This document shows positions 1 to 64,000 of a stretch of DNA of 64,000 nucleotides, piece by piece. The translations under genes were made by a program, and so were the position numbers. This DNA comes from Alicycliphilus denitrificans K601. GTDB taxonomy: Bacteria > Pseudomonadota > Gammaproteobacteria > Burkholderiales > Burkholderiaceae_C. Positions within the stretch are counted from its first letter, which is position 1, and every line of letters starts with the position of its first letter. A model generated the notes under the pieces. That model was not told the DNA's origin, searched no databases, and was given only the letters and a program-made list of their open reading frames with translations. The DNA is taken from the NCBI RefSeq assembly GCF_000204645.1, contig NC_015422.1, forward strand, positions 3,799,001-3,863,000, written 5' to 3'.

Positions 1-97
1 CCGTGGCGATGAACAGCACCGACGCGGCGCGCGCCGCGCCGGCCAGCAGGAGCAGCGCGGCGCACAGCAGCCAGCGGAGCTTGTGGTTTCCAGTCAA
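1..97 (-). CDS. Exported protein, N-terminal fragment (runs off left edge)
   Basis: A TTG start at 97-95 follows a perfect AGGAGG ribosome binding site (complement of 103-108) with 5 bases of spacing. The 32 visible residues read as a signal peptide: basic N-region (NHKLRW), a Leu/Ala-rich core and an A-R-A cleavage motif, followed by ASVLFIAT. It is therefore a periplasmic or secreted protein. It lies 51 bases downstream of the TonB-dependent receptor on the same strand, so a role in the same uptake system is plausible, but the function cannot be named from this fragment. Confidence 0.6.
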   Translation of the reverse strand, partial: MTGNHKLRWLLCAALLLLAGAARAASVLFIAT

Positions 98-107
98 ATT
101 GGCCTCC

Positions 108-137
108 TGCGCTTTATGGACAAGCGCCAGCAGCTAT
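108..137. repeat. Dispersed palindromic repeat, copy 1
   Basis: CGCTTT, a short loop and AAGCGCCAG are followed by CAGCTATTA. This is the same layout (GCGCTT stem, then CAGCTAT tail) as the copies near 10.4, 29.7, 46.7, 54.4 and 58.5 kb. It lies between the TonB receptor stop and the ribosome binding site of the next gene. Confidence 0.6.
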
Positions 138-148
138 TACTTTCGTAG

Positions 149-2104
149 TCAGAAGTCGAGACGCGCGGTCACGAACACGCGCCGGCCCTGCTCGGCGTAG
201 CCGAAGTTGGGCGACTTCTCGGCCAGGCGCACGTCGCCCATGTTCTCCAGCCCGGCGCGCAGGTTCAGGCTCTGCGTGGCATTGAGCTTCCAGGCGCGGC
301 CCACGCTGGCGTTCCACAGGGTGTAGGCGGGCAGCCGGTAGCCGGAGCTGTCCTGGCTGCCGGTGTATTGCAGGCCCAGGCGCGCATCCCAGCCGGCCAC
401 GCGCCACGCCAGGTGGGAGGCCACGCTGGTGCTGGGCCTGTCGCTCAGGCGCTTGCCCGTGGTCTTGTCGCGCGTGCGCAGCAAGGTGGCGTCGGTGTTC
501 CACGCGAGCTGCGGCGTGATGGCCCAGGTGAAGCCCGCCTCCAGCCCCTGGATGCGCGCGGCGTCCACGTTGTCGTACTGGTAGATGCGCCGTGGGCCGA
601 TCTGCTGCAGCAGGCGGTAGGTGATGAGGTCCTTGACCTCGGTGTGGAAGGCCGTGGCGCGCAGCGACCATGCGGGGCTCACCTGCCAGTCGGCGCCGAT
701 CTCGAACGAGTTCGACGTCTCGGGCTTGATATCGGCATTGCCCATGAAGGTGTGCGGCCCCTCTGCGCCCACGTAGTTGGGCGATATCTGCTTGAGCGTG
801 GGCGCCTTGAAGGCGTGGCCGAAGCCGCTTTTGACGACCAGCGCGCTGCCGGCCTCCCAGACGAGGTAGGCGCGCGGGCTCAGCTCGGAGCCGAAGATGC
901 CGTGGTGGTCGGCGCGCAGGCCCAGCGTGGCGATCAGGTTCTTGCCCAGTGCGAACTCGTCCTGCACGAACAGGGCCTTGTGCGTCACGTCGTCGCTGCC
1001 GGTGGTGAGGCCGGCGTTCACCAGCTCCTCGTTGCGCCACTCGCCGCCCACGGTGAACTGGTGGCTTCCGAAGCGCGTGCTGGCATGGCCGTCCACCACG
1101 TCGTCCGTCATGTCCTGCGGACGCGTGGGCGCCACGCCGTTGGTGCGCGAGTTGCGCACGCTGAACTCGCTGCGATAGGCGCGCAGCTGCGTCTTCCAGC
1201 CGCCCACCTCGCCCCTCCAGCCCACGTGCGTCTGGCGGCGGTCCAGGTCGTAGCGGTTGAAGTAGGGCTTGGCGCCGCTCACGTCGTCGTAGAAGCGCTG
1301 CTCCTTGCCGTCGGTCACGCCGGCCTCCAGCACGTGGCCGGGCGCGAGGTCGAACTCGGCGTTCAGCCCCAGGCTGTGCGGCTTGCGGCCCTCGATCTCG
1401 CTGTAGCGCGGGTCTTCCTTCTCGGGCACGGCATCGCGGTGCGCGTACTCGGCGTTGACCGACATGCGCAGCCGGTCGGTGAGCGGCCCGGCGGCGAAGA
1501 TCGACGTGCCGGCCTCGCTCGCCCCGTCGCTGCCCACGGCGTGCGAGCCGGTGACGCCGACGGAGCCGATCCAGCGGTCCTTGGGCTTCTTGGAAATGAT
1601 GTTCACCACGCCGCCCAGGGCCTCCGAGCCGTAGAGCGCCGACATCGGGCCGCGGATGATCTCCACACGCTCGATGGCCGAAATCGGCAGCCAGCCGTAC
1701 TGGTAGTCCGAGTGGCCGATCACGTCGTCGCTGGCGCTGATGCGCCGCCCGTCGATCAGCGTGAGGGTGTGCTTGCCCTCCAGGCCGCGCAGGGCGAGCG
1801 TCTTGCGCCCGCCCACCTGGCGCGCGCTCAAGGTGATGCCGGGCGCGCCGCGCACGGCGTCCAGCAGGTCGGCGGCATTGCGCTCGGCCAGGTCCTGGGC
1901 GGTGATGACGGTGACGCTGGCCGGCGCGGTGCGCGCGTCCTGCTCGGTCAGCGTGGCCGTGACGGTGACGGCGGGCAGCGGCGCGGCGGCCACGACTTCG
2001 GCGCGCGCGGCGCCGGCCAGGCACAGCAGCGCGGCAGTGGAGGCCACGGCCAGGGGATGCGGGCGGCAAAGCCTGCGCAAGGCAAAGGAGTGTGTGAGAA
2101 GCAT
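149..2104 (-). CDS. TonB-dependent outer-membrane receptor
   Basis: The product is 651 aa. The ATG at 2104 is chosen over the longer open frame because a signal peptide starts there (cleavage after ALA-type motif ARA, about residue 35) and an AGGA site precedes it by about 5 bases. A TonB-box-like stretch (VTVTAT, about residue 45) leads into a plug domain with the family blocks RGLEGKHTLTLIDGRR and IERVEIIRGPMSALYGS, then a long beta-barrel ending in a C-terminal Phe, as usual for outer-membrane barrels. The general style is that of FepA/CirA/BtuB-type receptors. The substrate is not evident. A candidate iron-type operator lies about 180 bases upstream, suggesting metal-repressed siderophore or metal-chelate uptake. 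Confidence 0.9.
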   Translation of the reverse strand: MLLTHSFALRRLCRPHPLAVASTAALLCLAGAARAEVVAAAPLPAVTVTATLTEQDARTAPASVTVITAQDLAERNAADLLDAVRGAPGITLSARQVGGRKTLALRGLEGKHTLTLIDGRRISASDDVIGHSDYQYGWLPISAIERVEIIRGPMSALYGSEALGGVVNIISKKPKDRWIGSVGVTGSHAVGSDGASEAGTSIFAAGPLTDRLRMSVNAEYAHRDAVPEKEDPRYSEIEGRKPHSLGLNAEFDLAPGHVLEAGVTDGKEQRFYDDVSGAKPYFNRYDLDRRQTHVGWRGEVGGWKTQLRAYRSEFSVRNSRTNGVAPTRPQDMTDDVVDGHASTRFGSHQFTVGGEWRNEELVNAGLTTGSDDVTHKALFVQDEFALGKNLIATLGLRADHHGIFGSELSPRAYLVWEAGSALVVKSGFGHAFKAPTLKQISPNYVGAEGPHTFMGNADIKPETSNSFEIGADWQVSPAWSLRATAFHTEVKDLITYRLLQQIGPRRIYQYDNVDAARIQGLEAGFTWAITPQLAWNTDATLLRTRDKTTGKRLSDRPSTSVASHLAWRVAGWDARLGLQYTGSQDSSGYRLPAYTLWNASVGRAWKLNATQSLNLRAGLENMGDVRLAEKSPNFGYAEQGRRVFVTARLDF

Positions 2105-2282
2105 GAGCGTCCTGGCAAAGAACCGCGATGGCTGGACGCTGGCATGCAAGGGCTCGCGCGGGGCTGGGCGGAAGGGTTGGTGATAGATGACAAGCGCCAT
2201 CGCAGCGGCAGCCGGCCGAAAGCGCCTGCGGGGTCGGGAGCAGGCGGCATGCCGGATGGGTGCACGGGACAGGAACTTGTTA

Positions 2283-2305
2283 ATACGAATTATAGTCATT
2301 CGTAT
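2283..2305. promoter_or_regulatory. Candidate operator (Fur-like inverted repeat)
   Basis: Two perfect 8-bp arms, ATACGAAT and ATTCGTAT, are separated by 7 bp upstream of the TonB receptor. A closely matching element with identical arm spacing is at 8587-8609 before the second TonB receptor (16 of 23 positions equal). The architecture would suit Fur or a similar dimeric metal regulator, which is an inference. The rest of the 2105-2423 gap shows nothing else I can name. Confidence 0.5.
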
Positions 2306-2423
2306 CTAAATTCTTTAACCCAGATCAAAGGCGAGGAGCAGGTGCGGCGCATCCGCCGCCGCGGCGCCGGGTTTCGTTGCGGCCGTGCAACACCGTGGCA
2401 AACCGGTACGGCCCCTGCCCGCG

Positions 2424-3647
2424 CTACGGCGCGGGGCCGTCGCAGCCGTCGCGCCCGTCCGTGCGCGGGCGCCACAGGCCCGGGCCCACGCGCCATAGCA
2501 GCACGCCATAGGCCAGGCACCACAGCGCCGCCGCGGCGGCCAGGGCGATGCCGCCCCAGCCCAGCACGGCCGCCGCCGCGCGCAGCGCCGTGGCGGCCAG
2601 CACCAGCGCGCCGCCCAGCGGCACCCACGGGCCGGGGTCGGGCAGCAGGCCGGCATGCGCGCGCCCGGCGATGGCGATCACCACGAACACGCCCAGCCCC
2701 ACCGCGCCCGCGCCCAGCAGGTGCCAGCCCGCGCCGGTGCCCGGCAGCGCGCCCAGGTACGCCAGCCCCAGCGCCCCGTAGCCCAGCGCCATGCACGCGT
2801 ACATGGCGTACAGCAGCAGCGGAAAGCGCCTGCGCCACAGCGCCGGGCCCACGTGCCAGTCGCTCATCAGATGGAACATGGCGGCGGCGGCGGCCAGCGC
2901 CAGCCAGCCCGCCAGGGCGCTGCCCGGCCGCGCGAACTGCGCGAGCGTGGCCAGCGTGATGCACAGCGCCGCCAGGTGGCGCTTCGGCGGCCGCGCAAGG
3001 TACGGCGGCGCGCCCGGCGTGACCTGCTCGATGGCGCGGTTGACCATGCGCATGGAGATGCGGCTCGCGGCCACCACGATCAGCAGCATGAGCACGCCCA
3101 GCGTGGCGTGCAGCCAGCGCAGGCCCGGCGCGCCGCCAAGCGCGTCGGCGTAGAAGCCCAGCGCCATGCCCGCCAGCGCCAGCAGCGCCCAGCCGAACGA
3201 GGCGTGCGCGCGGCCCGCCGGCGAGCGCAGCGCCCGCGCCAGCACCGCCGCCACGGCCAGGGGCAGCGCCACCTGCGCCGCGCCCGCCAGCCACAGCGCC
3301 ACGGCGCCGGCCCAGCCCGAGGCCCAGAAGCCCGCGCGCGCGAGCAGCCACAGCAGCACCAGCGCGCGCAGCTGCCCGCGCGAGGCGCCCGCCTCGCCCG
3401 TGAACTCGGGCAGCGCCGTCAGCGCGAAGCCGGCCACACCGGCCATGGCGAAGCCGAACACCAGTTCGTGCACATGCCAGACGATCGGCCCGCCCGCCAC
3501 CTGGGGCGGCGGCAGGCCCGCGCCCAGCGCCAGGCCCCACAGGCCGAGCAGCCCGAGGGCCGAGACCATGGCCAGCAGGAAGAACGGGCGCATGCCGCAC
3601 ATCCAGACCGGATGGGCGCGGCGCAAGGGGTTGCGTGGGGTTTGCAT
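2424..3647 (-). CDS. nnrS: NnrS family haem/copper membrane protein
   Basis: The protein is 407 aa, almost entirely hydrophobic, with about 12 predicted membrane segments. Family hallmarks are the WHVHELVFGFAMAGVAGF block (His at 58 and 60) and RISMRMVNRA. NnrS proteins are inner-membrane haem- and copper-containing proteins linked to nitric-oxide stress and denitrification. The ATG at 3647 gives the normal N-terminus; an in-frame ATG at 3695 would add 16 residues. It is the last gene of the minus-strand run after the ABC ATPase (67-base gap), so it is probably co-transcribed with the transporter. This is an unusual partnership. Confidence 0.85.
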   Translation of the reverse strand: MQTPRNPLRRAHPVWMCGMRPFFLLAMVSALGLLGLWGLALGAGLPPPQVAGGPIVWHVHELVFGFAMAGVAGFALTALPEFTGEAGASRGQLRALVLLWLLARAGFWASGWAGAVALWLAGAAQVALPLAVAAVLARALRSPAGRAHASFGWALLALAGMALGFYADALGGAPGLRWLHATLGVLMLLIVVAASRISMRMVNRAIEQVTPGAPPYLARPPKRHLAALCITLATLAQFARPGSALAGWLALAAAAAMFHLMSDWHVGPALWRRRFPLLLYAMYACMALGYGALGLAYLGALPGTGAGWHLLGAGAVGLGVFVVIAIAGRAHAGLLPDPGPWVPLGGALVLAATALRAAAAVLGWGGIALAAAAALWCLAYGVLLWRVGPGLWRPRTDGRDGCDGPAP

Positions 3648-3714
3648 TTCAAAAAAGGGAGCTGCCAGTGCTTTCCCAGCAAGCCTTGAAGGCATTTTTC
3701 ATCGATATTCTTGT

Positions 3715-4575
3715 TCAGCAGCCATGGCTGGCGCGGGGCGCCGCGCAGCGCGGTGCCTGGAGCCACGCGCCCCCGCCCTCCTCGTCGGGCGGGGTGCCGG
3801 CGGCGTCCGGGGCGTCCTGCTCCGGCAGGCCGAACGCGGCGCGCACCTCGGGGTGCTGCAGGAGCTGCGCCGCGCAGCGGTGCACCAGGGCCTCGCCGCG
3901 CGCACGCGCCTCGCCCGGCGGCCGGTAGCGCGCGATGATGCGCCCGGGCGCGGCGGCCAGCACCAGCACCTCGTCAGCCAGGCGCACGGCCTCCATCAGG
4001 TCGTGGGTGATCAGCAGCACGGCCATGCCCGACTGCGCCTGGCGCGCCAGCAGCAGCTGGTGCAGCTGCCCGCGCAGGCCCACGTCGAGCGCGGAGAACG
4101 GCTCGTCCATCAGCAGCAGCGCCGGCTCCAGCACCAGCGCGCGCGCCAGCGCGGCGCGGCTCTGCATGCCGCCCGACAGCTCCGCCGGGTATTGCGCGAG
4201 CGACGCCTCGGGCAGGCCCAGCGCCAGCGCCGCCGCGCGCGCACGCTCGCGGCGCTGCGCGCGCGGCACGCCCTGCGCCCTCAGGCCCAGGGCGATGTTG
4301 TCCAGCGTGGCCATCCAGGGCAGCAGGCGCGGCTGCTGGAACATGACGGCCACGGCCGCTTCGGGCCGCGCGATGCGCCCCTGCTGCAGCGCGAGCAGCC
4401 CCGCGCACAGGTGCAGCAGCGTGGTCTTGCCGCAGCCCGACGGGCCCACGAGCGCGGCGATGCGCCCGGCGGGCAGGTCCAGGTCTATGTCCTGCAGCAC
4501 GGCCGTGGGCCCGTAGGCATGGTGCAGGCCGCGCACTTGCAGCAAGGGCGGTGGGGTGGCGGGCGAGGTCGTCAT
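3715..4575 (-). CDS. NitT/TauT-type ABC transporter ATP-binding protein
   Basis: The 286-aa ATPase has a Walker A GPSGCGKT (44-51), a Q-loop at Gln80 (FQQPRLLPW), a signature LSGGMQ (133-138), a Walker B LLLMDE (153-158) and an H-loop His191. It resembles SsuB/TauB. About 60 C-terminal residues past the core are rich in Pro, Ala and Glu and look unconserved. It follows the permease by 19 bases on the same strand and forms an importer with the next two genes. Confidence 0.92.
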   Translation of the reverse strand: MTTSPATPPPLLQVRGLHHAYGPTAVLQDIDLDLPAGRIAALVGPSGCGKTTLLHLCAGLLALQQGRIARPEAAVAVMFQQPRLLPWMATLDNIALGLRAQGVPRAQRRERARAAALALGLPEASLAQYPAELSGGMQSRAALARALVLEPALLLMDEPFSALDVGLRGQLHQLLLARQAQSGMAVLLITHDLMEAVRLADEVLVLAAAPGRIIARYRPPGEARARGEALVHRCAAQLLQHPEVRAAFGLPEQDAPDAAGTPPDEEGGGAWLQAPRCAAPRASHGC

Positions 4576-4594
4576 GGGGTTTTGTGTTTTCCGT

Positions 4595-5401
4595 TCAGGC
4601 CGAGGGCGGCGCGCCGCCGGCGCTGCGCCAGCGCTCCAGCTCGCGCTTGACGAGTTCCAGCAGCGCGTACTCCAGCACCAGCAGGCTGCCCACCACGGCG
4701 CAGATCCAGGCGAGCGACGCGCTCGTGTCCAGGTGCGAGCGCGTGACGGCCAGCGCCGCGCCCACGCCGTCGCTGGTGGCCAGCAGCTCGGCCATCACGG
4801 CCACCTTCCAGGACGAGCCCAGCGCCGTGATCCACGCGGGGAACAGGTAGGCCGCCACGTGGGGCAGGTACAGGTCGAAGAGGCGCATGCGCCACGGCAG
4901 GCGGTAGGCGCGCGCCATGTCCTTGAGGTGGTGGTCCAGCGTGCGCGTGCCCTGCAGCGCGCCGATGAAGACCACCGGCAGGCAGGCCACGAACACGGTG
5001 AACACGGGCGTGCCGTCGCCCGCGCCGAACCACAGCATGGCCAGCACCAGCCAGGCGATGGGCGGCATGCCCAGCAGCAGCGTGACCCAGGGCCGCGCCA
5101 TCATCGAGGCCGTCATCGACAGGCCCGCCAGCAGCCCCAGCGCGCTGCCCACGCCGGCCGCGAGCAGCAGGCCCGTGAGCGCGCGCCGCGCGGTGATGGC
5201 GAGCTCGGGCCAGGCCTCGCCGGCACGCACCAGGCCGCGCAGCGTGGCCAGCGTGTCCAGCGGCGTGGGCAGGATCAGCGGGCCGTACAGCCCCGCGCCC
5301 AGCTCCCACAGCGCCACGAACAGCAGCAGGCTGGCCGCCGCGCCCCAGCCGCTCCACAGGTAGGCGGGCATGCCGCGCAGCAGGCGCCAGAGCAGCTTCA
5401 T
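4595..5401 (-). CDS. NitT/TauT-type ABC transporter permease
   Basis: The 268-aa protein belongs to the BPD_transp_1 family, with about six membrane segments and a cytoplasmic coupling loop around ALGSSWKVAVMAELLA. The ATG at 5401 overlaps the stop of the binding-protein gene (ATGA), which fixes the start and implies translational coupling. Relatives include SsuC and TauC. The substrate cannot be read from the sequence. Confidence 0.92.
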   Translation of the reverse strand: MKLLWRLLRGMPAYLWSGWGAAASLLLFVALWELGAGLYGPLILPTPLDTLATLRGLVRAGEAWPELAITARRALTGLLLAAGVGSALGLLAGLSMTASMMARPWVTLLLGMPPIAWLVLAMLWFGAGDGTPVFTVFVACLPVVFIGALQGTRTLDHHLKDMARAYRLPWRMRLFDLYLPHVAAYLFPAWITALGSSWKVAVMAELLATSDGVGAALAVTRSHLDTSASLAWICAVVGSLLVLEYALLELVKRELERWRSAGGAPPSA

Positions 5402-6414
5402 GGCGTGTGGAAGAACTTGTCGTCGGGCAGCTTGCCGCCCAGCAGCGCCGGGTCGCGCGCGAACAGCTGCTGGAAAAAGAAGTCGATCTCGGCGCGCGCG
5501 CGCTGCGCGGGCACGGCGTCGAGCTGGCTGGTGGCGACGGCGTCCGCCACCGCCTCGGGCGTGAGCAAGTCCATGCGCGCTGCCACCATGCGGCCGCACT
5601 CCAGCGGGTTGGCACGGCACCAGGCGACGGAGCGCGCATAGGCCTCGGCGACGGCAGCGAGCACCGCGGGCTGCGCGCGCACCGCGCCCACGGCGGCGAT
5701 GCCGGCCTGCGGGATGCGCGGCGCGCGCTGGAACACGCGGCCCCATTCCTGCTGCAGGTCGGCGCCGCGGTGCAGCTCGGGGGCGATCAGGCCCACGGGG
5801 AAGGACTGCGTCTTGCGCAGCGCCATCGACACGGCGGGCTCGGCCAGCAGCGCGTGGCGCACGCGGCGCGTGATGAGCAGCTGCATGGCCTCCATGGGCG
5901 TGGGCACGTAGCGCACGCGGAAGTCGCGCCGCGCGTCCAGCCCCTGCCTGGCGGCGAGCAGCTGCAGCATCAGGTCGGGCATGTCGCCGCGAAACGGCAC
6001 GGCGATCTCCTCGCCGCGGAAGTCGGCCAGCGTGCGGCGCGCGCCGTCGCGCGTGACGATCCACAGCGCGCCCCAGGTGGAGATGTTGAGCAGCGTCACG
6101 CCCGCGCCGCGGTTGTAGAGGTTGGCCGCCACGTTGCTCGGCATGGCCAGCACGTCGGCCTTGCCGCCCAGGGCCATCACGCGCAGCTGGTCGGGGTCGC
6201 GCCAGGACGTGAACCTGGTCTGCGCGGCCACGGCCGCGAGCGCGTTCGTTTCGGCCATGTGGATGAGCGGCGCCGAGACGATGGCCGGCGGGCCGGAGAG
6301 CACGATGCGCGGCAGCGGCGCGGCGGCCGCGCGCGCCGCCGGCAGGCCGCCGAGGGCCAGCGCGCCGGCCGCGCGCAGCGCCGCGCGGCGGTTCAGACAG
6401 GAAAAGGATGACAT
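5398..6414 (-). CDS. ABC transporter substrate-binding protein, NitT/TauT (NMT1-like) type
   Basis: The 338-aa periplasmic protein has an N-terminal export signal with an Arg-Arg pair at 9-10 and a hydrophobic stretch ending at A-R-A. The Tat motif is incomplete, so Sec or Tat export is open. The body shows SsuA/TauA/ThiY-type features (SAPLIHMAE, GKADVLAMPS, EEIAVPFRGD). It starts 1 base after the TonB receptor stop, so receptor and ABC importer are evidently one transcription unit. That arrangement suggests a ligand too large or scarce for porins. Confidence 0.88.
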   Translation of the reverse strand: MSSFSCLNRRAALRAAGALALGGLPAARAAAAPLPRIVLSGPPAIVSAPLIHMAETNALAAVAAQTRFTSWRDPDQLRVMALGGKADVLAMPSNVAANLYNRGAGVTLLNISTWGALWIVTRDGARRTLADFRGEEIAVPFRGDMPDLMLQLLAARQGLDARRDFRVRYVPTPMEAMQLLITRRVRHALLAEPAVSMALRKTQSFPVGLIAPELHRGADLQQEWGRVFQRAPRIPQAGIAAVGAVRAQPAVLAAVAEAYARSVAWCRANPLECGRMVAARMDLLTPEAVADAVATSQLDAVPAQRARAEIDFFFQQLFARDPALLGGKLPDDKFFHTP

Positions 6415-6415
6415 A

Positions 6416-8569
6416 TCAGAACTTGTAGGTCACCCCGGCCGCCACGTTGCGGCCCAGGCCCGGCAGGTAGCCCGGCTGCGCGGCCGTGGCCTGGTTGCGG
6501 ATGGCGTAGCTGCTGGCGTAGCGCCGGTCGGTCACATTGTCGGCCAGCAGGTAGGCGGTCCAGGGGCCGCTCCTCCATTCGAGCTTGAAGCCCAGCAGCG
6601 CGTAGGCGTCCTGCTCACTGCCGGCGGTGTTGGCATGGTCGGTGGGCGTGTCCGTGGGCATCCAGCGCAGGCTGGGACCCACGCGCCAGGTGCCGGAGCC
6701 GGTGGCCACGCGCCAGAGCACCTCGGCGTTGATCAGGTGGCGCGGCACGCCGGCGATGCGGTTGCCGGCGTAGATGCCTTCCTTGAAGCGGAAGTCGCTG
6801 TAGGTCCACGAGCCGCGCCACTCCAGCCCCCCGGCCGCGCCCAGCGGCCAGCTGCCCGACAGGCCCGCCTCCACGCCCTGGTGGCGCGTGCCGCCGGCGT
6901 AGTTGTAGGTACCGACCTTGATGCCGCTTTCGTCGGTGGTGCTCATGAGCTCGTCGGCCACCTGGCTGCGGTAGACGGCCAGCTGCCAGTGCAGCGCCCG
7001 CGTGCCCTCGCCCCAGCGGCCCTGGCCGCCCACCTCGAACGTGGTGGCGCGCTGGAGCTTCAGGCGCACCAGCTCGCTGCTGGCGGCGGCCGGGGCGTTG
7101 GGCGCCACGTTGGCGGCGACGATCTCCCAGAACGTGGGCGCCTCCTGGCTGCGGCTCAGGTTGGCCCACCAGCGCACGGTGGGCGCGGGCGTCCAGTTCA
7201 CGCCGATCTTGGGCGTGGAGAAGGTCCACTGCTGGTCCAGCGCGCGGCCGTCCAGGCGGCTGGCGGCATCGCGCGACTGGCGGCTCCAGCCCCACTGGCC
7301 CACGAGCGTCCAGGCGGGCGCCAGGCGCCAGTCGGCGCCCAACTGCGCCTGCAGGTTGTCGGCCGTGAGGTCGTAGGCGCCGAAGCGCTGCATCTGCGTG
7401 CCGTTGGCGGGGTTGGTCGCGTCCAGGTCGCGGTCCATGCTGCTGCGCGACCAGCCGAGCGCCGCGCGCCAGGCGAGCGGCCCGCCCGCCCCGCCGCTGG
7501 CCTGCCACTGGGCGCCCGTGGTGCGGCTGTGGGTGATGGCATAGCTGGTCTGGTTGTTGAACAGGTCGTCCGTGTCCTGCCAGTACACGCCCAGCTCCTG
7601 GCGCAGCGCGTCGCTGCCCCAGCGCGAGCGGTTGGCCAGGCGCAGCTGCGTGGCCTCGCGGCGCGGGTCGCGCTTGTAGACGTTGAGCAGCTGGTCCTGC
7701 GGCGTGTTGCCGTCGCCCATCACGCCGCGCGGGTTGGTGCGCACGCGGTCCTTGGGAACCACGGTGGGGATGTCGAAGTCCAGGTCGGTCCACGAGAGGT
7801 AGGTGCGGTTCTCGAACCCGCCCGCGCCCTGGAAGCCCAGGTTGGCGTGCAGCGCCTCGCGCTGCGAGGCGGAGTGGTGGCGGTAGCCGTCGAAGCGGTC
7901 GCCGCTCACGCTGATGCGCCCGTCCCACTGCGCGCCCTGCAGGCCGACGGCACCCTGCAGCGCCTTGCGGCCGAAGCTGCCGGCCTCGGCGCGCACGCTG
8001 CCGCGCTCGTCGGCGCCCGTGAGCGACTGGAAGTCCACCTCGCCGCCCAGCGTGGTGGCGCCCGGCGTGAGCGTGTTGGCGCCGCGGCGCGCGCTGATGA
8101 GCGCGGCGTTGCGCGGCTCGATCAGGCCGATGATGAAGGAGCCGTCGGCCTCGTTGAGCGGCATGCCGTCCTGCAGCAGCAGCACGCCGCGGTTGAGCGG
8201 GTTGCTCTGGATGCCCGAGCCGCGGATCGACAGGCGCGGCTGGTCGGTGGCGCCGAAGAAGTCCTGGATCACGATGCCGGGCTGGTAGTCGAGCGCGTCG
8301 CGCAGCGTGGCCAGGCGGGACTCCTGCTGCGGCAGGGCCAGGTTGGTGCCGCCGGGCACGCGCTCCAGGCGCTCGCGCTCGGCCTGCGCCGAGGGGCGCA
8401 GCGGCGCCGTGCCCTCGCCCGCGCCATCGGCGCGCACGGTGACGGCAGGCAGCTCGGCGGCAGGCTGCTGCGCATGCGCCGGCAACGCCAGCAGCGCCAG
8501 CGCGCACGCCATGGAATGCGCCAGCACACGGACCGGCAGCGGGCAGACGGGGGTCGGGACAGAGGTCAT
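6416..8569 (-). CDS. TonB-dependent outer-membrane receptor heading an ABC importer operon
   Basis: The protein is 717 aa with a signal peptide ending near residue 33 (AHA-Q). A plug domain follows (LRDALDYQPGIVIQDFF, SIRGSGIQSNPLNRGVLLLQ), then a beta-barrel closing with VTYKF. The plug style is close to FecA-like and broadly annotated iron-complex receptors. The gene begins the run receptor, binding protein, permease, ATPase, NnrS. No strong ribosome binding site is visible before the ATG. A candidate operator lies 18-40 bases upstream, between it and the divergent Crp/Fnr gene. Confidence 0.9.
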   Translation of the reverse strand: MTSVPTPVCPLPVRVLAHSMACALALLALPAHAQQPAAELPAVTVRADGAGEGTAPLRPSAQAERERLERVPGGTNLALPQQESRLATLRDALDYQPGIVIQDFFGATDQPRLSIRGSGIQSNPLNRGVLLLQDGMPLNEADGSFIIGLIEPRNAALISARRGANTLTPGATTLGGEVDFQSLTGADERGSVRAEAGSFGRKALQGAVGLQGAQWDGRISVSGDRFDGYRHHSASQREALHANLGFQGAGGFENRTYLSWTDLDFDIPTVVPKDRVRTNPRGVMGDGNTPQDQLLNVYKRDPRREATQLRLANRSRWGSDALRQELGVYWQDTDDLFNNQTSYAITHSRTTGAQWQASGGAGGPLAWRAALGWSRSSMDRDLDATNPANGTQMQRFGAYDLTADNLQAQLGADWRLAPAWTLVGQWGWSRQSRDAASRLDGRALDQQWTFSTPKIGVNWTPAPTVRWWANLSRSQEAPTFWEIVAANVAPNAPAAASSELVRLKLQRATTFEVGGQGRWGEGTRALHWQLAVYRSQVADELMSTTDESGIKVGTYNYAGGTRHQGVEAGLSGSWPLGAAGGLEWRGSWTYSDFRFKEGIYAGNRIAGVPRHLINAEVLWRVATGSGTWRVGPSLRWMPTDTPTDHANTAGSEQDAYALLGFKLEWRSGPWTAYLLADNVTDRRYASSYAIRNQATAAQPGYLPGLGRNVAAGVTYKF

Positions 8570-8586
8570 GCTACGAGTTGAAATTA

Positions 8587-8609
8587 AAATGAATGGGATT
8601 TATTCGTAT
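8587..8609. promoter_or_regulatory. Candidate operator in divergent promoter region, second copy
   Basis: Arms AAATGAAT and ATTCGTAT are separated by 7 bp. The right arm is identical to, and the left arm similar to, the perfect repeat at 2283-2305. It lies in the 75-bp gap between the TonB receptor and the Crp/Fnr gene and could control both. Regulator identity (Fur or other) is inferred only. Confidence 0.45.
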
Positions 8610-8644
8610 TCGCGCAGCATGCCAGCACTTAAGGGGAATGCGGA

Positions 8645-9376
8645 ATGACTTTTATCAACGTGCCCGCCGGTCGTGTCGCGGCCGCGGACTGCGCCCGCAT
8701 GCAGGCGCTGCTGGCCGCAAATCCCATGCTGAGCGGCGCGCCGGCGGCGGCGCTGGCCGAGCTGGCGCAGCACGCGCGGCTGCGCAGCCATGGCGACGGG
8801 CAGACGCTGTTCTTCGAGGGCGATGTGGCCAGCCACTGCCTGCTGGTGGAGCACGGCGCGGTCGAGGTGCTGCGCTTCGCCGCCTGCGGCAACGAACGCA
8901 TGCTGCACCGCTTCGAGGCCGGCGACCTCGTGGCCGAGGCAGCCATGTTCATGCCCCACGGCCTGTACCCCATGACGGCGCGCGCGGCAGGCCCCACGCG
9001 CGTGTGGCGCCTGCCGCGCACGGCCGTGCGCGCCGCGTGCGAACGCCACCCGGCGCTGGCGCTGCGGTTGCTCGAAGCCCTGAGCCTGCGCCTGTACCGG
9101 CGCGTGAACGAGGTGGACTGGCTCACCCGCAGCAACACCCCGCAGCGCCTGGCCACCTATGTGCTGGCACTGGCCGGCAGCCAGGGAGAGCGCATCGAAC
9201 TGCCCACCAGCCAGCGCCAGCTGGCCGCCCGCCTGGGCGTGCGCGCCGAAACGCTCAGCCGCCTGTTCGCGCAGTGGCAGGCCAGGGGCTGGATCCGCGG
9301 GGAGAGCCGCAGCTGGCGCCTGTGCGACAGCAACGCGCTGCGGCGGCTGGTGCCTCCGGGGGCGGATCCGTTCTAG
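8645..9376 (+). CDS. Crp/Fnr family transcriptional regulator (Dnr/NnrR-like)
   Basis: The protein is 243 aa. An N-terminal cyclic-nucleotide-binding-fold sensor covers about 25-140 (GQTLFFEGDVASHCLLVEHG). A dimer helix follows, then a C-terminal winged helix with recognition helix around RAETLSRLFAQW (200-211). The Fnr N-terminal cysteine cluster is absent, so it is not a classical Fe-S Fnr; Dnr/NnrR-type NO sensors are closer in layout. A GGGGAATGCGGA stretch just before the ATG supplies the ribosome binding site. It diverges from the TonB/ABC/NnrS run, which makes that run its natural candidate target. Confidence 0.85.
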   Translation: MTFINVPAGRVAAADCARMQALLAANPMLSGAPAAALAELAQHARLRSHGDGQTLFFEGDVASHCLLVEHGAVEVLRFAACGNERMLHRFEAGDLVAEAAMFMPHGLYPMTARAAGPTRVWRLPRTAVRAACERHPALALRLLEALSLRLYRRVNEVDWLTRSNTPQRLATYVLALAGSQGERIELPTSQRQLAARLGVRAETLSRLFAQWQARGWIRGESRSWRLCDSNALRRLVPPGADPF

Positions 9377-9411
9377 AGAACCCTCCCGGCGGGCGCCGAT
9401 AATGCTCCTCC

Positions 9412-9771
9412 ATGGAGTCCCTGCGCCGCACCCGCTACCTGGCCCGCCTGCTGCTGGCCTGCTTTGCCGTGGCGCTGGGCGTGGCGATGCTGTCCCCGCT
9501 GGTGCATGCCGGAGGCATGGAGCGGGTCTGCAGCGCCACGGATGGCCCGCGCTGGGTGGCGAAGGGCGGCAACGACTCCGCCACGGACACGCGTGCGCAT
9601 GGGCTGGAATGCGCGCTGTGCCTGCCGTCCATGCTGCCCCCTGCCACGGTGCAGGCCCTGGCAGCCCCCCGGGAGCTGGCGCCCTGCGCCGCGCCGGCGC
9701 CGCGCCAGGCCCACGTGCCACCGCTGAGCCGCGCGCCGTTTCCGCCGCGCGCCCCGCCCGTACAGGCCTGA
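9412..9771 (+). CDS. DUF2946-like small protein with CxxC motif
   Basis: The 119-aa protein has an N-terminal hydrophobic segment (about 11-32), a Cys-x-x-Cys motif (CALC, 67-70) and a Pro-rich C-terminus. This layout matches DUF2946 proteins often found beside copper genes and copper-type TonB receptors. It is followed by the PCu(A)C gene, supporting a copper connection. No clear ribosome binding site is seen, so the start is moderately certain. Confidence 0.6.
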   Translation: MESLRRTRYLARLLLACFAVALGVAMLSPLVHAGGMERVCSATDGPRWVAKGGNDSATDTRAHGLECALCLPSMLPPATVQALAAPRELAPCAAPAPRQAHVPPLSRAPFPPRAPPVQA

Positions 9772-9850
9772 AACCCTCAAGCCTTGCAGGCCACCGCCCC
9801 ACGCGGCGGCCTTGCGTCGTGTCCCCATTTTTCGATTACAGGAATTTGCC

Positions 9851-10336
9851 ATGCAAACCAAGCAACTCACCCCCCGCCTGGCGCTCGCCGCCGCCCTGCT
9901 GCTGTCCGGCCTGGCCCATGCCCAGGTCAGCGTGCAGGACGCCTGGGTCCGCGCCACCGTGCCCCAGCAAAAGGCCACGGGCGCCTTCATGCGGCTAACG
10001 GCCACGCAGGACATGCGCCTGGTCGGCGCCAGTAGCCCCGTGGCGGGCGTGACCGAGGTGCACGAGATGAAGCTCGTGGACAACGTCATGAAGATGCGCG
10101 CCATCCCCGCGCTGGATCTGCCGGCCGGCCAGGCCGTGGAGCTCAAGCCAGGCGGCTACCACATCATGCTGCTGGACCTGAAGCAGCCCGTGGCCCAGGG
10201 CGGCACCGTGCCGCTGACCCTGGTCTTCGAGGGCAAGGACGGCCAGCGCCAGTCGCAGGAACTGCAGGCCCCCGTGCGCGCCCTGGGCGCCGCGGCCGCG
10301 CCGGCCGGGGGGCATGGCAAGCACGGCGGCCACTGA
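9851..10336 (+). CDS. PCu(A)C family periplasmic copper chaperone
   Basis: The 161-aa protein has a signal peptide cleaved after AHA (residue 24). It carries the copper(I) site pattern His71, Met82, His104 and Met106 (H-x10-M-x21-H-x-M), and a His/Gly-rich tail (GGHGKHGGH) that could also bind metal. The ATG at 9851 has an AGGA site 7 bases upstream; an in-frame ATG at 9812 is less likely. The family delivers copper to the CuA site of cytochrome oxidase and has been linked to NosZ maturation. Confidence 0.9.
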   Translation: MQTKQLTPRLALAAALLLSGLAHAQVSVQDAWVRATVPQQKATGAFMRLTATQDMRLVGASSPVAGVTEVHEMKLVDNVMKMRAIPALDLPAGQAVELKPGGYHIMLLDLKQPVAQGGTVPLTLVFEGKDGQRQSQELQAPVRALGAAAAPAGGHGKHGGH

Positions 10337-10391
10337 TTGCGCCCGTGCATGCCACGCGGCCCCGGCGTGGATTCTTGAGTTTTTTATGGCT

Positions 10392-10428
10392 CCAGCGCTT
10401 TACCATCAAGCGCTGGCAGCTATCAAAA
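10392..10428. repeat. Dispersed palindromic repeat, copy 2 (clearest example)
   Basis: CCAGCGCTT, a 6-base loop and AAGCGCTGG form a perfect hairpin, followed by CAGCTATCAAAA. It is intergenic, between the PCu(A)C and MFS genes. Confidence 0.75.
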
Positions 10429-10523
10429 GAATAGTTTCCAATACCCGGGCCGGACACATGCCGCCCGCGGCTTGACCCATAATCGGCCGCTTTGCACGGC
10501 GTCCGCGCCACACGCCTGCCACC

Positions 10524-11756
10524 ATGCACCCTGACGCCCCCGACCTCTGGCGCGGCCCGCGCTGGGCCCTCGCCATCCTGCTGGCATTGCTGGGCATGGT
10601 GGGGCCGTTCTCCATCGACACCTACCTGCCCGCCTTCCCGGCCATCAGCCAGGCCCTTGCCACCACGCCGGTGCAGATGCAGCAGACGCTGTCGGCCTAT
10701 CTGTTCGCCTTCGCCTTCATGACGCTGTTCCACGGCTCGCTGTCGGACAGCTTCGGCCGCCGCCCCGTGGTGCTGTGGGGGCTGGCGGTGTTCACGCTGG
10801 CCTCGATGGGCTGTGCGCTGTCGCAGAGCATCGGCCAGCTGGTGGTCTTCCGGGCGCTGCAGGGGCTGTCGGCGGGCGCGGGCATCGTGGTGTCGCGCGC
10901 GGTGATCCGCGACATCTTCCCGCCGACCCAGGCCCAGCGGGTGATGAGCCAGGTGACCATCTTCTTCGGCGTGGCGCCGGCCATCGCGCCCATGGTGGGC
11001 GGCTGGCTGTCGGTGCACCTGGGCTGGCACAGCGTGTTCTGGTTCCTGACCGGCGTGGGCATGCTCCTGTGGCTGGCCAACTGGCGGCTGCTGCCCGAGT
11101 CGCTGCCGCCGCAGGGCCGCCAGCGCCTGCACCTGGGCCACCTGCTGCGCGGCTACTGGGAGCTGGGCACGAGCCCGCGCTTCCTGCTGCTGGCGCTGGC
11201 CAGCGGCGTGCCGTTCAACGGCATGTTCCTGTACGTGCTGTCGGCGCCTGCCTTCCTGGGCGACCTGCTGGGCCTCGCGCCCACGCAGTTCTTCTGGTTC
11301 TTCATGACCACCATCTCCGGCATCATGGGCGGCGCCTGGATGAGCGGGCGGCTGGCGGGCCGCATCCCGCCCAAGCGCCAGATCCGCCACGGCTTCGTGA
11401 TCATGCTGGCCATGGGGCTCTTGAACCTGGGCGCCAACCTGCTGTTCACGGCCCACGCCGCGTGGGCGATGTGGCCCATCGGCATCTTCTCGTTCGGCTG
11501 GGCGCTGATGGTGCCCGTGGTCACGCTGCTGGTGCTGGACCTGTACCCGCAGCGCCGCGGCATGGCCTCGTCGCTGCAGGCCTTCGTGGGCTCCACGGCC
11601 AACGGGCTGGTGGCGGGCGTGGTGGCGCCGCTGGTAATGCACTCCACCGTGCTGCTGGCCCTGGCGTCGCTGCTGATGATGGGCGTGGGCCTGCTGTCAT
11701 GGGTCTACCTGCACCACCGCTGGCCCGAGATCGGGCGCACGGCGGCGCATTCGTGA
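10524..11756 (+). CDS. MFS transporter, Bcr/CflA drug-resistance subfamily
   Basis: The 410-aa protein has 12 predicted membrane helices. The DHA1/Bcr signature is present: GPFSIDTYLPAFPAI in helix 1, the loop 2-3 motif GSLSDSFGRRPVV and RALQGLSAGAGIVVSRAVIRD. Such proteins export drugs or small peptides (bicyclomycin, chloramphenicol, sulfonamide types). Its stop lies 13 bases before the TTA that borders the composite transposon, so the insertion just missed it. Confidence 0.92.
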   Translation: MHPDAPDLWRGPRWALAILLALLGMVGPFSIDTYLPAFPAISQALATTPVQMQQTLSAYLFAFAFMTLFHGSLSDSFGRRPVVLWGLAVFTLASMGCALSQSIGQLVVFRALQGLSAGAGIVVSRAVIRDIFPPTQAQRVMSQVTIFFGVAPAIAPMVGGWLSVHLGWHSVFWFLTGVGMLLWLANWRLLPESLPPQGRQRLHLGHLLRGYWELGTSPRFLLLALASGVPFNGMFLYVLSAPAFLGDLLGLAPTQFFWFFMTTISGIMGGAWMSGRLAGRIPPKRQIRHGFVIMLAMGLLNLGANLLFTAHAAWAMWPIGIFSFGWALMVPVVTLLVLDLYPQRRGMASSLQAFVGSTANGLVAGVVAPLVMHSTVLLALASLLMMGVGLLSWVYLHHRWPEIGRTAAHS

Positions 11757-11772
11757 GCGCCGGCCAGGTTTA

Positions 11773-12645
11773 GAGCGGCTAACAAAACCATGTCATCATG
11801 AAGCACCTGATCGGCGTTTGACGCTGCATGGGTCGAAACAAGAACAAAGAGATCAGCGCCGCGCTGTTCAAGAAGGTCGCGCCGCTGTTGCCAGTAGTCG
11901 TCGCCTCGGCCAAGGGCGGTCGTCCACGGGTGAGCGACGAGATGGCCCTCAACGGCATCCTGTTTGTGCTGCGCACCGGCATTCCCTGGGAAGAGCTACC
12001 CCAGGAGCTGGGCTTCGGCAGCGGCATGACCTGCTGGCGGCGTCTGCGTGACTGGCAAGCCGCAGGCGTGTGGCATCGCCTGCATCTGCTGTTGCTAGAT
12101 GAGTTGCGCGGCGCCGGCAAGCTGGACTTCAGCCGTGCCAGCATGGATGCGGCCAGCGTGGCCAGCCCCCGGGGGGCCAACACACTGGCCCCAACCCGAC
12201 GGACAGGGGCAAGCTCGGCAGCAAGCGCCACATCATCACGGAGCGCCAAGGCATCCCTCCGATCTTTTGCGTCACGGGCGCCAATCGGCATGACTCGGTC
12301 GTGTTCGAGCAACTGGTCGATGCCTTGCCGACGGTGCGCGGCTGTCGTGGCCGGCCCAGACGCTGGCCGCACAAGTTGCATGCCGACAAGGGCTATGACT
12401 TTGCGCGTTGCCGCGCCCACCTGCGCAAGCTGGGCATCACGGCGCGTATTGCCCGGCGTGGCGTCGAGCGCAATGACAGGCTCGGGCGTCATCGTTGGGT
12501 GGTCGAGCGCACGCACGCCTGGTTGGCTGCCTTGGGCAAGCTGCGGACTCGCTTTGAGCGCCGCATCGACATTCATCTCGCGCTGCTTTCTCTGGCTTGC
12601 TGCATCATCTGCGTTCGCCATCTTGCACCGTTTTGTTAGCCGCTC
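11773..12645 (+). mobile_element. IS5-family insertion sequence, copy 1
   Basis: The element is 873 bp. Its terminal inverted repeats begin GAGCGGCTAACAAAAC on both ends. Flanks are TTA on the left and TAA on the right. It contains one transposase split over two frames. Copy 2 (17872-18744) has the same length and, as far as read, the same sequence. Confidence 0.9.
11828..12639 (+). CDS. IS5-family transposase, orfA/orfB with -1 frameshift
   Basis: The first frame starts at 11828 (MGRNKNKEIS) and carries the N-terminal helix-turn-helix-like region. Homology then continues in the -1 frame after the CCCCC-GGGGGG run at 12166-12176. A slip of the GGG codon would give PRGGQHTGPNPTDRGKLGSK, the usual IS5 junction. 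The fused product is about 270 aa, typical for the family. The DDE residues are seen as SMDA (near the junction), ADKGYDF and the YREX6R-like RWVVERTHAWLAALGK region. The stop codon lies inside the right inverted repeat. Confidence 0.88.
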
Positions 12646-12670
12646 TAAGAACAGTCCTTGATCTGTATGC

Positions 12671-12967
12671 TCAGACTAGGCACTGCCGGTCGAAAAAGGC
12701 TTTGCGCCAGCGCTGCACGCGCACTTCGCGGAACAGCCCGTGGGCATGAAAGGGGTCGCCGGCGATGAAGCGCTCGGCCTCCTCGCGCGTATCCACATCG
12801 ACGATATAGACACCGCCGCCGGCATCGGTGCCGTCGTCGTTGAGCTTGGCGCCCGCAGCCAGGACGATGCCGGCTTGCTGCTGTACATAGGCCAGATGGA
12901 CTTGGCGCAACTCCTTCCGCAAGTGGCTGCGTTCGATGTCATCCCAGGTTTCGATGTGGTAAGGCAT
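12671..12967 (-). CDS. YciI-like domain protein
   Basis: The 98-aa protein has the YciI (dimeric alpha-beta barrel) layout: HLAYVQQQAGIVLAAGAKL followed by GGGVYIVDVDTREEAERFIAGDPF. Such proteins are often small accessory enzymes in aromatic or lactone catabolism, though the reaction is rarely known. The ATG at 12967 is chosen; a TTG at 13009 overlapping the Bug gene stop would add 14 residues. It lies downstream of the Bug gene on the same strand and ends 25 bases from IS copy 1. Confidence 0.75.
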   Translation of the reverse strand: MPYHIETWDDIERSHLRKELRQVHLAYVQQQAGIVLAAGAKLNDDGTDAGGGVYIVDVDTREEAERFIAGDPFHAHGLFREVRVQRWRKAFFDRQCLV

Positions 12968-13005
12968 GCTCAGTCTTTCAGAGGGGGGCAATTGCCGTTG
13001 ATGGT

Positions 13006-13989
13006 TCAATCCAGGGTGGCACCGGAGGCGCGCACGCGTTCCTCCTGCACCGTGCGGTCGTTACGGAGGTACAGAGCGAATGCGGTGGGGGAGGAGGCCA
13101 CCACCGAGTAGGCGTAGGGGTCGATGTACTTGTCGCGGAAGTCCTGCTCCTGCAGCACGGCCCGTGCCGCATTCGCCAGTCGAACGGCCAATGCCGGCGG
13201 CAAGCCCTTGGGGCCCGTCAGTCCGATCAAGAAGCCAGCTTGCACGTCCTTGATGCCGAGCTCCTTGAAGGTCGGGACATGGGGCAGTGCCTTGGGCCGT
13301 TGCTCGGCCGAAACGGCAAGACCCTTGATCTTCTTGTCGACGATGTAGGGGCCGAGGAAGGCCACGGCCAGCATGGTCGCATCCACCTGTCCTGCCATCA
13401 GGTCGGGCAAGATGGGCGCGGCGCCCTTATATGGCACGTGGTTCCACCGGAAGCCTTCATTCTTGCCGAGCATCGCCATGGGCAGATGGGTCACGCCACC
13501 GACTCCGGCCGATGCGTAGTTGACGGGCTCCGAGTTCGAGCGAGCGCGCGCCCGAGCAATGAATTCCTTGGCGGTTTCAGCCGGGAAGTCCGGCCGGACG
13601 GCCAGCACCATGGGCACATGGATCAGCTGGCTGATGGGCACCAAGTCGGTTTCTGGAACGTAGCCCAGCTTCTTGTACAGGAACTGGTTTTGCGTCAGCG
13701 GCGCTTCGGTCGAGACGAACAGCGTATAGCCGTCGGGCTTGGACCTGGCAACGAACTGCGATGCTACGATTTCGTTGGCCCCCGGTTTGTTGTCGATTAC
13801 GACGGGCTGCTTAAGCTCCGCCGACAGGCGCTGGCCCAGAGCCCGGGCCAGCGCGTCCACCGGGCCTCCGGCCGGATAGCCGACTACGAAGGTGATGGCC
13901 TTGCTGGGCCAATCCTGTGCCAACGCCGGTGCTGCGGCACTTGTCAACCCCAAGGCTGCCAGCAGGCAGTATGCGAGTGTCTTGTTCAT
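13006..13989 (-). CDS. Bug/TctC family tripartite tricarboxylate-type substrate-binding protein
   Basis: The 327-aa periplasmic binding protein has a signal peptide ending at ALA-Q (about residue 24), then WPSKAITFVVGYPAGGPVDALARALG, VIDNKPGA and VNYASAGVGG, all Bug family blocks. These proteins bind organic acids and are very abundant in Burkholderiales. No TctA or TctB membrane partners are nearby, so it may work with a transporter elsewhere or act as a sensor. An AGGAG site precedes the ATG. It diverges from the CoA-transferase genes, sharing a 228-bp promoter gap. Confidence 0.92.
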   Translation of the reverse strand: MNKTLAYCLLAALGLTSAAAPALAQDWPSKAITFVVGYPAGGPVDALARALGQRLSAELKQPVVIDNKPGANEIVASQFVARSKPDGYTLFVSTEAPLTQNQFLYKKLGYVPETDLVPISQLIHVPMVLAVRPDFPAETAKEFIARARARSNSEPVNYASAGVGGVTHLPMAMLGKNEGFRWNHVPYKGAAPILPDLMAGQVDATMLAVAFLGPYIVDKKIKGLAVSAEQRPKALPHVPTFKELGIKDVQAGFLIGLTGPKGLPPALAVRLANAARAVLQEQDFRDKYIDPYAYSVVASSPTAFALYLRNDRTVQEERVRASGATLD

Positions 13990-14217
13990 TTGATGAAGTC
14001 TCCTGTGTTTGGATTGATGATCGAGCGGCGGGATGCTAGGAGTCTCTGCGCGCGCCGGCCATTGCGTTCTGTCGAAGACGATGTTTCAGCCACGCAAACG
14101 TCCGTGCTCCAGAAGATGAAACGCTGGTTTTCGCAAAGTCGAATTGCCGGGTCGCGCCACTGCGATCAACATGCCGTCCCGACAACGATCGCATCACACA
14201 ACGAAGGGACATCACAG

Positions 14218-14907
14218 GTGATCAACAAGCAGTTCTCCAGCGCAGCCGAAGCGCTGGCCGACATTCCGGACGGTGCAGTCGTGGGGATCGGTGGATTCGG
14301 CAATTCTGGCGTGCCGCTGGACCTGATCGATGCATTGATCGACCACGCGCCGCACGAACTCACCATCGTCAGCAATAACGCAGGCGGTGGCGAAGTCGGC
14401 TTGGCCCGCCTGCTGCAAGCAGGGCTGGCGCGCAAGCTGGTCTGCTCGTTTCCACGGTCGGCCGATTCCTATGTGTTTGATGGACTGTATCGCAGCGGCA
14501 AGTTGGCGCTGGAACTGGTACCCCAGGGCACGCTGGCCGAGCGGCTCCGAGCCGCCGGGGCGGGCATTGGCGCATTCTTCACACCGACTGCCTACGGGAC
14601 CGTGCTGGCTGAACAGCGCGAAACCCGCGTGCTGAACGGTAAGCCACAGGTGCTGGAGCTGCCCCTACACTTGGACTACGCGTTGGTCAAAGCCGAGTGC
14701 GGGGATCGTTGGGGCAATCTAACCTACCGCAAGTTGGCGCGCAACTTTGGTCCGGTGATGGCCATGGCCGCACGCTGCACTGTCGCGTCCGTGCAAAGCA
14801 TCGTCCCGCTCGGTGAGCTCGACCCAGAAAGCGTCGTGACCCCGGGTATATACGTACGCCGCGTGGTCGAGCGCAGCGCCGCCATCCAGATCCGGGAGGC
14901 CGCATGA
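14218..14907 (+). CDS. pcaI: 3-oxoadipate CoA-transferase subunit A
   Basis: The 229-aa protein starts at a GTG (14218) with GAAGGGA 8 bases upstream. Family I CoA-transferase alpha-subunit features are GIGGFGNSGVP (about 23-33), LTIVSNNAGGGEVG, KLVCSFPRSADSYVFDGLYR and the near-C-terminal PLGELDPESVVTPGIYV. Overall this reads as PcaI/CatI, which moves CoA from succinyl-CoA to 3-oxoadipate. Subunit B overlaps by ATGA. GC and codon use are lower than in flanking chromosomal genes. Confidence 0.9.
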   Translation: MINKQFSSAAEALADIPDGAVVGIGGFGNSGVPLDLIDALIDHAPHELTIVSNNAGGGEVGLARLLQAGLARKLVCSFPRSADSYVFDGLYRSGKLALELVPQGTLAERLRAAGAGIGAFFTPTAYGTVLAEQRETRVLNGKPQVLELPLHLDYALVKAECGDRWGNLTYRKLARNFGPVMAMAARCTVASVQSIVPLGELDPESVVTPGIYVRRVVERSAAIQIREAA

Positions 14908-15557
14908 TGAACGAAGTCCGCAACCGAATCGCCGCGCGCGTCGCGCGGGACATTCCCGAGGGTTCCTATGTGAACCTCGGCATCGGGCTGCCAACCCTGG
15001 TCGCCAACCACATCCCCGCCGACCGCGAGGTGATCCTGCACAGCGAAAATGGCGTGCTCGGCCGTTGGCACCGTTCGGGTGAAGGACAGTTCGATCCCGA
15101 CGTCATCAATGCGGGCAAGGAGCCGATTCACCTGCTGGCCGGCGCAGCGCTCTTTCACCACGCCGACTCGTTCGCGATGATGCGTGGAGGCCATCTGGAC
15201 ATCTGCGTCCTGGGAGGCTTTCAGGTTTCCGAGCGTGGAGACCTCGCCAACTGGCATGCGGGCGATCCGAACGCCATTCCGGCCGTGGGGGGGGCTATGG
15301 ATCTCGCCGTCGGTGCTAAGCGCGTGTTCGTGACCATGGAGCATGTCGGCAAGAACGGTGTGCACAAGATCCTGCGCGAATGCACCTATCCGCTGACCGG
15401 CAGCCGCTGTGTGTCACGCATCTACACCGACCTTGCGGTGTTGGAGGTGCATGCCGATGGTTTGCATGTGATTGAGCTGTCGCCTGGCGTGACGCGCGAG
15501 CAGTTGGCCGCATCCACCGGCGCAGACCTGATTTTTGAGCCGGCGCTCATCGCCTGA
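14904..15557 (+). CDS. pcaJ: 3-oxoadipate CoA-transferase subunit B
   Basis: The 217-aa subunit begins with an ATG overlapping the subunit A stop (ATGA). The catalytic glutamate is in HSENG (Glu48), after the GLPTLVANHIP block. Further family motifs are PIHLLAGAALFHHADSFAMMRGGH and LGGFQVSERGDLANW. Together with subunit A it forms the heteromeric enzyme of the beta-ketoadipate pathway. Other short-chain acid specificities cannot be excluded, but the neighbour muconolactone isomerase favours 3-oxoadipate. Confidence 0.9.
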   Translation: MMNEVRNRIAARVARDIPEGSYVNLGIGLPTLVANHIPADREVILHSENGVLGRWHRSGEGQFDPDVINAGKEPIHLLAGAALFHHADSFAMMRGGHLDICVLGGFQVSERGDLANWHAGDPNAIPAVGGAMDLAVGAKRVFVTMEHVGKNGVHKILRECTYPLTGSRCVSRIYTDLAVLEVHADGLHVIELSPGVTREQLAASTGADLIFEPALIA

Positions 15558-15602
15558 TTTCCCCGCATCCCTATCTCACAGCTTTCAACGAGGAGACTTT
15601 GC

Positions 15603-15881
15603 ATGCTGTTCTGTGCCCGCATGGAAGTGCGCATTCCGCACGACCTGGATCCTGCCTTTGTCCAATCGCTCAAGGAGCGCGAGAAAGCGCGTGCCATCGA
15701 GCTGCAGCAGCAGGGCAAGTTTCTGCACCTGTGGCGTGTGGTCGGCCAATACGCCAATATCAGCATCTTCGACTGTGCCAGCAATGACGAGCTGCATGAG
15801 GTACTAAGCTCACTTCCGCTCTTTCCGTACTTGCAGATCGAGGTCACGCCGCTAGCGCGGCATCCGTCTTCGATCGCCTGA
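15603..15881 (+). CDS. catC: Muconolactone delta-isomerase
   Basis: The 92-aa protein has the CatC family pattern: an acidic/basic N-terminal helix region (LKEREKARAIELQQQGKFLHLWRV is read in parts), WRVVGQYANISIFDC and LPLFPYLQIEVTPLARHP. Usual family length is 90-97 aa. It converts muconolactone to 3-oxoadipate enol-lactone. A GAGGAG site precedes the ATG. It sits 45 bases after pcaJ and 13 bases before the MBL-fold gene, so it is one transcription unit. Confidence 0.92.
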   Translation: MLFCARMEVRIPHDLDPAFVQSLKEREKARAIELQQQGKFLHLWRVVGQYANISIFDCASNDELHEVLSSLPLFPYLQIEVTPLARHPSSIA

Positions 15882-15894
15882 GAGGAAACCGCCC

Positions 15895-16788
15895 ATGTTG
15901 GATACCTACCAGGTCGGTGACGTGCGCATCACTCGCATCCACGAATACTCCGGCCCGACGCACGACCCTAAGTTCCTGCTGCCCGATATGACCCCAGAGC
16001 AGTTGGAGAGCCACCGTAGCTGGATGGCGCCTGAGCATTGGGTTCCAGCAATGAACAAGCTGGTGCTGACGGTGCAGCTGTGGGTCGTGCAGGCGGGCGA
16101 CAGCATCATTGTCGTCGATACCGGCGTCGGCAATCGCAAGCCGCGCGAAGGTATGGCCCGCATGCACCAGCTCAACACACTCGTTCTCGAGTGGCTGGAA
16201 GCGGCCGGCGCCCCGGCTGACCGCGTGACTCATGTCGCGATCACGCATCTGCACATGGACCATGTCGGCTGGAACACGCGCTGGCAGGACAACCGCTGGA
16301 CGCCGACTTTCCCGAACGCCAAGTATCTGCTACCGCATGACGATTACCGCTTCTGCCTGGAAGGCAAGAACAAGGAGCAGCCGCTGGATGTGTTCGGCGC
16401 GGCCTTCGACGATAGTGTGCAGCCGTTGGTCGCTGAAGGTCTGGTGCAAATGATCCGTCCTGGCGATGAGATTGCCGGTTGTTTGCAAGTCGAAGACGCC
16501 TGCGGACACAGTCCGGGGCAGGTCGCGTTCCGGGTACGGTCGCGCGGCGAACAGGCGGTGTTCTGCGGCGATGTATTCCACAATCCCATGCAGATTGTGT
16601 TGCCAGACATTAACTCCGGCTATTGCATCTGGCCTGACAAGGCTCGCCAGACGCGGCGAGCCATGCTGGAGGACTTGGCTCAGTCCGGCGCACTCCTGTT
16701 GCCGGTGCATTTTGGCGATCCATACGCCGGCTACATCCGGCGGGAACAGGGCGGCTACAAGTTCGAGCCTGTAGCGCGGTCGCGCTGA
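15895..16788 (+). CDS. MBL-fold metallo-hydrolase, candidate lactonase of the island
   Basis: The 297-aa protein has a complete metallo-beta-lactamase metal set: His118, His120, Asp122 and His123 (THLHMDHVG), His205 (GHSPGQVAF), Asp226 (GDVFHNP) and His272 (VHFGDP). Related MBL-fold enzymes include AHL and other lactonases. It is the last gene of the pcaI-pcaJ-catC unit. The cluster has no alpha/beta-hydrolase CatD/PcaD for the enol-lactone, so this enzyme may fill that step or open a substituted muconolactone. That role is inferred from position and fold only. Confidence 0.85.
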   Translation: MLDTYQVGDVRITRIHEYSGPTHDPKFLLPDMTPEQLESHRSWMAPEHWVPAMNKLVLTVQLWVVQAGDSIIVVDTGVGNRKPREGMARMHQLNTLVLEWLEAAGAPADRVTHVAITHLHMDHVGWNTRWQDNRWTPTFPNAKYLLPHDDYRFCLEGKNKEQPLDVFGAAFDDSVQPLVAEGLVQMIRPGDEIAGCLQVEDACGHSPGQVAFRVRSRGEQAVFCGDVFHNPMQIVLPDINSGYCIWPDKARQTRRAMLEDLAQSGALLLPVHFGDPYAGYIRREQGGYKFEPVARSR

Positions 16789-17681
16789 AGCGTGCGCGCG
16801 TGACGTTCGACTGTCTCAATGAACTCCCGCGCGTATAGCGGGAGCGCGGAGAAGCTTCGCGCGCATAGCTGATATTCGCGATAGGCCCATTCGTCTTCGA
16901 GCTGGCACACGTTTACGGTGCCGCGCTCGTTCATGCGTTGCACCAGCACTTCGGGAACGACGGCGATGGCGACGCCGGCTTCGACCATGCGGAAAATGGC
17001 CTCAAAGCCTGCCACCTGAACGCGGACCTTCAGTTCACGATGGAGCCGCAGCGCCTGCTGCCGCAGGAACTCCTGCGTCACGGCGCCATCGAGCAGGGAC
17101 ACCAGTTCCTCGTCGAGGATGTCCGCGAAGTGCAGGCTGGAGCGCGCACCCAGCGGGTGCGCCGGCGGCGTCACGACGACAAGCCGGGAGGTCAGGAACA
17201 CTCGACACTCGAGTCCTTCAGTCGGGACGTTACCCGAGATCAGGCAAAGGTCCGCAGCGCCATCGAGCACGGCACGCGCAGCTTCCTCACTGAGCCGCTC
17301 GCGCAAATCGATCTTCACACGGGGGAACTTGGGAAGGTAGTCGTGCAGAACCGGAGGAAGGAACTCGGTGATGCCCGTTGTGTTCGCCAGTACTTTGAGC
17401 CGGCCGCTGACTCCGGAACCTAGCAGTTGCAGGTCGCTGTTAAGCAACTCTATCTGCGCAAAGATCTTGCGTGCGTGTTCTAGGTATACCTTGCCCGCCT
17501 CGGTCAGCTCAACGCCTTGCGGGCTACGCAGCAGCAGCTTCAAGCCCAGCGCCTCTTCCAGGTGTTTGATGCGTTGGCTGGCTGCAGGCACCGAGAGATA
17601 AGACCGAGCGGCGCCGCGGGTGAGGTTCTTCTCTTCCGCAATGTTGGAGAACACGCGAAAGTCATGCAAGTCATAGCGCAT
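16755..17681 (-). CDS. LysR-type transcriptional regulator
   Basis: The 308-aa regulator has an N-terminal winged helix-turn-helix (about 1-60: HDFRVFSNIAEEKNLTRGAA, SVPAASQRIKHLEEALG) and a LysR substrate-binding domain. It likely responds to an intermediate of the island pathway. It is convergent with the MBL-fold gene and their 3' ends overlap by 34 bp. Typical LysR genes diverge from their targets. Upstream there are only 190 bp before IS copy 2, so an original divergent target may have been lost. Confidence 0.88.
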   Translation of the reverse strand: MRYDLHDFRVFSNIAEEKNLTRGAARSYLSVPAASQRIKHLEEALGLKLLLRSPQGVELTEAGKVYLEHARKIFAQIELLNSDLQLLGSGVSGRLKVLANTTGITEFLPPVLHDYLPKFPRVKIDLRERLSEEAARAVLDGAADLCLISGNVPTEGLECRVFLTSRLVVVTPPAHPLGARSSLHFADILDEELVSLLDGAVTQEFLRQQALRLHRELKVRVQVAGFEAIFRMVEAGVAIAVVPEVLVQRMNERGTVNVCQLEDEWAYREYQLCARSFSALPLYAREFIETVERHARTLQRDRATGSNL

Positions 17682-17871
17682 GGCATTTGGGCTAAGGGTC
17701 TGAAGTTGCGCCAGAGTAGATGTGGATGCCGCGCATGGTCCGCATTCTGCACTGAAAGCGTGGCGGTTCTTGAACGAACTGGTGCTCGAACACCTGGCCA
17801 AGTGGTTGGCCAATCCGACAATCGCCCCAAGCTGTGCGGCGGGAGTTGGCAAGATGTCTGTGATGGGCTTA

Positions 17872-18744
17872 GAGCGGCTAACAAAACGGTGCAAGATGGC
17901 GAACGCAGATGATGCAGCAAGCCAGAGAAAGCAGCGCGAGATGAATGTCGATGCGGCGCTCAAAGCGAGTCCGCAGCTTGCCCAAGGCAGCCAACCAGGC
18001 GTGCGTGCGCTCGACCACCCAACGATGACGCCCGAGCCTGTCATTGCGCTCGACGCCACGCCGGGCAATACGCGCCGTGATGCCCAGCTTGCGCAGGTGG
18101 GCGCGGCAACGCGCAAAGTCATAGCCCTTGTCGGCATGCAACTTGTGCGGCCAGCGTCTGGGCCGGCCACGACAGCCGCGCACCGTCGGCAAGGCATCGA
18201 CCAGTTGCTCGAACACGACCGAGTCATGCCGATTGGCGCCCGTGACGCAAAAGATCGGAGGGATGCCTTGGCGCTCCGTGATGATGTGGCGCTTGCTGCC
18301 GAGCTTGCCCCTGTCCGTCGGGTTGGGGCCAGTGTGTTGGCCCCCCGGGGGCTGGCCACGCTGGCCGCATCCATGCTGGCACGGCTGAAGTCCAGCTTGC
18401 CGGCGCCGCGCAACTCATCTAGCAACAGCAGATGCAGGCGATGCCACACGCCTGCGGCTTGCCAGTCACGCAGACGCCGCCAGCAGGTCATGCCGCTGCC
18501 GAAGCCCAGCTCCTGGGGTAGCTCTTCCCAGGGAATGCCGGTGCGCAGCACAAACAGGATGCCGTTGAGGGCCATCTCGTCGCTCACCCGTGGACGACCG
18601 CCCTTGGCCGAGGCGACGACTACTGGCAACAGCGGCGCGACCTTCTTGAACAGCGCGGCGCTGATCTCTTTGTTCTTGTTTCGACCCATGCAGCGTCAAA
18701 CGCCGATCAGGTGCTTCATGATGACATGGTTTTGTTAGCCGCTC
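17872..18744 (-). mobile_element. IS5-family insertion sequence, copy 2
   Basis: It has the same 873-bp element as copy 1 in the opposite orientation, with the same GAGCGGCTAACAAAAC terminal repeats. It is flanked by TTA on both sides (17869-17871 and 18745-18747). Confidence 0.9.
17878..18689 (-). CDS. IS5-family transposase, orfA/orfB with -1 frameshift (copy 2)
   Basis: This copy has the same two-frame arrangement as copy 1: orfA starts at 18689, the G6 slip run is the complement of 18341-18346, and orfB ends at 17878 inside the terminal repeat. No disabling difference from copy 1 was noticed, so both transposases look functional. Confidence 0.88.
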
Positions 18745-20208
18745 TTAGTCCCTGCGGCGGTCGACCCCCATGGCCGCGTAGTAGCGCGCCTTCTCGGCAT
18801 ACATGGCCTGGTCCGCGCGGTGCACGGCGGCCTCGATCTGCTCGCCCGACTGCGCGATCGCCACGCCCATGGACAGACTCAGGGCCTGGCCCGGGTAGAA
18901 CTGGTTGTTGAGCTCCAGCAGGCTGCCGATGCGGTCCACCATGGCCTGGGCGCCGCGCGCGTCGGTCATGGGCATGAGCACGCAAAACTCGTCGCCGCCG
19001 ATGCGCGCGGCGCAGATCGGGGCATCCACGGCCTTGGCAAGCACCTCGCCCACGCGGCGCAGCATGGCGTCGCCCGCGGTGTGGCCCTGCTCGTCGTTGA
19101 TGGCCTTCAGGCCGTTGAGGTCGATGGCGACCACGGCCACCGGCCAGGGCCCCTTGCGCGCGAGGCGGCTCATCTCCTCCACGTAGTAGGCGCGGTTGCG
19201 CAGGCCGGTGAGCACGTCGTGCTTGCCCAGGTATTCCAGATAGGCCTCGGCCTTCTTGCGCGCCGTGATGTCCACCAGCGACAGCAGCACCATGCCCCAG
19301 TCGTGGCTGCGCTCCTCCAGCACCGCGAACTGCATGTGGATGTGGATCGGCTCGCCGGAGAGGTTGTAGTTGACCACCTCGCGCTGCTGAAACAGCTTGC
19401 CGTCCCACAGGTCGATCAGCTGCTCGGAGAACGAATCGTGCATCTCGCCGCGGAACACGCGGTCGAGCCCGGCCAGCAGGGCCTGCTTGCTCTCGGCGCC
19501 GAACATCTCCAGGGTGAGATGGTTGACGTCGAGCACGCGGATCTCGCGCATGCAGCGCTGCACGAACTCGGGGTGCACCTTCAGGAAGGTCCTGAAGTCG
19601 TATATGCCCTGCATGCGCACTTCGTCGAGCAGGCGCTTGACGGCGCTGAAGTCCTCGACCCACAGCGACACGGGCGAGTGCTCGAACAGCCCGCGCGCAT
19701 ATTCCTCGCTGCGCTGCAGCCGCAGCCGCGACTGCACCTGCTCGGTCACGTCCTCCAGCGACACCAGCACCCGGCTCCAGCACTGCTCGTAGCCGGGCAG
19801 GATGCGGCCGCGGATGCGCACGTCCAGGCGCCGCCCGTCGAGCGCGTAGTTGACGGTCTGGTTGGAAAACTCGGGCGAGCCGCTCCACAGCTGCTGCACC
19901 TCGGCGATGGCGCTTTCATACATGTCGTCGCGGAACACCCGGTCCAGTGACGCCTCCAGCGTGGCCTGGTCGGGCGCGGCGAACAGCTCCAGCGTGCGCT
20001 GGTTCACGCGCAGCAGCCGGATGCCGGCGCCGTAGGCCCGCACGCACTCCCGGTTCTCGCGCAGATGGGCCTCCACGTCGACCACCCCCTGGTCGCGCCA
20101 TTGCATGAGCAGCCGGCGGACGTCGCTGTAATCCTCCAGCCAGAGCGAGACGGGGGCGATCTCGAACATGTGCTCGAAGTCGGTATTCGAAGAAACGGGT
20201 GGCAACAT
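18745..20208 (-). CDS. Diguanylate cyclase with two tandem PAS-like sensor modules
   Basis: The product is 487 aa. Two similar N-terminal modules (about 13-165 and 173-320) both open with FEH..PVSLW.ED and end in VLVSLEDVTE or VLLSLVDITA, a PAS-type pattern. A GGDEF domain follows with an intact GGDEF signature at 404-408. No RxxD inhibitory site precedes it. It should make cyclic di-GMP in response to an unknown cue. The ATG at 20208 has GGAGGAG 4 bases upstream. Its TAA stop coincides with the TTA repeat at the transposon border, so the insertion left the C-terminus intact. Confidence 0.88.
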   Translation of the reverse strand: MLPPVSSNTDFEHMFEIAPVSLWLEDYSDVRRLLMQWRDQGVVDVEAHLRENRECVRAYGAGIRLLRVNQRTLELFAAPDQATLEASLDRVFRDDMYESAIAEVQQLWSGSPEFSNQTVNYALDGRRLDVRIRGRILPGYEQCWSRVLVSLEDVTEQVQSRLRLQRSEEYARGLFEHSPVSLWVEDFSAVKRLLDEVRMQGIYDFRTFLKVHPEFVQRCMREIRVLDVNHLTLEMFGAESKQALLAGLDRVFRGEMHDSFSEQLIDLWDGKLFQQREVVNYNLSGEPIHIHMQFAVLEERSHDWGMVLLSLVDITARKKAEAYLEYLGKHDVLTGLRNRAYYVEEMSRLARKGPWPVAVVAIDLNGLKAINDEQGHTAGDAMLRRVGEVLAKAVDAPICAARIGGDEFCVLMPMTDARGAQAMVDRIGSLLELNNQFYPGQALSLSMGVAIAQSGEQIEAAVHRADQAMYAEKARYYAAMGVDRRRD

Positions 20209-20262
20209 GCACTCCTCCAGGTGCGGGGGATTATCGGGGCACCTGCGGGGCCGCCCGGGCAC

Positions 20263-20294
20263 AAAAAAAGCCAGCCTCGGAGACGGGGCTGGCT
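20263..20294 (-). terminator. Rho-independent terminator of the DEAD-box gene
   Basis: Stem AGCCAGCC/GGCTGGCT with a 10-base loop is followed, on the minus strand, by seven T. Confidence 0.85.
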
Positions 20295-20328
20295 CTGGCT
20301 GCCTGCGTGCGGTACGGCGCCGGTGCGG

Positions 20329-22101
20329 TCAGCGGCCGCCGCGCGGCGCCGGGCGCTTGCGCGCGTCGTGCGGCGTGAAGGGCTTGCCGGCTCCCTGGGG
20401 CTTGGCAAAGCCGCCGCGGGCAAACTCGGCCTTGCGGCCGAAGTCGCCGCGCGGGGCCGCGCCCTCGCCGCGGCCAAAGCGGGACGCTTCACCAAAACGT
20501 GGCGTTTCGCTAAAACGTGGCGCATCGCCAAAACGGGCCGTTTCGCCAAAGCCGCTCTTGCGGCCATAGCCGTCGCCATCGCGGCAGCCTCCGTAGCCCG
20601 CGCGGTCGCCGAAGCCACCGCGGTCGCCGCCATGGCCGCGGCCGCCACCGCCAAAGCGCTGGTCCCGTCCACGTCCGCCCTCGCGGCCCCTGCCGCCAAA
20701 GTCGGGGCGGCCGCCCTGCGGGAAGCGCTGGGTGGGCTCCAGGCCAGCCACCACCTCGGCCTTGAACTGCTGTCGGCTGTAGCCCTCGATGTCGAAGATC
20801 TTGCGGCGGTCACGGAACTCGGCAAAGGTCACGGCCAGGCCGTCACGGCCGGCGCGGCCCGTACGGCCGATGCGGTGGGTGTAGTCCTCGGCCTTCATGG
20901 GCAGGCCAAAGTTGAACACGTGGGTGATGCTGGGCACGTCGATGCCGCGCGCGGCCACGTCGGTGGCCACCAGGATCTGTACCTGGCCGTTGCGCAGCGC
21001 CATCAGGCGGCGGTTGCGCAGGCCCTGGCTCAGTGCGCCGTGCAGGGCCACGGCCGAGAAGCCGTCCTGCTGCAGGTCGTTGGCCAGGCCGTCGCACTCC
21101 ACCTGGGTGCTGGCGAACACGATGGCCTGGCCGATAGAGGCGTCGCGCAGCCAGTGGTCCAGCAGCTTCCTCTTGTGCTGGGCGTTGTCGGCCCAGTACA
21201 GCATCTGCTTGATGTTGGCGTGCTTCTCCTGCGGCGTGTCGATCTGCACCTTCTTCACGCTAGCGCCGCCCTCATGCATCACGCGCATGGCCAGTTGCTG
21301 GATGCGCGGCGCGAAGGTGGCGCTGAACATCATGGTCTGCTTGCGCTCGCTCGTGAGCTGGTTGATCTCGGCCAGGTCGTCGGAGAAGCCCAGGTCCAGC
21401 ATGCGGTCGGCCTCGTCCACCACCAGGAACTGCACCTGGTCGAGCTTGATCTGCATGGAGCGCTGCAGGTCGAGCAGGCGCCCCGGCGTGGCGACGACCA
21501 GGTTGGCGTTCTGGAGCCTGGCGATCTGCAGCTGGTAGGGCATGCCGCCCACCACGTTGGCGATGCGCAAGCCCTTGCAGTGCTTGACCAGCTCGATGGC
21601 GTCGTGCGCCACCTGCTGCGCCAGCTCGCGCGTGGGGCACAGCACCAGGGCGCCGGGCGTGGCGGCCTTGAAGTTGCGCGGATGCGTGGGGTTCTTGCGC
21701 TTGGAGCGCTTCGGAGGGGCCTCGCCGCGCGCGGCGGCATCGGCGGCGGCACGCTCGAATTCGGCGCGCGCGGCGGCATCGGCATCGGCCTGCTGCTGTA
21801 TCAGCGTGTGCAGCACGGGCAGCAGGAAGGCCGCGGTCTTGCCGCTGCCGGTCTGGCTGGAGACCATCAGGTCGATGAAGCGGCCCGCCACGTCGGCCGC
21901 GCCCATGGCCAGGGGAATGGCCTTTTCCTGCACGGCCGTGGGCTGGGTGTAACCCAGGTCTGCCACAGCCTGCACCAGTTCGGGCGCCAGGCCCAGGCGC
22001 ACGAAGCCTTCGGGCAGCGCGGCCGCGGCCACAGGGTTGGAGGAAGGCAAGGAGGAATCGGCAGGCGCGCAATCGCCCTGCAGCTGCATGTTTTCAGTCA
22101 T
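20329..22101 (-). CDS. rhlE: DEAD-box ATP-dependent RNA helicase, RhlE-like
   Basis: The 590-aa helicase has a Q-motif region (GYTQPTAVQEKAIP), motif I SSQTGSGKT (81-89), PTRELA, TPGRLLDL, DEAD, SAT, ATDVAARGID and HRIGRTGRAG. It is longer than core RhlE because of an Ala/Arg/Lys-rich insert between motifs I and Ia (about 105-150) and a Gly/Arg-rich tail. That tail contains repeats of the RFGxAPRFSE type, typical of RNA-binding extensions. It probably remodels RNA in ribosome assembly or cold adaptation. Monocistronic, with its own terminator. Confidence 0.93.
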   Translation of the reverse strand: MTENMQLQGDCAPADSSLPSSNPVAAAALPEGFVRLGLAPELVQAVADLGYTQPTAVQEKAIPLAMGAADVAGRFIDLMVSSQTGSGKTAAFLLPVLHTLIQQQADADAAARAEFERAAADAAARGEAPPKRSKRKNPTHPRNFKAATPGALVLCPTRELAQQVAHDAIELVKHCKGLRIANVVGGMPYQLQIARLQNANLVVATPGRLLDLQRSMQIKLDQVQFLVVDEADRMLDLGFSDDLAEINQLTSERKQTMMFSATFAPRIQQLAMRVMHEGGASVKKVQIDTPQEKHANIKQMLYWADNAQHKRKLLDHWLRDASIGQAIVFASTQVECDGLANDLQQDGFSAVALHGALSQGLRNRRLMALRNGQVQILVATDVAARGIDVPSITHVFNFGLPMKAEDYTHRIGRTGRAGRDGLAVTFAEFRDRRKIFDIEGYSRQQFKAEVVAGLEPTQRFPQGGRPDFGGRGREGGRGRDQRFGGGGRGHGGDRGGFGDRAGYGGCRDGDGYGRKSGFGETARFGDAPRFSETPRFGEASRFGRGEGAAPRGDFGRKAEFARGGFAKPQGAGKPFTPHDARKRPAPRGGR

Positions 22102-22286
22102 GGTTTGCTCACACGAAGACGGCCGCAGGCGCTACCTGGGCAGGCTTCGCTCGATGGTTACAAAACATCAACCATCAAACGAAACCAAGGGCCGCAGCGG
22201 ACGGCCTGGGTGGGCAATGGATGCAAGGCGCCGCGTATTTCAGACTACGCTGGCGTGCTGTGCCCGGTGTGTGAAGGGAGATGCAC

Positions 22287-22317
22287 AAAAAAATTGCACC
22301 GCCTGGTGACGGTGCAA
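22287..22317 (-). terminator. Rho-independent terminator of the branched-chain amino acid binding protein gene
   Basis: Stem TTGCACCG/CGGTGCAA with an 8-base loop is followed by seven T on the minus strand, 51 bases after the stop codon. Confidence 0.88.
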
Positions 22318-22367
22318 GCGGCAGATTATGGCACGGCTGGGGTTTTCCCGCAAGCCGTGCACGTCGC

Positions 22368-23501
22368 TCAGTAACTCGCCAAGGGCTTGGCCTTGCCGCC
22401 CTCGAAGGTCATGACGACCACGGGCGCCTTCACGCGGTTGCCCTTGTCGTCGTACGCGTACTCGCCCATCACGCCCTTGTAGGTGTGCTGGTGCATGTAG
22501 GCGCCGACCTTGTTGACGTCGATCGAGCCGCTCCTCTGCATGGCTTCGCCGATGTTCATGACCTGGTCGTAGTAGAACGGGCCATACACGTCGGGAGCCT
22601 GGTTGAAGCGCTTCTTGAACTTGTCCTGGAAGGCGCGGGCGCCGGCGTCGCTTTCCATCAGCATGCCGGCATAGGCGCAGTAGACCACGCCGTTGACGGC
22701 GTCGCCGCCCAGCTTGGGCATCTCGGGGCTGCACAGCGTGTCGCCGCCGAGCAGCTTGGCGTTGATGCCCAGCTGCTTGATCTGGCGCGCCATAGGCGCG
22801 GCCTGCGGGGCGTAGCCGCCGTAGAAGATGGCCTCGGGCTGCTTGGCCTTGATGTTGGTGAGGATGGCCATGAAGTCGGTGGCCTTGTCGGTGGTGAACT
22901 CGCGCCCCGCCACGGTCATGCCGAGCTTCTGCGCCTCCTTGGCGAACTCGTCGGCCAAGCCCTGGCCGAAGGCCGTGCGGTCGTCGATCACGGCGACCTT
23001 CTTGGCCTTGAGCACGTTGGCGGCGTAGGTGGCCATGCTGGCGCCTGCCTGCACGTCGCTGGCGACGATGCGGAACAGGTTCTTGTAGCCCGCCTGCGTG
23101 ATCTTGGGGTTGGTGCCCACGGTGGACACCATCACGCCGCCCTTGTCGTACTCGCGCGATGCGGGGATCGTCACGCCCGAGCAGTACGGCCCCATCACGT
23201 AGCGCACACCGGAATCGACGAACTTCTGCGCCACGGCCACGCCGGTCTTGGCGTCGCACTGGTCGTCCTCGGACACCAGTTCGAACTTCAGCGTCTTGCC
23301 GCCCACGCTGATCTTGCGCGCGTTCAGCTCCTCGATGGCCAGGCGCACGCCGTTGTCGTTGTCGCGGCCCGCGAAGGTGTTGGGGCCCGACAGGGGGCCG
23401 CTGTGGCCGATCTTGACGATCTGCTCCTGGGCCAGGGCGCCTGCGGCGCAAGCCAGGGCCGCGGCGGCCACGAGGGTGGATTTCAGGGAGGGGAATTGCA
23501 T
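22368..23501 (-). CDS. livJ: Branched-chain amino acid ABC transporter substrate-binding protein
   Basis: The 377-aa LivJ/LivK-type protein has a signal peptide cleaved near GALA-Q (about residue 25). It continues VKIGHSGPLSGPNTFAGRDNDNGVRLAIEELN and ends in GMLMESDAGARAF and related periplasmic-binding-fold blocks. It supplies leucine, isoleucine, valine or related acids to a LivHMGF importer. The matching permease and ATPase genes are 14 kb away (37.9-41.5 kb), which is common in this group. Confidence 0.92.
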   Translation of the reverse strand: MQFPSLKSTLVAAAALACAAGALAQEQIVKIGHSGPLSGPNTFAGRDNDNGVRLAIEELNARKISVGGKTLKFELVSEDDQCDAKTGVAVAQKFVDSGVRYVMGPYCSGVTIPASREYDKGGVMVSTVGTNPKITQAGYKNLFRIVASDVQAGASMATYAANVLKAKKVAVIDDRTAFGQGLADEFAKEAQKLGMTVAGREFTTDKATDFMAILTNIKAKQPEAIFYGGYAPQAAPMARQIKQLGINAKLLGGDTLCSPEMPKLGGDAVNGVVYCAYAGMLMESDAGARAFQDKFKKRFNQAPDVYGPFYYDQVMNIGEAMQRSGSIDVNKVGAYMHQHTYKGVMGEYAYDDKGNRVKAPVVVMTFEGGKAKPLASY

Positions 23502-23624
23502 GGCGGATGCTCCGATTGAGACTACGCAAGGAATGCCTCGGGATGCCGGGCCGGTCGCCCTGCCCCCGTGGGCGGGAAGTCTGGGTACAGACAGCGGCGG
23601 ATTATCTCCCCGGGGAACTCGCTC

Positions 23625-24203
23625 TTACAACGCCAGCAGGTGCTGGCGGTAATGCACCAGCTCATCGATGGATTCGTGCACGTCGGCCAGGGCCGTGTGG
23701 CGCTGCGCCTTCTTGAAGGAGTCGTAGGCCTCGGGCTTCCAGCGCCTGGCCAGTTCCTTGAGCGTGCTCACGTCCACGTTGCGGTAGTGGAAGAACGCCT
23801 CCAGCCTGGGCATGTACTTAACGAGGAAGCGCCGGTCCTGGCCGATGCTGTTGCCGCACATGGGCACCTTGCCCTTGGGCACGTAGCGCGACAGGAAGTC
23901 GATGATCTGCTGCTCGGCATCGGCCTCGGTGAGAGTGGAGGCGCGCACCTTGTCGATGAGGCCGCTCCTGCCGTGCGTGCCCTTGTTCCAGGCATCCATG
24001 GCGTCGAGCACGGTGTCGGGCTGGTGGATGACGAGCACCGGGCCTTCGACGCGCGGTTCAAGGCCCGGGCCGGTGACGACCACGGCGATCTCCAGCAGGC
24101 GTTCGGTTTCGGGGTTGAGTCCGCTCATTTCGCAGTCGAGCCAGACGAGGTTCTGGTCGGATTTGGCAAGTACGGGAGCGTTGGGTGTGGCAGTTTCGGA
24201 CAT
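23625..24203 (-). CDS. orn: Oligoribonuclease
   Basis: The 192-aa DEDDh exonuclease shows WLDCEMSG (catalytic Asp and Glu), SIGQDRRF and the C-terminal [14 protein letters not shown] with the DEDDh His and Asp. It degrades 2-5 nt RNAs and pGpG, completing cyclic di-GMP turnover. The ATG at 24203 gives the standard family N-terminus; the open frame continues upstream but without homology. It diverges from the M48 protease gene. Confidence 0.95.
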
Positions 24204-24234
24204 GCCGGAATTGTCGCCGTAAACTTCCGCGTTC

Positions 24235-25548
24235 ATGCCGCCCTCCCCCGCACCCTTGCTCACGCCCTCGACCCTGACGACGCTGGTATTCGCCACCCTG
24301 CTGCTGGCGGGCCTGGCGCTGCGCCTGTGGCTGGCCTCGCGCCAGATCCGCCATGTGGCGCGCCACCGCGGCGCCGTGCCCGCGGCCTTCGCCGGCCGCA
24401 TCACCCTGGCCGCGCACCAGAAGGCCGCCGACTACACCATCGCCAAGGCGCGCTTCGGCCTGCTGGAGATGGCCCTGGCCACCGCCGCGGTGCTGGGCTG
24501 GACGCTGCTGGGCGGGCTGGACGCGCTGAACCAGGCCCTGCTGGCTTGGCTGGGCGGCGGCATGGTGCAGCAGCTGGCGCTGCTGGCCGCCTTCGCGCTC
24601 GTCAGCGGCGCCATCGACCTGCCGGCCCAGCTGTACCAAACCTTCCGCCTGGAGCAGCGCTTCGGCTTCAACCAGATGACGCCGCGCCTGTGGCTGGCCG
24701 ACCTGCTCAAGTCCACGCTGCTGGGCGCCGTGATCGGCCTGCCGATCGCCGCGCTCATGCTCTGGCTCATGGGCGCGGCGGGCCGGCTATGGTGGCTCTG
24801 GGCCTGGGGCGCGTGGATGGGCTTTAACCTGCTGCTGATGGTGGTCTTCCCGATCTTCATCGCGCCGCTGTTCAACAAGTTCCAGCCGCTGGGGGACGAA
24901 TCCCTCAAGGCGCGCGTGACGGCCCTCATGCAGCGCTGCGGCTTCGCGGCCAAGGGCCTGTTCGTGATGGACGGCAGCCGCAGGAGCGCGCACGCCAACG
25001 CCTATTTCACGGGTTTCGGCGCGGCCAAGCGCGTGGTTTTCTACGACACGCTGCTCAAGCAGCTGGCCCCGGGCGAGGTCGAGGCCGTGCTCGCGCACGA
25101 GCTGGGCCATTTCAAGCACAAGCACATCGCGCGCCGCCTGGCCGGCATGTTCGCCATCAGCCTGGCGGGCTTCGCGCTGCTGGGCTGGCTGTCGGCGCGC
25201 GGCTGGTTCTACACGGGGCTGGGCGTGCAGCCCAACCTGATGCTGCCAGGCGTGCCGGGCTCTGCGCCCAACGACGGCCTGGCGCTGCTGCTGTTCCTGC
25301 TGGCCGCGCCCGTGTTCACGGTGTTCCTCACGCCGCTGCTGGCGCGGATCTCGCGCCGCCACGAGTTCCAGGCCGACGCCTACGCCGCGGCCCAGGCCAA
25401 CGGGGCGGACCTGGCCTCGGCGCTGCTCAAGCTCTACCAGGACAACGCCTCCACGCTCACGCCAGACCCGGTGTACGCGCGCTTCTACTACTCCCACCCA
25501 CCCGCCACGGAGCGCCTGGCGCGTCTGCCCGTGACCATGCAGCCATGA
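24235..25548 (+). CDS. M48 family metalloprotease, Ste24/CAAX protease 1-like
   Basis: The 437-aa membrane protease has an M48 N-terminal membrane domain (about 15-215), the zinc motif HELGH (288-292) with a downstream Glu in [11 protein letters not shown], and two more membrane helices after the motif. It probably handles membrane-protein quality control. Its stop overlaps the start of the pterin dehydratase gene (ATGA), so the two are translated together. Confidence 0.92.
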
Positions 25549-25883
25549 CATCGATGTTTCCTAAAAAAGACTGGTCCGGGCATACCAGGCGTGCCCTGAC
25601 AGCTACCGAAGTTGTAGCAAGACTGGCCGAACTGCAGGGCTGGATGCTCTGCGGCGACGGCGCCGACGTGGCGATCGAGAAGACCTACCGCTTCGCCGAC
25701 TACCACGAGACCATGGCCTTCGTGAACGCCGTGGCCTTCATCGCCCACGCCCAGGACCACCATCCCGACCTGTCGGTGCACTATGGCCGCTGCGTGGTGC
25801 GCCTGAACACGCACGACGTGGGCGGCATCTCGGCCACAGACATCGACTGCGCCGCGCGCATCGATGCCCTGCTGGCCCCATGA
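25545..25883 (+). CDS. phhB: Pterin-4a-carbinolamine dehydratase
   Basis: The 112-aa protein carries the family motif H-H-P-D (DHHPDLSVHYGRCVVRLNTHDVGG) and FADYHETMAFVNAVA. It recycles the pterin cofactor of phenylalanine hydroxylase or acts in related pterin chemistry. The ATG overlaps the protease stop; a second ATG three codons on is also possible. It is followed 9 bases later by rsgA. Confidence 0.93.
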   Translation: MTSMFPKKDWSGHTRRALTATEVVARLAELQGWMLCGDGADVAIEKTYRFADYHETMAFVNAVAFIAHAQDHHPDLSVHYGRCVVRLNTHDVGGISATDIDCAARIDALLAP

Positions 25884-25892
25884 GCCGCCGCC

Positions 25893-26864
25893 ATGGCTGA
25901 GGCGGGCGCACGCCTGGAAGGCCTGGTCGTGGCCAGCCACGGCCGCCACTGCGTGGTGGAGAGCGCCGACGGCCAGCGCCGCATCTGCCACCCGCGCGGC
26001 AAGAAGAGCCAGGCCGTGGTTGGCGACCGCGTGCTGTGGCAGCCGGCCGCGCCAGGCCAGGGGCGCGGCCAGGGCGACGAGGGCACGATCGAGCGCGTGC
26101 AGGAGCGGCGCAACCTGTTCTACCGCCAGGACGAGGTGCGCACCAAGTCCTTCGCCGCCAACCTGGACCAGGTGCTGATCCTGATCGCAGCCGAGCCTGT
26201 GTTCTCCGAGAGCCAGCTCGCGCGCGCGCTGATCGCGGCCGAGGCCGCGCAGATCACGCCGCTGATCGCGCTCAACAAGAGCGACCTTGTCGAGCCCTTC
26301 GCGCGCGCCTGGGAGCGCCTGTGGCCCTACCGCCACATGGGCGGCGAGCAGGACACCAAACACCACTACCGCGTGCTGCCGCTATCGCTCACCGAATCGG
26401 GCCCGGTGGACCGCGACGCGCTGCTGCCGCTGCTGGCGGGCAAGACCACGCTGGTGCTGGGCCCCTCGGGCTCGGGCAAGAGCACCCTGGTGAACCTGCT
26501 GGTGCCACACGCAAAGGCGCAGACGGGCGAGATCTCGCAGGCGCTCAACTCGGGCCGGCACACCACGACCAGCACCCAGCTGTACTGGATCGACGAGGCG
26601 CGCACCACGGCGCTCATCGACTCGCCGGGCTTCCAGGAATTCGGGCTGCGCCACCTCGCGCCCGCCGACCTCGCGCGCTGCATGCCCGACATCGCCGCGC
26701 ACGCGGGTGAATGCCGGTTCTACAACTGCACGCACCTGCACGAGCCGGGCTGCGCGGTGCGGGCGCAGGTCGAGACGGACGACAGCCCCGGCACCATCAG
26801 CGCAAGCCGCTACAGGATCTACGGCGAGCTGTTCGCCGAGCTGAGCGAAGCGCCGCGCTATTGA
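25893..26864 (+). CDS. rsgA: Ribosome small subunit-dependent GTPase A
   Basis: The 323-aa circularly permuted GTPase has an N-terminal OB-fold, then NKSD (G4), the P-loop GPSGSGKST (G1), TTTSTQ switch and DSPGFQEFGL (G3). A C-terminal zinc motif follows (ECRFYNCTHLHEPGCAV). It checks late maturation of the 30S subunit. It probably shares a transcript with the two genes upstream. Confidence 0.95.
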   Translation: MAEAGARLEGLVVASHGRHCVVESADGQRRICHPRGKKSQAVVGDRVLWQPAAPGQGRGQGDEGTIERVQERRNLFYRQDEVRTKSFAANLDQVLILIAAEPVFSESQLARALIAAEAAQITPLIALNKSDLVEPFARAWERLWPYRHMGGEQDTKHHYRVLPLSLTESGPVDRDALLPLLAGKTTLVLGPSGSGKSTLVNLLVPHAKAQTGEISQALNSGRHTTTSTQLYWIDEARTTALIDSPGFQEFGLRHLAPADLARCMPDIAAHAGECRFYNCTHLHEPGCAVRAQVETDDSPGTISASRYRIYGELFAELSEAPRY

Positions 26865-26878
26865 CGCAAGGTACTTTG

Positions 26879-28537
26879 ATGGCATCACCCACCCGGATGC
26901 TCTCCTTCCGCCCGCGCCTGGCGGACGCACTGCGCGGCTATGACCGCGCCCGCTTCATGCAGGACTTCGGCGCAGGCCTGACAGTCGCCGTCGTCGCACT
27001 GCCGCTGGCGATGGCCTTCGCCATCGCGTCTGGCCTGCCGCCCGAGGCGGGCCTCTTCACCGCGATCATCGCGGGCTTTCTGATCTCCGCGCTCGGCGGC
27101 AGCAAGGTGCAGATCGGCGGGCCGGCGGGGGCGTTCATCGTGATCGTCTACGGCATCGTGCAGCAGTACGGCGTCGCCAACCTCATCATCGCCACCGCGC
27201 TGTCGGGCGTGCTGCTGTTCCTGATGGGCGTGCTGCAGCTCGGCACGCTGGTGCGCTTCATCCCGGTGGCCGTGGTCATTGGCTTCACCAACGGCATCGC
27301 GGTGCTGATCGCGCTGTCGCAGGTCAAGGACTTCCTGGGCCTCGCCATCGAGAAGATGCCGGGCGACTTCTTCGGCATGCTCGGCGCGCTGTACCAGCAC
27401 CTATCCACCCTCAACCCCTGGGCCGCCGGCGTGTCAGCGGTGTCGCTGGCGCTGGTCGTGGGCTGGCAGCGCTGGCTGTCCGCATGGCGCCATCCCTGGG
27501 CCGGCACGCTCGCGCGCGTACCCGGTTCCATCGTCGCGCTGGTGCTGGCGACCGCCGTGGTGGCGCTCTCGGGCATGCCGGTCGAGACCATCGGCAGCCG
27601 CTTCGGTGGCATTCCGGCCGGGCTGCCCGCGTTCACGCTGCCCGATTTCAGCTGGGAATCGGCGCGCCATCTGCTGATGCCGACGATCACGCTGGCACTA
27701 TTGGGTTCGATCGAGTCGCTGCTGTGCGCCCGCGTGGCCGACGGCATGGTGGGCGACCGCCACGACCCGAACCAGGAGCTGATGGCGCAGGGCATCGCCA
27801 ACTTCGTCACGCCGTTCTTCGGCGGCATGCCCGCCACCGGCACCATCGCGCGCACGGTGACCAACGTGAAAAGCGGCGCCACCAGCCCCGTCGCCGGCAT
27901 GGTGCATGCGCTGGCGCTGCTGCTGGTGATGCTGGCGGCCGCTCCGCTGGCCGCGTCGATTCCACTGGCCACGCTGGCGGCGATCCTGATGTTCGTCGCC
28001 TGGAACATGGGCGAGTGGCGCGAGTTCACACGGCTCAAGACCTACCGCCTGCCTTACCGCGTGACGCTGGTGTCCGTGTTCCTGCTGACGGTGATCTTCG
28101 ACCTGACGGTGGCGGTGGAGTTCGGCATCTTCGCCGCCTGCCTGACCTTCATCTACCGCATCTCCAGCCTGTCGCGGGCCGAGCGCATCGACGCCGCCGA
28201 CATGCCCGTGCTGGCCGGGCACGACGGGCAGGTGCAGGTCTGGCGGCTGTACGGCGCACTCTTCTTCGGCGCGACCAAGCTGCTCGAAGCCATGGAAGAC
28301 CACCTGCCCGCCAGGGCGCTGGTGCTGGACCTGAAGAACGTGATCTACGTCGATTCGACCGGTGCCGAGGCGCTGGAGCACCTGAGCCACGCCTGCGCCA
28401 CGCGCGGCGTGCGCCTGATCGTCTCCGGCCTGATCAGCCAGCCGCTCGACATCGCGCGCCGCACCGGGCTCTACGAGCGGCTGCGGCCCGACCTGCAGCC
28501 CGACGTGGCCAGCGCGGCGGCGGCCGCGGTAGCGTGA
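26879..28537 (+). CDS. SulP family anion transporter
   Basis: The 552-aa protein has a membrane domain of 10-14 helices (GLTVAVVALPLAMAFAIASG, IGGPAGAFIVIVYG, GGMPATGTIARTVTNVKSGA) and a C-terminal STAS domain (about 435-545, ALVLDLKNVIYVDSTGAEAL). SulP proteins carry sulfate, bicarbonate or dicarboxylates; the substrate is not evident. The ATG at 26879 follows AAGG by 8 bases and lies 14 bases after rsgA. Confidence 0.92.
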   Translation: MASPTRMLSFRPRLADALRGYDRARFMQDFGAGLTVAVVALPLAMAFAIASGLPPEAGLFTAIIAGFLISALGGSKVQIGGPAGAFIVIVYGIVQQYGVANLIIATALSGVLLFLMGVLQLGTLVRFIPVAVVIGFTNGIAVLIALSQVKDFLGLAIEKMPGDFFGMLGALYQHLSTLNPWAAGVSAVSLALVVGWQRWLSAWRHPWAGTLARVPGSIVALVLATAVVALSGMPVETIGSRFGGIPAGLPAFTLPDFSWESARHLLMPTITLALLGSIESLLCARVADGMVGDRHDPNQELMAQGIANFVTPFFGGMPATGTIARTVTNVKSGATSPVAGMVHALALLLVMLAAAPLAASIPLATLAAILMFVAWNMGEWREFTRLKTYRLPYRVTLVSVFLLTVIFDLTVAVEFGIFAACLTFIYRISSLSRAERIDAADMPVLAGHDGQVQVWRLYGALFFGATKLLEAMEDHLPARALVLDLKNVIYVDSTGAEALEHLSHACATRGVRLIVSGLISQPLDIARRTGLYERLRPDLQPDVASAAAAAVA

Positions 28538-28543
28538 GCCGGG

Positions 28544-29626
28544 CTAAACAATCGCCTGCAACGCCCGCACCAGCGCATCGCACTGCGCGGGCGTGCCCAC
28601 GCTGATGCGCAGGTACTGCGCGATGCGCTCGGGCCGCGCGAAGTGGCGCACCAGCACCGCGCGCTCTCGCAATGCCGCTGCCAGCCGGGCTCCATCGTGC
28701 GCAGGGTGGCGCACGAAGAGGAAGTTGGCCTGGGAGGGCAGTACCTCGAAACCCAGGTCTTCGAGCGCGAGCGCAAGGCCCTCGCGGCTGTGCATCACGG
28801 CGCGGCGGGTCTCGTCGAAATACGCCACGTCTTCATAGGCGGCGCGCGCACCAGCCTGAGCCAGGCGGTCGAGCGGGTAGGAGTTGAAGCTGTCCTTCAC
28901 ACGCTCCAGCGCGTCGATCAGCGGCCGCTGGCCGAACGCCGCGCCCACGCGCAGGCCCGCGAGCGAGCGCGACTTGGAGAGCGTGTGCACCACCAGCAGG
29001 TTCGGGTAGCGTGGGACGAGGCTCACGGCGCTCTCGCCGCCGAAATCGACGTAGGCCTCATCAACCAGCACCACGCGTTGCGGGCAGGCCGCCAGCAGCC
29101 GCTCGATCTGCGAAAGCGGCAGGCCCATGCCCGTGGGCGCATTGGGGTTGGCAAGCACGATGCCCGCGCACGCTCCTTCGGCGGCGCGCGCGGCGATGCG
29201 CTCCACGTCGATGGCCAGGCCTTCGTCCAGCGGCTGCAGTTCGGGTGCGATGCCCCACAGGCGGCAGTAGACGCGATAGAAGCTGTAGGTGATATCGGGC
29301 ATCAGGAGCGGCTGACCTGCGTGCTGGAAGAACGCGAAGAACGCATGCGCAAGCACCTCGTCGGAGCCGTTGCCCACGAACACCTGGCCTGCCTCCAGCC
29401 CATGATGCGCCGCGATGGTCTCGCGCAGCGCGAGCGACTGCGGGTCGGGGTAGAGCTGCAGCCCCTCGCGCGCGGCGGCCTCGATGGCGGCCACGGCGCG
29501 CGGCGACGGAGGATAGGGGTTCTCGTTGGTGTTGAGCTTCACGAGGCCCGCGATGCGCGGCTGCTCGCCGGGCACGTAGGGTTCGAGCCGCCCCACGACG
29601 GGGCTGCACAGCGAGGGCACGGTCAT
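28544..29626 (-). CDS. hisC: Histidinol-phosphate aminotransferase
   Basis: The 360-aa fold-type I PLP aminotransferase has [43 protein letters not shown] and the PLP-lysine motif [14 protein letters not shown]. It converts imidazole-acetol phosphate to histidinol phosphate. The ATG at 29626 matches the family start; upstream codons come partly from the dispersed palindrome. It is convergent with the SulP gene (6-base gap) and follows the CobD-like gene. Confidence 0.93.
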
Positions 29627-29646
29627 GAGGGGATGACTCCTGATTC

Positions 29647-29685
29647 GATAGCTGCCAGCGCTTTCCATTCAAGCGCTGGATGCCT
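29647..29685. repeat. Dispersed palindromic repeat, copy 3
   Basis: GATAGCTGCCAGCGCTT, a short loop and AAGCGCTGG followed by ATGCCTAT. It fills most of the gap between the CobD-like gene and hisC. Confidence 0.7.
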
Positions 29686-29701
29686 ATTTGACTTGAATTT
29701 T

Positions 29702-30691
29702 CTAGCCCAGCAACCGCGCCAGGGTCAGCAGCGCCAGGAGCAGCATCCACACCACCACCGATCGCCACACCAGGCCGACCACGCTGCGCAGGTGGCCCAC
29801 CTCGGGCTCTCGGCCGGGGGTGCTGACGCTGTCGCCGATGTCGGCGTCCACCTCCAGGCCCTGGGGTGCGGCGGCATCGCTGCGGCTGCGCAGCGCCTCG
29901 CCCCCTAAGCGCACGTTGATGGCGCCGGCGGTGGCGGCCAGCACCACGCCGTCGTTGTCGTTGGGAAAACGCTGGGCATGGAAGCGCCAGCCCTCGATGG
30001 CCTCCTCGAAGCTGCCGACGACCGCGAAGCTCAGGGCCGTCAGGCGCGCGGGCAGCCAGTCGATCACGGTCCAGGCGCGCTCCGATGCGCGCTGCAGCGA
30101 CGGGCTGGGCGGGTGGGACGTGACCACGCGCGAGCGCGACCCCCAGTAGCGCGAGACGAACTCGGCCAGCCGGTACAGCACCGCGCCCGTCGGCCCCAGG
30201 CCCAGCGCCGCCAGCACCGAATACCACGCCAGCACGCCGAACACGTGGCGATGCGCCGCGATCACCGAATACTCGAGCACATGGCGCACGATCTCGCTGC
30301 GCGGCAGCTCGCTCGCGTCCACCTGTCTCCAGCGCGCCAGGCGCGCGCGCGCCTCGGCCGCGTCGCCATCCTCCAGCGCGTCGCGTATGCCCGTGAAATG
30401 GTGGCTGAACTGGCGAAAGCCCAGCGTGATGTAGAGCACGGCCACGTTCCACGCCAGCGCCAGCGGCCAGCCGATGAAGTGCAGCAGCGCCCAGTGCACG
30501 GCCAGCACGAAGAGCGGGGGCACCAGCACGGCCAGCGCCCATGCGACCCAGCCATGCTGCGCCTGGCCGGCGTCGAAATTGCGGCTCACCGACAGCGCCC
30601 AGGCACGCAGGCCGGCATGGATGGGGTTGCTGCGGGCCAACGGGCGCGCCTGCTCGATCAGCAAGGCGAACAGGATGGCGAAGAAACTCAT
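29702..30691 (-). CDS. CobD/CbiB family membrane protein
   Basis: The 329-aa membrane protein starts MSFFAILFALLIEQARPL and contains WTVIDWLPARLTALSFAVVG and FHAQRFPNDNDGVVLAATAGA, which match the CobD/CbiB family of adenosylcobinamide-phosphate synthases. No other cobalamin gene is nearby, and many Burkholderiales carry such a stand-alone paralogue, so the true reaction is uncertain. It lies in a minus-strand run between the Nudix gene and hisC. Confidence 0.85.
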   Translation of the reverse strand: MSFFAILFALLIEQARPLARSNPIHAGLRAWALSVSRNFDAGQAQHGWVAWALAVLVPPLFVLAVHWALLHFIGWPLALAWNVAVLYITLGFRQFSHHFTGIRDALEDGDAAEARARLARWRQVDASELPRSEIVRHVLEYSVIAAHRHVFGVLAWYSVLAALGLGPTGAVLYRLAEFVSRYWGSRSRVVTSHPPSPSLQRASERAWTVIDWLPARLTALSFAVVGSFEEAIEGWRFHAQRFPNDNDGVVLAATAGAINVRLGGEALRSRSDAAAPQGLEVDADIGDSVSTPGREPEVGHLRSVVGLVWRSVVVWMLLLALLTLARLLG

Positions 30692-30737
30692 GGCGGCAAT
30701 GATAGCGGCGCTTGTTACAGGGCCGCCGCCATTGCGC

Positions 30738-31421
30738 TCACGCTGCCATGAAGCGGTAGAAATTGCGCAGCATGGCCGCAGTCGCGCCCCAGATGTAGCG
30801 CTGGCGGTCGCCGTCCTGGTAGGGCATGGCGAACCACTCGCGCCGCAGGCCCTGCCACTCGAACGCATGGCGCTCGTGGTGCGCGGGGTCAAGCAGGAAG
30901 GCCAGCGGCACCTCGAACACGTCGGCCACCTCGTGGGGGTTGGGCTGCAGCGCAAAGCCCGGCTGCACCAGCCCCACCACCGGCGTGACGATGAAGGAGG
31001 AGCCCGTCACGTAGATGGGCAGGCTGCCCAGCACCTCGACCCGGCTGGATTCCAGCCCCACTTCCTCGTGCGCCTCGCGCAGGGCGGTGGCGGCGGCGTC
31101 CCGGTCCTCGGGGTCGCTGCGCCCGCCGGGGAAGGCGACCTGGCCCTTGTGCGTGGAGAGATGGTCCGTGCGCTCGGTCAGCAGCACCGTGGGCCGCTCG
31201 CGCAGCACGATGGGCAGGAGCACGGCGGCATGCGCGGGCTTGCGCTCGACGAACTTTCTCTCGCGCACGATCTCCGGGTTCCAGGGCGGCGGAGCGGCGA
31301 AGCGCCGGCGCAGCGCATCGGGGCTTTGCGCCGCGGGCGGCACGGCCGGCAGATGGTCGTCCACCCCCACCAGGGGCGCCGCGCGCGGATCGAAGTCGGG
31401 CAGCGAGGACAGCGACGACAT
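30738..31421 (-). CDS. CoA pyrophosphatase (Nudix hydrolase, NudL-like)
   Basis: The 227-aa protein has an intact Nudix box, GGRSDPEDRDAAATALREAH followed by EEVGL, preceded by LSTHKGQVAFP, and the CoA-subfamily signature near PIVLRERPTVLLTERTDHL. It probably hydrolyses CoA or its derivatives. The ATG at 31421 is the likely start; the longer frame runs into the rplS terminator. Confidence 0.9.
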   Translation of the reverse strand: MSSLSSLPDFDPRAAPLVGVDDHLPAVPPAAQSPDALRRRFAAPPPWNPEIVRERKFVERKPAHAAVLLPIVLRERPTVLLTERTDHLSTHKGQVAFPGGRSDPEDRDAAATALREAHEEVGLESSRVEVLGSLPIYVTGSSFIVTPVVGLVQPGFALQPNPHEVADVFEVPLAFLLDPAHHERHAFEWQGLRREWFAMPYQDGDRQRYIWGATAAMLRNFYRFMAA

Positions 31422-31479
31422 AACGGCCGCCGCATCGGTACCGGAAGGATGGAAGGAGCTCACGGATGGCAAGGGCAAT

Positions 31480-31513
31480 AAAAAAACCGCTACAGGCTTG
31501 CGCACTGTAGCGG
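31480..31513 (-). terminator. Rho-independent terminator of the rplS operon
   Basis: Stem CCGCTACAG/CTGTAGCGG with a 9-base loop is followed by seven T on the minus strand, just after the rplS stop. Confidence 0.9.
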
Positions 31514-31531
31514 CTTCGCGGCGTGGCGTGA

Positions 31532-31918
31532 TTACGCTGCGTCTGCAGCCGCCACCTTGACGCGGGACGGCAGCTTTTCCTTGATGCGCGCCGACTTTCC
31601 GCTGCGCTCGCGCAGGTAGTACAGCTTGGCGCGGCGTACGTCGCCGCGGCGCTTGACTTCGATCTTGGCGATCAGCGGGCTGTAGGTCTGGAACGTGCGC
31701 TCCACGCCTTCGCCGCTGGAGATCTTGCGCACGGTGAAGCCGCTGTTCAGGCCCCGGTTGCGCTTGGCGATCACCACGCCTTCGTAGGCCTGCACGCGCT
31801 TGCGGCTGCCTTCGACCACGTTCACGCTCACGATGACGGTGTCGCCGGGCGCGAATTCGGGGATGGCCTTGTTCAGGCGGGCGATTTCTTCCTGCTCGAG
31901 GATTTGAATCAGATTCAT
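31532..31918 (-). CDS. rplS: 50S ribosomal protein L19
   Basis: The 128-aa protein begins [20 protein letters not shown] and contains [20 protein letters not shown] and [20 protein letters not shown], all standard L19 blocks. It is the last gene of the rpsP-rimM-trmD-rplS block. The ATG at 31918 matches the family start. Confidence 0.97.
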
Positions 31919-32037
31919 GGTTGGGTTTCCAGCGATCATGTCCGCGCCAGGATTGGCAGGGCGCCCCTATTGGCGCCTCATGGCTACTGCGGTGTCATGC
32001 ACCCGTAGCGGCCGGCCAGAGGATCGAGAACCAACGA

Positions 32038-32805
32038 TTATAGCAATGCCCGGCTTCGCGCCAAGAGCTCTTCGTCGGCGCGCGTGATCTGGCCACGCGC
32101 GCGCGCGGCCTCCAGCAGGTCCGGGCGGTGGCGCGCCGTGACCAGAAGGCGCTGGTCGCGGCGCCAGCGCTCTATCTGCGCATGGTGGCCCGACAACAGG
32201 GGCGCGGGCACGCCGAGGCCCTGCCATTGCTCGGGCCGGGTGTAGTGGGGGCAGTCCAGCAGGCCGTCGAGCGCCGGGTTGAAGCTGTCGAGCTGGTGGC
32301 TGTCATCGTCGTGCAGCACGCCCGGCTGCAGGCGCGCCACGGCGTCGAGCAGGGCCATGGCCGCGATCTCGCCGCCCGAGAGAACGAAGTCCCCCAGGCT
32401 GACCTGCACGTCGACATGGGCGTCGATGAAGCGCTGGTCCACGCCCTCGTAGCGCCCGCACAGCAGGACGGCGCCAACGCCGGCGGACCAGCCCTGCACC
32501 GCCGCATGGTCCAGCCTGCGGCCCACGGGCGAGAACAGCACCAGCGGCGCCTGCGCGCCCTCAGCTTCTGCCCTGTCGGCGCGGATCGCCGCCAGGCAGC
32601 GCGCCAGGGGCTCGGCCATCATGACCATGCCCGGGCCACCGCCGAAGGGGCGGTCGTCCACGCGGCGGTAGTTGCCCTCGGCATGGTCGCGCGGGTTCCA
32701 CAGGTGGACTTGAACCTGCCCGGAGGCATAGGCGCGCCGCGTCACGCCGCAGGCGAGGAACGGCGCGAACAGTTCGGGGAACAGGGTGATGACGTCGAAG
32801 CGCAT
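32038..32805 (-). CDS. trmD: tRNA (guanine37-N1)-methyltransferase
   Basis: The 255-aa SPOUT methyltransferase has [13 protein letters not shown], the trefoil-knot SAM loop region [15 protein letters not shown] (read [14 protein letters not shown]) and [11 protein letters not shown]. It methylates G37 of tRNAs to hold reading frame. It begins 7 bases after the rimM stop. Confidence 0.96.
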
Positions 32806-32812
32806 GGCGCGT

Positions 32813-33385
32813 TCAGTAGTCAGGCTGCCAGTCCACGGTGATGCGGCGCCCCGCCAGATCGACCTTGTCCACGTAGGCGGACACGAAGGGGATCATGCGC
32901 TCGCGCGGCTTGCCCTCGTGCTCGTAGGACAGCACCAGCGTGGTCTGTGGGCCGGTGGGCAGCAGCTCGCTCACCGTGCCGAGCGCAATGCCCTCGCGGT
33001 TGACCACGGCCAGGCCGATGAGGTCCACCCAGTAGTACTCGTCGTCGGACGTGGCGGGAAAGCTCTCGCGCGGCACGAAGATGCGCGCGCCGCGCAGCGC
33101 CTCGGCCGCGTCGCGGTCATCCACGCCATGGGCCCAGGCCACGACCGCGTCGGAATGCGTGCGCGCCTGGCGGATGGGCAGCAGCACGGTGCCGGAAAAA
33201 AAGCTCTTGCCGCCCTTCTGCGCCGGCTGCAGGAACCAGGACCTGGAGGCGAACAGCGCCTCGGGGTCGCTGCTGTAGGGCAGCACCTTGAACCAGCCCT
33301 TCACGCCCCAGGCGTCGGCGATGCGGCCCACCTCCACGGCGTCGGAAGGCAGTTCGGCGGGTTCCAGGGCGGGCGGCTGAGGCAT
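32813..33385 (-). CDS. rimM: 16S rRNA processing protein
   Basis: The product is 190 aa from the ATG at 33385. The RimM N-domain is visible as [20 protein letters not shown], and the PRC-barrel domain as [20 protein letters not shown] and [23 protein letters not shown] at 33415 would add 10 residues but sits directly on the T-run of the preceding terminator, so the ATG is preferred. It acts in 30S head maturation. Confidence 0.93.
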
Positions 33386-33416
33386 GGCAGTGGCGGGGCG
33401 ATGGGTGTCGGGCACG

Positions 33417-33457
33417 AAAAAAGGCGGGGTCCGTCAGCTGCACCAACGGAGCCCGCC
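33417..33457 (-). terminator. Hairpin with T-run between rpsP and rimM (terminator or attenuator)
   Basis: A stem pairs GGCGGG with CCCGCC and CCGT with ACGG, and is followed by six T on the minus strand. It lies inside the normally co-transcribed rpsP-rimM-trmD-rplS block, so it may lower downstream expression relative to S16. Confidence 0.75.
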
Positions 33458-33478
33458 CTTTCGGGAGTGTGGGACGGA

Positions 33479-33733
33479 TCAGGCGGCCTGCTTAGCGGCG
33501 GCTTGCTTGACCAGGCGGTCCACGGTGGGGGAGCTTTGCGCGCCCACGCTCTTCCAGTACGTCAGGCGGTCCTGGGCGATGCGCAGGCTCTCTTCGCCGC
33601 CCTTGGCCGAGGGGTTGTAGAAGCCCAGGCGCTCGATGAAGCGGCCGTCGCGGCGCACACGCTTGTCGGCAACGACGATGTTGAAGAACGGACGGCCCTT
33701 GGAGCCGCCGCGGGAGAGTCGAATCACGACCAT
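33479..33733 (-). CDS. rpsP: 30S ribosomal protein S16
   Basis: The 84-aa protein starts [20 protein letters not shown] and contains [15 protein letters not shown], as in all S16 proteins. The ATG at 33733 has GAAGGA about 7 bases upstream. It is the first gene of its block. Confidence 0.97.
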
Positions 33734-33849
33734 AATGAATCCTTCGGGTGGTCGCAGCGGATGCTGCATTCGTTTTGCGGCGTTTGAGACACGCGACTTG
33801 GCCACCCGGCCAGCGACACGCAGCAAAGCCTGCAATTATACCCACATCC

Positions 33850-34377
33850 ATGCAAATGCCTACGATACGCGCCAGCCGGGACGACGACCTTGCCGCCATC
33901 ACCGCCATCTACGCCCACCACGTGCTGCACGGCACGGGCACGTTCGAGATCGATCCGCCCGGCATCCAGGACATGGCCGCGCGCCGCGCCGACGTGCTGG
34001 CCCGGGGCCTGCCCTACCTGGTGGCCGAGGAGGACGGGCGGGTAACGGGCTTTGCCTACTGCAACTGGTTCAAGCCCCGGCCAGCCTACCGCTACTCGGC
34101 CGAGGATTCGATCTACGTGGCCGACCACGCGCGCGGCCGCGGGCTGGGCCGCCTGCTGCTCGATGCGCTGGCGGAGCATGCGCAGGCCGCAGGGGTGCGC
34201 AAGCTGCTGGCCGTGATCGGCGACTCGGCCAACGCCGGCTCCATCGCCGTGCACCGCGCCGCAGGCTTCACCGAGGTGGGCGTGATGCGCTCCGTGGGCT
34301 GGAAGTTCGGCGCCTGGCGCGACATCGTGCTCATGGAGAAACCCCTGGGCGCGGGCGATACCACCGCGCCCGAATGA
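33850..34377 (+). CDS. GNAT N-acetyltransferase, phosphinothricin/methionine sulfoximine type
   Basis: The 175-aa GNAT protein has IRASRDDDLAAITAIYAHHV, GTFEIDPP, CNWFKPRPAYRYSAEDSIYV and the acetyl-CoA loop ARGRGLGRLLLDAL. This layout matches Pat/YncA enzymes that acetylate phosphinothricin or methionine sulfoximine. The ATG at 33850 is the likely start; a second ATG two codons on is possible. It diverges from rpsP. Confidence 0.88.
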   Translation: MQMPTIRASRDDDLAAITAIYAHHVLHGTGTFEIDPPGIQDMAARRADVLARGLPYLVAEEDGRVTGFAYCNWFKPRPAYRYSAEDSIYVADHARGRGLGRLLLDALAEHAQAAGVRKLLAVIGDSANAGSIAVHRAAGFTEVGVMRSVGWKFGAWRDIVLMEKPLGAGDTTAPE

Positions 34378-34399
34378 TGCCGCGCCAATAATCCCCGCC

Positions 34400-34846
34400 A
34401 TGAAGAACAAGACCATTGCCGCCTGGCTCGCCTTCCTGGGCGGCCCCCTGGGACTGCACCGCTTCTACCTGTACGGCTTTGGCGACATGCTCGGCTGGCT
34501 GCTGCCCGTGCCGACGGCGCTGGGGCTGTACGGCATCGAGCGCGTGCAGCAATGGGGGCAGGACGACCAGCTCAGTTGGATGCTGATCCCGCTGCTGGGC
34601 TTCACCATCGCCGGCTGCGCGCTGTGCGCCATCGTCTACGGGCTGATGCCCCCCGAGAAGTGGAACGCCCGCTTCAACAAGGCCGCGGCCCCCGACTCCC
34701 CGGCCGGCCGGACCAACTGGTTCACGGTGTTCGCCGTCACCGTGTCGCTGCTGGTGGGCGCGGCCGTGCTGCTGGCGAGCATTGCGTTCAGCCTCCAGCG
34801 CTACTTCGAATACCAGGTCGAGGAGGCGCGCAAGATTTCGCAATGA
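34400..34846 (+). CDS. TM2 domain-like membrane protein
   Basis: The 148-aa protein opens with KTIAAWLAFLGGPLGLHRFY, the TM2-domain pattern (short hydrophobic segment, G-x-x-G-x-H-R-F-Y, second segment). Two further membrane helices follow near 52-78 and 105-130. The function of bacterial TM2 proteins is unknown. It follows the acetyltransferase by 22 bases. Confidence 0.8.
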   Translation: MKNKTIAAWLAFLGGPLGLHRFYLYGFGDMLGWLLPVPTALGLYGIERVQQWGQDDQLSWMLIPLLGFTIAGCALCAIVYGLMPPEKWNARFNKAAAPDSPAGRTNWFTVFAVTVSLLVGAAVLLASIAFSLQRYFEYQVEEARKISQ

Positions 34847-34899
34847 AATCGCCCCAGGACACGCCCCGCAAGCACTTTCAACTATCTTGTCGATAGCAC

Positions 34900-35910
34900 T
34901 CAGAAAAGCTGCAGGCTGACCCAGTACGCGACGGCGGCCACGAAGGCGCTGGCCGGTATGGTCAGGATCCAGGCCCAGACGATGTTGCCCGCCACGCCCC
35001 AGCGCACGGCGCTGGCGCGCTGGGTGGAGCCCACGCCCACGATGGCGCCGGTGATGGTGTGGGTGGTGGAGACCGGCACGCCGAGCATGGTGGCGAAGAA
35101 CAGCGTCAGCGCCCCGCCCGATTCGGCGCAGAAGCCCCCGACGGGCTTGAGCTTGGTGATCTTCTGGCCCATGGTCTTGACGATGCGCCAGCCGCCGAAC
35201 ATGGTGCCCAGGCCGATGGCCGCATAGCACGAAACGATGGTCCAGACGGGCGGCGAGGTGTCGCTGGCCGAGGCGTAGCCCGTGGCGATCAGCAGCAGCC
35301 AGATGATGCCGATGGTCTTCTGCGCGTCGTTACCGCCATGGCCCAGGCTGTAGGCGCCCGCGGAAACGAGCTGCAGGCGGCGGAACCACTTGTCCACCTT
35401 GCTGGGACGCGTGCGCCTGAACAGCCAGGCCACGCACACCATCATCAGCGAGCCCAGCACGAAACCCAGGATGGGCGAGATGAAGATGAAGGCCACCGTC
35501 TTGAAGATGCCGCTGGCCACCAGGGCACCCGTGCCGGACTTGGCCACCACCGAGCCGACGATGCCGCCGATGAGCGCATGCGACGAACTGCTGGGGATGC
35601 CGTAGTACCAGGTGATGACGTTCCAGGTGATCGCCCCCACCAGCGCGCCGAAGACGACGTGGGTGTCCACCACGCCGGGGTCGGCGATGCCCTTGCCCAC
35701 GGTGGCGGCCACGCTCAGGTGGAAGATGAAGATGGCGACGAAGTTGAAAAAGGCCGCGAAGACGACGGCCTGCGTGGGCTTGAGCACCCCCGTGGAGACC
35801 ACGGTGGCGATCGAGTTGGCCGCATCATGAAATCCGTTCATGAAGTCGAACAGGATGGCCAGAGCCACCAGCACGACCACGACCCACAGGGCGGTTTGTA
35901 CCGTTTCCAT
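34900..35910 (-). CDS. pit: Low-affinity inorganic phosphate transporter, PiT family
   Basis: The 336-aa protein has the two PiT repeats: FDFMNGFHDAANSIATVVSTGVL near the N-terminus and SLGHGGNDAQKTIGII in the middle, with GIPSSSSHALIGGI and GVPVSTTHTITGAI. It exchanges metal-phosphate with protons. It follows the DUF47 gene by 20 bases, a widespread pit-DUF47 pairing. The ATG at 35910 is chosen by family fit. Confidence 0.94.
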   Translation of the reverse strand: METVQTALWVVVVLVALAILFDFMNGFHDAANSIATVVSTGVLKPTQAVVFAAFFNFVAIFIFHLSVAATVGKGIADPGVVDTHVVFGALVGAITWNVITWYYGIPSSSSHALIGGIVGSVVAKSGTGALVASGIFKTVAFIFISPILGFVLGSLMMVCVAWLFRRTRPSKVDKWFRRLQLVSAGAYSLGHGGNDAQKTIGIIWLLLIATGYASASDTSPPVWTIVSCYAAIGLGTMFGGWRIVKTMGQKITKLKPVGGFCAESGGALTLFFATMLGVPVSTTHTITGAIVGVGSTQRASAVRWGVAGNIVWAWILTIPASAFVAAVAYWVSLQLF

Positions 35911-35930
35911 GGCGAGACTTTGAGCGGGGC

Positions 35931-36578
35931 TCAGGAGTTCTCGAGGATCACGCCCTCGATCAGGTTGGCCACGTCCTCGCACTTGTCGGTGATGGTCTCC
36001 AGCAGTTCGTAGATGGCCTTGAGCTTGATCAATTCACGCACGTCGGTTTCCTCGCGGAACAGCTTGCTCATGGCGCTGCGCAGCACGCGGTCGGCGTCGC
36101 CCTCCAGGCGGTCGATCTCCTCGCAGGTCTTGAGCGCGGCCTCGGCCACGGCCGGGTCGGCGATGCGCGCGAGCAGCTTCACCGCGTCGCGCACGCGCTC
36201 GCAGCACTTGACGCTCAGGTCCGTCAGGCGCGTGATCTCGTCCGTCATGTGGCGGACGTCGTACAGGGCCATGGTCTCGGCCGAGTCCTGGATCAGGTCG
36301 GCCACGTCGTCCATGGTGTTGATCAGCGAGTGGATCTGCTCGCGGTCGATGGGCGTGATGAAGGTCTTGTGCAGCGCACGGTTGACCTCGTGCGTCACGC
36401 GGTCCGCGGCACGCTCGGCGTTGTCCACGTCCTGGTTGTACTGGTCGCGCAGGTGGGTGTCGCCGTAGTTGGCCACCAGCTGCGAAAAAGCCCGCGCAGC
36501 CTCGACGATACGGTCTGCATGCTGGTTGAACATCTCGAAAAAATTGCCCTCGCGGGGCAACAGCTTTCCAAACAACAT
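35931..36578 (-). CDS. DUF47 family PhoU-like protein, Pit accessory factor
   Basis: The 215-aa all-helical protein starts MLFGKLLPREGNFFEMFNQH and contains DNAERAADRVTHEVNRAL and ITPIDREQIHSLINTMDDV, typical DUF47/PhoU-like blocks. It is thought to control the adjacent PiT transporter. CAGGAGT lies 5 bases before the ATG, giving a firm start. Confidence 0.93.
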   Translation of the reverse strand: MLFGKLLPREGNFFEMFNQHADRIVEAARAFSQLVANYGDTHLRDQYNQDVDNAERAADRVTHEVNRALHKTFITPIDREQIHSLINTMDDVADLIQDSAETMALYDVRHMTDEITRLTDLSVKCCERVRDAVKLLARIADPAVAEAALKTCEEIDRLEGDADRVLRSAMSKLFREETDVRELIKLKAIYELLETITDKCEDVANLIEGVILENS

Positions 36579-36817
36579 GCCGACTCCTGATCGAACCTTC
36601 GCGCGCAATACGATGCAGAGTTGACCATCGTGTGACAAATCTGCGAAAGCCGGGAGTTTAACCGCCGTCCAGGGCACTCCCGAAATCCCGGTGCAAACCC
36701 TGATTGCTGTCAGACTTCTCCTACATTCCGCCATCGCCTGAACCCACACGATGCCCGGAACGGCCGCCGTAGATTGAAGCGTGGCCTCCGTCATACAGGC
36801 CACAGGAGGAGGGCAGC

Positions 36818-37414
36818 ATGCAATCCACACTCCGCTTTTTGCTGTGCGCGTTGGTGCTCGGCGGCGGCGCCACCGCCGGCCTGGCGCAGATGCGCGCGGC
36901 CCAGAGCGACCCTTCCCTGCTGCCGGGCGTGTCCCGCGGCTACGTGGGCCTGAGCGGCGGCATCTCGAAGTACGACCTGCGCAGCGGCACCGGCGGCTTC
37001 ATTTTCGACGACAGCGACACGGCCATCAAGCTGTACACGGGCGCCTACTTCCACCCCAACCTGGGGCTGGAGCTGGGCTACCTGGACCTGGGCAAGGCGC
37101 GCCGCATCGGCGGCACCACCACCGCCCGCGGCCTGAACCTGAGCCTGGTGGGGCGCCTGCCCGTGAGCACGCAGCTCGACCTGCTGGGCAAGGTGGGCAC
37201 GATCTACGGGCGCACGAACACGCACGGCTTTGGCGGCTTCGGCGTGCAGCCGGGCAAGGGCGATGGCTTCGGCCTGTCCTACGGCGCGGGGCTGCGCTGG
37301 GCGTTCACGCCCCAGTGGTCCGCCGTGTTGGAGTGGGAGCGCTACCGCCTGCACTTCGCCGACAGCAAGTCCGACGTGGACATGACCACGCTGGGCATGC
37401 AGTTCAGCTATTGA
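36818..37414 (+). CDS. Outer-membrane beta-barrel protein, OmpA-N/OmpW-like
   Basis: The 198-aa protein has a signal peptide ending near residue 23 (GLA-Q). Alternating strands with GYVGLSGGISKYDL, GAYFHPNLGLELGYLDLG and a C-terminal LGMQFSY follow. The terminal aromatic and about eight amphipathic strands indicate a small outer-membrane barrel. A strong AGGAGGAGGG-type site precedes the ATG. The function is unknown. Confidence 0.82.
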   Translation: MQSTLRFLLCALVLGGGATAGLAQMRAAQSDPSLLPGVSRGYVGLSGGISKYDLRSGTGGFIFDDSDTAIKLYTGAYFHPNLGLELGYLDLGKARRIGGTTTARGLNLSLVGRLPVSTQLDLLGKVGTIYGRTNTHGFGGFGVQPGKGDGFGLSYGAGLRWAFTPQWSAVLEWERYRLHFADSKSDVDMTTLGMQFSY

Positions 37415-37452
37415 CAACCAACCTCGCCCGCACGCCGCGCGGGAGAGGGAGC

Positions 37453-37818
37453 TCAGCCGCCGCGGAAGATGAAGTACACCGCGCCCACCAGGCACAGCCC
37501 CGCCCAGAGGTAGTCCCACTTGAGCGGCTCGTTCATGTAGAACACCGCGAACGGCACGAACACGGCCAGCGTGACCACCTCCTGCATGATCTTGAGCTGC
37601 CCCACGCTGAACTGCGCGTGGCCTATGCGGTTGGCCGGCACCTGCAGCAGGTATTCGAACAGCGCGATGCCCCAGCTCGCCAGCGCCGCCATGTACCACG
37701 GCGCCGTGGCCAGGTTGCGCAGGTGGCCGTACCAGGCGAAGGTCATGAAGACGTTGCTGGCCGCCAGCAGCAGGACGGTCTGCAGCGGGACGGGCAGGGA
37801 TTGCAGGGTGTGCAGCAT
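37453..37818 (-). CDS. DMT family protein (DUF486)
   Basis: The 121-aa protein has four hydrophobic segments and the family blocks SNVFMTFAWYGHL, FEYLLQVPANRIG and SVGQLKIMQEVVTLAVFVPF. DUF486 proteins belong to the small drug/metabolite transporter superfamily, substrate unknown. The ATG at 37818 fits the family; the frame upstream shows no homology. Confidence 0.88.
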   Translation of the reverse strand: MLHTLQSLPVPLQTVLLLAASNVFMTFAWYGHLRNLATAPWYMAALASWGIALFEYLLQVPANRIGHAQFSVGQLKIMQEVVTLAVFVPFAVFYMNEPLKWDYLWAGLCLVGAVYFIFRGG

Positions 37819-37910
37819 GGCCGGGATTATGAGCCAGATCGGGCGCAAACGCCCGCCAGGCAAGCGCCACCCGCTACACTAAAGGAAGCACCGCACCAAG
37901 CGGCGGCGCC

Positions 37911-38639
37911 TCATTCGCCCAGATAGGCGGCGCGCACGCGCGGGTCGGACAGCAGCTCCTGCCCCGCGCCCGTCATGGTGATCATGCCGGACTCCATGAC
38001 GTAGCCGCGGTCGGCGATCGCCAGCGCGCGGCTGGCGTTCTGCTCCACGAGCACGATGGTCACGCCGAGGGCGTAAACGTCGCGCACCACCTCGAAGATC
38101 TTGTCCACCATGATGGGCGACAGGCCCATGGAGGGCTCGTCGAGCAGCAGCACCTTGGGCTGGCTCATGAGCGCGCGGCCCATGGCCAACATCTGCTGCT
38201 CGCCGCCGGACATGGTGCCAGCGAGCTGGTCGCGGCGCTCGCGCAGGCGCGGGAAGATGGTGAACATCTTCTCGACGTCGGCCGCGATGCCAGCCTTGTC
38301 GTTGCGCGTGTAGGCGCCCATGAGCAGGTTCTCGGTGATGGACATGCGCGCGAACACGCCGCGGCCTTCCGGCACCATCACCAGCCCTTCCTTGACCAGG
38401 TCCCAGGCGCCCCGGCCCCTGATGCTCTTGCCCAGGTATTCGATGTCCCCGTCGACGAAGCTCAGCGTGCCGGTGATGGCCTTCATGGTGGTGGTCTTGC
38501 CCGCGCCGTTGGAGCCGATGAGCGAGACCAGCTCGCCCTCGCGCACCTCGAAGTCGATGCCCTTGACGGCCTGGATGCCGCCGTAGGCCACCTTCAGGCC
38601 CTTGACCTGCAGCAGCACTTTGTTGGATTTCTCGGCCAT
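37911..38639 (-). CDS. livF: Branched-chain amino acid ABC transporter ATPase LivF
   Basis: The 242-aa ATPase has GSNGAGKTTT (Walker A), SGGEQQMLAMGRALM (signature) and LLLDEPSMGLSP (Walker B), and the LivF-type VPEGRGVFARMSITENLLMG. Last gene of the livHMGF operon, 3 bases after livG. Confidence 0.95.
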   Translation of the reverse strand: MAEKSNKVLLQVKGLKVAYGGIQAVKGIDFEVREGELVSLIGSNGAGKTTTMKAITGTLSFVDGDIEYLGKSIRGRGAWDLVKEGLVMVPEGRGVFARMSITENLLMGAYTRNDKAGIAADVEKMFTIFPRLRERRDQLAGTMSGGEQQMLAMGRALMSQPKVLLLDEPSMGLSPIMVDKIFEVVRDVYALGVTIVLVEQNASRALAIADRGYVMESGMITMTGAGQELLSDPRVRAAYLGE

Positions 38640-38642
38640 GGT

Positions 38643-39425
38643 TCAGTGTCCTCCGGCGCCCAGGTAGGCCTCGATCACTTTTTCGTTCTTCTGTACCTCG
38701 GCGGGCGTGCCTTCGGCGATCTGCTTGCCGTAGTCGAGCACCGTCACGCGGTCGCACAGGCCCATCACCAGCTTCACGTCGTGCTCGATGAGCAGGATGG
38801 TGCGGTCGTCGTTGCGTATGCGGTCGATGAGCTCGCGCAGCTGCACCTTCTCGGTGGCGTTCATGCCGGCCGCGGGCTCGTCGAGCGCGATGAGCTGCGG
38901 GTCGGTGGCCAGGGCCCGCGCGATCTCCAGGCGGCGCTGGTCGCCGTAGGACAGGGTGCGCGCCTTGTAGTCGGCGAACCTCCCTATGCCCACGTAGTCG
39001 AGCAGTTCCTGCGCGCGGCGGCGGATGGCCGCCTCCTCGTCCCTGAAGCCCTTGGTGCGGAACACCGCGCCGAACAGCCCCGAATGGGTGCGGATGTGGC
39101 GGCCCACCATCACGTTCTCCAGGGCCGTCATGTCGGCGAAGAGCCGGATGTTCTGGAACGTGCGCGCGATGCCCGCCTTGGCCACCTTGTGCACCGCCGT
39201 GGGCTCGTAGGGCCGGCCCGCGAGCTCGAACGTGCCCGAGTCGGGCGTGTACAGGCCCGTGATGACGTTGAAGAACGTCGTCTTGCCCGCGCCGTTGGGC
39301 CCGATCAGGCCGTAGACCTGGCCGCGCCCTATGGTGATGCCCACGTCCGACAGGGCCTGCAGGCCGCCGAAGCGCTTGGAGATGCCCGCGACCTTCAGCA
39401 CCGCTTCTTTCGATGTATCTGCCAT
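38643..39425 (-). CDS. livG: Branched-chain amino acid ABC transporter ATPase LivG
   Basis: The 260-aa ATPase has GPNGAGKTTFFNVITG (Walker A), LSYGDQRRLEIARAL (signature) and LIALDEPAAGMN (Walker B), plus the LivG-type ARTFQNIRLFADMTALENVM. It lies between livM and livF on one transcript. Confidence 0.95.
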   Translation of the reverse strand: MADTSKEAVLKVAGISKRFGGLQALSDVGITIGRGQVYGLIGPNGAGKTTFFNVITGLYTPDSGTFELAGRPYEPTAVHKVAKAGIARTFQNIRLFADMTALENVMVGRHIRTHSGLFGAVFRTKGFRDEEAAIRRRAQELLDYVGIGRFADYKARTLSYGDQRRLEIARALATDPQLIALDEPAAGMNATEKVQLRELIDRIRNDDRTILLIEHDVKLVMGLCDRVTVLDYGKQIAEGTPAEVQKNEKVIEAYLGAGGH

Positions 39426-39446
39426 GTTGTTGCTCTGCCGGTGGTG

Positions 39447-40523
39447 TCAGGACTTCCGGGCCAGGCTCTTGCCATGCTCGGGCGAAGGCCACAGGCCGCG
39501 CGGGCGCAGCAGCATCACGATGATCATGGCCAGCGCGATCAGCAGCTGGCGCAGGATGGACGCGTCCAGGCGGCCGTCCGTCATGGCCTGCAGCGGCCCC
39601 GCCACGTAGCGCAGCACCTCGGGCAGCGCCGACAGCAGCACGGCGCCCAGGATCACGCCGGGAATGTGACCCAGGCCGCCCAGCACCACCATGGCCACGA
39701 TCATCACGGACTCCATGAGGCTGAACGACTCGGGCGAAACGAAGCCCTGGAACGCACCGAACATGGCCCCCGCCACGCCGCCGAACGAGGCGCCCATGCC
39801 GAAGGCCAGCAGCTTCATGTTGCGCGTGTTGATGCCCATGGCCTTGGCGGCGATCTCGTCCTCGCGGATGGCCATCCAGGCGCGGCCTATGCGCGAGTCC
39901 TGCAGGCGGTAGCAGATGACGATGGTGACCAGCACCAGCGCCAGGAACAGGTAGTAGTAGAGCGTGACGGAGTTGATGTCGTAGCCGAACAGCTCCAGGC
40001 GCCGCCCCAAGTCCAGCCCGAAGACCTTGACCGAGTCGATCTGCCCCAGGCCCTTGGGGCCGTTGGTGAGGTTGACCGGGTGGTCCAGGTTGTTCATGAA
40101 GATGCGGATGATCTCCCCGAAGCCCAGCGTCACGATGGCCAGGTAGTCGCCGCGCAGCTTGAGCACCGGAATGCCCAGCAGCACACCGGTCGTGGCCGCC
40201 AGCACCAGGGCCAGCGGAATCACCGCCCACAGCGACAGGTGCATGCCGTCGGGGAAATGCTGCGCGAACCAGGCGAAGTTCTCCGTGAGGTGGGGCGAGG
40301 CCAGCAGGCCGAACATGTAGGCGCCCACGGCGTAGAAGGCCACGTAGCCCAGGTCCAGCAGGCCCGCGTAGCCCACCACGATGTTCAGGCCCAGGGCCAG
40401 CATCACGTAGAGCAGCGCCAGGTCGGCGATGCGCACCCAGGCGTTGCCGAAGTACTGCAGCACCAGGGGCAGCACGAGCAGCGCGACGGCGCCCGCGATC
40501 CATCGGATCTTGTCGTTCTTCAT
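39447..40523 (-). CDS. livM: Branched-chain amino acid ABC transporter permease LivM
   Basis: The 358-aa membrane permease shows YVMLALGLNIVVGYAGLLDL near the N-terminus and ATGVLLGIPVLKLRGDYLAI, LGFGEIIRI and GMGASFGGVAGAMFGAFQGF, all LivM features. It starts 16 bases after livH. Confidence 0.94.
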   Translation of the reverse strand: MKNDKIRWIAGAVALLVLPLVLQYFGNAWVRIADLALLYVMLALGLNIVVGYAGLLDLGYVAFYAVGAYMFGLLASPHLTENFAWFAQHFPDGMHLSLWAVIPLALVLAATTGVLLGIPVLKLRGDYLAIVTLGFGEIIRIFMNNLDHPVNLTNGPKGLGQIDSVKVFGLDLGRRLELFGYDINSVTLYYYLFLALVLVTIVICYRLQDSRIGRAWMAIREDEIAAKAMGINTRNMKLLAFGMGASFGGVAGAMFGAFQGFVSPESFSLMESVMIVAMVVLGGLGHIPGVILGAVLLSALPEVLRYVAGPLQAMTDGRLDASILRQLLIALAMIIVMLLRPRGLWPSPEHGKSLARKS

Positions 40524-40539
40524 GGCGGTGTCTCCCCTG

Positions 40540-41469
40540 TCAGGCGCGGTCGGCCACGCGCTCGCCGAGCAGGCCCGAGGGGCGCAGCGTGAGCACGATG
40601 ATGAGCACGATGAACGCGAAGATGTCGGTGTAGTGGCTGCCCAGCACGCCGCCCGTGAGCACGCCGATGTAGCCCGAGCCTATGGCCTCGATGAGCCCCA
40701 GCAGGAGCCCCCCCACCACGGCGCCCGCCAGGTTGCCGATGCCGCCGAACACCGCCGCCGTGAAGGCCTTGAGGCCCGGCAGGAAGCCCATGGTGTGCTG
40801 CGCCGTGCCGTAGTTGGATGCGTACATGATGCCGGCAATGGCCGCCAGCACCGCGCCGATGATGAAGGTGGCGGAGATCACCATGTCGGGCTTGACGCCC
40901 ATGAGCGCCGCCACGCGCGGGTTCTCGGCCGTGGCGCGCATGGCGCGGCCCAGGCGCGTGTAGCTCACCAGGTAGACCATGGAGGCCAGCGCCACCACCG
41001 TCACGCCCAGGATCAGGATCTGCGTGGTGGTGATGACCGCGCCGCCGACCTGGAAGGGCGCGGCCGGCAGCAGCGTGGGATAGGGCTTGTAGTTGGGCTT
41101 CCAGACGATCATCGCCAGCGTCTGCAGCAGGATGGACATGCCGATGGCGGTGATCAGCGGCGCCAGCCGCGGGCTGTTGCGCAGCGGCTTGTAGGCGACC
41201 TTCTCGATGGCGAAGTTGAGGGTGGCGGCCACCACGCAGGCGACCAGCGTGGCCAGCAGCAGCATGAGCCAGCCGGGGGCGCCGGGCATCGCGTCCTGCA
41301 TCAGGCCGATGCAGCTCCAGCTGGTCAGCGCCCCGATCATGAGCACCTCCCCGTGGGCGAAGTTGATGAGCTGGATGATGCCGTACACCATGGTGTAGCC
41401 CAGGGCTATCAAGGCGTACATGCTGCCCAGGACCAGACCGTTGATGATCTGCTGCAGCAAGATGTCCAT
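40540..41469 (-). CDS. livH: Branched-chain amino acid ABC transporter permease LivH
   Basis: The 309-aa permease has ALIALGYTMVYGIIQLINFA, HGEVLMIGAL, RAMRATAENPRVAALMGV and FIIGAVLAAIAGIMYA, typical of LivH. It is the first gene of the livHMGF operon. The cognate binding protein may be the one at 22.4-23.5 kb. Confidence 0.95.
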   Translation of the reverse strand: MDILLQQIINGLVLGSMYALIALGYTMVYGIIQLINFAHGEVLMIGALTSWSCIGLMQDAMPGAPGWLMLLLATLVACVVAATLNFAIEKVAYKPLRNSPRLAPLITAIGMSILLQTLAMIVWKPNYKPYPTLLPAAPFQVGGAVITTTQILILGVTVVALASMVYLVSYTRLGRAMRATAENPRVAALMGVKPDMVISATFIIGAVLAAIAGIMYASNYGTAQHTMGFLPGLKAFTAAVFGGIGNLAGAVVGGLLLGLIEAIGSGYIGVLTGGVLGSHYTDIFAFIVLIIVLTLRPSGLLGERVADRA

Positions 41470-41551
41470 AAGAAAAGTCCTTTGTATCGACGTGCTCGGT
41501 CAGCAGGCACCGCCAATCGGTGCAGCCTTGTGGGCCCGTCTGCCATTTAGC

Positions 41552-41585
41552 AAAAAACCCGCCAGGCAAGGGTTTGGGCGGGTTT
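41552..41585 (-). terminator. Rho-independent terminator of rarA
   Basis: Stem AAACCCGCC/GGCGGGTTT is followed by T residues on the minus strand, about 80 bases after the rarA stop. Confidence 0.75.
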
Positions 41586-41667
41586 GGTAGGGAAATTCTG
41601 TCACGGGAAAAGCCCGGCCCATGGGGCGCCGGGGCGGGGTTTTCCCTTGCATTGCGGCAGGCCTGGG

Positions 41668-42987
41668 TCAATCCCTCTCAGGCGGGGCATCCGCCGCAGC
41701 AGCATTGCGCGCGCGCAGCTCTTCGAGCTTCTGGCCGATCTTGATTTCGAGCCCGCGCGGCACGGGCGCGTAGAAGCCCGGCGGCTCCATGCCCTCGGGC
41801 AGGTAGCTCTCGCCGGCGGCGAAGCCCCCCTCCTCGTCGTGCGCGTAGCGGTAGCCCTTGCCGTAGTCCAGCTCCTTCATGAGCCTGGTCGGCGCGTTGC
41901 GCAGGTGCATGGGCACGGGGCGGGTGCCGTCCTGCTTCACGAAGGCGCGCGCCTTGTTGTAGGCCATGTAGCCCGCGTTGCTCTTGGGCGCCACGGCCAG
42001 GTACAGCACGGCCTGGGCCAGGGCCAGTTCGCCCTCGGGGCTGCCCAGGCGCTCGTAGGTCTGCGCGGCCTCATTGCAGATCTGCATGGCGCGCGGGTCG
42101 GCCAGGCCGATGTCCTCCCACGCCATGCGCACGATGCGCCGCGCCATGTAGCGCGGGTCGGCCCCGCCGTCGAGCATGCGCACCAGCCAGTACAGCGCCG
42201 CGTCGGGATCGCTGCCGCGCACCGACTTGTGCAGCGCGCTGATGGTGTCGTAGAACTGCTCGCCGCCCTTGTCGTAGCGGCGCATGCGCTCGCCCAGCAC
42301 CTGCAGCAGCCAGGCGTCGGTGATCGTCTCCACCTTGGCCTGCCCGGCGGTGACGGAGAGCGTCTCCAGCGTGTTGAGCAGGCGCCGCGCGTCGCCGTCG
42401 GCGTAGGCGATGAGGCGCTCCAGCGCTTCGTTTTCGATAGCTGGAAGCGCTTGTATATCCTGGGCCCGAACCACGATCTGCTTCAAATCGTCGGAGGTGA
42501 GCGGCTGCAGCACGTAGACGGCCGCGCGCGAGAGCAGCGCGGAGTTCACCTCGAACGAAGGGTTCTCGGTGGTGGCGCCCACGAAGGTGAACAAGCCACT
42601 CTCCACGTGCGGCAGGAAGGCGTCCTGCTGGCTCTTGTTGAAGCGGTGCACCTCGTCCACGAAGACGATGGTGCGCTGCGGCATCAAGCCGCCCGCCGCA
42701 CTCTCGGCCAGCTGCACCGCGTCGCGGATATCCTTCACGCCGCCCAGCACCGCGCTGATGCTGATGAACTGCGCGTCGAACGCCTCGGCCATCAGCCGCG
42801 CGATGGTGGTCTTGCCCACGCCCGGCGGCCCCCACAGGATGCAGCTGTGCGGCCGGCCCGACTCGAACGCCAGGCGCAGCGGCATGCCGGGGCCCAGCAC
42901 ATGCTGCTGGCCGACCACCTCGCCCAGCGTGCGCGGACGCAGGCGCTCGGCCAGGGGTTGGTGCGAAAGCGAAGAAACGTGACTCAT
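41668..42987 (-). CDS. rarA: Replication-associated recombination protein A
   Basis: The 439-aa AAA+ ATPase has GPPGVGKT (53-60), the Walker [17 protein letters not shown], sensor [18 protein letters not shown] and the C-terminal MgsA_C region. It acts at stalled replication forks. The ATG overlaps the stop of the integron integrase gene (ATGA), so the two may be co-translated. Residues about 178-186 (IQALPAIEN) are encoded by a copy of the dispersed palindrome. Confidence 0.95.
42431..42460. repeat. Dispersed palindromic repeat, copy 4, inside rarA
   Basis: TTTCGATAGCTGGAAGCGCTTG followed by TATATCC (read in two parts) keeps the GATAGCTGG-AAGCGCTT core of the family within the rarA reading frame. 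The partner stem CCAGCGCTTC lies just upstream at 42419-42428. Confidence 0.6.
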
Positions 42988-43982
42988 AGCGCATCGAGCG
43001 GGCTCAGCACGCCGCGCCCGCCCTTGTTCAGAACATGGGTGTAGATCATGGTGGTACTCACATCCTTGTGGCCCAGCAATTCCTGCACGGTGCGGATGTC
43101 GTAGCCCGCTTGCAGCAGGTGGGTGGCGAAGGAATGCCGCAGCACATGCGGAGTGCAGGGCTTATCGATGCCCGCGCGGCGCGCGGCCAGGGCCACCGCC
43201 TTCTGCACCGACTGCTCCAGCATATGGTGGCGCCGCTCCACGCCCGAGCGCGGATCCACCGAACGCACCGCGCTCGGAAACACATACTGCCAGCCCCAGG
43301 CCGTGGCGGCATTCGCATACTTGACCGCCAGCGCATCGGGCAGCCAGACGGCGCCAAGGCCCGCGTCCAGATCCTTGCGGTGCAGCATGCGGGCGCGCTC
43401 CATCTGCTCGCGCAGCGGCGCGATCAGATTCTCGGGCAGCACGGTCACCCGGTCCTTGTTGCCCTTGCCCTCGCGCACGATCAGTTCGCGCCGCTCGAAC
43501 TCCACATCCTTCACGCGCAGGCGCAGCGCTTCGAGAATGCGCATGCCCGTGCCATACAGCAGCGAGGAGACCAGCCACTGCGTGCCCTGCAAGTGCAGCA
43601 GCAACTCGCGCACCTCGCGCTGCGTCAGCACCACCGGCAGACGGCGCGGCTTCCTGGCCGAAACCACCTCGTCCAGCCAGGGCAGGTCTTGCTGCAATAC
43701 CTCCTTGTAGAGAAACAGAATGGCGGCCTTGGCCTGGTTCTGCGTGGAAGCGGACACATTGCGCTCGACAGCCAGGTGCGTCAGGAAGGCGGTGACATCC
43801 GGCGCCCCCAGTTCGCGCGGATGGCGCTTGCCGTGGAACAGAATGAAGCGGCGTGCCCAATCCACGTATGCCTGCTCGGTGCGGATGGAATAGTGCAGCA
43901 CCCGGATGCGCTGGCGCAGCGACTCCAGCAACTTAGGTGGCTGCGGCACGGCAGGAGCGGGCGGAACGGGAAACGCATCCAT
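42984..43982 (-). CDS. intI: Integron integrase (tyrosine recombinase IntI)
   Basis: The 332-aa tyrosine recombinase has Arg148 ([13 protein letters not shown]), Lys173-175 region (REGKGNKDR), His279-Arg282 ([11 protein letters not shown]), His305 (ELLGHKDV) and Tyr314 (MIYTHV). The IntI-specific insert is present around 215-252 ([19 protein letters not shown], then SVDPRSG and RRHHM), separating it from XerC/D. It should recombine attI with attC. The frame is open from start to stop, so it looks active. The stop overlaps the rarA start. No LexA-type CTGT-N8-ACAG box was found upstream. Confidence 0.95.
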
Positions 43983-44087
43983 CCGTGGAATTTTAGGCGG
44001 TCTAAATTGCTGCTGACATAGGGTAAGCTGGGAGCAGAATGCGCCGCATTCTTGACTTAGGCCGCATCAGATCAGTAGCATGCGACG

Positions 44088-44105
44088 ATCTAATTCTAGT
44101 TAGAC
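44088..44105. other. attI recombination site core
   Basis: ATCTAAT and GTTAGAC form an inverted pair around TTCTA, as in the simple site of attI. Strand exchange is expected after G44099, so the first cassette begins at 44100. It lies 117 bases upstream of the intI start. Any cassette promoter should lie between it and intI; none was clear enough to mark. Confidence 0.6.
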
Positions 44106-44158
44106 TTTTGGGCGGCGCGAATCTTGCTGCCCAAAGGCTTGCATTTACGGAGCAAAAA

Positions 44159-44521
44159 ATGAGCACTCACCGCGTGTATAAGTCCCATGAATTCATGCAG
44201 CCAGCCGAGAAAGAACCAATACGGTCTGTTGTTGTTGAATCTTCGCATTCAGTTATCGTGGCTTGGCATGTGGAGCCCGGCCAAACTATTGCGCCACATA
44301 TTCACCCCGACGGACAAGATACATGGACCATCCTTTCAGGGGAAGGTCAATATCAAATTGACGAGCAAGGCAACACCGTTGCAATTGTTCCGGGGGATAT
44401 CGTAGTTGCAAACAAAGGGCAGGTGCACGGTGTTCTTTGCACCAGCGTTGGCCCACTTCGGTTCATTTCAGTGGTTGCGCCTTTGGATGCTGGTTATGAA
44501 CCGCTATCAGCAAAAACATAG
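44159..44521 (+). CDS. Cassette 1: small cupin-domain protein
   Basis: The 120-aa protein is a single cupin: motif 1 VEPGQTIAPHIHPDGQDTW (His residues and Glu/Gln positions for metal) and motif 2 VAIVPGDIVVANKGQVHGV. The ATG at 44159 has GGAG 7 bases upstream. It may bind a metal and small ligand; the reaction is unknown. As the first cassette after attI it is the most likely to be expressed. Confidence 0.82.
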   Translation: MSTHRVYKSHEFMQPAEKEPIRSVVVESSHSVIVAWHVEPGQTIAPHIHPDGQDTWTILSGEGQYQIDEQGNTVAIVPGDIVVANKGQVHGVLCTSVGPLRFISVVAPLDAGYEPLSAKT

Positions 44522-44557
44522 GGGATATCAAGTGCAACAAGCTGCCTCCGCTCCCCA

Positions 44558-44647
44558 GCCTAACTGTTTGGTCAAGCTGACGCCAACAGGCTCCGCCTGT
44601 TGGTACCCTCCGCTTCGCTCCGGCGCAGCTTACCGCGGGCGTTAGAG
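44558..44647 (+). other. attC site of cassette 1
   Basis: It starts with the inverse core GCCTAAC and ends with GTTAGAG. AAGCTG and CAGCTT pair near the ends, and ACAGGC/GCCTGT forms an inner hairpin. Length 90 bp. Confidence 0.75.
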
Positions 44648-44699
44648 CACATCACTCACGATGCAGGACTCAATATTATTTCATTATAGGATATTTTAA

Positions 44700-44969
44700 A
44701 TGTTTACCTCCCGCAACCCAACACGCAGCATCCTTTACACAGGGAATCCAATGACCATGAAAAATTCTGTCGTGGATGGTGACACCGTTACTCTAAAAAT
44801 AGAAAGTATTGATGTATACGTTAAAAATATCAGAAATCTGGGGAATGGAAAGTATTCCGGGGAAGTCCATGGATTCGAACCATTCAATCCAGCAGAATTT
44901 AAAAATCTAAAACTAGGAGATGTCGTTGAATTTAAAGAGTCAGAGATATTTTCATGCAGCAACCACTAA
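44700..44969 (+). CDS. Cassette 2, gene a: small protein of unknown function
   Basis: The 89-aa frame starts at 44700 with AGGA 8 bases upstream. An in-frame ATG at 44751 with AGGG 6 bases upstream would give 72 aa and may be the true start. The body (VKNIRNLGNGKYSGEVHGFE, then GDVVEFKESEIFSC) reads like a compact beta-rich domain. I do not recognise the family. Base composition is AT-rich, unlike the host. Confidence 0.55.
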   Translation: MFTSRNPTRSILYTGNPMTMKNSVVDGDTVTLKIESIDVYVKNIRNLGNGKYSGEVHGFEPFNPAEFKNLKLGDVVEFKESEIFSCSNH

Positions 44970-45031
44970 CGCACAAAACTAATTATTATAGCGATCTGTG
45001 CGCAATATCAGACTTCCAACAAAAACGGGCC

Positions 45032-45841
45032 ATGATTAGAAAATTTTTTATTTTACTGGCAATTTCTATAATGCTAGGGGGGTGCGCAAATGGCTACAAG
45101 CAATTTTACAAGCCAGCAAATGGAGTGACGCCCGAATCAATCGCTCGAATGCGCGCAAACCCACCGCCGGAGACGCCGCTCGTTGAAAGAATCCCTCCAA
45201 TTAATGGATCTGCCGCAATGGATGCTTATTCGAAAAGAGGATACATACTAATTGGGAGTGCAGAATTCAATAGCAGTCGAAGTGAATCTGAAAATTCAGC
45301 GATTGAACAAGGGAAAGCTGTAGGAGCCGATCTTGTTGTTATTTTAAATCCACAATATGCAGGCTCTGAATCATCTGTCATACCGATCACTACACCAACA
45401 ACATCAACAACATATTCGACTGGTTCCGCCACCGCCTATGGGAAAGGGGGAGTGGTAACGGCATATGGCAATGGAACTAGCACCACCTACGGAACAACAA
45501 CTAATTTTATCCCCGTCACCATTCACAGGACAAACTACAGTGCAGGTTATTTTATAAAACAAAAAACTATACTTGGCGTACAAGCAAGAGATTTGAATGA
45601 CAAGGAGCGCCAAGAATTAGGAACAAATAAAGGGGTCGTCATTACCTTGATTGTCGATGACTCACCTGCATTTAAAGCAGACCTCTTACCTGGCGACATT
45701 GTAATCTCAATCAACGAAACACCCATATCAAGTATGAGTCAACTTTCGAAGTCAATCTTAGAACGCAGCGGTAATCTCATTACTCTTGGCATTATTCGCA
45801 ATGGCCGCAGTATAAATCTTCCAGTTCAGCTGAATCAATAA
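45032..45841 (+). CDS. Cassette 2, gene b: lipoprotein with C-terminal PDZ domain
   Basis: The 269-aa protein starts with a lipoprotein signal ending in LGGC (Cys about residue 17). A middle region rich in Ser/Thr/Tyr/Gly (TTPTTSTTYSTGSATAYGKG) follows. A C-terminal PDZ domain is seen (about 185-265: LGTNKGVVITLIVDDSPAFK, LLPGDIVISINETPISSMSQ). It is probably anchored in the envelope and binds peptides. The region is strongly AT-rich. It shares the cassette with gene a, with no attC between them. Confidence 0.78.
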   Translation: MIRKFFILLAISIMLGGCANGYKQFYKPANGVTPESIARMRANPPPETPLVERIPPINGSAAMDAYSKRGYILIGSAEFNSSRSESENSAIEQGKAVGADLVVILNPQYAGSESSVIPITTPTTSTTYSTGSATAYGKGGVVTAYGNGTSTTYGTTTNFIPVTIHRTNYSAGYFIKQKTILGVQARDLNDKERQELGTNKGVVITLIVDDSPAFKADLLPGDIVISINETPISSMSQLSKSILERSGNLITLGIIRNGRSINLPVQLNQ

Positions 45842-45845
45842 TACT

Positions 45846-45905
45846 TTCTAACATTTCGGTCAAGCCGACCCGCCTACGGCGGTCGGCTTACCTCAGGCGT
45901 TAGCG
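45846..45905 (+). other. attC site of cassette 2
   Basis: Inverse core TTCTAAC, then GTCAAGCCGACC, a CGCC-TA-CGGCG hairpin, GTCGGCTTA and core GTTAGCG. Length 60 bp. Confidence 0.8.
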
Positions 45906-45910
45906 CGTAC

Positions 45911-46588
45911 ATGACAGTCGATTTAGCTCTCATAATTAATCAGTGCGAGGACTACCTATTTCCTACGCGCAGCTTTAGCGTGCGGCAACGAGCCCTTTAC
46001 TACCATCTGTTCCGCCACACGCACTTGGAAGGTAAGTCTTCTGGCTTGTTCTCCTTACTTCCTCTTTCAAACGCCATCGGCGTTGCAGAAAGTTCTGTGC
46101 GCGAGGATGTAAGAGCGCTTCACGAGCGCGGCTGCCTCGTTATCGAAGACCGTTCTCGTAACGGCCACTTGCTGCGAGTATTGTTGCCATCTGACATCCC
46201 AGGCGTCGTCCCAGAGACACGGCCTGAGGTTCAGATAGACATCGCGTCCATGGACTTCTTCTCAAACCGTCGCTTTCTTTCGGTATTGCTGGCCCGCGAG
46301 GACGGGCGTTGCTTCTACTGCCTAAAAAGCATTCGCGCCGAGTCATGCGAGCTTGACCACGTGTCGTGTCAAGCAAACGGCAAAGATAACTCCATTCGCA
46401 ATATTGTTTGTTCGTGCCACGAGTGCAATACGACAAAGCAAGCCCAACCCGCCGCAGACTTTGTTCGGTCGCTTTATCGAAAGGGCGTTTTATCTCAGCC
46501 TGAGCTCGAAAATCGTTTGTCGGCACTTGAGCAGCTTACGGCTGGAAATTTGCTGCCAGATCGAGCACTTCTACAGAGTGCGCTCTAA
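45911..46588 (+). CDS. Cassette 3: HNH endonuclease with N-terminal winged-helix domain
   Basis: The 225-aa protein has an N-terminal helix-turn-helix-like part (about 20-95, FSLLPLSNAIGVAESSVRED) and a C-terminal HNH domain. The domain shows Cys134-x2-Cys137, Asp149-His150, Asn164 and Cys169-x2-Cys172. The zinc-ribbon HNH layout suggests a DNA nuclease, perhaps restriction or phage defence, which is inferred. The ATG lies only 6 bases after the attC core, and the TAA stop lies in the inverse core of its own attC. Confidence 0.82.
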   Translation: MTVDLALIINQCEDYLFPTRSFSVRQRALYYHLFRHTHLEGKSSGLFSLLPLSNAIGVAESSVREDVRALHERGCLVIEDRSRNGHLLRVLLPSDIPGVVPETRPEVQIDIASMDFFSNRRFLSVLLAREDGRCFYCLKSIRAESCELDHVSCQANGKDNSIRNIVCSCHECNTTKQAQPAADFVRSLYRKGVLSQPELENRLSALEQLTAGNLLPDRALLQSAL

Positions 46589-46640
46589 CACGTCAATCCA
46601 GCCGACCGCCTTCGGCGGCGGCTGATTTCAATCGTTAGTC
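46583..46640 (+). other. attC site of cassette 3
   Basis: Inverse core CTCTAAC (containing the HNH stop codon), CAGCCGACCGCC-TTC-GGCGGCGGCTG hairpin, core GTTAGTC. Length 58 bp. Confidence 0.75.
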
Positions 46641-46893
46641 CCATCCTGCTTTATGCGCGCAGTCACTTGCTCCAGCGCTCGGCCCTGCTCCCAAGGCTTT
46701 CAAGCCTTTTTGGCCTCCAGCGCTTGTGTAGCAAGCGCCACCAGCTATCATTATTGCAGCGCTGCGCCGCTTTCGTGGCCCAGCGCTTTTTCATGGGCTG
46801 CGCCCTTCTTCAAGTCCGGGCGCTCCCTTTTGGCCTTCGGGTCTAACCCGGCGTTCAAGCCGACCCGCCTACGACGGGCGGCTTACCTTGGGC
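46635..46893 (+). other. Cassette 4: gene-less cassette carrying the host palindrome
   Basis: About 259 bp between the attC3 and attC4 crossover points hold no convincing gene. The only frame of note (81 codons) is low-complexity and runs into attC4. The segment contains palindromes of the AGCGCTT family, including a full copy at 46714-46757, plus TTGCAGCGCTGCGCC. It looks like host intergenic DNA captured as a cassette. Confidence 0.65.
46714..46757. repeat. Dispersed palindromic repeat, copy 5, inside cassette 4
   Basis: CCTCCAGCGCTTG, a short loop and CAAGCGCCA followed by CCAGCTATCATTATTG, the same layout as the chromosomal copies at 10.4 and 54.4 kb. Confidence 0.7.
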
Positions 46894-46900
46894 GTTAGCG
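46841..46900 (+). other. attC site of cassette 4
   Basis: Inverse core GTCTAAC, TTCAAGCCGACCCGCC-TACGA-CGGGCGGCTTA hairpin (read in parts), core GTTAGCG. Length 60 bp. Very close in sequence to attC2, attC9 and attC10. Confidence 0.8.
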
Positions 46901-46922
46901 CTCGAGAAATGGGCTACCTGTC

Positions 46923-47939
46923 ATGATTGTTGTTCTTGATTCGAATGTTTGGCTATCTGAACTAGGACTTAGGTCTGGGGCGGCAGCTGCGGTGCGGTTC
47001 TTCCTCAACCAAAGCAATGCTCAAGTTGCCGTTCCTGAGGTCGTTCAACTCGAAGTTCGACACAACTTGACGAATCGCCTTAGCACTCATGCCAAGGAAA
47101 TCCGCGACAACTATCGGCAGTTGCTAACCGCCTTTGGCAAACTGCGAGAAATAGTCCTGCCTACAGAGGAAGAAATTCAAGCAAAAGTCGAAGAGCTTTT
47201 TGCGTCTCTCGGGGTACAGCAACAACAGATCCCCTTCAGCTTGGAGAGTGCGCGCAGCGCCTTATTCAAGGCGATACAAAAAGCGCCTCCTTGTGACAAG
47301 AGCCAGGAATTCAAAGACGCAGTTATTTGGGCTGATTGCGTTGCTTTGCTTGCAATTGATGAAGTTGTCTTGGTCACTAACGACAAGGCGTTCTACCGAG
47401 ATAGAGCTTACGAGAAAGGACTCGCTCCAAATCTTCACGACGAAGCGAAAAACCTACCACACCCAATCCGCATACTACCTAGTCTTAGCGATCTTCTCGA
47501 AGTTATTCAGGCGCCGATTCCTCTGGAGCAAGAGCAACTCCAGGAAGCTATCTTCGAGGCCTTCGGCGAGAGCATTAACGGTACGCTCGCTCGAACCGGC
47601 TTCAGTCTTGGCGCAAGACAAGACGTGACCTACAAATTATTTGCCACAGAGAATCCGAGTGAATTGTTCTTGGAATTTTCAATAGCCATCGCATGTAGCG
47701 ACTCACGTGAAGAAGGCCGCACGAATGCGTTACTTAGCCTCAATGGCGACGGGCTTTATTCACCGACGAATCGTACATTTGCGAATCTTCGGAATTTCGG
47801 CGAGCACCTTGCTTGGCTGAACGCGAATGGCGAACCGCAGGAAACCAGAAACCACTATTTGTACGCTAATGGGATAGTGATCGGCCATAGAGAGGTTACC
47901 TATGATGCGCGGCATGCGCTCCCTGCCAATGAGCGCTAA
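46923..47939 (+). CDS. Cassette 5: PIN-domain protein (DUF4935-like)
   Basis: The 338-aa protein has a PIN-type RNase core in its first 170 residues: Asp6 (VVLDSNVW), Glu44 (VVQLEVRHNL), Asp132/Asp138 (KDAVIWADC) and Asp154 (LVTNDKAFYRD). An extra C-terminal half of about 160 residues has no recognised domain. There is no neighbouring antitoxin gene. A 5-codon reading frame (46909-46926) ends in an ATGA overlap with this start and may help translation. Confidence 0.8.
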   Translation: MIVVLDSNVWLSELGLRSGAAAAVRFFLNQSNAQVAVPEVVQLEVRHNLTNRLSTHAKEIRDNYRQLLTAFGKLREIVLPTEEEIQAKVEELFASLGVQQQQIPFSLESARSALFKAIQKAPPCDKSQEFKDAVIWADCVALLAIDEVVLVTNDKAFYRDRAYEKGLAPNLHDEAKNLPHPIRILPSLSDLLEVIQAPIPLEQEQLQEAIFEAFGESINGTLARTGFSLGARQDVTYKLFATENPSELFLEFSIAIACSDSREEGRTNALLSLNGDGLYSPTNRTFANLRNFGEHLAWLNANGEPQETRNHYLYANGIVIGHREVTYDARHALPANER

Positions 47940-48005
47940 CAAGCGCTTGCAGCCGACCGTCAAAAAGCTGCGCTTTTCGCCGTCGGCTGAAGCTTTACGT
48001 TGGAC
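47934..48005 (+). other. attC site of cassette 5
   Basis: Inverse core CGCTAAC (with the PIN stop codon), CAGCCGAC and GTCGGCTG arms, inner AAAAGC/GCTTTT hairpin, core GTTGGAC that fits GTTRRRY fully. Length 72 bp. Confidence 0.8.
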
Positions 48006-48008
48006 GCT

Positions 48009-48551
48009 ATGAAAGTGGTAATCATCGGAAATGGGGGAAGCGGGAAGACTTGGCTCGCCAAGCAATTGGCCTCCCGATTTTCATCAAGACTGGTACACCT
48101 TGATAATGTGTTCTGGGAGCCAGGAGGATTTGACAAGAAAAGGAAAGCCGACGATGTCTCCTTTCTTGTTCAGCAAACCAAGAGCGCTGATTCATGGATA
48201 GTCGAGGGAGTGTTCGGCGAACTGGCGGAGAGATACCTTGATGAAGCTGCTGCCCTTATATGGCTTAACCTGGATTGGGAAACCTGTAAGCGACGACTTG
48301 AGATGAGAGGATCGGAGAGCAAGGCACACATGAGCCGGATTCAGTCCGAAGCAGGGCTGGTTAAGCTTATTGAATGGGCGTCAGAATATTGGGTCCGTGG
48401 CGATTCTAGATCTTTCCATGGACACGAAAGGATATTCGAAAACTTCAATGGCTTCCGCGTCAAGCTGCGGAGTGAGGAGGAGGTAACCCGGTTTGTTAAC
48501 AGCGTCCAACAAGTCATTCCAGCGGACGCGGCGCAAGCGCCGCGCCGCTGA
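48009..48551 (+). CDS. Cassette 6: P-loop kinase-like protein (adenylate kinase/topology modulation type)
   Basis: The 180-aa protein has the P-loop GNGGSGKT (7-14), then LVHLDNVFWEPGGF, SWIVEGVFGELAERYLDEA, LIWLNLDWETCKRRLEMRG, the pattern of small adenylate-kinase-like proteins called FlaR or topology modulation protein. The ATG lies 3 bases after the attC5 core, so there is almost no leader. The last 15 or so codons (from VIPADA on) lie inside attC6, so the C-terminus is set by the recombination site. Confidence 0.8.
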   Translation: MKVVIIGNGGSGKTWLAKQLASRFSSRLVHLDNVFWEPGGFDKKRKADDVSFLVQQTKSADSWIVEGVFGELAERYLDEAAALIWLNLDWETCKRRLEMRGSESKAHMSRIQSEAGLVKLIEWASEYWVRGDSRSFHGHERIFENFNGFRVKLRSEEEVTRFVNSVQQVIPADAAQAPRR

Positions 48552-48566
48552 ATTCGGACGTTAGGC
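48504..48566 (+). other. attC site of cassette 6
   Basis: Inverse core GTCCAAC, hairpin CAGCGGACGCGGCGC-AA-GCGCCGCG-CCGCTG (read in parts), core GTTAGGC that fits GTTRRRY. Length 63 bp. Confidence 0.8.
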
Positions 48567-48684
48567 CTCAGAAATGCCGCCAGACCTTCTAGTTGCTCTG
48601 TTGTCAAGTTCAGCCGTGAGCGCGGTGATAGTGACCTGCCCCCATTGACCGTGCCAACAGATTGGAGAAGTCCGGGGTTGAAGG

Positions 48685-49518
48685 TTAATCGAAGTTTTGT
48701 TTCTGCTCACTGCCAGCAGCACCGCCAGCGCGCTGGCGGTGCTGCTGGGCGAATCGTGCCGGCGGGATGCGTCCCAAACTGCTGTGCGGCCTGACCTCGT
48801 TGTAATCCCGCCGCCAATGTGCAATGCACTCCCGGGCCTGTGACAAGGATTCAAACCACTGCTCGTTGAGGCATTCATCTCTGAACTTGCCGTTGAAGCT
48901 CTCGATGTAGCCGTTCTGCATGGGCTTGCCCGGCTCAATCAGGATGTGCCGAATCCCGTTCTTGTGCGTCCAGGCCAGGAACGCCCGACTGGTGAACTCC
49001 GGGCCATTGTCCGTTCGCACTGCTGCCGGGTAGCCACGCAACCTTGCCACTTGGTCGAGCACGCGCGTGACGTACTGGCCCGAGATGCCGTAGTCCACCG
49101 TGATGTCCACGGACTCCTTGCTGAAGTCATCCACCACCGTCAGACACTTGATGCGCCGTCCACTGGACAGACTGTCCGAGACGAAATCCATGCTCAGCAC
49201 CTCGTTGATATTCCTGGCCAGTTGCAGCGGCACACGCTCTTGCGCTGGGCGTTTGACTTTGCGGCGCTTCTTCACCGTCAGGTTGGCCTGCCGGTACAGC
49301 CGATAGATGCGCTTGTGGTTCACCCCCGGAAACTGCTGGCGCAGCATGTCGTGGATGCGCCGGTAGCCGAATCGGCGGCGCACCAAGGCCGTTTGCCGAA
49401 TCTGTTCACCCAGGGTGGCGTTGAGCTCGCTGGGCTGCGGTGGGTGGCGGTAGCTGTCTCGGGATAGCCCCACAAGGCGGCAGGCGTGCCGCTCCGAGAG
49501 GTGATGCTGCTCAATCAT
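48685..49518 (-). CDS. IS3-family transposase orfB (integrase core)
   Basis: The 277-aa frame holds the rve integrase core: first Asp in LSMDFVSD, second Asp in RTDNGPEFTS and the Glu in YIESFNGKFRDE. It also has the N-terminal HTH_21-like region. It is probably made as a fusion with orfA through a -1 frameshift near a GTAAAG run just before the orfA stop, since the orfB frame is open back to that point without its own good start. Confidence 0.9.
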   Translation of the reverse strand: MIEQHHLSERHACRLVGLSRDSYRHPPQPSELNATLGEQIRQTALVRRRFGYRRIHDMLRQQFPGVNHKRIYRLYRQANLTVKKRRKVKRPAQERVPLQLARNINEVLSMDFVSDSLSSGRRIKCLTVVDDFSKESVDITVDYGISGQYVTRVLDQVARLRGYPAAVRTDNGPEFTSRAFLAWTHKNGIRHILIEPGKPMQNGYIESFNGKFRDECLNEQWFESLSQARECIAHWRRDYNEVRPHSSLGRIPPARFAQQHRQRAGGAAGSEQKQNFD

Positions 49519-49550
49519 CTGCCGGATGGCATCGCGGCGCGCCTGTGGGG

Positions 49551-49826
49551 CTAGCGCTTTACCCCGAAGACGCTCTTGAGGGCGTGGATGTCCAGGTGGG
49601 CTTCGGCCAGCAGTTTCTTGAGCTTTGCGTTCTCGCTCTCAAGCTCGCGCAGGCGCTGGGTCTCTGAGACCTGCATGCCGCCGAACTTGGCACGCCATTT
49701 GTAAAACGTGGCCTGGCTGAAGCCGCCGCTGCGGCACAACTCGGGGATGCCCATGCCGGCTTCGGCCTGTCGCAAGAAGCCAATGATTTGTTCGTCGCCG
49801 AACCTGCTCTTCTTCATGTCCGTCAT
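49551..49826 (-). CDS. IS3-family transposase orfA
   Basis: The 91-aa protein has the IS3 orfA helix-turn-helix (FGDEQIIGFLRQAEAGMGIP, LCRSGGFSQATFYKWRAKFG) followed by a leucine-zipper-like coil (LRELESENAKLKKLLAEAHL). It binds the IS ends and, fused to orfB, makes the active transposase. Confidence 0.9.
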   Translation of the reverse strand: MTDMKKSRFGDEQIIGFLRQAEAGMGIPELCRSGGFSQATFYKWRAKFGGMQVSETQRLRELESENAKLKKLLAEAHLDIHALKSVFGVKR

Positions 49827-50398
49827 TCTCCTGGGTTGACGGGCTTCTCTCGTTTACTGTGGTACGGCTGGTGGGGGGCAGGTCACGAGCACGAACGTCA
49901 CGCTTACGCCCTCACCGCAAGCACCAGTCTGCGATCGTTCAGCCTCAGCGCTTGTCCTGTGGGCACCACAGTGGCGGCCTGATCAGAAGGATGTCGCAGC
50001 GCGTGAGGAAGCAGCAGCGTCCGGTCTCAGTAACTTCTTCGCAAGTTCAGGTTGCTTCGCCCGCACAGAGTTGCGCCGCGTAAGCAGTCTCAGCCCTTCA
50101 GAAGTCAACTCGGAGCTCGGTGCTTCCGGTGGCCAGTTCAGCGCAGTTGTCACCATTGCTGTCCGCGAACTCGGGCCCGTGGTCAAGTTGCTGTCTTCCG
50201 CTTCGCTTGTCGAGGGAGGCACCGAGGCCGTCCTCCAAGTCACATCGCGCCGGCTGCAGCCGTCCAGTCAAGCACGTGAGTTCACAGTTCATTGGCGCCA
50301 TGGCGGCCCAGGCGTAGTCAAAGGCGTGGCCAGTCTGCCCAGCGACATGAGCGCCGCCCTGCGCTCCGGCCTGCAGCCTGCCACTGCAACGCAGTGAC

Positions 50399-50526
50399 GC
50401 CTAACCCTTCGCTGGAGCGGGACCTCCACCGGCCTGGCACTTGGCCCGCGAGGCGCTGCAGGTCTATGCTCCGCCTCGCGGGCCAAGCGCCATTCCGGTT
50501 CCGGCCCCTCAGCTCAAACGTTAGAC
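50399..50526 (+). other. attC site of cassette 7 (long form)
   Basis: Inverse core GCCTAAC to core GTTAGAC, 128 bp. A long stem pairs CTTGGCCCGCGAGGCG with CGCCTCGCGGGCCAAG around a loop of about 17 bases. It is twice as long as most others in this array, suggesting a different origin. Confidence 0.78.
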
Positions 50527-50535
50527 ACCGTCACC

Positions 50536-51252
50536 ATGGAACCGTATCTCTTCTACGGAGTTGTGCTACCCGAACGGGCTCAGCTGACACTTCAATTCAG
50601 TGTCGGCTTTTCTCACATCGCTTCCGGAGTTGAAGGCACTGCGAAGGTGAGCATCATTCTGAACCAAGTTGCTGTCACCGTTGAGAGCGAACACAAATGG
50701 GGTATCTTTGACCTTCGGAATGTCGTCAAGAACATCGTCCAAAATCATCTGGCTATGGTTGGTTATCTCATGGGCTACGCCTACGATTTCGAGGTGACCC
50801 GCGTCCTAAATCAAGGCCGCGAAATCGATTACGTTTTTGGCATTGACATTCCGTGCCTCACAGAGCGAAACAAGAAAATTGATTTAGGGGTTGCCTTGGC
50901 GAGCCTTCGCGAGAAGACTGCGGGGGAGAACGGAGTGTTTCTGAATCGTTGCTTCTCCGATCTAGCCTCCTCAATGAAGCATGCTGACGACACTGCCTTC
51001 TACTGCTACAGGGCAATTGAATCCCTACGTCACCACTGTGCTGCGGTACACGGTTTGTCGGACGCAAACAAAACCACTCAGTGGGAGAAGTTTCGTCAGG
51101 TTTCTGGATGCACGGAGGAGGTTCTCCGCCAAATCAAGGTAGCAGCTGATCCTTTACGTCACGGTGAGGTGTTGGGAGGCAGTTCCGAAGACCGCGAAAA
51201 GTTGTTCATGGCAACTTGGGACGTCGTCGATGGCTATCTCCGCGGTGTCTAA
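50536..51252 (+). CDS. Cassette 8: hypothetical protein
   Basis: The 238-aa protein is not recognised. It is soluble, without signal peptide. The N-terminal third is beta-rich (LTLQFSVGFSHIASGVEGTA, VSIILNQVAVTVESEHKWGI). The C-terminal part is helical with AFYCYRAIESLRHHCAAVHG and VAADPLRHGE, similar in feel to HEPN- or methylation-associated helices, but this is only an impression. The ATG lies 10 bases after the attC7 core, and the TAA is in the inverse core of attC8. Confidence 0.65.
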   Translation: MEPYLFYGVVLPERAQLTLQFSVGFSHIASGVEGTAKVSIILNQVAVTVESEHKWGIFDLRNVVKNIVQNHLAMVGYLMGYAYDFEVTRVLNQGREIDYVFGIDIPCLTERNKKIDLGVALASLREKTAGENGVFLNRCFSDLASSMKHADDTAFYCYRAIESLRHHCAAVHGLSDANKTTQWEKFRQVSGCTEEVLRQIKVAADPLRHGEVLGGSSEDREKLFMATWDVVDGYLRGV

Positions 51253-51318
51253 CCTCTCGGTCAAGAGGGACGCTCCGCCGGCAAGCCGGCTCCGCGCCCC
51301 TTACCTCCAACGTTAGGA
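51247..51318 (+). other. attC site of cassette 8
   Basis: Inverse core GTCTAAC, AAGAGGGACGC arm, inner CCGGC-AA-GCCGG hairpin, core GTTAGGA. Length 72 bp. Confidence 0.78.
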
Positions 51319-51338
51319 TCAATCGAGGAGAATCAGAT

Positions 51339-51602
51339 ATGTCAGGGAGAATACGAACAAGCGGACAATCCCTTGTTAGAACTTTTTCAGCTATGGGATC
51401 AGATGGCGTAGATTACTTAGTAAGCGAATTCGTCCTTCATCAGGAAGTCCAATAATATAACGGAAACTGGGCGCCCATAGAAAATGGCCCAAGAGAATTC
51501 CAATTATCCAATGGCAAACGAGTGTATGGCTCACACTTAGGCGATAATTTGTTCACCATCGCCAATACAACAATAACACTCACCCCCACTGAGCCAACCT
51601 AA
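51339..51602 (+). pseudogene. Cassette 9: small gene with an in-frame TAA
   Basis: An ATG at 51339 with GAGGAG 9 bases upstream opens 38 codons (MSGRIRTSGQSLVRTFSAMG onward) to a TAA at 51453-51455. The same frame then runs on for 48 sense codons (YNGNWAPIENGPREFQLSNG, continuing to TLTPTEPT) and ends with a TAA inside the attC9 inverse core, as other cassette genes here do. It reads as an 87-codon gene broken by one nonsense codon. A functional 38-aa product or read-through is possible. Confidence 0.6.
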
Positions 51603-51656
51603 CCCGGCGGTCAAGCCGACCCGCCTTCGGCGGGCCGCTTACCTAATCCGTTAGGT
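51597..51656 (+). other. attC site of cassette 9
   Basis: Inverse core ACCTAAC fits RYYYAAC fully. GGTCAAGCCGACCCGCC pairs with the GGCGGG-CCGCTTACC arm around TTC, and core GTTAGGT fits GTTRRRY. Length 60 bp. Confidence 0.85.
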
Positions 51657-51684
51657 CTGCTATCCAACATTAAAGGAAGATGCC

Positions 51685-51990
51685 ATGAAAGCGTTCGCTC
51701 TTGCGCTTCTTGTCACATCCATTTCCTGTGCGTGTAGCTCTACTCCACCTGCACAAGCTGATCGGAACGTTTCATTCACCTGCACCAACGGCGAATCGAT
51801 TTCTGTGGTCTTCTCTCCTGCCAATGGCACCGCCATTCTAGTGCGCAACGGGGAGAACATTGAGCTCAAGCAACAACCAAGCGGCTCTGGTTTCATGTAC
51901 AGCAACGGCCCCAACACCATTCGCGGCAAAGGCAATGATCTGACCGTTGAGATCGGCCGCATGGTGCCGCTCCAGTGCAGTTCAGAGTAG
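51685..51990 (+). CDS. Cassette 10: MliC-type C-type lysozyme inhibitor lipoprotein
   Basis: The 101-aa protein has an N-terminal signal (MKAFALALLVTSISCACSST) with a lipoprotein-like cysteine. An MliC domain follows: VSFTCTNGESISVVFS, ILVRNGENIELKQQPSGSGF, MYSNGPNTIRGKGNDLTVEI. These proteins protect the cell wall by inhibiting C-type lysozyme. It is the last cassette, so expression from the integron promoter would be weak unless it has its own. Confidence 0.85.
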   Translation: MKAFALALLVTSISCACSSTPPAQADRNVSFTCTNGESISVVFSPANGTAILVRNGENIELKQQPSGSGFMYSNGPNTIRGKGNDLTVEIGRMVPLQCSSE

Positions 51991-52032
51991 CTATCGTTAT
52001 GGCAGCGCTGAATTTTCTCAAACCACAACAGG

Positions 52033-52089
52033 GTCTAACATCGTGGTCAAGCCGGCCCGCCTACGGCGGCCGGCTTGCTGCCATTAGTC
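52033..52089 (+). other. attC site of cassette 10 with degenerate core
   Basis: Inverse core GTCTAAC, GGTCAAGCCGGCCCGCC-TAC-GGCGGCCGGCTTG hairpin (read in parts), then ATTAGTC where GTTAGTC is expected. The lost G should weaken recombination, and it marks the distal end of the array. Confidence 0.7.
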
Positions 52090-52118
52090 CCTCCAAATAC
52101 TGGAGTCAAAACACCGCC

Positions 52119-52253
52119 ATGCCCCTACGTATCGTCCGCCCCGGCAGCCCGCGCGCACCCGCCGGCAAGGACGAGGCCCACCGCCACCGCGCCACGCTGA
52201 GCGAACCGCAGGCCGAGGCGGGGGCGCACATCTTGGACATGAGCGCCGGATGA
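52119..52253 (+). pseudogene. DUF488-like gene remnant with internal deletion
   Basis: The 44-codon frame begins MPLRIVRPGSPRAP, like the start of DUF488 proteins. It then passes directly to GKDEAHRHRATLSEPQAEAG, which resembles the C-terminal E-DEARCHR-type segment of the same family. The central 80-100 residues are missing. Its stop overlaps the start of the next gene (ATGA), so the deletion kept the frame. The assignment is by memory of the family and needs a search. Confidence 0.45.
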
Positions 52254-52840
52254 GCGAATCGCTGCCCGCCCTGCTGCACCGCGTGCGCGCCTGCACCATC
52301 TGCGCCGCCCACCTGCCGCTGGGCCCGCGCCCGGTGCTGCAGGCCGCGGCCGGCGCGCGCATCCTGATCGCCGGCCAGGCGCCGGGGCGCAAGGTGCACG
52401 CCAGCGGCATCCCCTTCGACGACGCCAGCGGCGCGCGCCTGCGCGCCTGGCTGGGCCTGAGCCCGGAGCAGTTCTACGACCCGGCGCTGGTGGCCATCCT
52501 TCCGATGGGCTTTTGCTACCCCGGCCCGGGCCCATCGGGCGACGCGCCGCCGCGCCCCGAATGCCCGCCCGCCTGGCGCGCCCCGCTGCTGGAGCGGCTG
52601 CCGCACATCGCCCTGACCGTGGTGCTGGGCCAGTACGCGCTGGCCTGGCACCTGCCGCAGGCCCCGCGCCAGGTGACCCGGGCGGTGCAGGAATGGCAGC
52701 GGCACTGGCCCCACACCGTGGTGCTGCCCCACCCCAGCCCGCGCAACAACGGCTGGCTGGCGCACCACCCCTGGTTCGAGGCCGAGCTGCTGCCGCAGGT
52801 GCGCGCGCGGGTGGCCGCGGTGCTGGCGCAGGCGGGCTGA
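52250..52840 (+). CDS. Uracil-DNA glycosylase family protein
   Basis: The 196-aa protein has the superfamily layout: RACTICAAHLPLGPRPVLQA, the catalytic-loop region LIAGQAPGRKVHASGIPFDD, GARLRAWLGL and the C-terminal VLPHPSPRNNGWLAHHPWFE. The HPSPRN motif fits UDG superfamily members; substrate range is unknown. It is the first intact chromosomal gene past the integron. Confidence 0.88.
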   Translation: MSESLPALLHRVRACTICAAHLPLGPRPVLQAAAGARILIAGQAPGRKVHASGIPFDDASGARLRAWLGLSPEQFYDPALVAILPMGFCYPGPGPSGDAPPRPECPPAWRAPLLERLPHIALTVVLGQYALAWHLPQAPRQVTRAVQEWQRHWPHTVVLPHPSPRNNGWLAHHPWFEAELLPQVRARVAAVLAQAG

Positions 52841-52862
52841 CGCCAGCCGATACGATAGCGGC

Positions 52863-53819
52863 ATGCCCCTGCCGCCCGCGCCATCCGCCCTGCCCGCTCC
52901 CCCTGCCTCGCCCAATTGGCGCACGCTGCTGCGCATGACGCGCCCGGGCTCCCTGCTGCTCACCGTGGCGGCCTGCCTGCTGGGCATGGCGTTCGCGCTG
53001 GCCTGCGGCTGCGGCTTCGACCCGCTGCGCGCCGCCGCCACGCTGACGCTGGCCGTGACGGCCCATGCCGGGGCGAACGTGCTCAACGACTACCACGACG
53101 CGCTGAGCGGCGCCGACGCCGCCAACCAGGAGGGGCTGTTCCCATTCTCCGGCGGCTCGCGCCTGATACAGCAGGGCCTGGTCAGCGAGGCGGACACCGC
53201 CCGCTGGGCCGCCGTGCTGCTGCTCCTGCTGGTGGTGCCCGCCGGGCTGCTGCTGGCGCTGCACAGCGGCGGCGGGCTGGTGCTGATCGGCATGGCGGGC
53301 CTGTTCCTGGCCTGGGCCTATTCGGCGCCGCCGCTGGCGCTGATGGCGCGCGGCCTGGGCGAGGTGGCCGTGGCGCTGGCCTGGTGGCTGGTGGTGCTGG
53401 GGGCGGACTATGTGCAGCGGCGCCAGTTCTTCGTCATTCCGGCCGCCACCGCCGCCAGTTTCGCGCTGCTGGCGGCCAACATCCTGCTGGCCAACGGCTT
53501 TCCCGATGCCGCCGCCGATGCCCGGGTGGGCAAGAAGACCCTGGTGGTGCGCCTGGGCGCGCGCCGCGCCGCCTGGGCCTACCTGCTCATCGCCCTGCTC
53601 GCCCATGGCTGGCTGGCGCTGGCGGTGTGGCTGCTGATTCCGCCCGACAGGGCGCTGTGGGGGCTGGCGTCGCTGCCGCTGTCTCTTGCCGCCGGCGCCC
53701 TGCTGCTGCGCCATGCCGGCCAGCCGCAGCGGCTGCGCCCGGCCATCGTGCTGACGATCGCCGCCGCGCTGGTGCATGCGCTGGCGATTGCCGCAGCGCT
53801 GGCGTCGATGGCCCGGTGA
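52863..53819 (+). CDS. UbiA family prenyltransferase (MenA-like)
   Basis: The 318-aa membrane protein has about nine helices. The two Asp-rich motifs are NVLNDYHDALSGAD and NGFPDAAADARVGKKTLVVR, and SAPPLALMARGLGEVAVAL lies between them. This is the MenA/UbiA pattern of enzymes attaching a polyprenyl chain to an aromatic acceptor. The acceptor is uncertain because no other menaquinone gene is nearby. It follows the glycosylase gene by 22 bases. Confidence 0.9.
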   Translation: MPLPPAPSALPAPPASPNWRTLLRMTRPGSLLLTVAACLLGMAFALACGCGFDPLRAAATLTLAVTAHAGANVLNDYHDALSGADAANQEGLFPFSGGSRLIQQGLVSEADTARWAAVLLLLLVVPAGLLLALHSGGGLVLIGMAGLFLAWAYSAPPLALMARGLGEVAVALAWWLVVLGADYVQRRQFFVIPAATAASFALLAANILLANGFPDAAADARVGKKTLVVRLGARRAAWAYLLIALLAHGWLALAVWLLIPPDRALWGLASLPLSLAAGALLLRHAGQPQRLRPAIVLTIAAALVHALAIAAALASMAR

Positions 53820-53822
53820 AGA

Positions 53823-54455
53823 TCAGGGCCGCAGCACGTCGGCCCCGGCGGGCGGCTTGAACTGGAAGGTGCCGGCGGGCAGCGCGGGGTTGATCTGCAT
53901 GCCCGAGAAGCGGATCTGCGAGCGCTGGCCGAAGCCGTCCACGATGTCCAGCGCCGCCAGCCGGTCGCCCTCGAAGCCCACGCGCACGCTCTTGAGCTGG
54001 CCCTCGCTGGCCTTGGGCGTGGCCAGCACCCACTGCAGGCCGTCCTGCTCGGGCGCGGACTGCAGCTGGTAGTCGGCGCGCAGCGCCGCCAGGTCGGGCG
54101 CGGAGGTCAGCAGCGCCGCGGGCGTGCTGCCCAGCGCCTGGGCCTGCGGGCGCTCCGTCACCTGGTTCAGGTCGGCGTCGTACAGCCACAGCGTCTTTCC
54201 GTCGGCCACGATGGTCTGCTCGAAGGGCTTCTTGTAGACGAACTTGAAGCGCCCCGGGCGCTGGAACTCGAAGCTGCCGCTCGACAGCTTGGGCCGCTGC
54301 GCCTGCCCGTCCTTCGCGGGCGCGGTCACCGTCTGCGTGAAATCGGCCCGGCCGCTGTGCGCGGCGGCCATGAATTGTTCAAGGCTTTTCAGGCCGTCAG
54401 CGCTTGCCCACTGGGCGCTTACAGCTATCAATATCGCAGCAATCGGTTTTTTCAT
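53823..54455 (-). CDS. lolA: Outer-membrane lipoprotein carrier protein
   Basis: The 210-aa periplasmic chaperone has a signal peptide (KPIAAILIAVSAQWASADGL), then LEQFMAAAHSGRADFTQTV, GRFKFVYKKPFEQTIVADGK, LWLYDADLNQVTER and INPALPAGTFQFKPPAGADV, all LolA blocks. It ferries lipoproteins from LolCDE to LolB. The DNA for most of the signal peptide is a copy of the dispersed palindrome. It follows ftsK by 11 bases. Confidence 0.94.
   Translation of the reverse strand: MKKPIAAILIAVSAQWASADGLKSLEQFMAAAHSGRADFTQTVTAPAKDGQAQRPKLSSGSFEFQRPGRFKFVYKKPFEQTIVADGKTLWLYDADLNQVTERPQAQALGSTPAALLTSAPDLAALRADYQLQSAPEQDGLQWVLATPKASEGQLKSVRVGFEGDRLAALDIVDGFGQRSQIRFSGMQINPALPAGTFQFKPPAGADVLRP
54396..54434. repeat. 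Dispersed palindromic repeat, copy 6, encoding the LolA signal peptide
   Basis: GTCAGCGCTTG, a short loop and GGGCGCTTACAGCTATCAATAT, the family layout, lying within the 5' end of lolA. Confidence 0.65.
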
Positions 54456-54466
54456 GCACGGGCCTC

Positions 54467-56803
54467 CTACTCGCCCCGGGCGGGCACCAGCACCTCACGC
54501 TGGCCGCTGGCCGTGAGGCCGCTGACCAGGCCCGCCTTTTCCATGTCTTCGAGCAGCCGCGCCGAGCGGTTGTAGCCAATGCGCAGCTTGCGCTGCACGT
54601 AGGAGATGCTGGCCTTGCGGTCCTTCAGCACCACCTCCACGGCTTGGTCGTACATGGGGTCCTTCTCGCCGTCGCCCTCGCCGCCCTCCAGGCCGAAGCC
54701 GCTGTCCTCGCCGTCCACGGACCCGCCTTCGAGCACTCCTTCGATGTAGTCGGGCTCGCCTTGTTCCTTGAGGTAGCTGACGACGCGGTGCACCTCGTCG
54801 TCCGACACGAACGCGCCATGCACGCGGATGGGCAGGCCCGTGCCGCTGGCCATGTAGAGCATGTCGCCCATGCCGAGCAGCGCCTCCGCGCCCATCTGGT
54901 CGAGGATGGTGCGGCTGTCGATCTTGCTCGACACCTGGAACGCGATGCGCGTGGGAATGTTGGCCTTGATCAGGCCCGTGATCACGTCCACGCTGGGCCG
55001 CTGGGTGGCCAGGATCAGGTGGATGCCGGCGGCGCGCGCCTTCTGCGCCAGGCGCGCGATGAGTTCCTCGATCTTCTTGCCCACGACCATCATCAGGTCG
55101 GCCAGCTCGTCGATGACGACGACGATGTGCGGCAGGCGTTCGAGCGGCTCGGGCGCCTCGGGCGTGAGGCTGAACGGGTTGGGGATGGACTCCTCGCGCG
55201 CGCGCGCCTCGTCGAGCTTGGTGTTGTAGCCGGCCAGGTTGCGCACGCCGAGCTTGCTCATGAGCTTGTAGCGCCGCTCCATCTCGGCCACGCACCAGTT
55301 CAGGCCGTGGGCGGCCTGCTTCATGTCGGTGACCACGGGCGCGAGCAGGTGCGGGATGCCCTCATAGACCGACATCTCCAGCATCTTGGGGTCGATCATC
55401 AGGAGGCGCACGTCGCGCGCCTCGGCCTTGTAGAGCAGCGACAGGATCATGGCGTTGATGCCCACCGACTTGCCCGAGCCCGTGGTGCCGGCCACCAGCA
55501 CGTGCGGCATCTTGGCCAGGTCGGCCACCACGGGCGCGCCCACGATGTCCTTGCCCAGGCCCATGGTCAGCAGGCTCTTGGCGTCGTGGTAGACCTGCGA
55601 GCCCAGGATCTCCGCCAGGCGTATGGTCTGGCGCTTGGCGTTGGGCAGCTCCAGCGCCATGTAGTTCTTGCCCGGGATGGTTTCGATCACGCGGATGGAC
55701 ACCAGCGACAGCGAGCGCGCCAGGTCCTTGGCAAGGTTCACGATCTGCGAGCCCTTGACGCCCGTGGCGGGCTCGATCTCGTAGCGCGTGATCACCGGGC
55801 CGGGGCTGGCGGCGACCACCGTCACGTCCACGCCGAAGTCCTTGAGCTTCTTCTCGATCAGGCGGCTGGTCATCTCCAGCGTCTCGGGGGAAACGGTTTC
55901 CTGGCGCGCCTGCGCCGCGTCCAGCAGGTCCACCTGCGGCAGGCGGCTGTCGGGCATCTCGCTGAACAGGGGCTTCTGGCGCTCCTTGACGACGCGCGTG
56001 CTCTGCGGCACGTCGGTGAGCACGGGCTCGATGATGTGCACGGGCTGCGGGTGCTGGACCTCGATCTCGTGGCGCTCTTCCTGCACCACCTCCTCGCGCT
56101 CGCGCGCGGCGCGCCGGCCCACGGCGACGTCCTTGGCCTTCTCGCGCTGCGCGCGGCCCGACTGCACCAGCGCATCGATGCGTGCGCCGAGGCGCTCTGC
56201 CAGGTGCCCCCAGGAGAAGCGAAACACCAGCGCCGCGCCCAGCACCACCAGCACCACGCCCGCCAGGCCCGAGCCCGTGAAGCCCAGCCATTTCACGGCC
56301 GCGGGCCCCGTCACGTAGCCCAGCATGCCGCCGGCATGGCCGGGCAGCAGGGCCTCGAAGCGGTACAGCCGCGACCACTCCAGCGCCGTGCTCGCGCACA
56401 TCAGCACCACCAGGCCGCCCCAGAACATGGCGCGCCGCAGCCAGGGCCCCTGGGCCGCCGCGCCGCCCTCGCCGCCGCGCATCCAGCGCGCCAGCGACGA
56501 CAGCCAGGCGCGCACGCCCGCCGCCACGCACCACCACACGGAAAAGCCCAGCACGAAGTAGCTGCCATCGGCCAGCCAGGCGCCAAGGCGCCCCACCCAG
56601 TTGGCGAGCTGCCGCCCGTCGCCCGCGCCCGAGGTGGACCAGGCCGCGTCCTGCGCGGAATAGCTCACGAGGGCCAGCAGCCAGAAGACCAGGGCCAGCA
56701 GGCCCAGCAGGAGGCCGATCTCATGGCCGAAGCGCGCCGCGGCCGAACGCGGCGCCGATCTGCCCGCCGCCGATGCGTTGAGGGTATTGAGAGAGTAGGT
56801 CAT
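54467..56803 (-). CDS. ftsK: DNA translocase FtsK
   Basis: The 778-aa protein has four N-terminal membrane helices (about 25-180), a linker with charged residues, and the RecA-like motor with Walker [17 protein letters not shown] and Walker [16 protein letters not shown]-terminal gamma winged helix follows ([20 protein letters not shown]) that reads KOPS. The ATG at 56803 fits the family start. It resolves chromosome dimers at division and diverges from trxB. Confidence 0.95.
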
Positions 56804-56896
56804 GGGATGAAGAGCCTGCAAGCTTACCCCATGGTGTGGGCGCATACGCCTACGCTGCCGCCCGCCATTCGTGCCTTCTTACAATGGCCGCGCTGA

Positions 56897-57898
<1,002 letters not shown>

Positions 57899-57913
57899 TC
57901 TCCGCAGCCGCGC

Positions 57914-57919
57914 TATAAT
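57914..57919 (+). promoter_or_regulatory. Promoter -10 box of rpmB-rpmG
   Basis: A consensus TATAAT sits 131 bases before the rpmB start, with a GCGC palindrome around it and a GC-rich leader after it. No good -35 box is seen. Confidence 0.55.
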
Positions 57920-58049
57920 GCGCGGCTTTGCTGGATTTGGGCGCCCCTCGCGCCCGGTGACGGCCGGGTTACCGCCACCCGTTTGAACTGGCGAGGTGAG
58001 GCTGCAGGCCACAAGGGGCCGGCAGCCGTGCAACTATCGGAGTGTCCTC

Positions 58050-58283
58050 ATGGCACGCGTATGTGAAGTCACGGGCAAGAAGCCCATGGTGGGAAACAAC
58101 GTTTCCCACGCCAACAACAAGACCAAGCGTCGTTTCCTGCCCAACCTGCAGTACCGCCGTTTCTGGGTGGAGAGCGAGAACCGCTGGGTGCGCCTGCGTG
58201 TTTCCAGCGCCGCCCTGCGTCTGATCGACAAGAACGGCATCGACTCCGTGCTCGCAGACATGCGCGCCCGTGGCCAGGCCTGA
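58050..58283 (+). CDS. rpmB: 50S ribosomal protein L28
   Basis: The 77-aa protein starts [20 protein letters not shown] and contains [20 protein letters not shown], standard for L28. It is followed by rpmG 20 bases on, with which it forms a two-gene operon. Confidence 0.97.
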
Positions 58284-58303
58284 TTCACTGAAGGAGAACC
58301 ACC

Positions 58304-58474
58304 ATGGCTGCTAAAGGCGGACGCGAAAAGATCAAGCTGGTGTCGACGGCCGAAACCGGTCACTTCTACACCACCACCAAGAACAAGAAGACGATGCCCG
58401 AGAAGATGAGCATCATCAAGTTCGACCCCAAGGCTCGCAAGCACGTCGAGTACAAGGAAGCCAAGCTGAAGTAA
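58304..58474 (+). CDS. rpmG: 50S ribosomal protein L33
   Basis: The 56-aa protein reads [20 protein letters not shown], then [20 protein letters not shown] and ends [11 protein letters not shown]. This is the cysteine-free form of L33, as in other Burkholderiales. AAGGAG lies 8 bases before the ATG. Confidence 0.97.
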
Positions 58475-58494
58475 TTCGGCCCGGCCCCTCGAAG

Positions 58495-58526
58495 AACCGC
58501 CACGGCGCAGGCCCTGGCGGTTTTTT
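58495..58526 (+). terminator. Rho-independent terminator of rpmB-rpmG
   Basis: Stem AACCGCCA/TGGCGGTT with a 12-base loop is followed by a run of six T. Confidence 0.88.
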
Positions 58527-58533
58527 CATGTCC

Positions 58534-58575
58534 TTTTTTGATAGCTGGAAGCGCTTGCCCCGCAAGCGCTTCAGC
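58534..58575. repeat. Dispersed palindromic repeat, copy 7
   Basis: TTTTTTGATAGCTGGAAGCGC, TTGCCCCGC loop and AAGCGCTTCAGCC. It lies between the rpmG terminator and the rsmB stop. Confidence 0.75.
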
Positions 58576-58585
58576 CGTTTCTGGC

Positions 58586-59905
58586 CTATTTCTTCTGCCA
58601 CACGGCCGCGAAGAAGCCGTCGGTCTGGTGGCGGTGCGGCCACAGGCGCAGGTAGCGCATGCCGTCATCGCCGCCACTGCACAGGCCGGCCGCCTGCTCC
58701 ACCTTGAGCTGCGCCAGCAGTTCGCCCGCGGCCAGCGGCGCGAAGTCCGGGTGGGCCGCGCCGAAGGCCTCGGCGATCGCCTCGTTCTCCTCGGGCAGCA
58801 TGCTGCAGGTGGCGTAGACCAGGCGCCCGCCGGATTTCACCAGGCGCGCGGCGCTTTCCAGGATGGCCGTCTGCTTGGCCGCGAGCTCCTGCACCGCCTG
58901 GGGGCCCTGGCGCCATTTCAGGTCGGGGTTGCGCCGCAGCGTGCCCAGGCCGGAGCATGGCGCGTCGACCAGCACGCGGTCGATCTTGCCGGCCAGGCGC
59001 TTGACGCGCTCGTCCCTCTCGTGCGCCAGCGCCGCCGGGTGCACATTGGACAGGCCCGAGCGCGCCAGGCGCGGCTTGAGCGCGTCGAGCCGGTGGCCCG
59101 ACACGTCGAACGCGTACAGTCGCCCGGTGTTGCGCATGGCGGCGCCGATGGCGAGGGTCTTGCCGCCCGCGCCGGCGCAAAAGTCGACCACCATCTCGCC
59201 GCGCTTGGCGTCCAGCAGCAGGGCCAGCAATTGCGAGCCCTCGTCCTGCACCTCCAGCGCGCCGCGCGCGAAGGCGTCCAGCCTGCTGAGCGCGGGCTTG
59301 CCCTGCACGCGCAGGCCCCAGGGGGAATACGGCGTGGGGGCGGCCTGGACGCCGGCCTGCGCCAGCTCCTTGCGCATGTCCTCGCGCTTGGCCTGCAGGG
59401 TGTTGACGCGCAGGTCCAGCGGCGCCTGCTCCTGCAGGCTGGCCGCCAGGGCCCAGAACTCGTCGCCCAGCTGCGCCTTCAGGGGCGCTGCCAGCCACTG
59501 CGGCAGGTTGTGGCGCTGGGGTTCGAGCAGTTCGTCCTCGCGCACGCCGTCGCAGGCGTCGAGCCAGTCCTTCTCCTGCGCGGTCAGCGCGCTCTTGAGG
59601 AAGTCGCGCGGGCCGCGCCGGGCGCTCGGGTCGGCGCGGCGGGCCTGCTCGTCGAGCTGGCTGGCGAAGCCGAGGATGGCCAGGCGCCGCTCCTTGGGGC
59701 CGGAGCCCGAGCGCGCGAGCTGCTCGAACAGCGGCTTCCTGCGCAGCACGGCGTAGGCGGTCTCGGCCAGCGTGGCGCGCTCGCGGGGGCCGAGCTCGCG
59801 GTGGTCACGGAAATAGCGCGACACCACGGCGTCAGCCGGGTGCTCGAAGGTCAGGGTCAGACGCACCAGCTCGGCGCAGGCGTCCAGAAGGGCTTTGGGA
59901 TGCAT
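58586..59905 (-). CDS. rsmB: RsmB/NOP family rRNA (cytosine-C5) methyltransferase
   Basis: The 439-aa protein has an N-terminal helical region and a SAM methyltransferase domain with VVDFCAGAGGKTLAIGAAM (SAM loop), DAPCSGLGTLRRNPDLKW (motif IV Cys) and YATCSMLPEENEAI (motif VI Cys). RsmB makes m5C967 in 16S rRNA; other members differ in site. The ATG at 59905 is chosen because the frame upstream lacks homology. Confidence 0.9.
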   Translation of the reverse strand: MHPKALLDACAELVRLTLTFEHPADAVVSRYFRDHRELGPRERATLAETAYAVLRRKPLFEQLARSGSGPKERRLAILGFASQLDEQARRADPSARRGPRDFLKSALTAQEKDWLDACDGVREDELLEPQRHNLPQWLAAPLKAQLGDEFWALAASLQEQAPLDLRVNTLQAKREDMRKELAQAGVQAAPTPYSPWGLRVQGKPALSRLDAFARGALEVQDEGSQLLALLLDAKRGEMVVDFCAGAGGKTLAIGAAMRNTGRLYAFDVSGHRLDALKPRLARSGLSNVHPAALAHERDERVKRLAGKIDRVLVDAPCSGLGTLRRNPDLKWRQGPQAVQELAAKQTAILESAARLVKSGGRLVYATCSMLPEENEAIAEAFGAAHPDFAPLAAGELLAQLKVEQAAGLCSGGDDGMRYLRLWPHRHQTDGFFAAVWQKK

Positions 59906-60002
59906 GGGGCGATTGTCCCATTGCCGCGGCGCGCCGGCCGCCAGGTGCGGCGGAGCCTCCGATTCGAGCGAAAAATGGCTGCAGGACTTGAATTCGCCCC
60001 TG

Positions 60003-60033
60003 TCCAGCAATCGCTGGAAGCTATTGCTTTTGG
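60003..60033. repeat. Dispersed palindromic repeat, degenerate copy 8, at the purN 3' end
   Basis: TCCAGCAATCGCTGGAAGCTAT followed by TGCTTTTGG (in two parts) resembles the family but with a diverged stem. The last codons of purN (LLQKQ) lie in it. Confidence 0.4.
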
Positions 60034-60602
60034 AGCAACCCGGCCACGGCGCGGGAGTAGATCACGTGCTCCTGCGTGAGCACGCGCGCGGCCAGGGTGT
60101 CGGCCGTGTCGCCTGCGAGCACGGGCACCACGGCCTGCTCCAGGATGGGGCCCACGTCCAGCTCGGCCGTCACCAGGTGCACGGTGCAGCCGGCGAACTT
60201 GCAGCCCGCGTCGATGGCGCGCTGGTGCGTGTGCAGCCCCGTGAAGGCCGGCAGCAGCGAGGGATGGATGTTGACCAGCCGCCCCGCGTAGCGCGCGACG
60301 AAGCCCGGCGTGAGGATGCGCATGAACCCGGCCAGCACCACGACGGCGGGGTCGTGGCGGTCGATCACCTCGGCCAGCGCGGCGTCGAAGGCCTCGCGGC
60401 TGTCGAAGGCCCTGTGGTCCAGCACCTCGGTGGCGATGCCCTGCTCGCGCGCGAACGCGAGTCCCTTGGCGTCGGCCTTGTTGCTCACCACGGCCGCCAC
60501 GCGGGCGCCCAGGGTGCGCGCCCAGTCCTGCTGCTGCGCCGTGCGCACGATGGCGGCCATGTTGGAGCCGCCGCCGGAGATCAGAATCACGATGTTCTTC
60601 AT
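60021..60602 (-). CDS. purN: Phosphoribosylglycinamide formyltransferase
   Basis: The 193-aa protein starts [20 protein letters not shown] and contains [40 protein letters not shown] (Asn-His catalytic pair) and [18 protein letters not shown]. It catalyses the third step of purine synthesis with 10-formyl-THF. An ATG three codons upstream is also in frame. Confidence 0.95.
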
Positions 60603-60622
60603 TTGCCTCAATTATCCCTGCC

Positions 60623-61312
60623 ATGCCCTTCGACCCCCGCCAACAGCCCCTCGCCCCCGTGCAGGCCCGCGTGCTCGCCACCCTGCTCGAAAAGGCGCGC
60701 ACCGTGCCCGACAGCTACCCGCTCACGCTCAACGCGCTGGTGACCGGCTGCAACCAGAAGACCAGCCGCGACCCGGTGATGCAGATCGCCGACGCCGAGG
60801 CGCAGGAGGCGCTGGAAGGGCTGCGCCGCATGTCGCTGGCCGTGGAGATCAACAGCCAGCGCGCCACGCGCTGGGAGCACAACTTCCCGCGCGGCGTGGG
60901 CGTGCCCGAGCAGTCCGCCGTGCTGCTGGGCCTGCTGATGCTGCGCGGCCCGCAGACGGCGGGCGAGCTGCGCATCAACGCCGAGCGCTGGCACCGCTTC
61001 GCCGACATCTCCTCGGTCGAGGCCTTCCTCGAGGAGCTGCAGGAGCGCGGCGACGAGAAAGGCGGCCCGCTCGTGGTGCTGCTGCCGCGCGCGCCCGGCG
61101 CGCGCGAGCCGCGCTGGGCGCACCTGCTGTGCGGCCCGGTGGACGTGCAGGCCCTGCAGGCCGCAGCCGGCGCCGGCGCGCCCGCCGGCCCCGCGCTGCA
61201 GGCGCGCGTGGAGGCGCTGGAGGCCGAGGTGGCCGCGCTGCAGGCCACCGTGCGCCGCCTGTGCGCCGAACTGGGCATCGACGCGCCGCTGTCGCCACCC
61301 GGACAGGGCTAA
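60623..61312 (+). CDS. YceH family protein (DUF480)
   Basis: The 229-aa protein has [40 protein letters not shown] and [20 protein letters not shown], which define the YceH winged-helix family. A C-terminal coiled-coil-like stretch ([16 protein letters not shown]) follows. Its function is unknown. It diverges from purN with a 20-base gap. Confidence 0.92.
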
Positions 61313-61357
61313 AACGAACGACCGTGCTACAAATATCTCTTCACAGGAGACACACGC

Positions 61358-62539
61358 ATGGATCTCGCATTCACCCCCGAAGAGCAGGCGTTCCGCGAAG
61401 AAGTGCGCGCCTGGGTGCGCGCCAACCTGCCCGCGCACATCGCCCACAAGGTCCACAACGCCCTGCGCCTGACGCGCGAGGACATGCAGGGCTGGGCCAG
61501 GATCCTCGGCAAGAAGGGCTGGCTGGCCTTCGGCTGGCCCAAGCAGTTCGGCGGCCCGGGCTGGACCGCCGTGCAGAAGCACCTGTTCGAGGAGGAATGC
61601 GCCATGGCCGGCGCGCCGCGCATCATCCCCTTCGGGCCGGTGATGGTCGCGCCCGTCATCATGGCCTACGGCACGCCCGAGCAGCAAAAGCGCTTCCTGC
61701 CCGGCATCGCCAGCGGCGACGTCTGGTGGAGCCAGGGCTACAGCGAGCCCGGCTCGGGCTCGGACCTGGCCAGCCTCAAGACCCGCGCCGAGCGCAAGGG
61801 CGACAAGTACATCGTCAACGGCCAGAAGACCTGGACCACGCTGGGCCAGTACGGCGACTGGATGTTCAACCTCGTGCGCACGAGCAGCGAGGGCAAGCCG
61901 CAGACCGGCATCAGCTTCCTGCTGATCGACATGAAAAGCCCCGGCGTGACGGTGCGCCCGATCAGGCTGCTCGACGGCGAATGCGAGGTCAACGAGGTGT
62001 TCTTCGACAACGTCGAGGTGCCCGCCGACCAGCTCATCGGCGAGGAGAACAAGGGCTGGACCTACGCCAAGCTCCTGCTCTCGCACGAGCGCACCAACAT
62101 CGCCGACGTGAACCGCAGCAAGCGCGAACTCGAGCGCCTCAAGCGCATCGCCAAGGCCGAGGGCCTGTGGGACGACCAGCGCTTTCGCGACCAGATCGCG
62201 CTGCTCGAAGTGGACATCGTCGCGCTGGAGATGCTCGTGCTGCGCGTGCTCTCGGCCGAGAAGAGCGGCAAGAACCCACTGGACATCGCCGGCCTGCTGA
62301 AGATCAAGGGCAGCGAGATCCAGCAGCGCTACGCCGAGCTGATGATGCTGGCCTCCGGCCCCTTCGCCCTGCCCCTGATCCAGGAAGCCATGGACGCCGG
62401 CTGGCAGGGCGACTTCCCCGGCGGCGCGCCAGCCAACGCCCCGCTCGCATCGACGTACTTCAACCTGCGCAAGACCACCATCTACGGCGGCTCCAACGAA
62501 GTGCAGCGCAACATCGTGGCTCAAACCGTGCTGGGCTGA
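61358..62539 (+). CDS. Acyl-CoA dehydrogenase (first of a pair)
   Basis: The 393-aa flavoenzyme has an N-terminal helical domain, the FAD/substrate region WWSQGYSEPGSGSDLASLKT and the C-terminal FAD-ADP motif TIYGGSNEVQRNIVAQTVLG. AGGAG precedes the ATG. It is followed 14 bases later by a second acyl-CoA dehydrogenase, a pairing seen for heteromeric enzymes acting on steroid or branched CoA esters. Their real substrate is unknown. Confidence 0.92.
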   Translation: MDLAFTPEEQAFREEVRAWVRANLPAHIAHKVHNALRLTREDMQGWARILGKKGWLAFGWPKQFGGPGWTAVQKHLFEEECAMAGAPRIIPFGPVMVAPVIMAYGTPEQQKRFLPGIASGDVWWSQGYSEPGSGSDLASLKTRAERKGDKYIVNGQKTWTTLGQYGDWMFNLVRTSSEGKPQTGISFLLIDMKSPGVTVRPIRLLDGECEVNEVFFDNVEVPADQLIGEENKGWTYAKLLLSHERTNIADVNRSKRELERLKRIAKAEGLWDDQRFRDQIALLEVDIVALEMLVLRVLSAEKSGKNPLDIAGLLKIKGSEIQQRYAELMMLASGPFALPLIQEAMDAGWQGDFPGGAPANAPLASTYFNLRKTTIYGGSNEVQRNIVAQTVLG

Positions 62540-62553
62540 GAGGAGACAAGACC

Positions 62554-63669
62554 ATGGACTTCGATTTTTCCGACGACCAGCAATCCCTGCGCGACGCCGT
62601 GCGCAAGTGGGTGGACAAGGGCTACGCCTTCGAGCGCCGTCGCGCCATCGTGGCCGCGGGCGGCTTCGACCGCGCGGCCTGGGGCGAACTGGCCGAACTG
62701 GGCCTGACGGCCCTGACCGTGCCCGAAGCCTACGGCGGCCTGGACCAGGGCCCCATCGACGCCATGGTGGCCATGGAGGAACTGGGCCGCGGCATCGTTC
62801 TGGAGCCGCTGGCGCAGGCCTTCATCGCGGCCGGCGTGCTCTCGCAGCACGCCCCTGAGGCCGTGCAGGCCGCCTGGCTGCCGCGCATCGCCGGCGGAGA
62901 GGCGCTCGTCGTGCTCGCGCACCAGGAACGCAAGGCGCGCTACCGCCTCGACGTCTGCGAGGCAGGAGCGGGAAAAACACCCACAGGGCATGCGCTTACA
63001 GCTACCAAAAGCATAGTCCCCACAGGCGACCAGGCCGACGCCTTCCTCGTGCCCGCCAAGCTGGACGGCCGGATCGCGCTGTTCCTCGTGGAGCGCAATG
63101 CCGGCGGCGTCGCCACGCGCGGCTACGGCACCCAGGACGGCAGCCGCGCCGCCGAGGTGCGGCTGGCCCCTGCCCCGGCCACGCTCGTCGCCGCGGACGG
63201 CCTGGCCGCGCTGGAGCTGGCCGTGGACATCGGCATCGCCGCCGCATGCGCCTACGCCGTGGGCGTCATGGAGCAGACCTGCGCCGTGACCTTCGACTAC
63301 CTGAACCAGCGCAGGCAGTTCGGCGTGCCCATCGCCAGCTTCCAGGCCCTGCGCCACCGCGCGGCCGACATGAAGATGCAGCTCGAACTCGCGCGCTCGA
63401 TGAGCTACTACGCCAGCCTCAAGCTCGGCGCGCCGCGGGACGAGCGCCGCCGCGCGCTCTCGCGCGCCAAGGTGCAGCTCGGCCAGTCCATGCGCTTCGT
63501 CGGCCAGCAGGCCGTGCAGCTGCACGGCGGCATCGGCGTGACCGACGAGTACATCGTGAGCCACTACTTCAAGACGCTCACGCAGCTGGAGATGACCTGG
63601 GGCGACACGCTGCACCACCTGGGCGAGGTGTCGGCGCGCATGCAGGACACGGCGGGCGTGTTCGCCTGA
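62554..63669 (+). CDS. Acyl-CoA dehydrogenase (second of a pair)
   Basis: The 371-aa protein starts MDFDFSDDQQSLRDAVRKWV and contains LTVPEAYGGLDQGPIDAMVA, FDYLNQRRQFGVPIASFQAL and QLHGGIGVTDEYIVSHYFKT. It is shorter and less canonical than its upstream partner. Residues about 140-153 (GKTPTGHALTATKS) are partly encoded by a palindrome of the dispersed family and look like an insertion before SIVPTGDQADAF. AGGAGA precedes the ATG. Confidence 0.9.
   Translation: MDFDFSDDQQSLRDAVRKWVDKGYAFERRRAIVAAGGFDRAAWGELAELGLTALTVPEAYGGLDQGPIDAMVAMEELGRGIVLEPLAQAFIAAGVLSQHAPEAVQAAWLPRIAGGEALVVLAHQERKARYRLDVCEAGAGKTPTGHALTATKSIVPTGDQADAFLVPAKLDGRIALFLVERNAGGVATRGYGTQDGSRAAEVRLAPAPATLVAADGLAALELAVDIGIAAACAYAVGVMEQTCAVTFDYLNQRRQFGVPIASFQALRHRAADMKMQLELARSMSYYASLKLGAPRDERRRALSRAKVQLGQSMRFVGQQAVQLHGGIGVTDEYIVSHYFKTLTQLEMTWGDTLHHLGEVSARMQDTAGVFA
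62990..63015. repeat. Dispersed palindromic repeat, partial copy 9, inside an acyl-CoA dehydrogenase
   Basis: GCGCTTACAGCTACCAAAAGC matches the right half (GCGCTT-ACAGCTATCAAAA) of the family. It is read in frame within the gene. Confidence 0.5.
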
Positions 63670-63690
63670 GGCGCCCCCGGCTCCATGCAG

Positions 63691-63715
63691 AAAACCGCGC
63701 CCAGCGCGGTTTTTT
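63691..63715. terminator. Bidirectional Rho-independent terminator
   Basis: Stem AAAACCGCGC/GCGCGGTTTT with a 3-base loop has T-runs on both strands, between the convergent acyl-CoA dehydrogenase and HNH genes. Confidence 0.88.
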
Positions 63716-63723
63716 ACTTGTAA

Positions 63724-64000
63724 TCAGCTGAGCAGCCGCGACGACTTGGGCACATGCGCCATCAGGAACTCCATCTGGTCGGCCAGGATGCGCCGGTTGC
63801 GCAGGATGAAGTCTTCCCACAGGCTGGGCACGTAGGGCGCGTACAGCAGGGGCATGCGGGCCTGCTCGGGTGTGCGCGGCCCCTTGCGGTGGTTGCAGGA
63901 GCGGCAGGCGGTGACCACGTTCATCCAGTGGTCCGCGCCCTGGCTGGCATAGGGCACGATGTGCTCACGCGTGAGCTCGTGCTCCGGGAAATGCCCGCCG
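63724..64000 (-). CDS. HNH endonuclease, C-terminal part (runs off right edge)
   Basis: The visible 91 codons carry the HNH core: LTREHIVPYASQGADHWMNV (His and the following region) and TACRSCNHRKGPRTPEQA (Cys-x2-Cys-Asn-His). The N-terminal part lies beyond the window. The usual partner Cys-x2-Cys should be upstream. Stand-alone HNH proteins of this type are common in Burkholderiales and their role is unknown. Confidence 0.85.
   Translation of the reverse strand, partial: GGHFPEHELTREHIVPYASQGADHWMNVVTACRSCNHRKGPRTPEQARMPLLYAPYVPSLWEDFILRNRRILADQMEFLMAHVPKSSRLLS

Follow-up and report, generated by a model that had tools for sequence, protein, structure and literature searches.

The closest described systems to the locus analysed here are integrons of Comamonadaceae and other Burkholderiales, class 1 mobile integrons, and gcuF/orfF cassettes. 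The Burkholderiales integrons that we compared (L003, L004, L006, L008 and L094-L096) are alike in IntI family, attC type, divergent layout and DUF1010-type cassettes; L094-L096 also have the same attI motif, although at a different chromosomal site, and the IntI described here falls outside the Comamonadaceae IntI clade. Diaphorobacter nitroreducens (L001) carries an IntI that is 93% identical, at the same site and likewise overlapping rarA by ATGA, whereas only DUF1010-type cassettes are common to both loci in the 1.6 kb of array compared. A second intI is present in G013, apparently the genome from which L001 comes. Class 1 mobile integrons share one cassette with the locus at 100% identity, as well as DUF1010 cassettes, but the present integron is chromosomal, its IntI is 60% identical over 328 aa to IntI1 of NZ_LN879548, and its score with PRK15417 (415 bits) is below the cut-off of 435, so that it does not class as intI1. 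The gcuF/orfF cassettes (dfrA12-gcuF-aadA2, and gcuF1 as described in PMC3375312) bear the same DUF1010 annotation as cassette 4, which is flanked here instead by HNH and PIN cassettes. Against this background, the locus is a genuine chromosomal integron that has collected ten gene cassettes, a kind of element already known, and its most unusual part is the DUF1010 cassette 4.

Integrase, attI and attC array

At the level of sequence, the locus has an intact IntI, an attI and ten attC sites (Table 1). Its cassettes are exactly delimited, and the first of them is identical to cassettes found on plasmids. An earlier note on the window (the whole 64-kb stretch of DNA analysed) had proposed an IntI-type integrase with the full catalytic set and the IntI-specific insert. 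This was borne out by a profile search, in which TIGR02249 matched over the full length at 473 bits (cut-off, 265). R147, H279, R282, H305 and Y314 were found together with the IntI insert (residues 216-237), and the reading frame of 332 codons is intact.

Table 1. Features of the integron and its surroundings, in window coordinates.
Feature	Position	Strand	Evidence
rarA (MgsA AAA+ ATPase)	41668..42987	-	Pfam MgsA_C, 225 bits
intI, integron integrase, 332 aa	42984..43982	-	TIGR02249 473 bits, catalytic residues, tree
Candidate cassette promoter Pc, TTGACT-18-TAGCAT	44052..44081	+	consensus scan
attI, CTAATTCTA-GTTAGAC, core 44099-44105, crossover after 44099	44090..44105	+	conserved in relatives
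Cassette 1: cupin, ORF 44159-44521, attC1 44558-44647	44100..44641	+	Cupin_2; R1 match; plasmid identity
Cassette 2: 89-aa ORF and PDZ lipoprotein (ORF 44954-45841), attC2 45846-45905	44642..45899	+	PDZ_2; R1 match
Cassette 3: HNH protein 45911-46588, attC3 46583-46640	45900..46634	+	HNH_5; R1 match
Cassette 4: DUF1010/gcuF type, ORF 46653-46898 through attC4 46841-46900	46635..46894	+	PF06231; R1 match
Copy of dispersed palindromic chromosomal repeat in cassette 4	46698..46757	+	repeat search of own genome
Cassette 5: PIN_12 protein 46923-47939, attC5 47934-48005	46895..47999	+	PIN_12; R1 match
Cassette 6: P-loop kinase-like protein 48009-48551, attC6 48504-48566	48000..48560	+	AAA_18; R1 match
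Cassette 7: interrupted, attC7 50399-50526 (128 bp)	48561..50520	+	structure scans
IS3-family insertion sequence in cassette 7, orfA 49826-49551, orfB 49518-48685	48632..49885	-	NF033516, 234 bits
Cassette 8: 238-aa protein 50536-51252, attC8 51247-51318	50521..51312	+	R1 match
Cassette 9: ORF from 51339 with in-frame TAA, attC9 51597-51656	51313..51650	+	R1 match
Cassette 10: MliC-like lipoprotein 51685-51990, attC10 52033-52089, degenerate core ATTAGTC	51651..52083	+	MliC; R1 match
Uracil-DNA-glycosylase-family gene, far insertion boundary	52250..52840	+	UDG

The array consists of ten attC sites with paired cores in one orientation (44558-52089), headed by intI. A covariance model, R1 (length 60), was trained on 46 hand-picked sites out of 87 detected in relatives, none from the window. 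It recovered nine of the ten sites, all on the plus strand (E 1e-15 to 1e-3), where the earlier note had set fewer than three as the mark of a mistaken array; its only further matches at E<=1 in the window were two of these sites read on the minus strand. The model missed the 128-bp attC7, which is clear by structure, and the ten-site array originally proposed thus stands. A strict structural scan, which demanded near-complete core pairing, found three of the ten sites and was then loosened. The loose scan found nine (all except the last) plus two elsewhere in the 64 kb, compared with a mean of 0.76 and a maximum of 3 on 50 shuffles of the array region. The terminal core of attC10 departs from GTTRRRY. 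No family reached its gathering score in an Rfam scan of the window; to our knowledge, attC is absent from Rfam. As had been noted, composition differs from that of the host (GC in 1-kb steps, 44-62% across the array compared with 60-76% in the rest of the window) and cassette genes end within the inverse core, which is true of the stop codons in four of the ten cassettes (HNH, PIN, 238 aa and cassette 9).

The attI lies beside intI, and its motif TCTAATTC(T/C)AGTT is conserved in four relatives (L001, L094, L095 and L096). The plasmid match of the cupin cassette starts at the attI crossover. The start of the array proper was corrected to 44099, the array itself being upheld. The hexamers of the candidate Pc are identical in D. 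nitroreducens L001. SOS control of intI was considered and found unsupported, as no LexA box was detected 5' of intI with CTGT-N8-ACAG, the sole motif tried (best candidate, 3 mismatches in 8).

Among the cassette genes, the cupin ORF had been placed too far upstream, at 44039 instead of 44159. The kinase ORF start was likewise revised to 48009, with the ORF terminating inside attC6, and the PDZ lipoprotein probably starts at 45032, judged by eye. The 238-aa protein matched no Pfam family at E<=0.01. No target duplication was seen at the ends or flanks of the IS3-family element, which has a second full copy in the same genome. The description of the products as defence-like was not supported, and neither were anti-phage roles. 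PADLOC gave only a weak HNH-domain resemblance (PtuB, Cas9) for cassette 3, with a best E of 1.2e-5. The kinase-like and 238-aa proteins matched more weakly again, and PIN, MliC, cupin and PDZ gave no match at E<=0.01. The DrmC match was to the IS3 orfA, which Pfam assigns to a transposase HTH.

Chromosomal location and cassette exchange

The integron lies on a contig of 4,995,263 bases between rarA and the uracil-DNA-glycosylase gene (udg), and is carried by neither a transposon nor a plasmid. When the locus was compared with close relatives for presence or absence of the array, as the earlier note had proposed, the rarA-udg site was empty in five of six same-genus genomes (matches 97-128 bp apart), and the sixth gave no call. 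With five congeners empty, the integron does not have the stable location in the host lineage by which sedentary integrons are recognised. A different IntI lineage was found at another locus in three of the six. Homology to the empty sites stops 21-24 bp inside the rarA start and begins again at about the second codon of udg, and the rarA start ATG overlaps the intI stop (ATGA). The integron platform occupies the place of the ~100-bp rarA-udg spacer of congeners, with intI joined in an operon-like manner to rarA. An intI immediately preceding rarA is also seen in other, separate clades of IntI. A census of genes downstream of intI, based on a crude choice of the longest ORF and including three rows without an ORF or at a contig end, gave, besides rarA, a GlmU-like gene in L005, L043 and L072 and an sdaA-like gene in L094 and L095, these names being assigned by eye. 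The earlier reading was silent on the two less ordinary parts of the locus, its location and the DUF1010 cassette.

Cassette 1 was identical in 542 of 542 bases on two plasmids, which points to recent cassette movement. In NZ_LN879548 it lies in a class 1 integron (intI1-cupin-qacG2), and in NZ_CP058136 it adjoins aadB. Four Pseudomonas plasmids carry it at 99.3-99.6% identity, and the one inspected has intI1. The HNH and PIN proteins had no match in the plasmid collection, and the 238-aa protein had a single one (Photobacterium damselae, 28%). Since almost no cassette protein was matched in the relative loci (DUF1010 type aside, only a 49% cupin in L043), cassette content appears to turn over. 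Part of the array decays, with an IS inserted into one cassette and a stop codon within one ORF. A lone attC cassette is present elsewhere in the same chromosome (3107421-3107480). Collectively, the locus is very probably a complete chromosomal integron with recent cassette exchange, as judged from its sequence.

Other readings of the array fit less well. A Xer-type or phage tyrosine recombinase, accompanied by ordinary repeats or terminators, would be in keeping with the fold common to IntI and Xer and with the 142-148 bits that XerC/XerD models give on the window IntI, but those scores are far under the models' own cut-offs and that of TIGR02249 is above. The attC hairpins have both core boxes and delimit cassette units exactly. 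In a tree, all 113 IntI rows including that of the window split from the host's own XerC/XerD (support 99), so the phylogeny placed the recombinase with IntI, as the earlier note expected. The window IntI lies outside the Comamonadaceae clade (16 rows, support 100) and nearer to Caldimonas/Sphaerotilaceae IntIs (support 90-94). With both the tree and the attC model refuting it, a Xer or phage recombinase is extremely improbable. An ancestral array persisting as a fossil, in which recombination has ceased, would explain the IS3 element, the in-frame stop in cassette 9, the degenerate attC10 and the failure to find a LexA box. The intact intI, the full-length plasmid identity of the attI-proximal cassette and the near-lack of protein matches in relative loci make such an inactive integron rather improbable.

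In a complete, exchanging integron, cassettes would arrive as circles, and IntI would join the folded bottom strand of their attC to attI at 44099. New cassettes would then enter beside intI and be transcribed away from it by Pc, and the degenerate attC10 would mark the oldest end of the array. IntI recombination, Pc activity and the direction of cassette transfer are predicted.

The DUF1010 cassette

PF06231 (DUF1010) matched cassette 4 at 129.5 bits (cut-off, 25). The dispersed repeat within it has 24 other copies in the genome at E<=0.001, and genomic context was examined for the nine best. The DUF1010 Pfam family is this dispersed chromosomal repeat plus attC, read as protein, and cassette 4 is a recurrent cassette of the host's bacterial family, built from the host repeat and an attC. 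Matches to cassette 4 at E<=1e-5 occurred in 1839 of 72,556 plasmid records, mostly Escherichia, Klebsiella and Salmonella, with 21 at 90-95%. Among 30 matching records spread along the ranking, 29 covered 74-98% of the cassette and one the attC only. Two weaker matches that we inspected both lay between dfrA12 and aadA2, the position of the cassette named gcuF.

Across 58 unique copies, frame 0 contained one stop compared with 13.4 expected (none of 2000 shuffles had so few) or, by another expectation, 25.9 (P 0.001), and stops in other frames were at expectation; in a smaller set of 24 copies, avoidance was borderline (P 0.02-0.06). Given this frame-specific avoidance in the enlarged set, spurious translation of non-coding DNA was dropped as an explanation, although the even spread of changes over codon positions had agreed with it. 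The frame continues through the attC hairpin in 71 of 76 copies. As nearly all attC sites lack stops up to and beyond the hairpin in any of the three frames (53/56, 53/56 and 55/56), this passage needs no selection. The idea that it is special in itself was abandoned, which leaves the 50 codons 5' of attC as the source of the signal. Differences were spread equally over codon positions (15673/16177/14942 in 1483 pairs, versus 478/289/931 in an IntI control), and any constraint on the amino acids is therefore no more than slight. Selection may act on the peptide to some extent, since frame-0 replacements were slightly fewer (773 versus 781-808 expected; frame 1 was also low, 732 versus 740-770) and slightly more conservative (mean BLOSUM -0.74 versus a null of -0.845, 95% -0.902 to -0.781).

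These patterns suggest that the selected feature is reading through attC. We tentatively propose that DUF1010/gcuF elements are translation-relay cassettes, in which a Comamonadaceae-type repeat is joined to attC and the frame is selected to stay open, the peptide little or not at all. Ribosomes passing the attC hairpin would help translation of the next cassette, which is most likely why the ORF stays open up to attC. It is possible, short of probable, that DUF1010 is instead a real, fast-evolving small protein whose peptide is what selection maintains. This would account for the stop avoidance, for frame-preserving length changes (42 or 3 nt), and for the slightly conservative replacements, and a gcuF1-OXA-28 fusion protein is made according to PMC3375312. 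However, the third-position excess that is strong in the IntI control is absent, pN/pS (0.76) resembles that of the other forward frames (0.73 and 0.78; 24 copies), and the N-terminal part also matches the dispersed repeat, with stops in 23 of the 54 copies listed (hand count). A role for cassette 4 purely at the nucleic-acid level, whether as promoter, antisense RNA, terminator or mRNA stabiliser, would suit its strong fold (z -2.6) and internal palindromic repeat, and a like role is reported for ORF-less cassettes, promoter examples of which are described in PMC6557892; it is unlikely, as frame-0-specific stop avoidance would be left unexplained.

Because the integron is unfixed in its genus and carries a cassette identical to that of plasmid integrons, the locus helps to trace gene exchange between environmental and mobile integrons. 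Read as a translation relay, its DUF1010 cassette provides a testable account of the common, unexplained gcuF-type cassette of resistance integrons, covering its possible origin, its database label as a protein family and its possible effect on the cassettes that follow it.

Integrase and attC array

The intI product matched the curated integron-integrase model over its whole length (473 bits, with a cut-off of 265). R147, H279, R282, H305 and Y314 make up its catalytic R-H-R-H-Y set, and residues 216-237 form the IntI-type insert. A 115-row tree took XerC and XerD of the host for its outgroup (the XerC scoring just below its own model cut-off); all 113 IntI rows, that of the window included, grouped together against the two host proteins (99*), which bore out the earlier note's assignment of the recombinase to IntI rather than XerC/XerD. 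Compared with the class 1 integrase IntI1, the window IntI was 60% identical. It paired with the IntI of Diaphorobacter nitroreducens (93% identity, 99*), and this pair fell outside a Comamonadaceae IntI clade (16 rows, 100*) containing the IntIs of same-genus genomes; it lay near Caldimonas and other Sphaerotilaceae types, with fork supports of 90-94, unstarred.

We sought attC-like sites in 14 relative loci using core boxes and folding, which gave 87 hits, and trained a covariance model (R1; 60 positions, 11 pairs) on 46 hand-picked sites, leaving out near-copies and long or doubtful ones. R1 found nine attC sites in the window, every one on the plus strand (E 1e-15 to 1e-3), upholding the attC array that had been read from the cassette junctions; the only further matches at E<=1 were the reverse strands of two of the nine. 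The tenth attC, of 128 bp, was detected by structure only.

Features of the integron in window coordinates
Feature	Position	Strand	Basis
intI	42984-43982	minus	integron-integrase model, full length
candidate promoter	44052-44081		TTGACT-18-TAGCAT
attC (start)	44558	+	R1
attC (start)	45846	+	R1
attC (start)	46583	+	R1
cassette 4 ORF	46653-46898	+	Pfam DUF1010, 129.5 bits
attC (start)	46841	+	R1
attC (start)	47934	+	R1
attC (start)	48504	+	R1
remaining cassette 7 ORF	50071-50397		
tenth attC	50399-50526		structure
attC (start)	51247	+	R1
attC (start)	51597	+	R1
attC (start)	52033	+	R1

A search of the whole own genome with R1 gave at least nine matches at E<=1, eight within the array and one at G000:C1:3107421-3107480 (L122); because 150 of 7833 candidates were scored, lone attC sites elsewhere may be missed. 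L122 has a degenerate 3' core and lies between an upstream ORF reading like a RibD/dihydrofolate-reductase-family protein and a directly following ferrochelatase-like ORF (both named by eye). This attC and the preceding ORF form a lone cassette, inserted at a distance from the array.

The motif TCTAATTC(T/C)AGTT adjoins intI in the window and in four relative loci (L001, L094, L095, L096), and we therefore placed the crossover after position 44099, with 44100-44641 as the first cassette. The candidate promoter has identical hexamers in the D. nitroreducens integron (L001). We looked for a LexA box upstream of intI (motif CTGT-N8-ACAG) and found none. PMC3108266 reports LexA boxes in 56.6% of 1,103 intI sequences; according to the same paper, losing LexA control seems to be usual among soil and freshwater species that carry chromosomal integrons.

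Chromosomal site beside rarA

Directly after intI comes rarA in the same orientation, and the intI TGA overlaps the rarA ATG. Five same-genus genomes (G001, G002, G003, G005, G006) have matches to rarA and to udg, a uracil-DNA-glycosylase-family gene, 97-128 bp apart without an integron; in a sixth, G004, the search gave no rarA match, and udg stands at the start of a contig. Homology to these empty sites stops 21-24 bp inside rarA and restarts around udg codon 2. Between attC10 and udg, window 52090-52249 (~160 bp) has host-like GC and a 44-codon ORF that overlaps the udg start (by eye); blastn of this segment against the congeners' empty sites gave no match before about udg codon 2.

Another IntI (71-73% identical) occurs in G002, G003 and G006; it adjoins an sdaA-like gene in G002 and G003, with a norR-like gene at the far end in G002 and G006 (both genes named by eye). 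In the window genome the sdaA-like and norR-like genes are ~960 bp apart, with one dispersed-repeat copy and no IntI between them. G002 also has a second intI that is broken, its two pieces lying on opposite strands (L097, G002:C1:717889-718771). The intI-rarA overlap of the window recurs in D. nitroreducens (L001, apparently genome G013), which is assigned to another genus than the window host, itself close to Diaphorobacter. G013 also has a second, distant intI (L163, G013:C7:2679-3623). The integron at the rarA-udg site reflects either gain by transfer or an older presence with losses.

RarA lay beside IntI in 2 of 80 relative loci (L001, L050), some of which end not far past intI. An IntI match was present in 92 of 200 family genomes, and RarA adjoined IntI in 2 (G013, G032) of the 80 IntI-bearing ones searched for it. 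L050, from Rhodocyclaceae, has the same ATGA overlap as the window and an in-frame stop in its IntI, and in G032 a 23-bp gap separates intI and rarA. Because the IntIs adjoining rarA fall in three tree clades, with at least two changes required by starred branches, the place directly before rarA is a recurrent position of intI. As a separate observation, a GlmU-like gene (name by eye) follows intI in Gallionella-type loci (L005, L043, L072) whose IntIs sit in different clades, making this another recurrent position.

Cassette contents and plasmid copies

Pfam domains in cassettes other than cassette 4 were PDZ lipoprotein, HNH, PIN_12, P-loop kinase-like, MliC and cupin, and the 89-aa and 238-aa proteins matched no family. 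Some products had been described earlier as defence-like, a label we did not retain, as none is a recognised defence system. The PADLOC DrmC model matched an IS3 orfA (HTH_Tnp_1) at window 49551-49826 and is probably mislabelled. Cassette 7 contains an IS3-family element of 1254 bp without a target duplication around it, and another complete copy lies elsewhere in the genome. The remaining ORF of cassette 7 had no Pfam match.

For cassette proteins other than the DUF1010 type, the one match in the relative loci at E<=1e-4 was a 49% cupin in L043. Six plasmid records matched cassette 1 (cupin) across all 542 bases, at 100% in Comamonas thiooxydans (NZ_LN879548) and Klebsiella quasipneumoniae (NZ_CP058136) and at 99.3-99.6% in four Pseudomonas plasmids. 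The plasmid contexts inspected were intI1-cupin-qacG2, aadB-cupin, and intI1-chlorite dismutase-cupin beside tni genes. Its first position and its identity to the plasmid copies argue for recent movement of cassette 1, in either direction.

Cassette 4, of the DUF1010/gcuF type, matched 1839 of 72,556 plasmid records; two weaker matches, on inspection, were located between dfrA12 and aadA2. PMC3375312 describes gcuF1 as reading through its own attC into a fused OXA-28, with lowered OXA-28 output there, and names an Acidovorax sp. JS42 cassette as its nearest relative; a Comamonadaceae link of gcuF1 is therefore already published. In PMC11616780 a DUF1010 cassette is counted 42/195 times on blaGES-5 integrons. 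In a weak search, none of the titles and abstracts listed dealt with a repeat origin of DUF1010 or with selection on its frame.

DUF1010 as a translated repeat and attC

The front half of the cassette 4 ORF is a palindromic repeat with at least 24 other copies in the own genome at E<=0.001 and at least 39 at E<=0.03 (40 of 100 candidates scored). With genes called by a crude GC3 script, eight of the nine best copies lie outside genes, none of these more than 53 bp from a predicted gene boundary, and one lies within a predicted ORF. Further likely copies were seen at window 99-137 and 58539-58570 (E 4e-4 and 0.005). The DUF1010 family is a repeat plus attC, translated, because in the own genome the last 18-19 positions of its Pfam model also match attC2 and attC9, and positions 3-25 match one repeat copy.

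DUF1010 matches occurred in 30 of 200 family genomes, 20 of them above cut-off. Hand counting among the matches listed gave no stop in 48 of 50 near-full-length copies (starting at model position 7 or earlier and reaching 57 or later) and at least one in 23 of the 54 matches that lay outside arrays and covered the repeat only. G006 has a run of DUF1010 cassettes (L205, G006:C19:34000-42677) on a different contig from its only strong IntI match.

The 76 copies that we collected came from the window, ten relative loci, two plasmid stretches and 13 further stretches, 26 sources in all; one copy occurs twice (L153/L202 overlap), and the set lacks at least the known copy in L001. Over 50 codons, 62 were colinear, 58 of them unique. 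Frame 0 contained one stop, versus 13.4 expected with a random base at the same sites (0/2000 as low) and 25.9 with columns permuted (P 0.001); frames 1 and 2 were at expectation (51 versus 50.3 and 41.2; 112 versus 112.7 and 128.2). With the first 24/27 copies alone, stop avoidance had been of borderline significance (P 0.02-0.06). Among the 14 non-colinear copies, the frame is preserved in ten that have a 42-nt deletion, in one that has a 3-nt insertion and in one that has a base change; two were not placeable.

The frame passes through the attC hairpin in 71 of 76 copies, ending at the TAG of the GTTAG core in 40, 7-9 nt before the core in 25 and beyond it in six; the other five comprise one stop before attC, one inside the hairpin and three unclassifiable copies. 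Since attC sites are generally open past the hairpin in all frames anyway (53, 53 and 55 of 56), selection acts on the stretch that precedes attC. Differences at codon positions 1/2/3 numbered 15673/16177/14942 (1483 pairs), compared to 478/289/931 in the IntI control, and frame 0 replacements were slightly more conservative than expected under the null. A frame that stays open while its peptide is not conserved is consistent with a translation-relay role, and also with a loosely constrained peptide.
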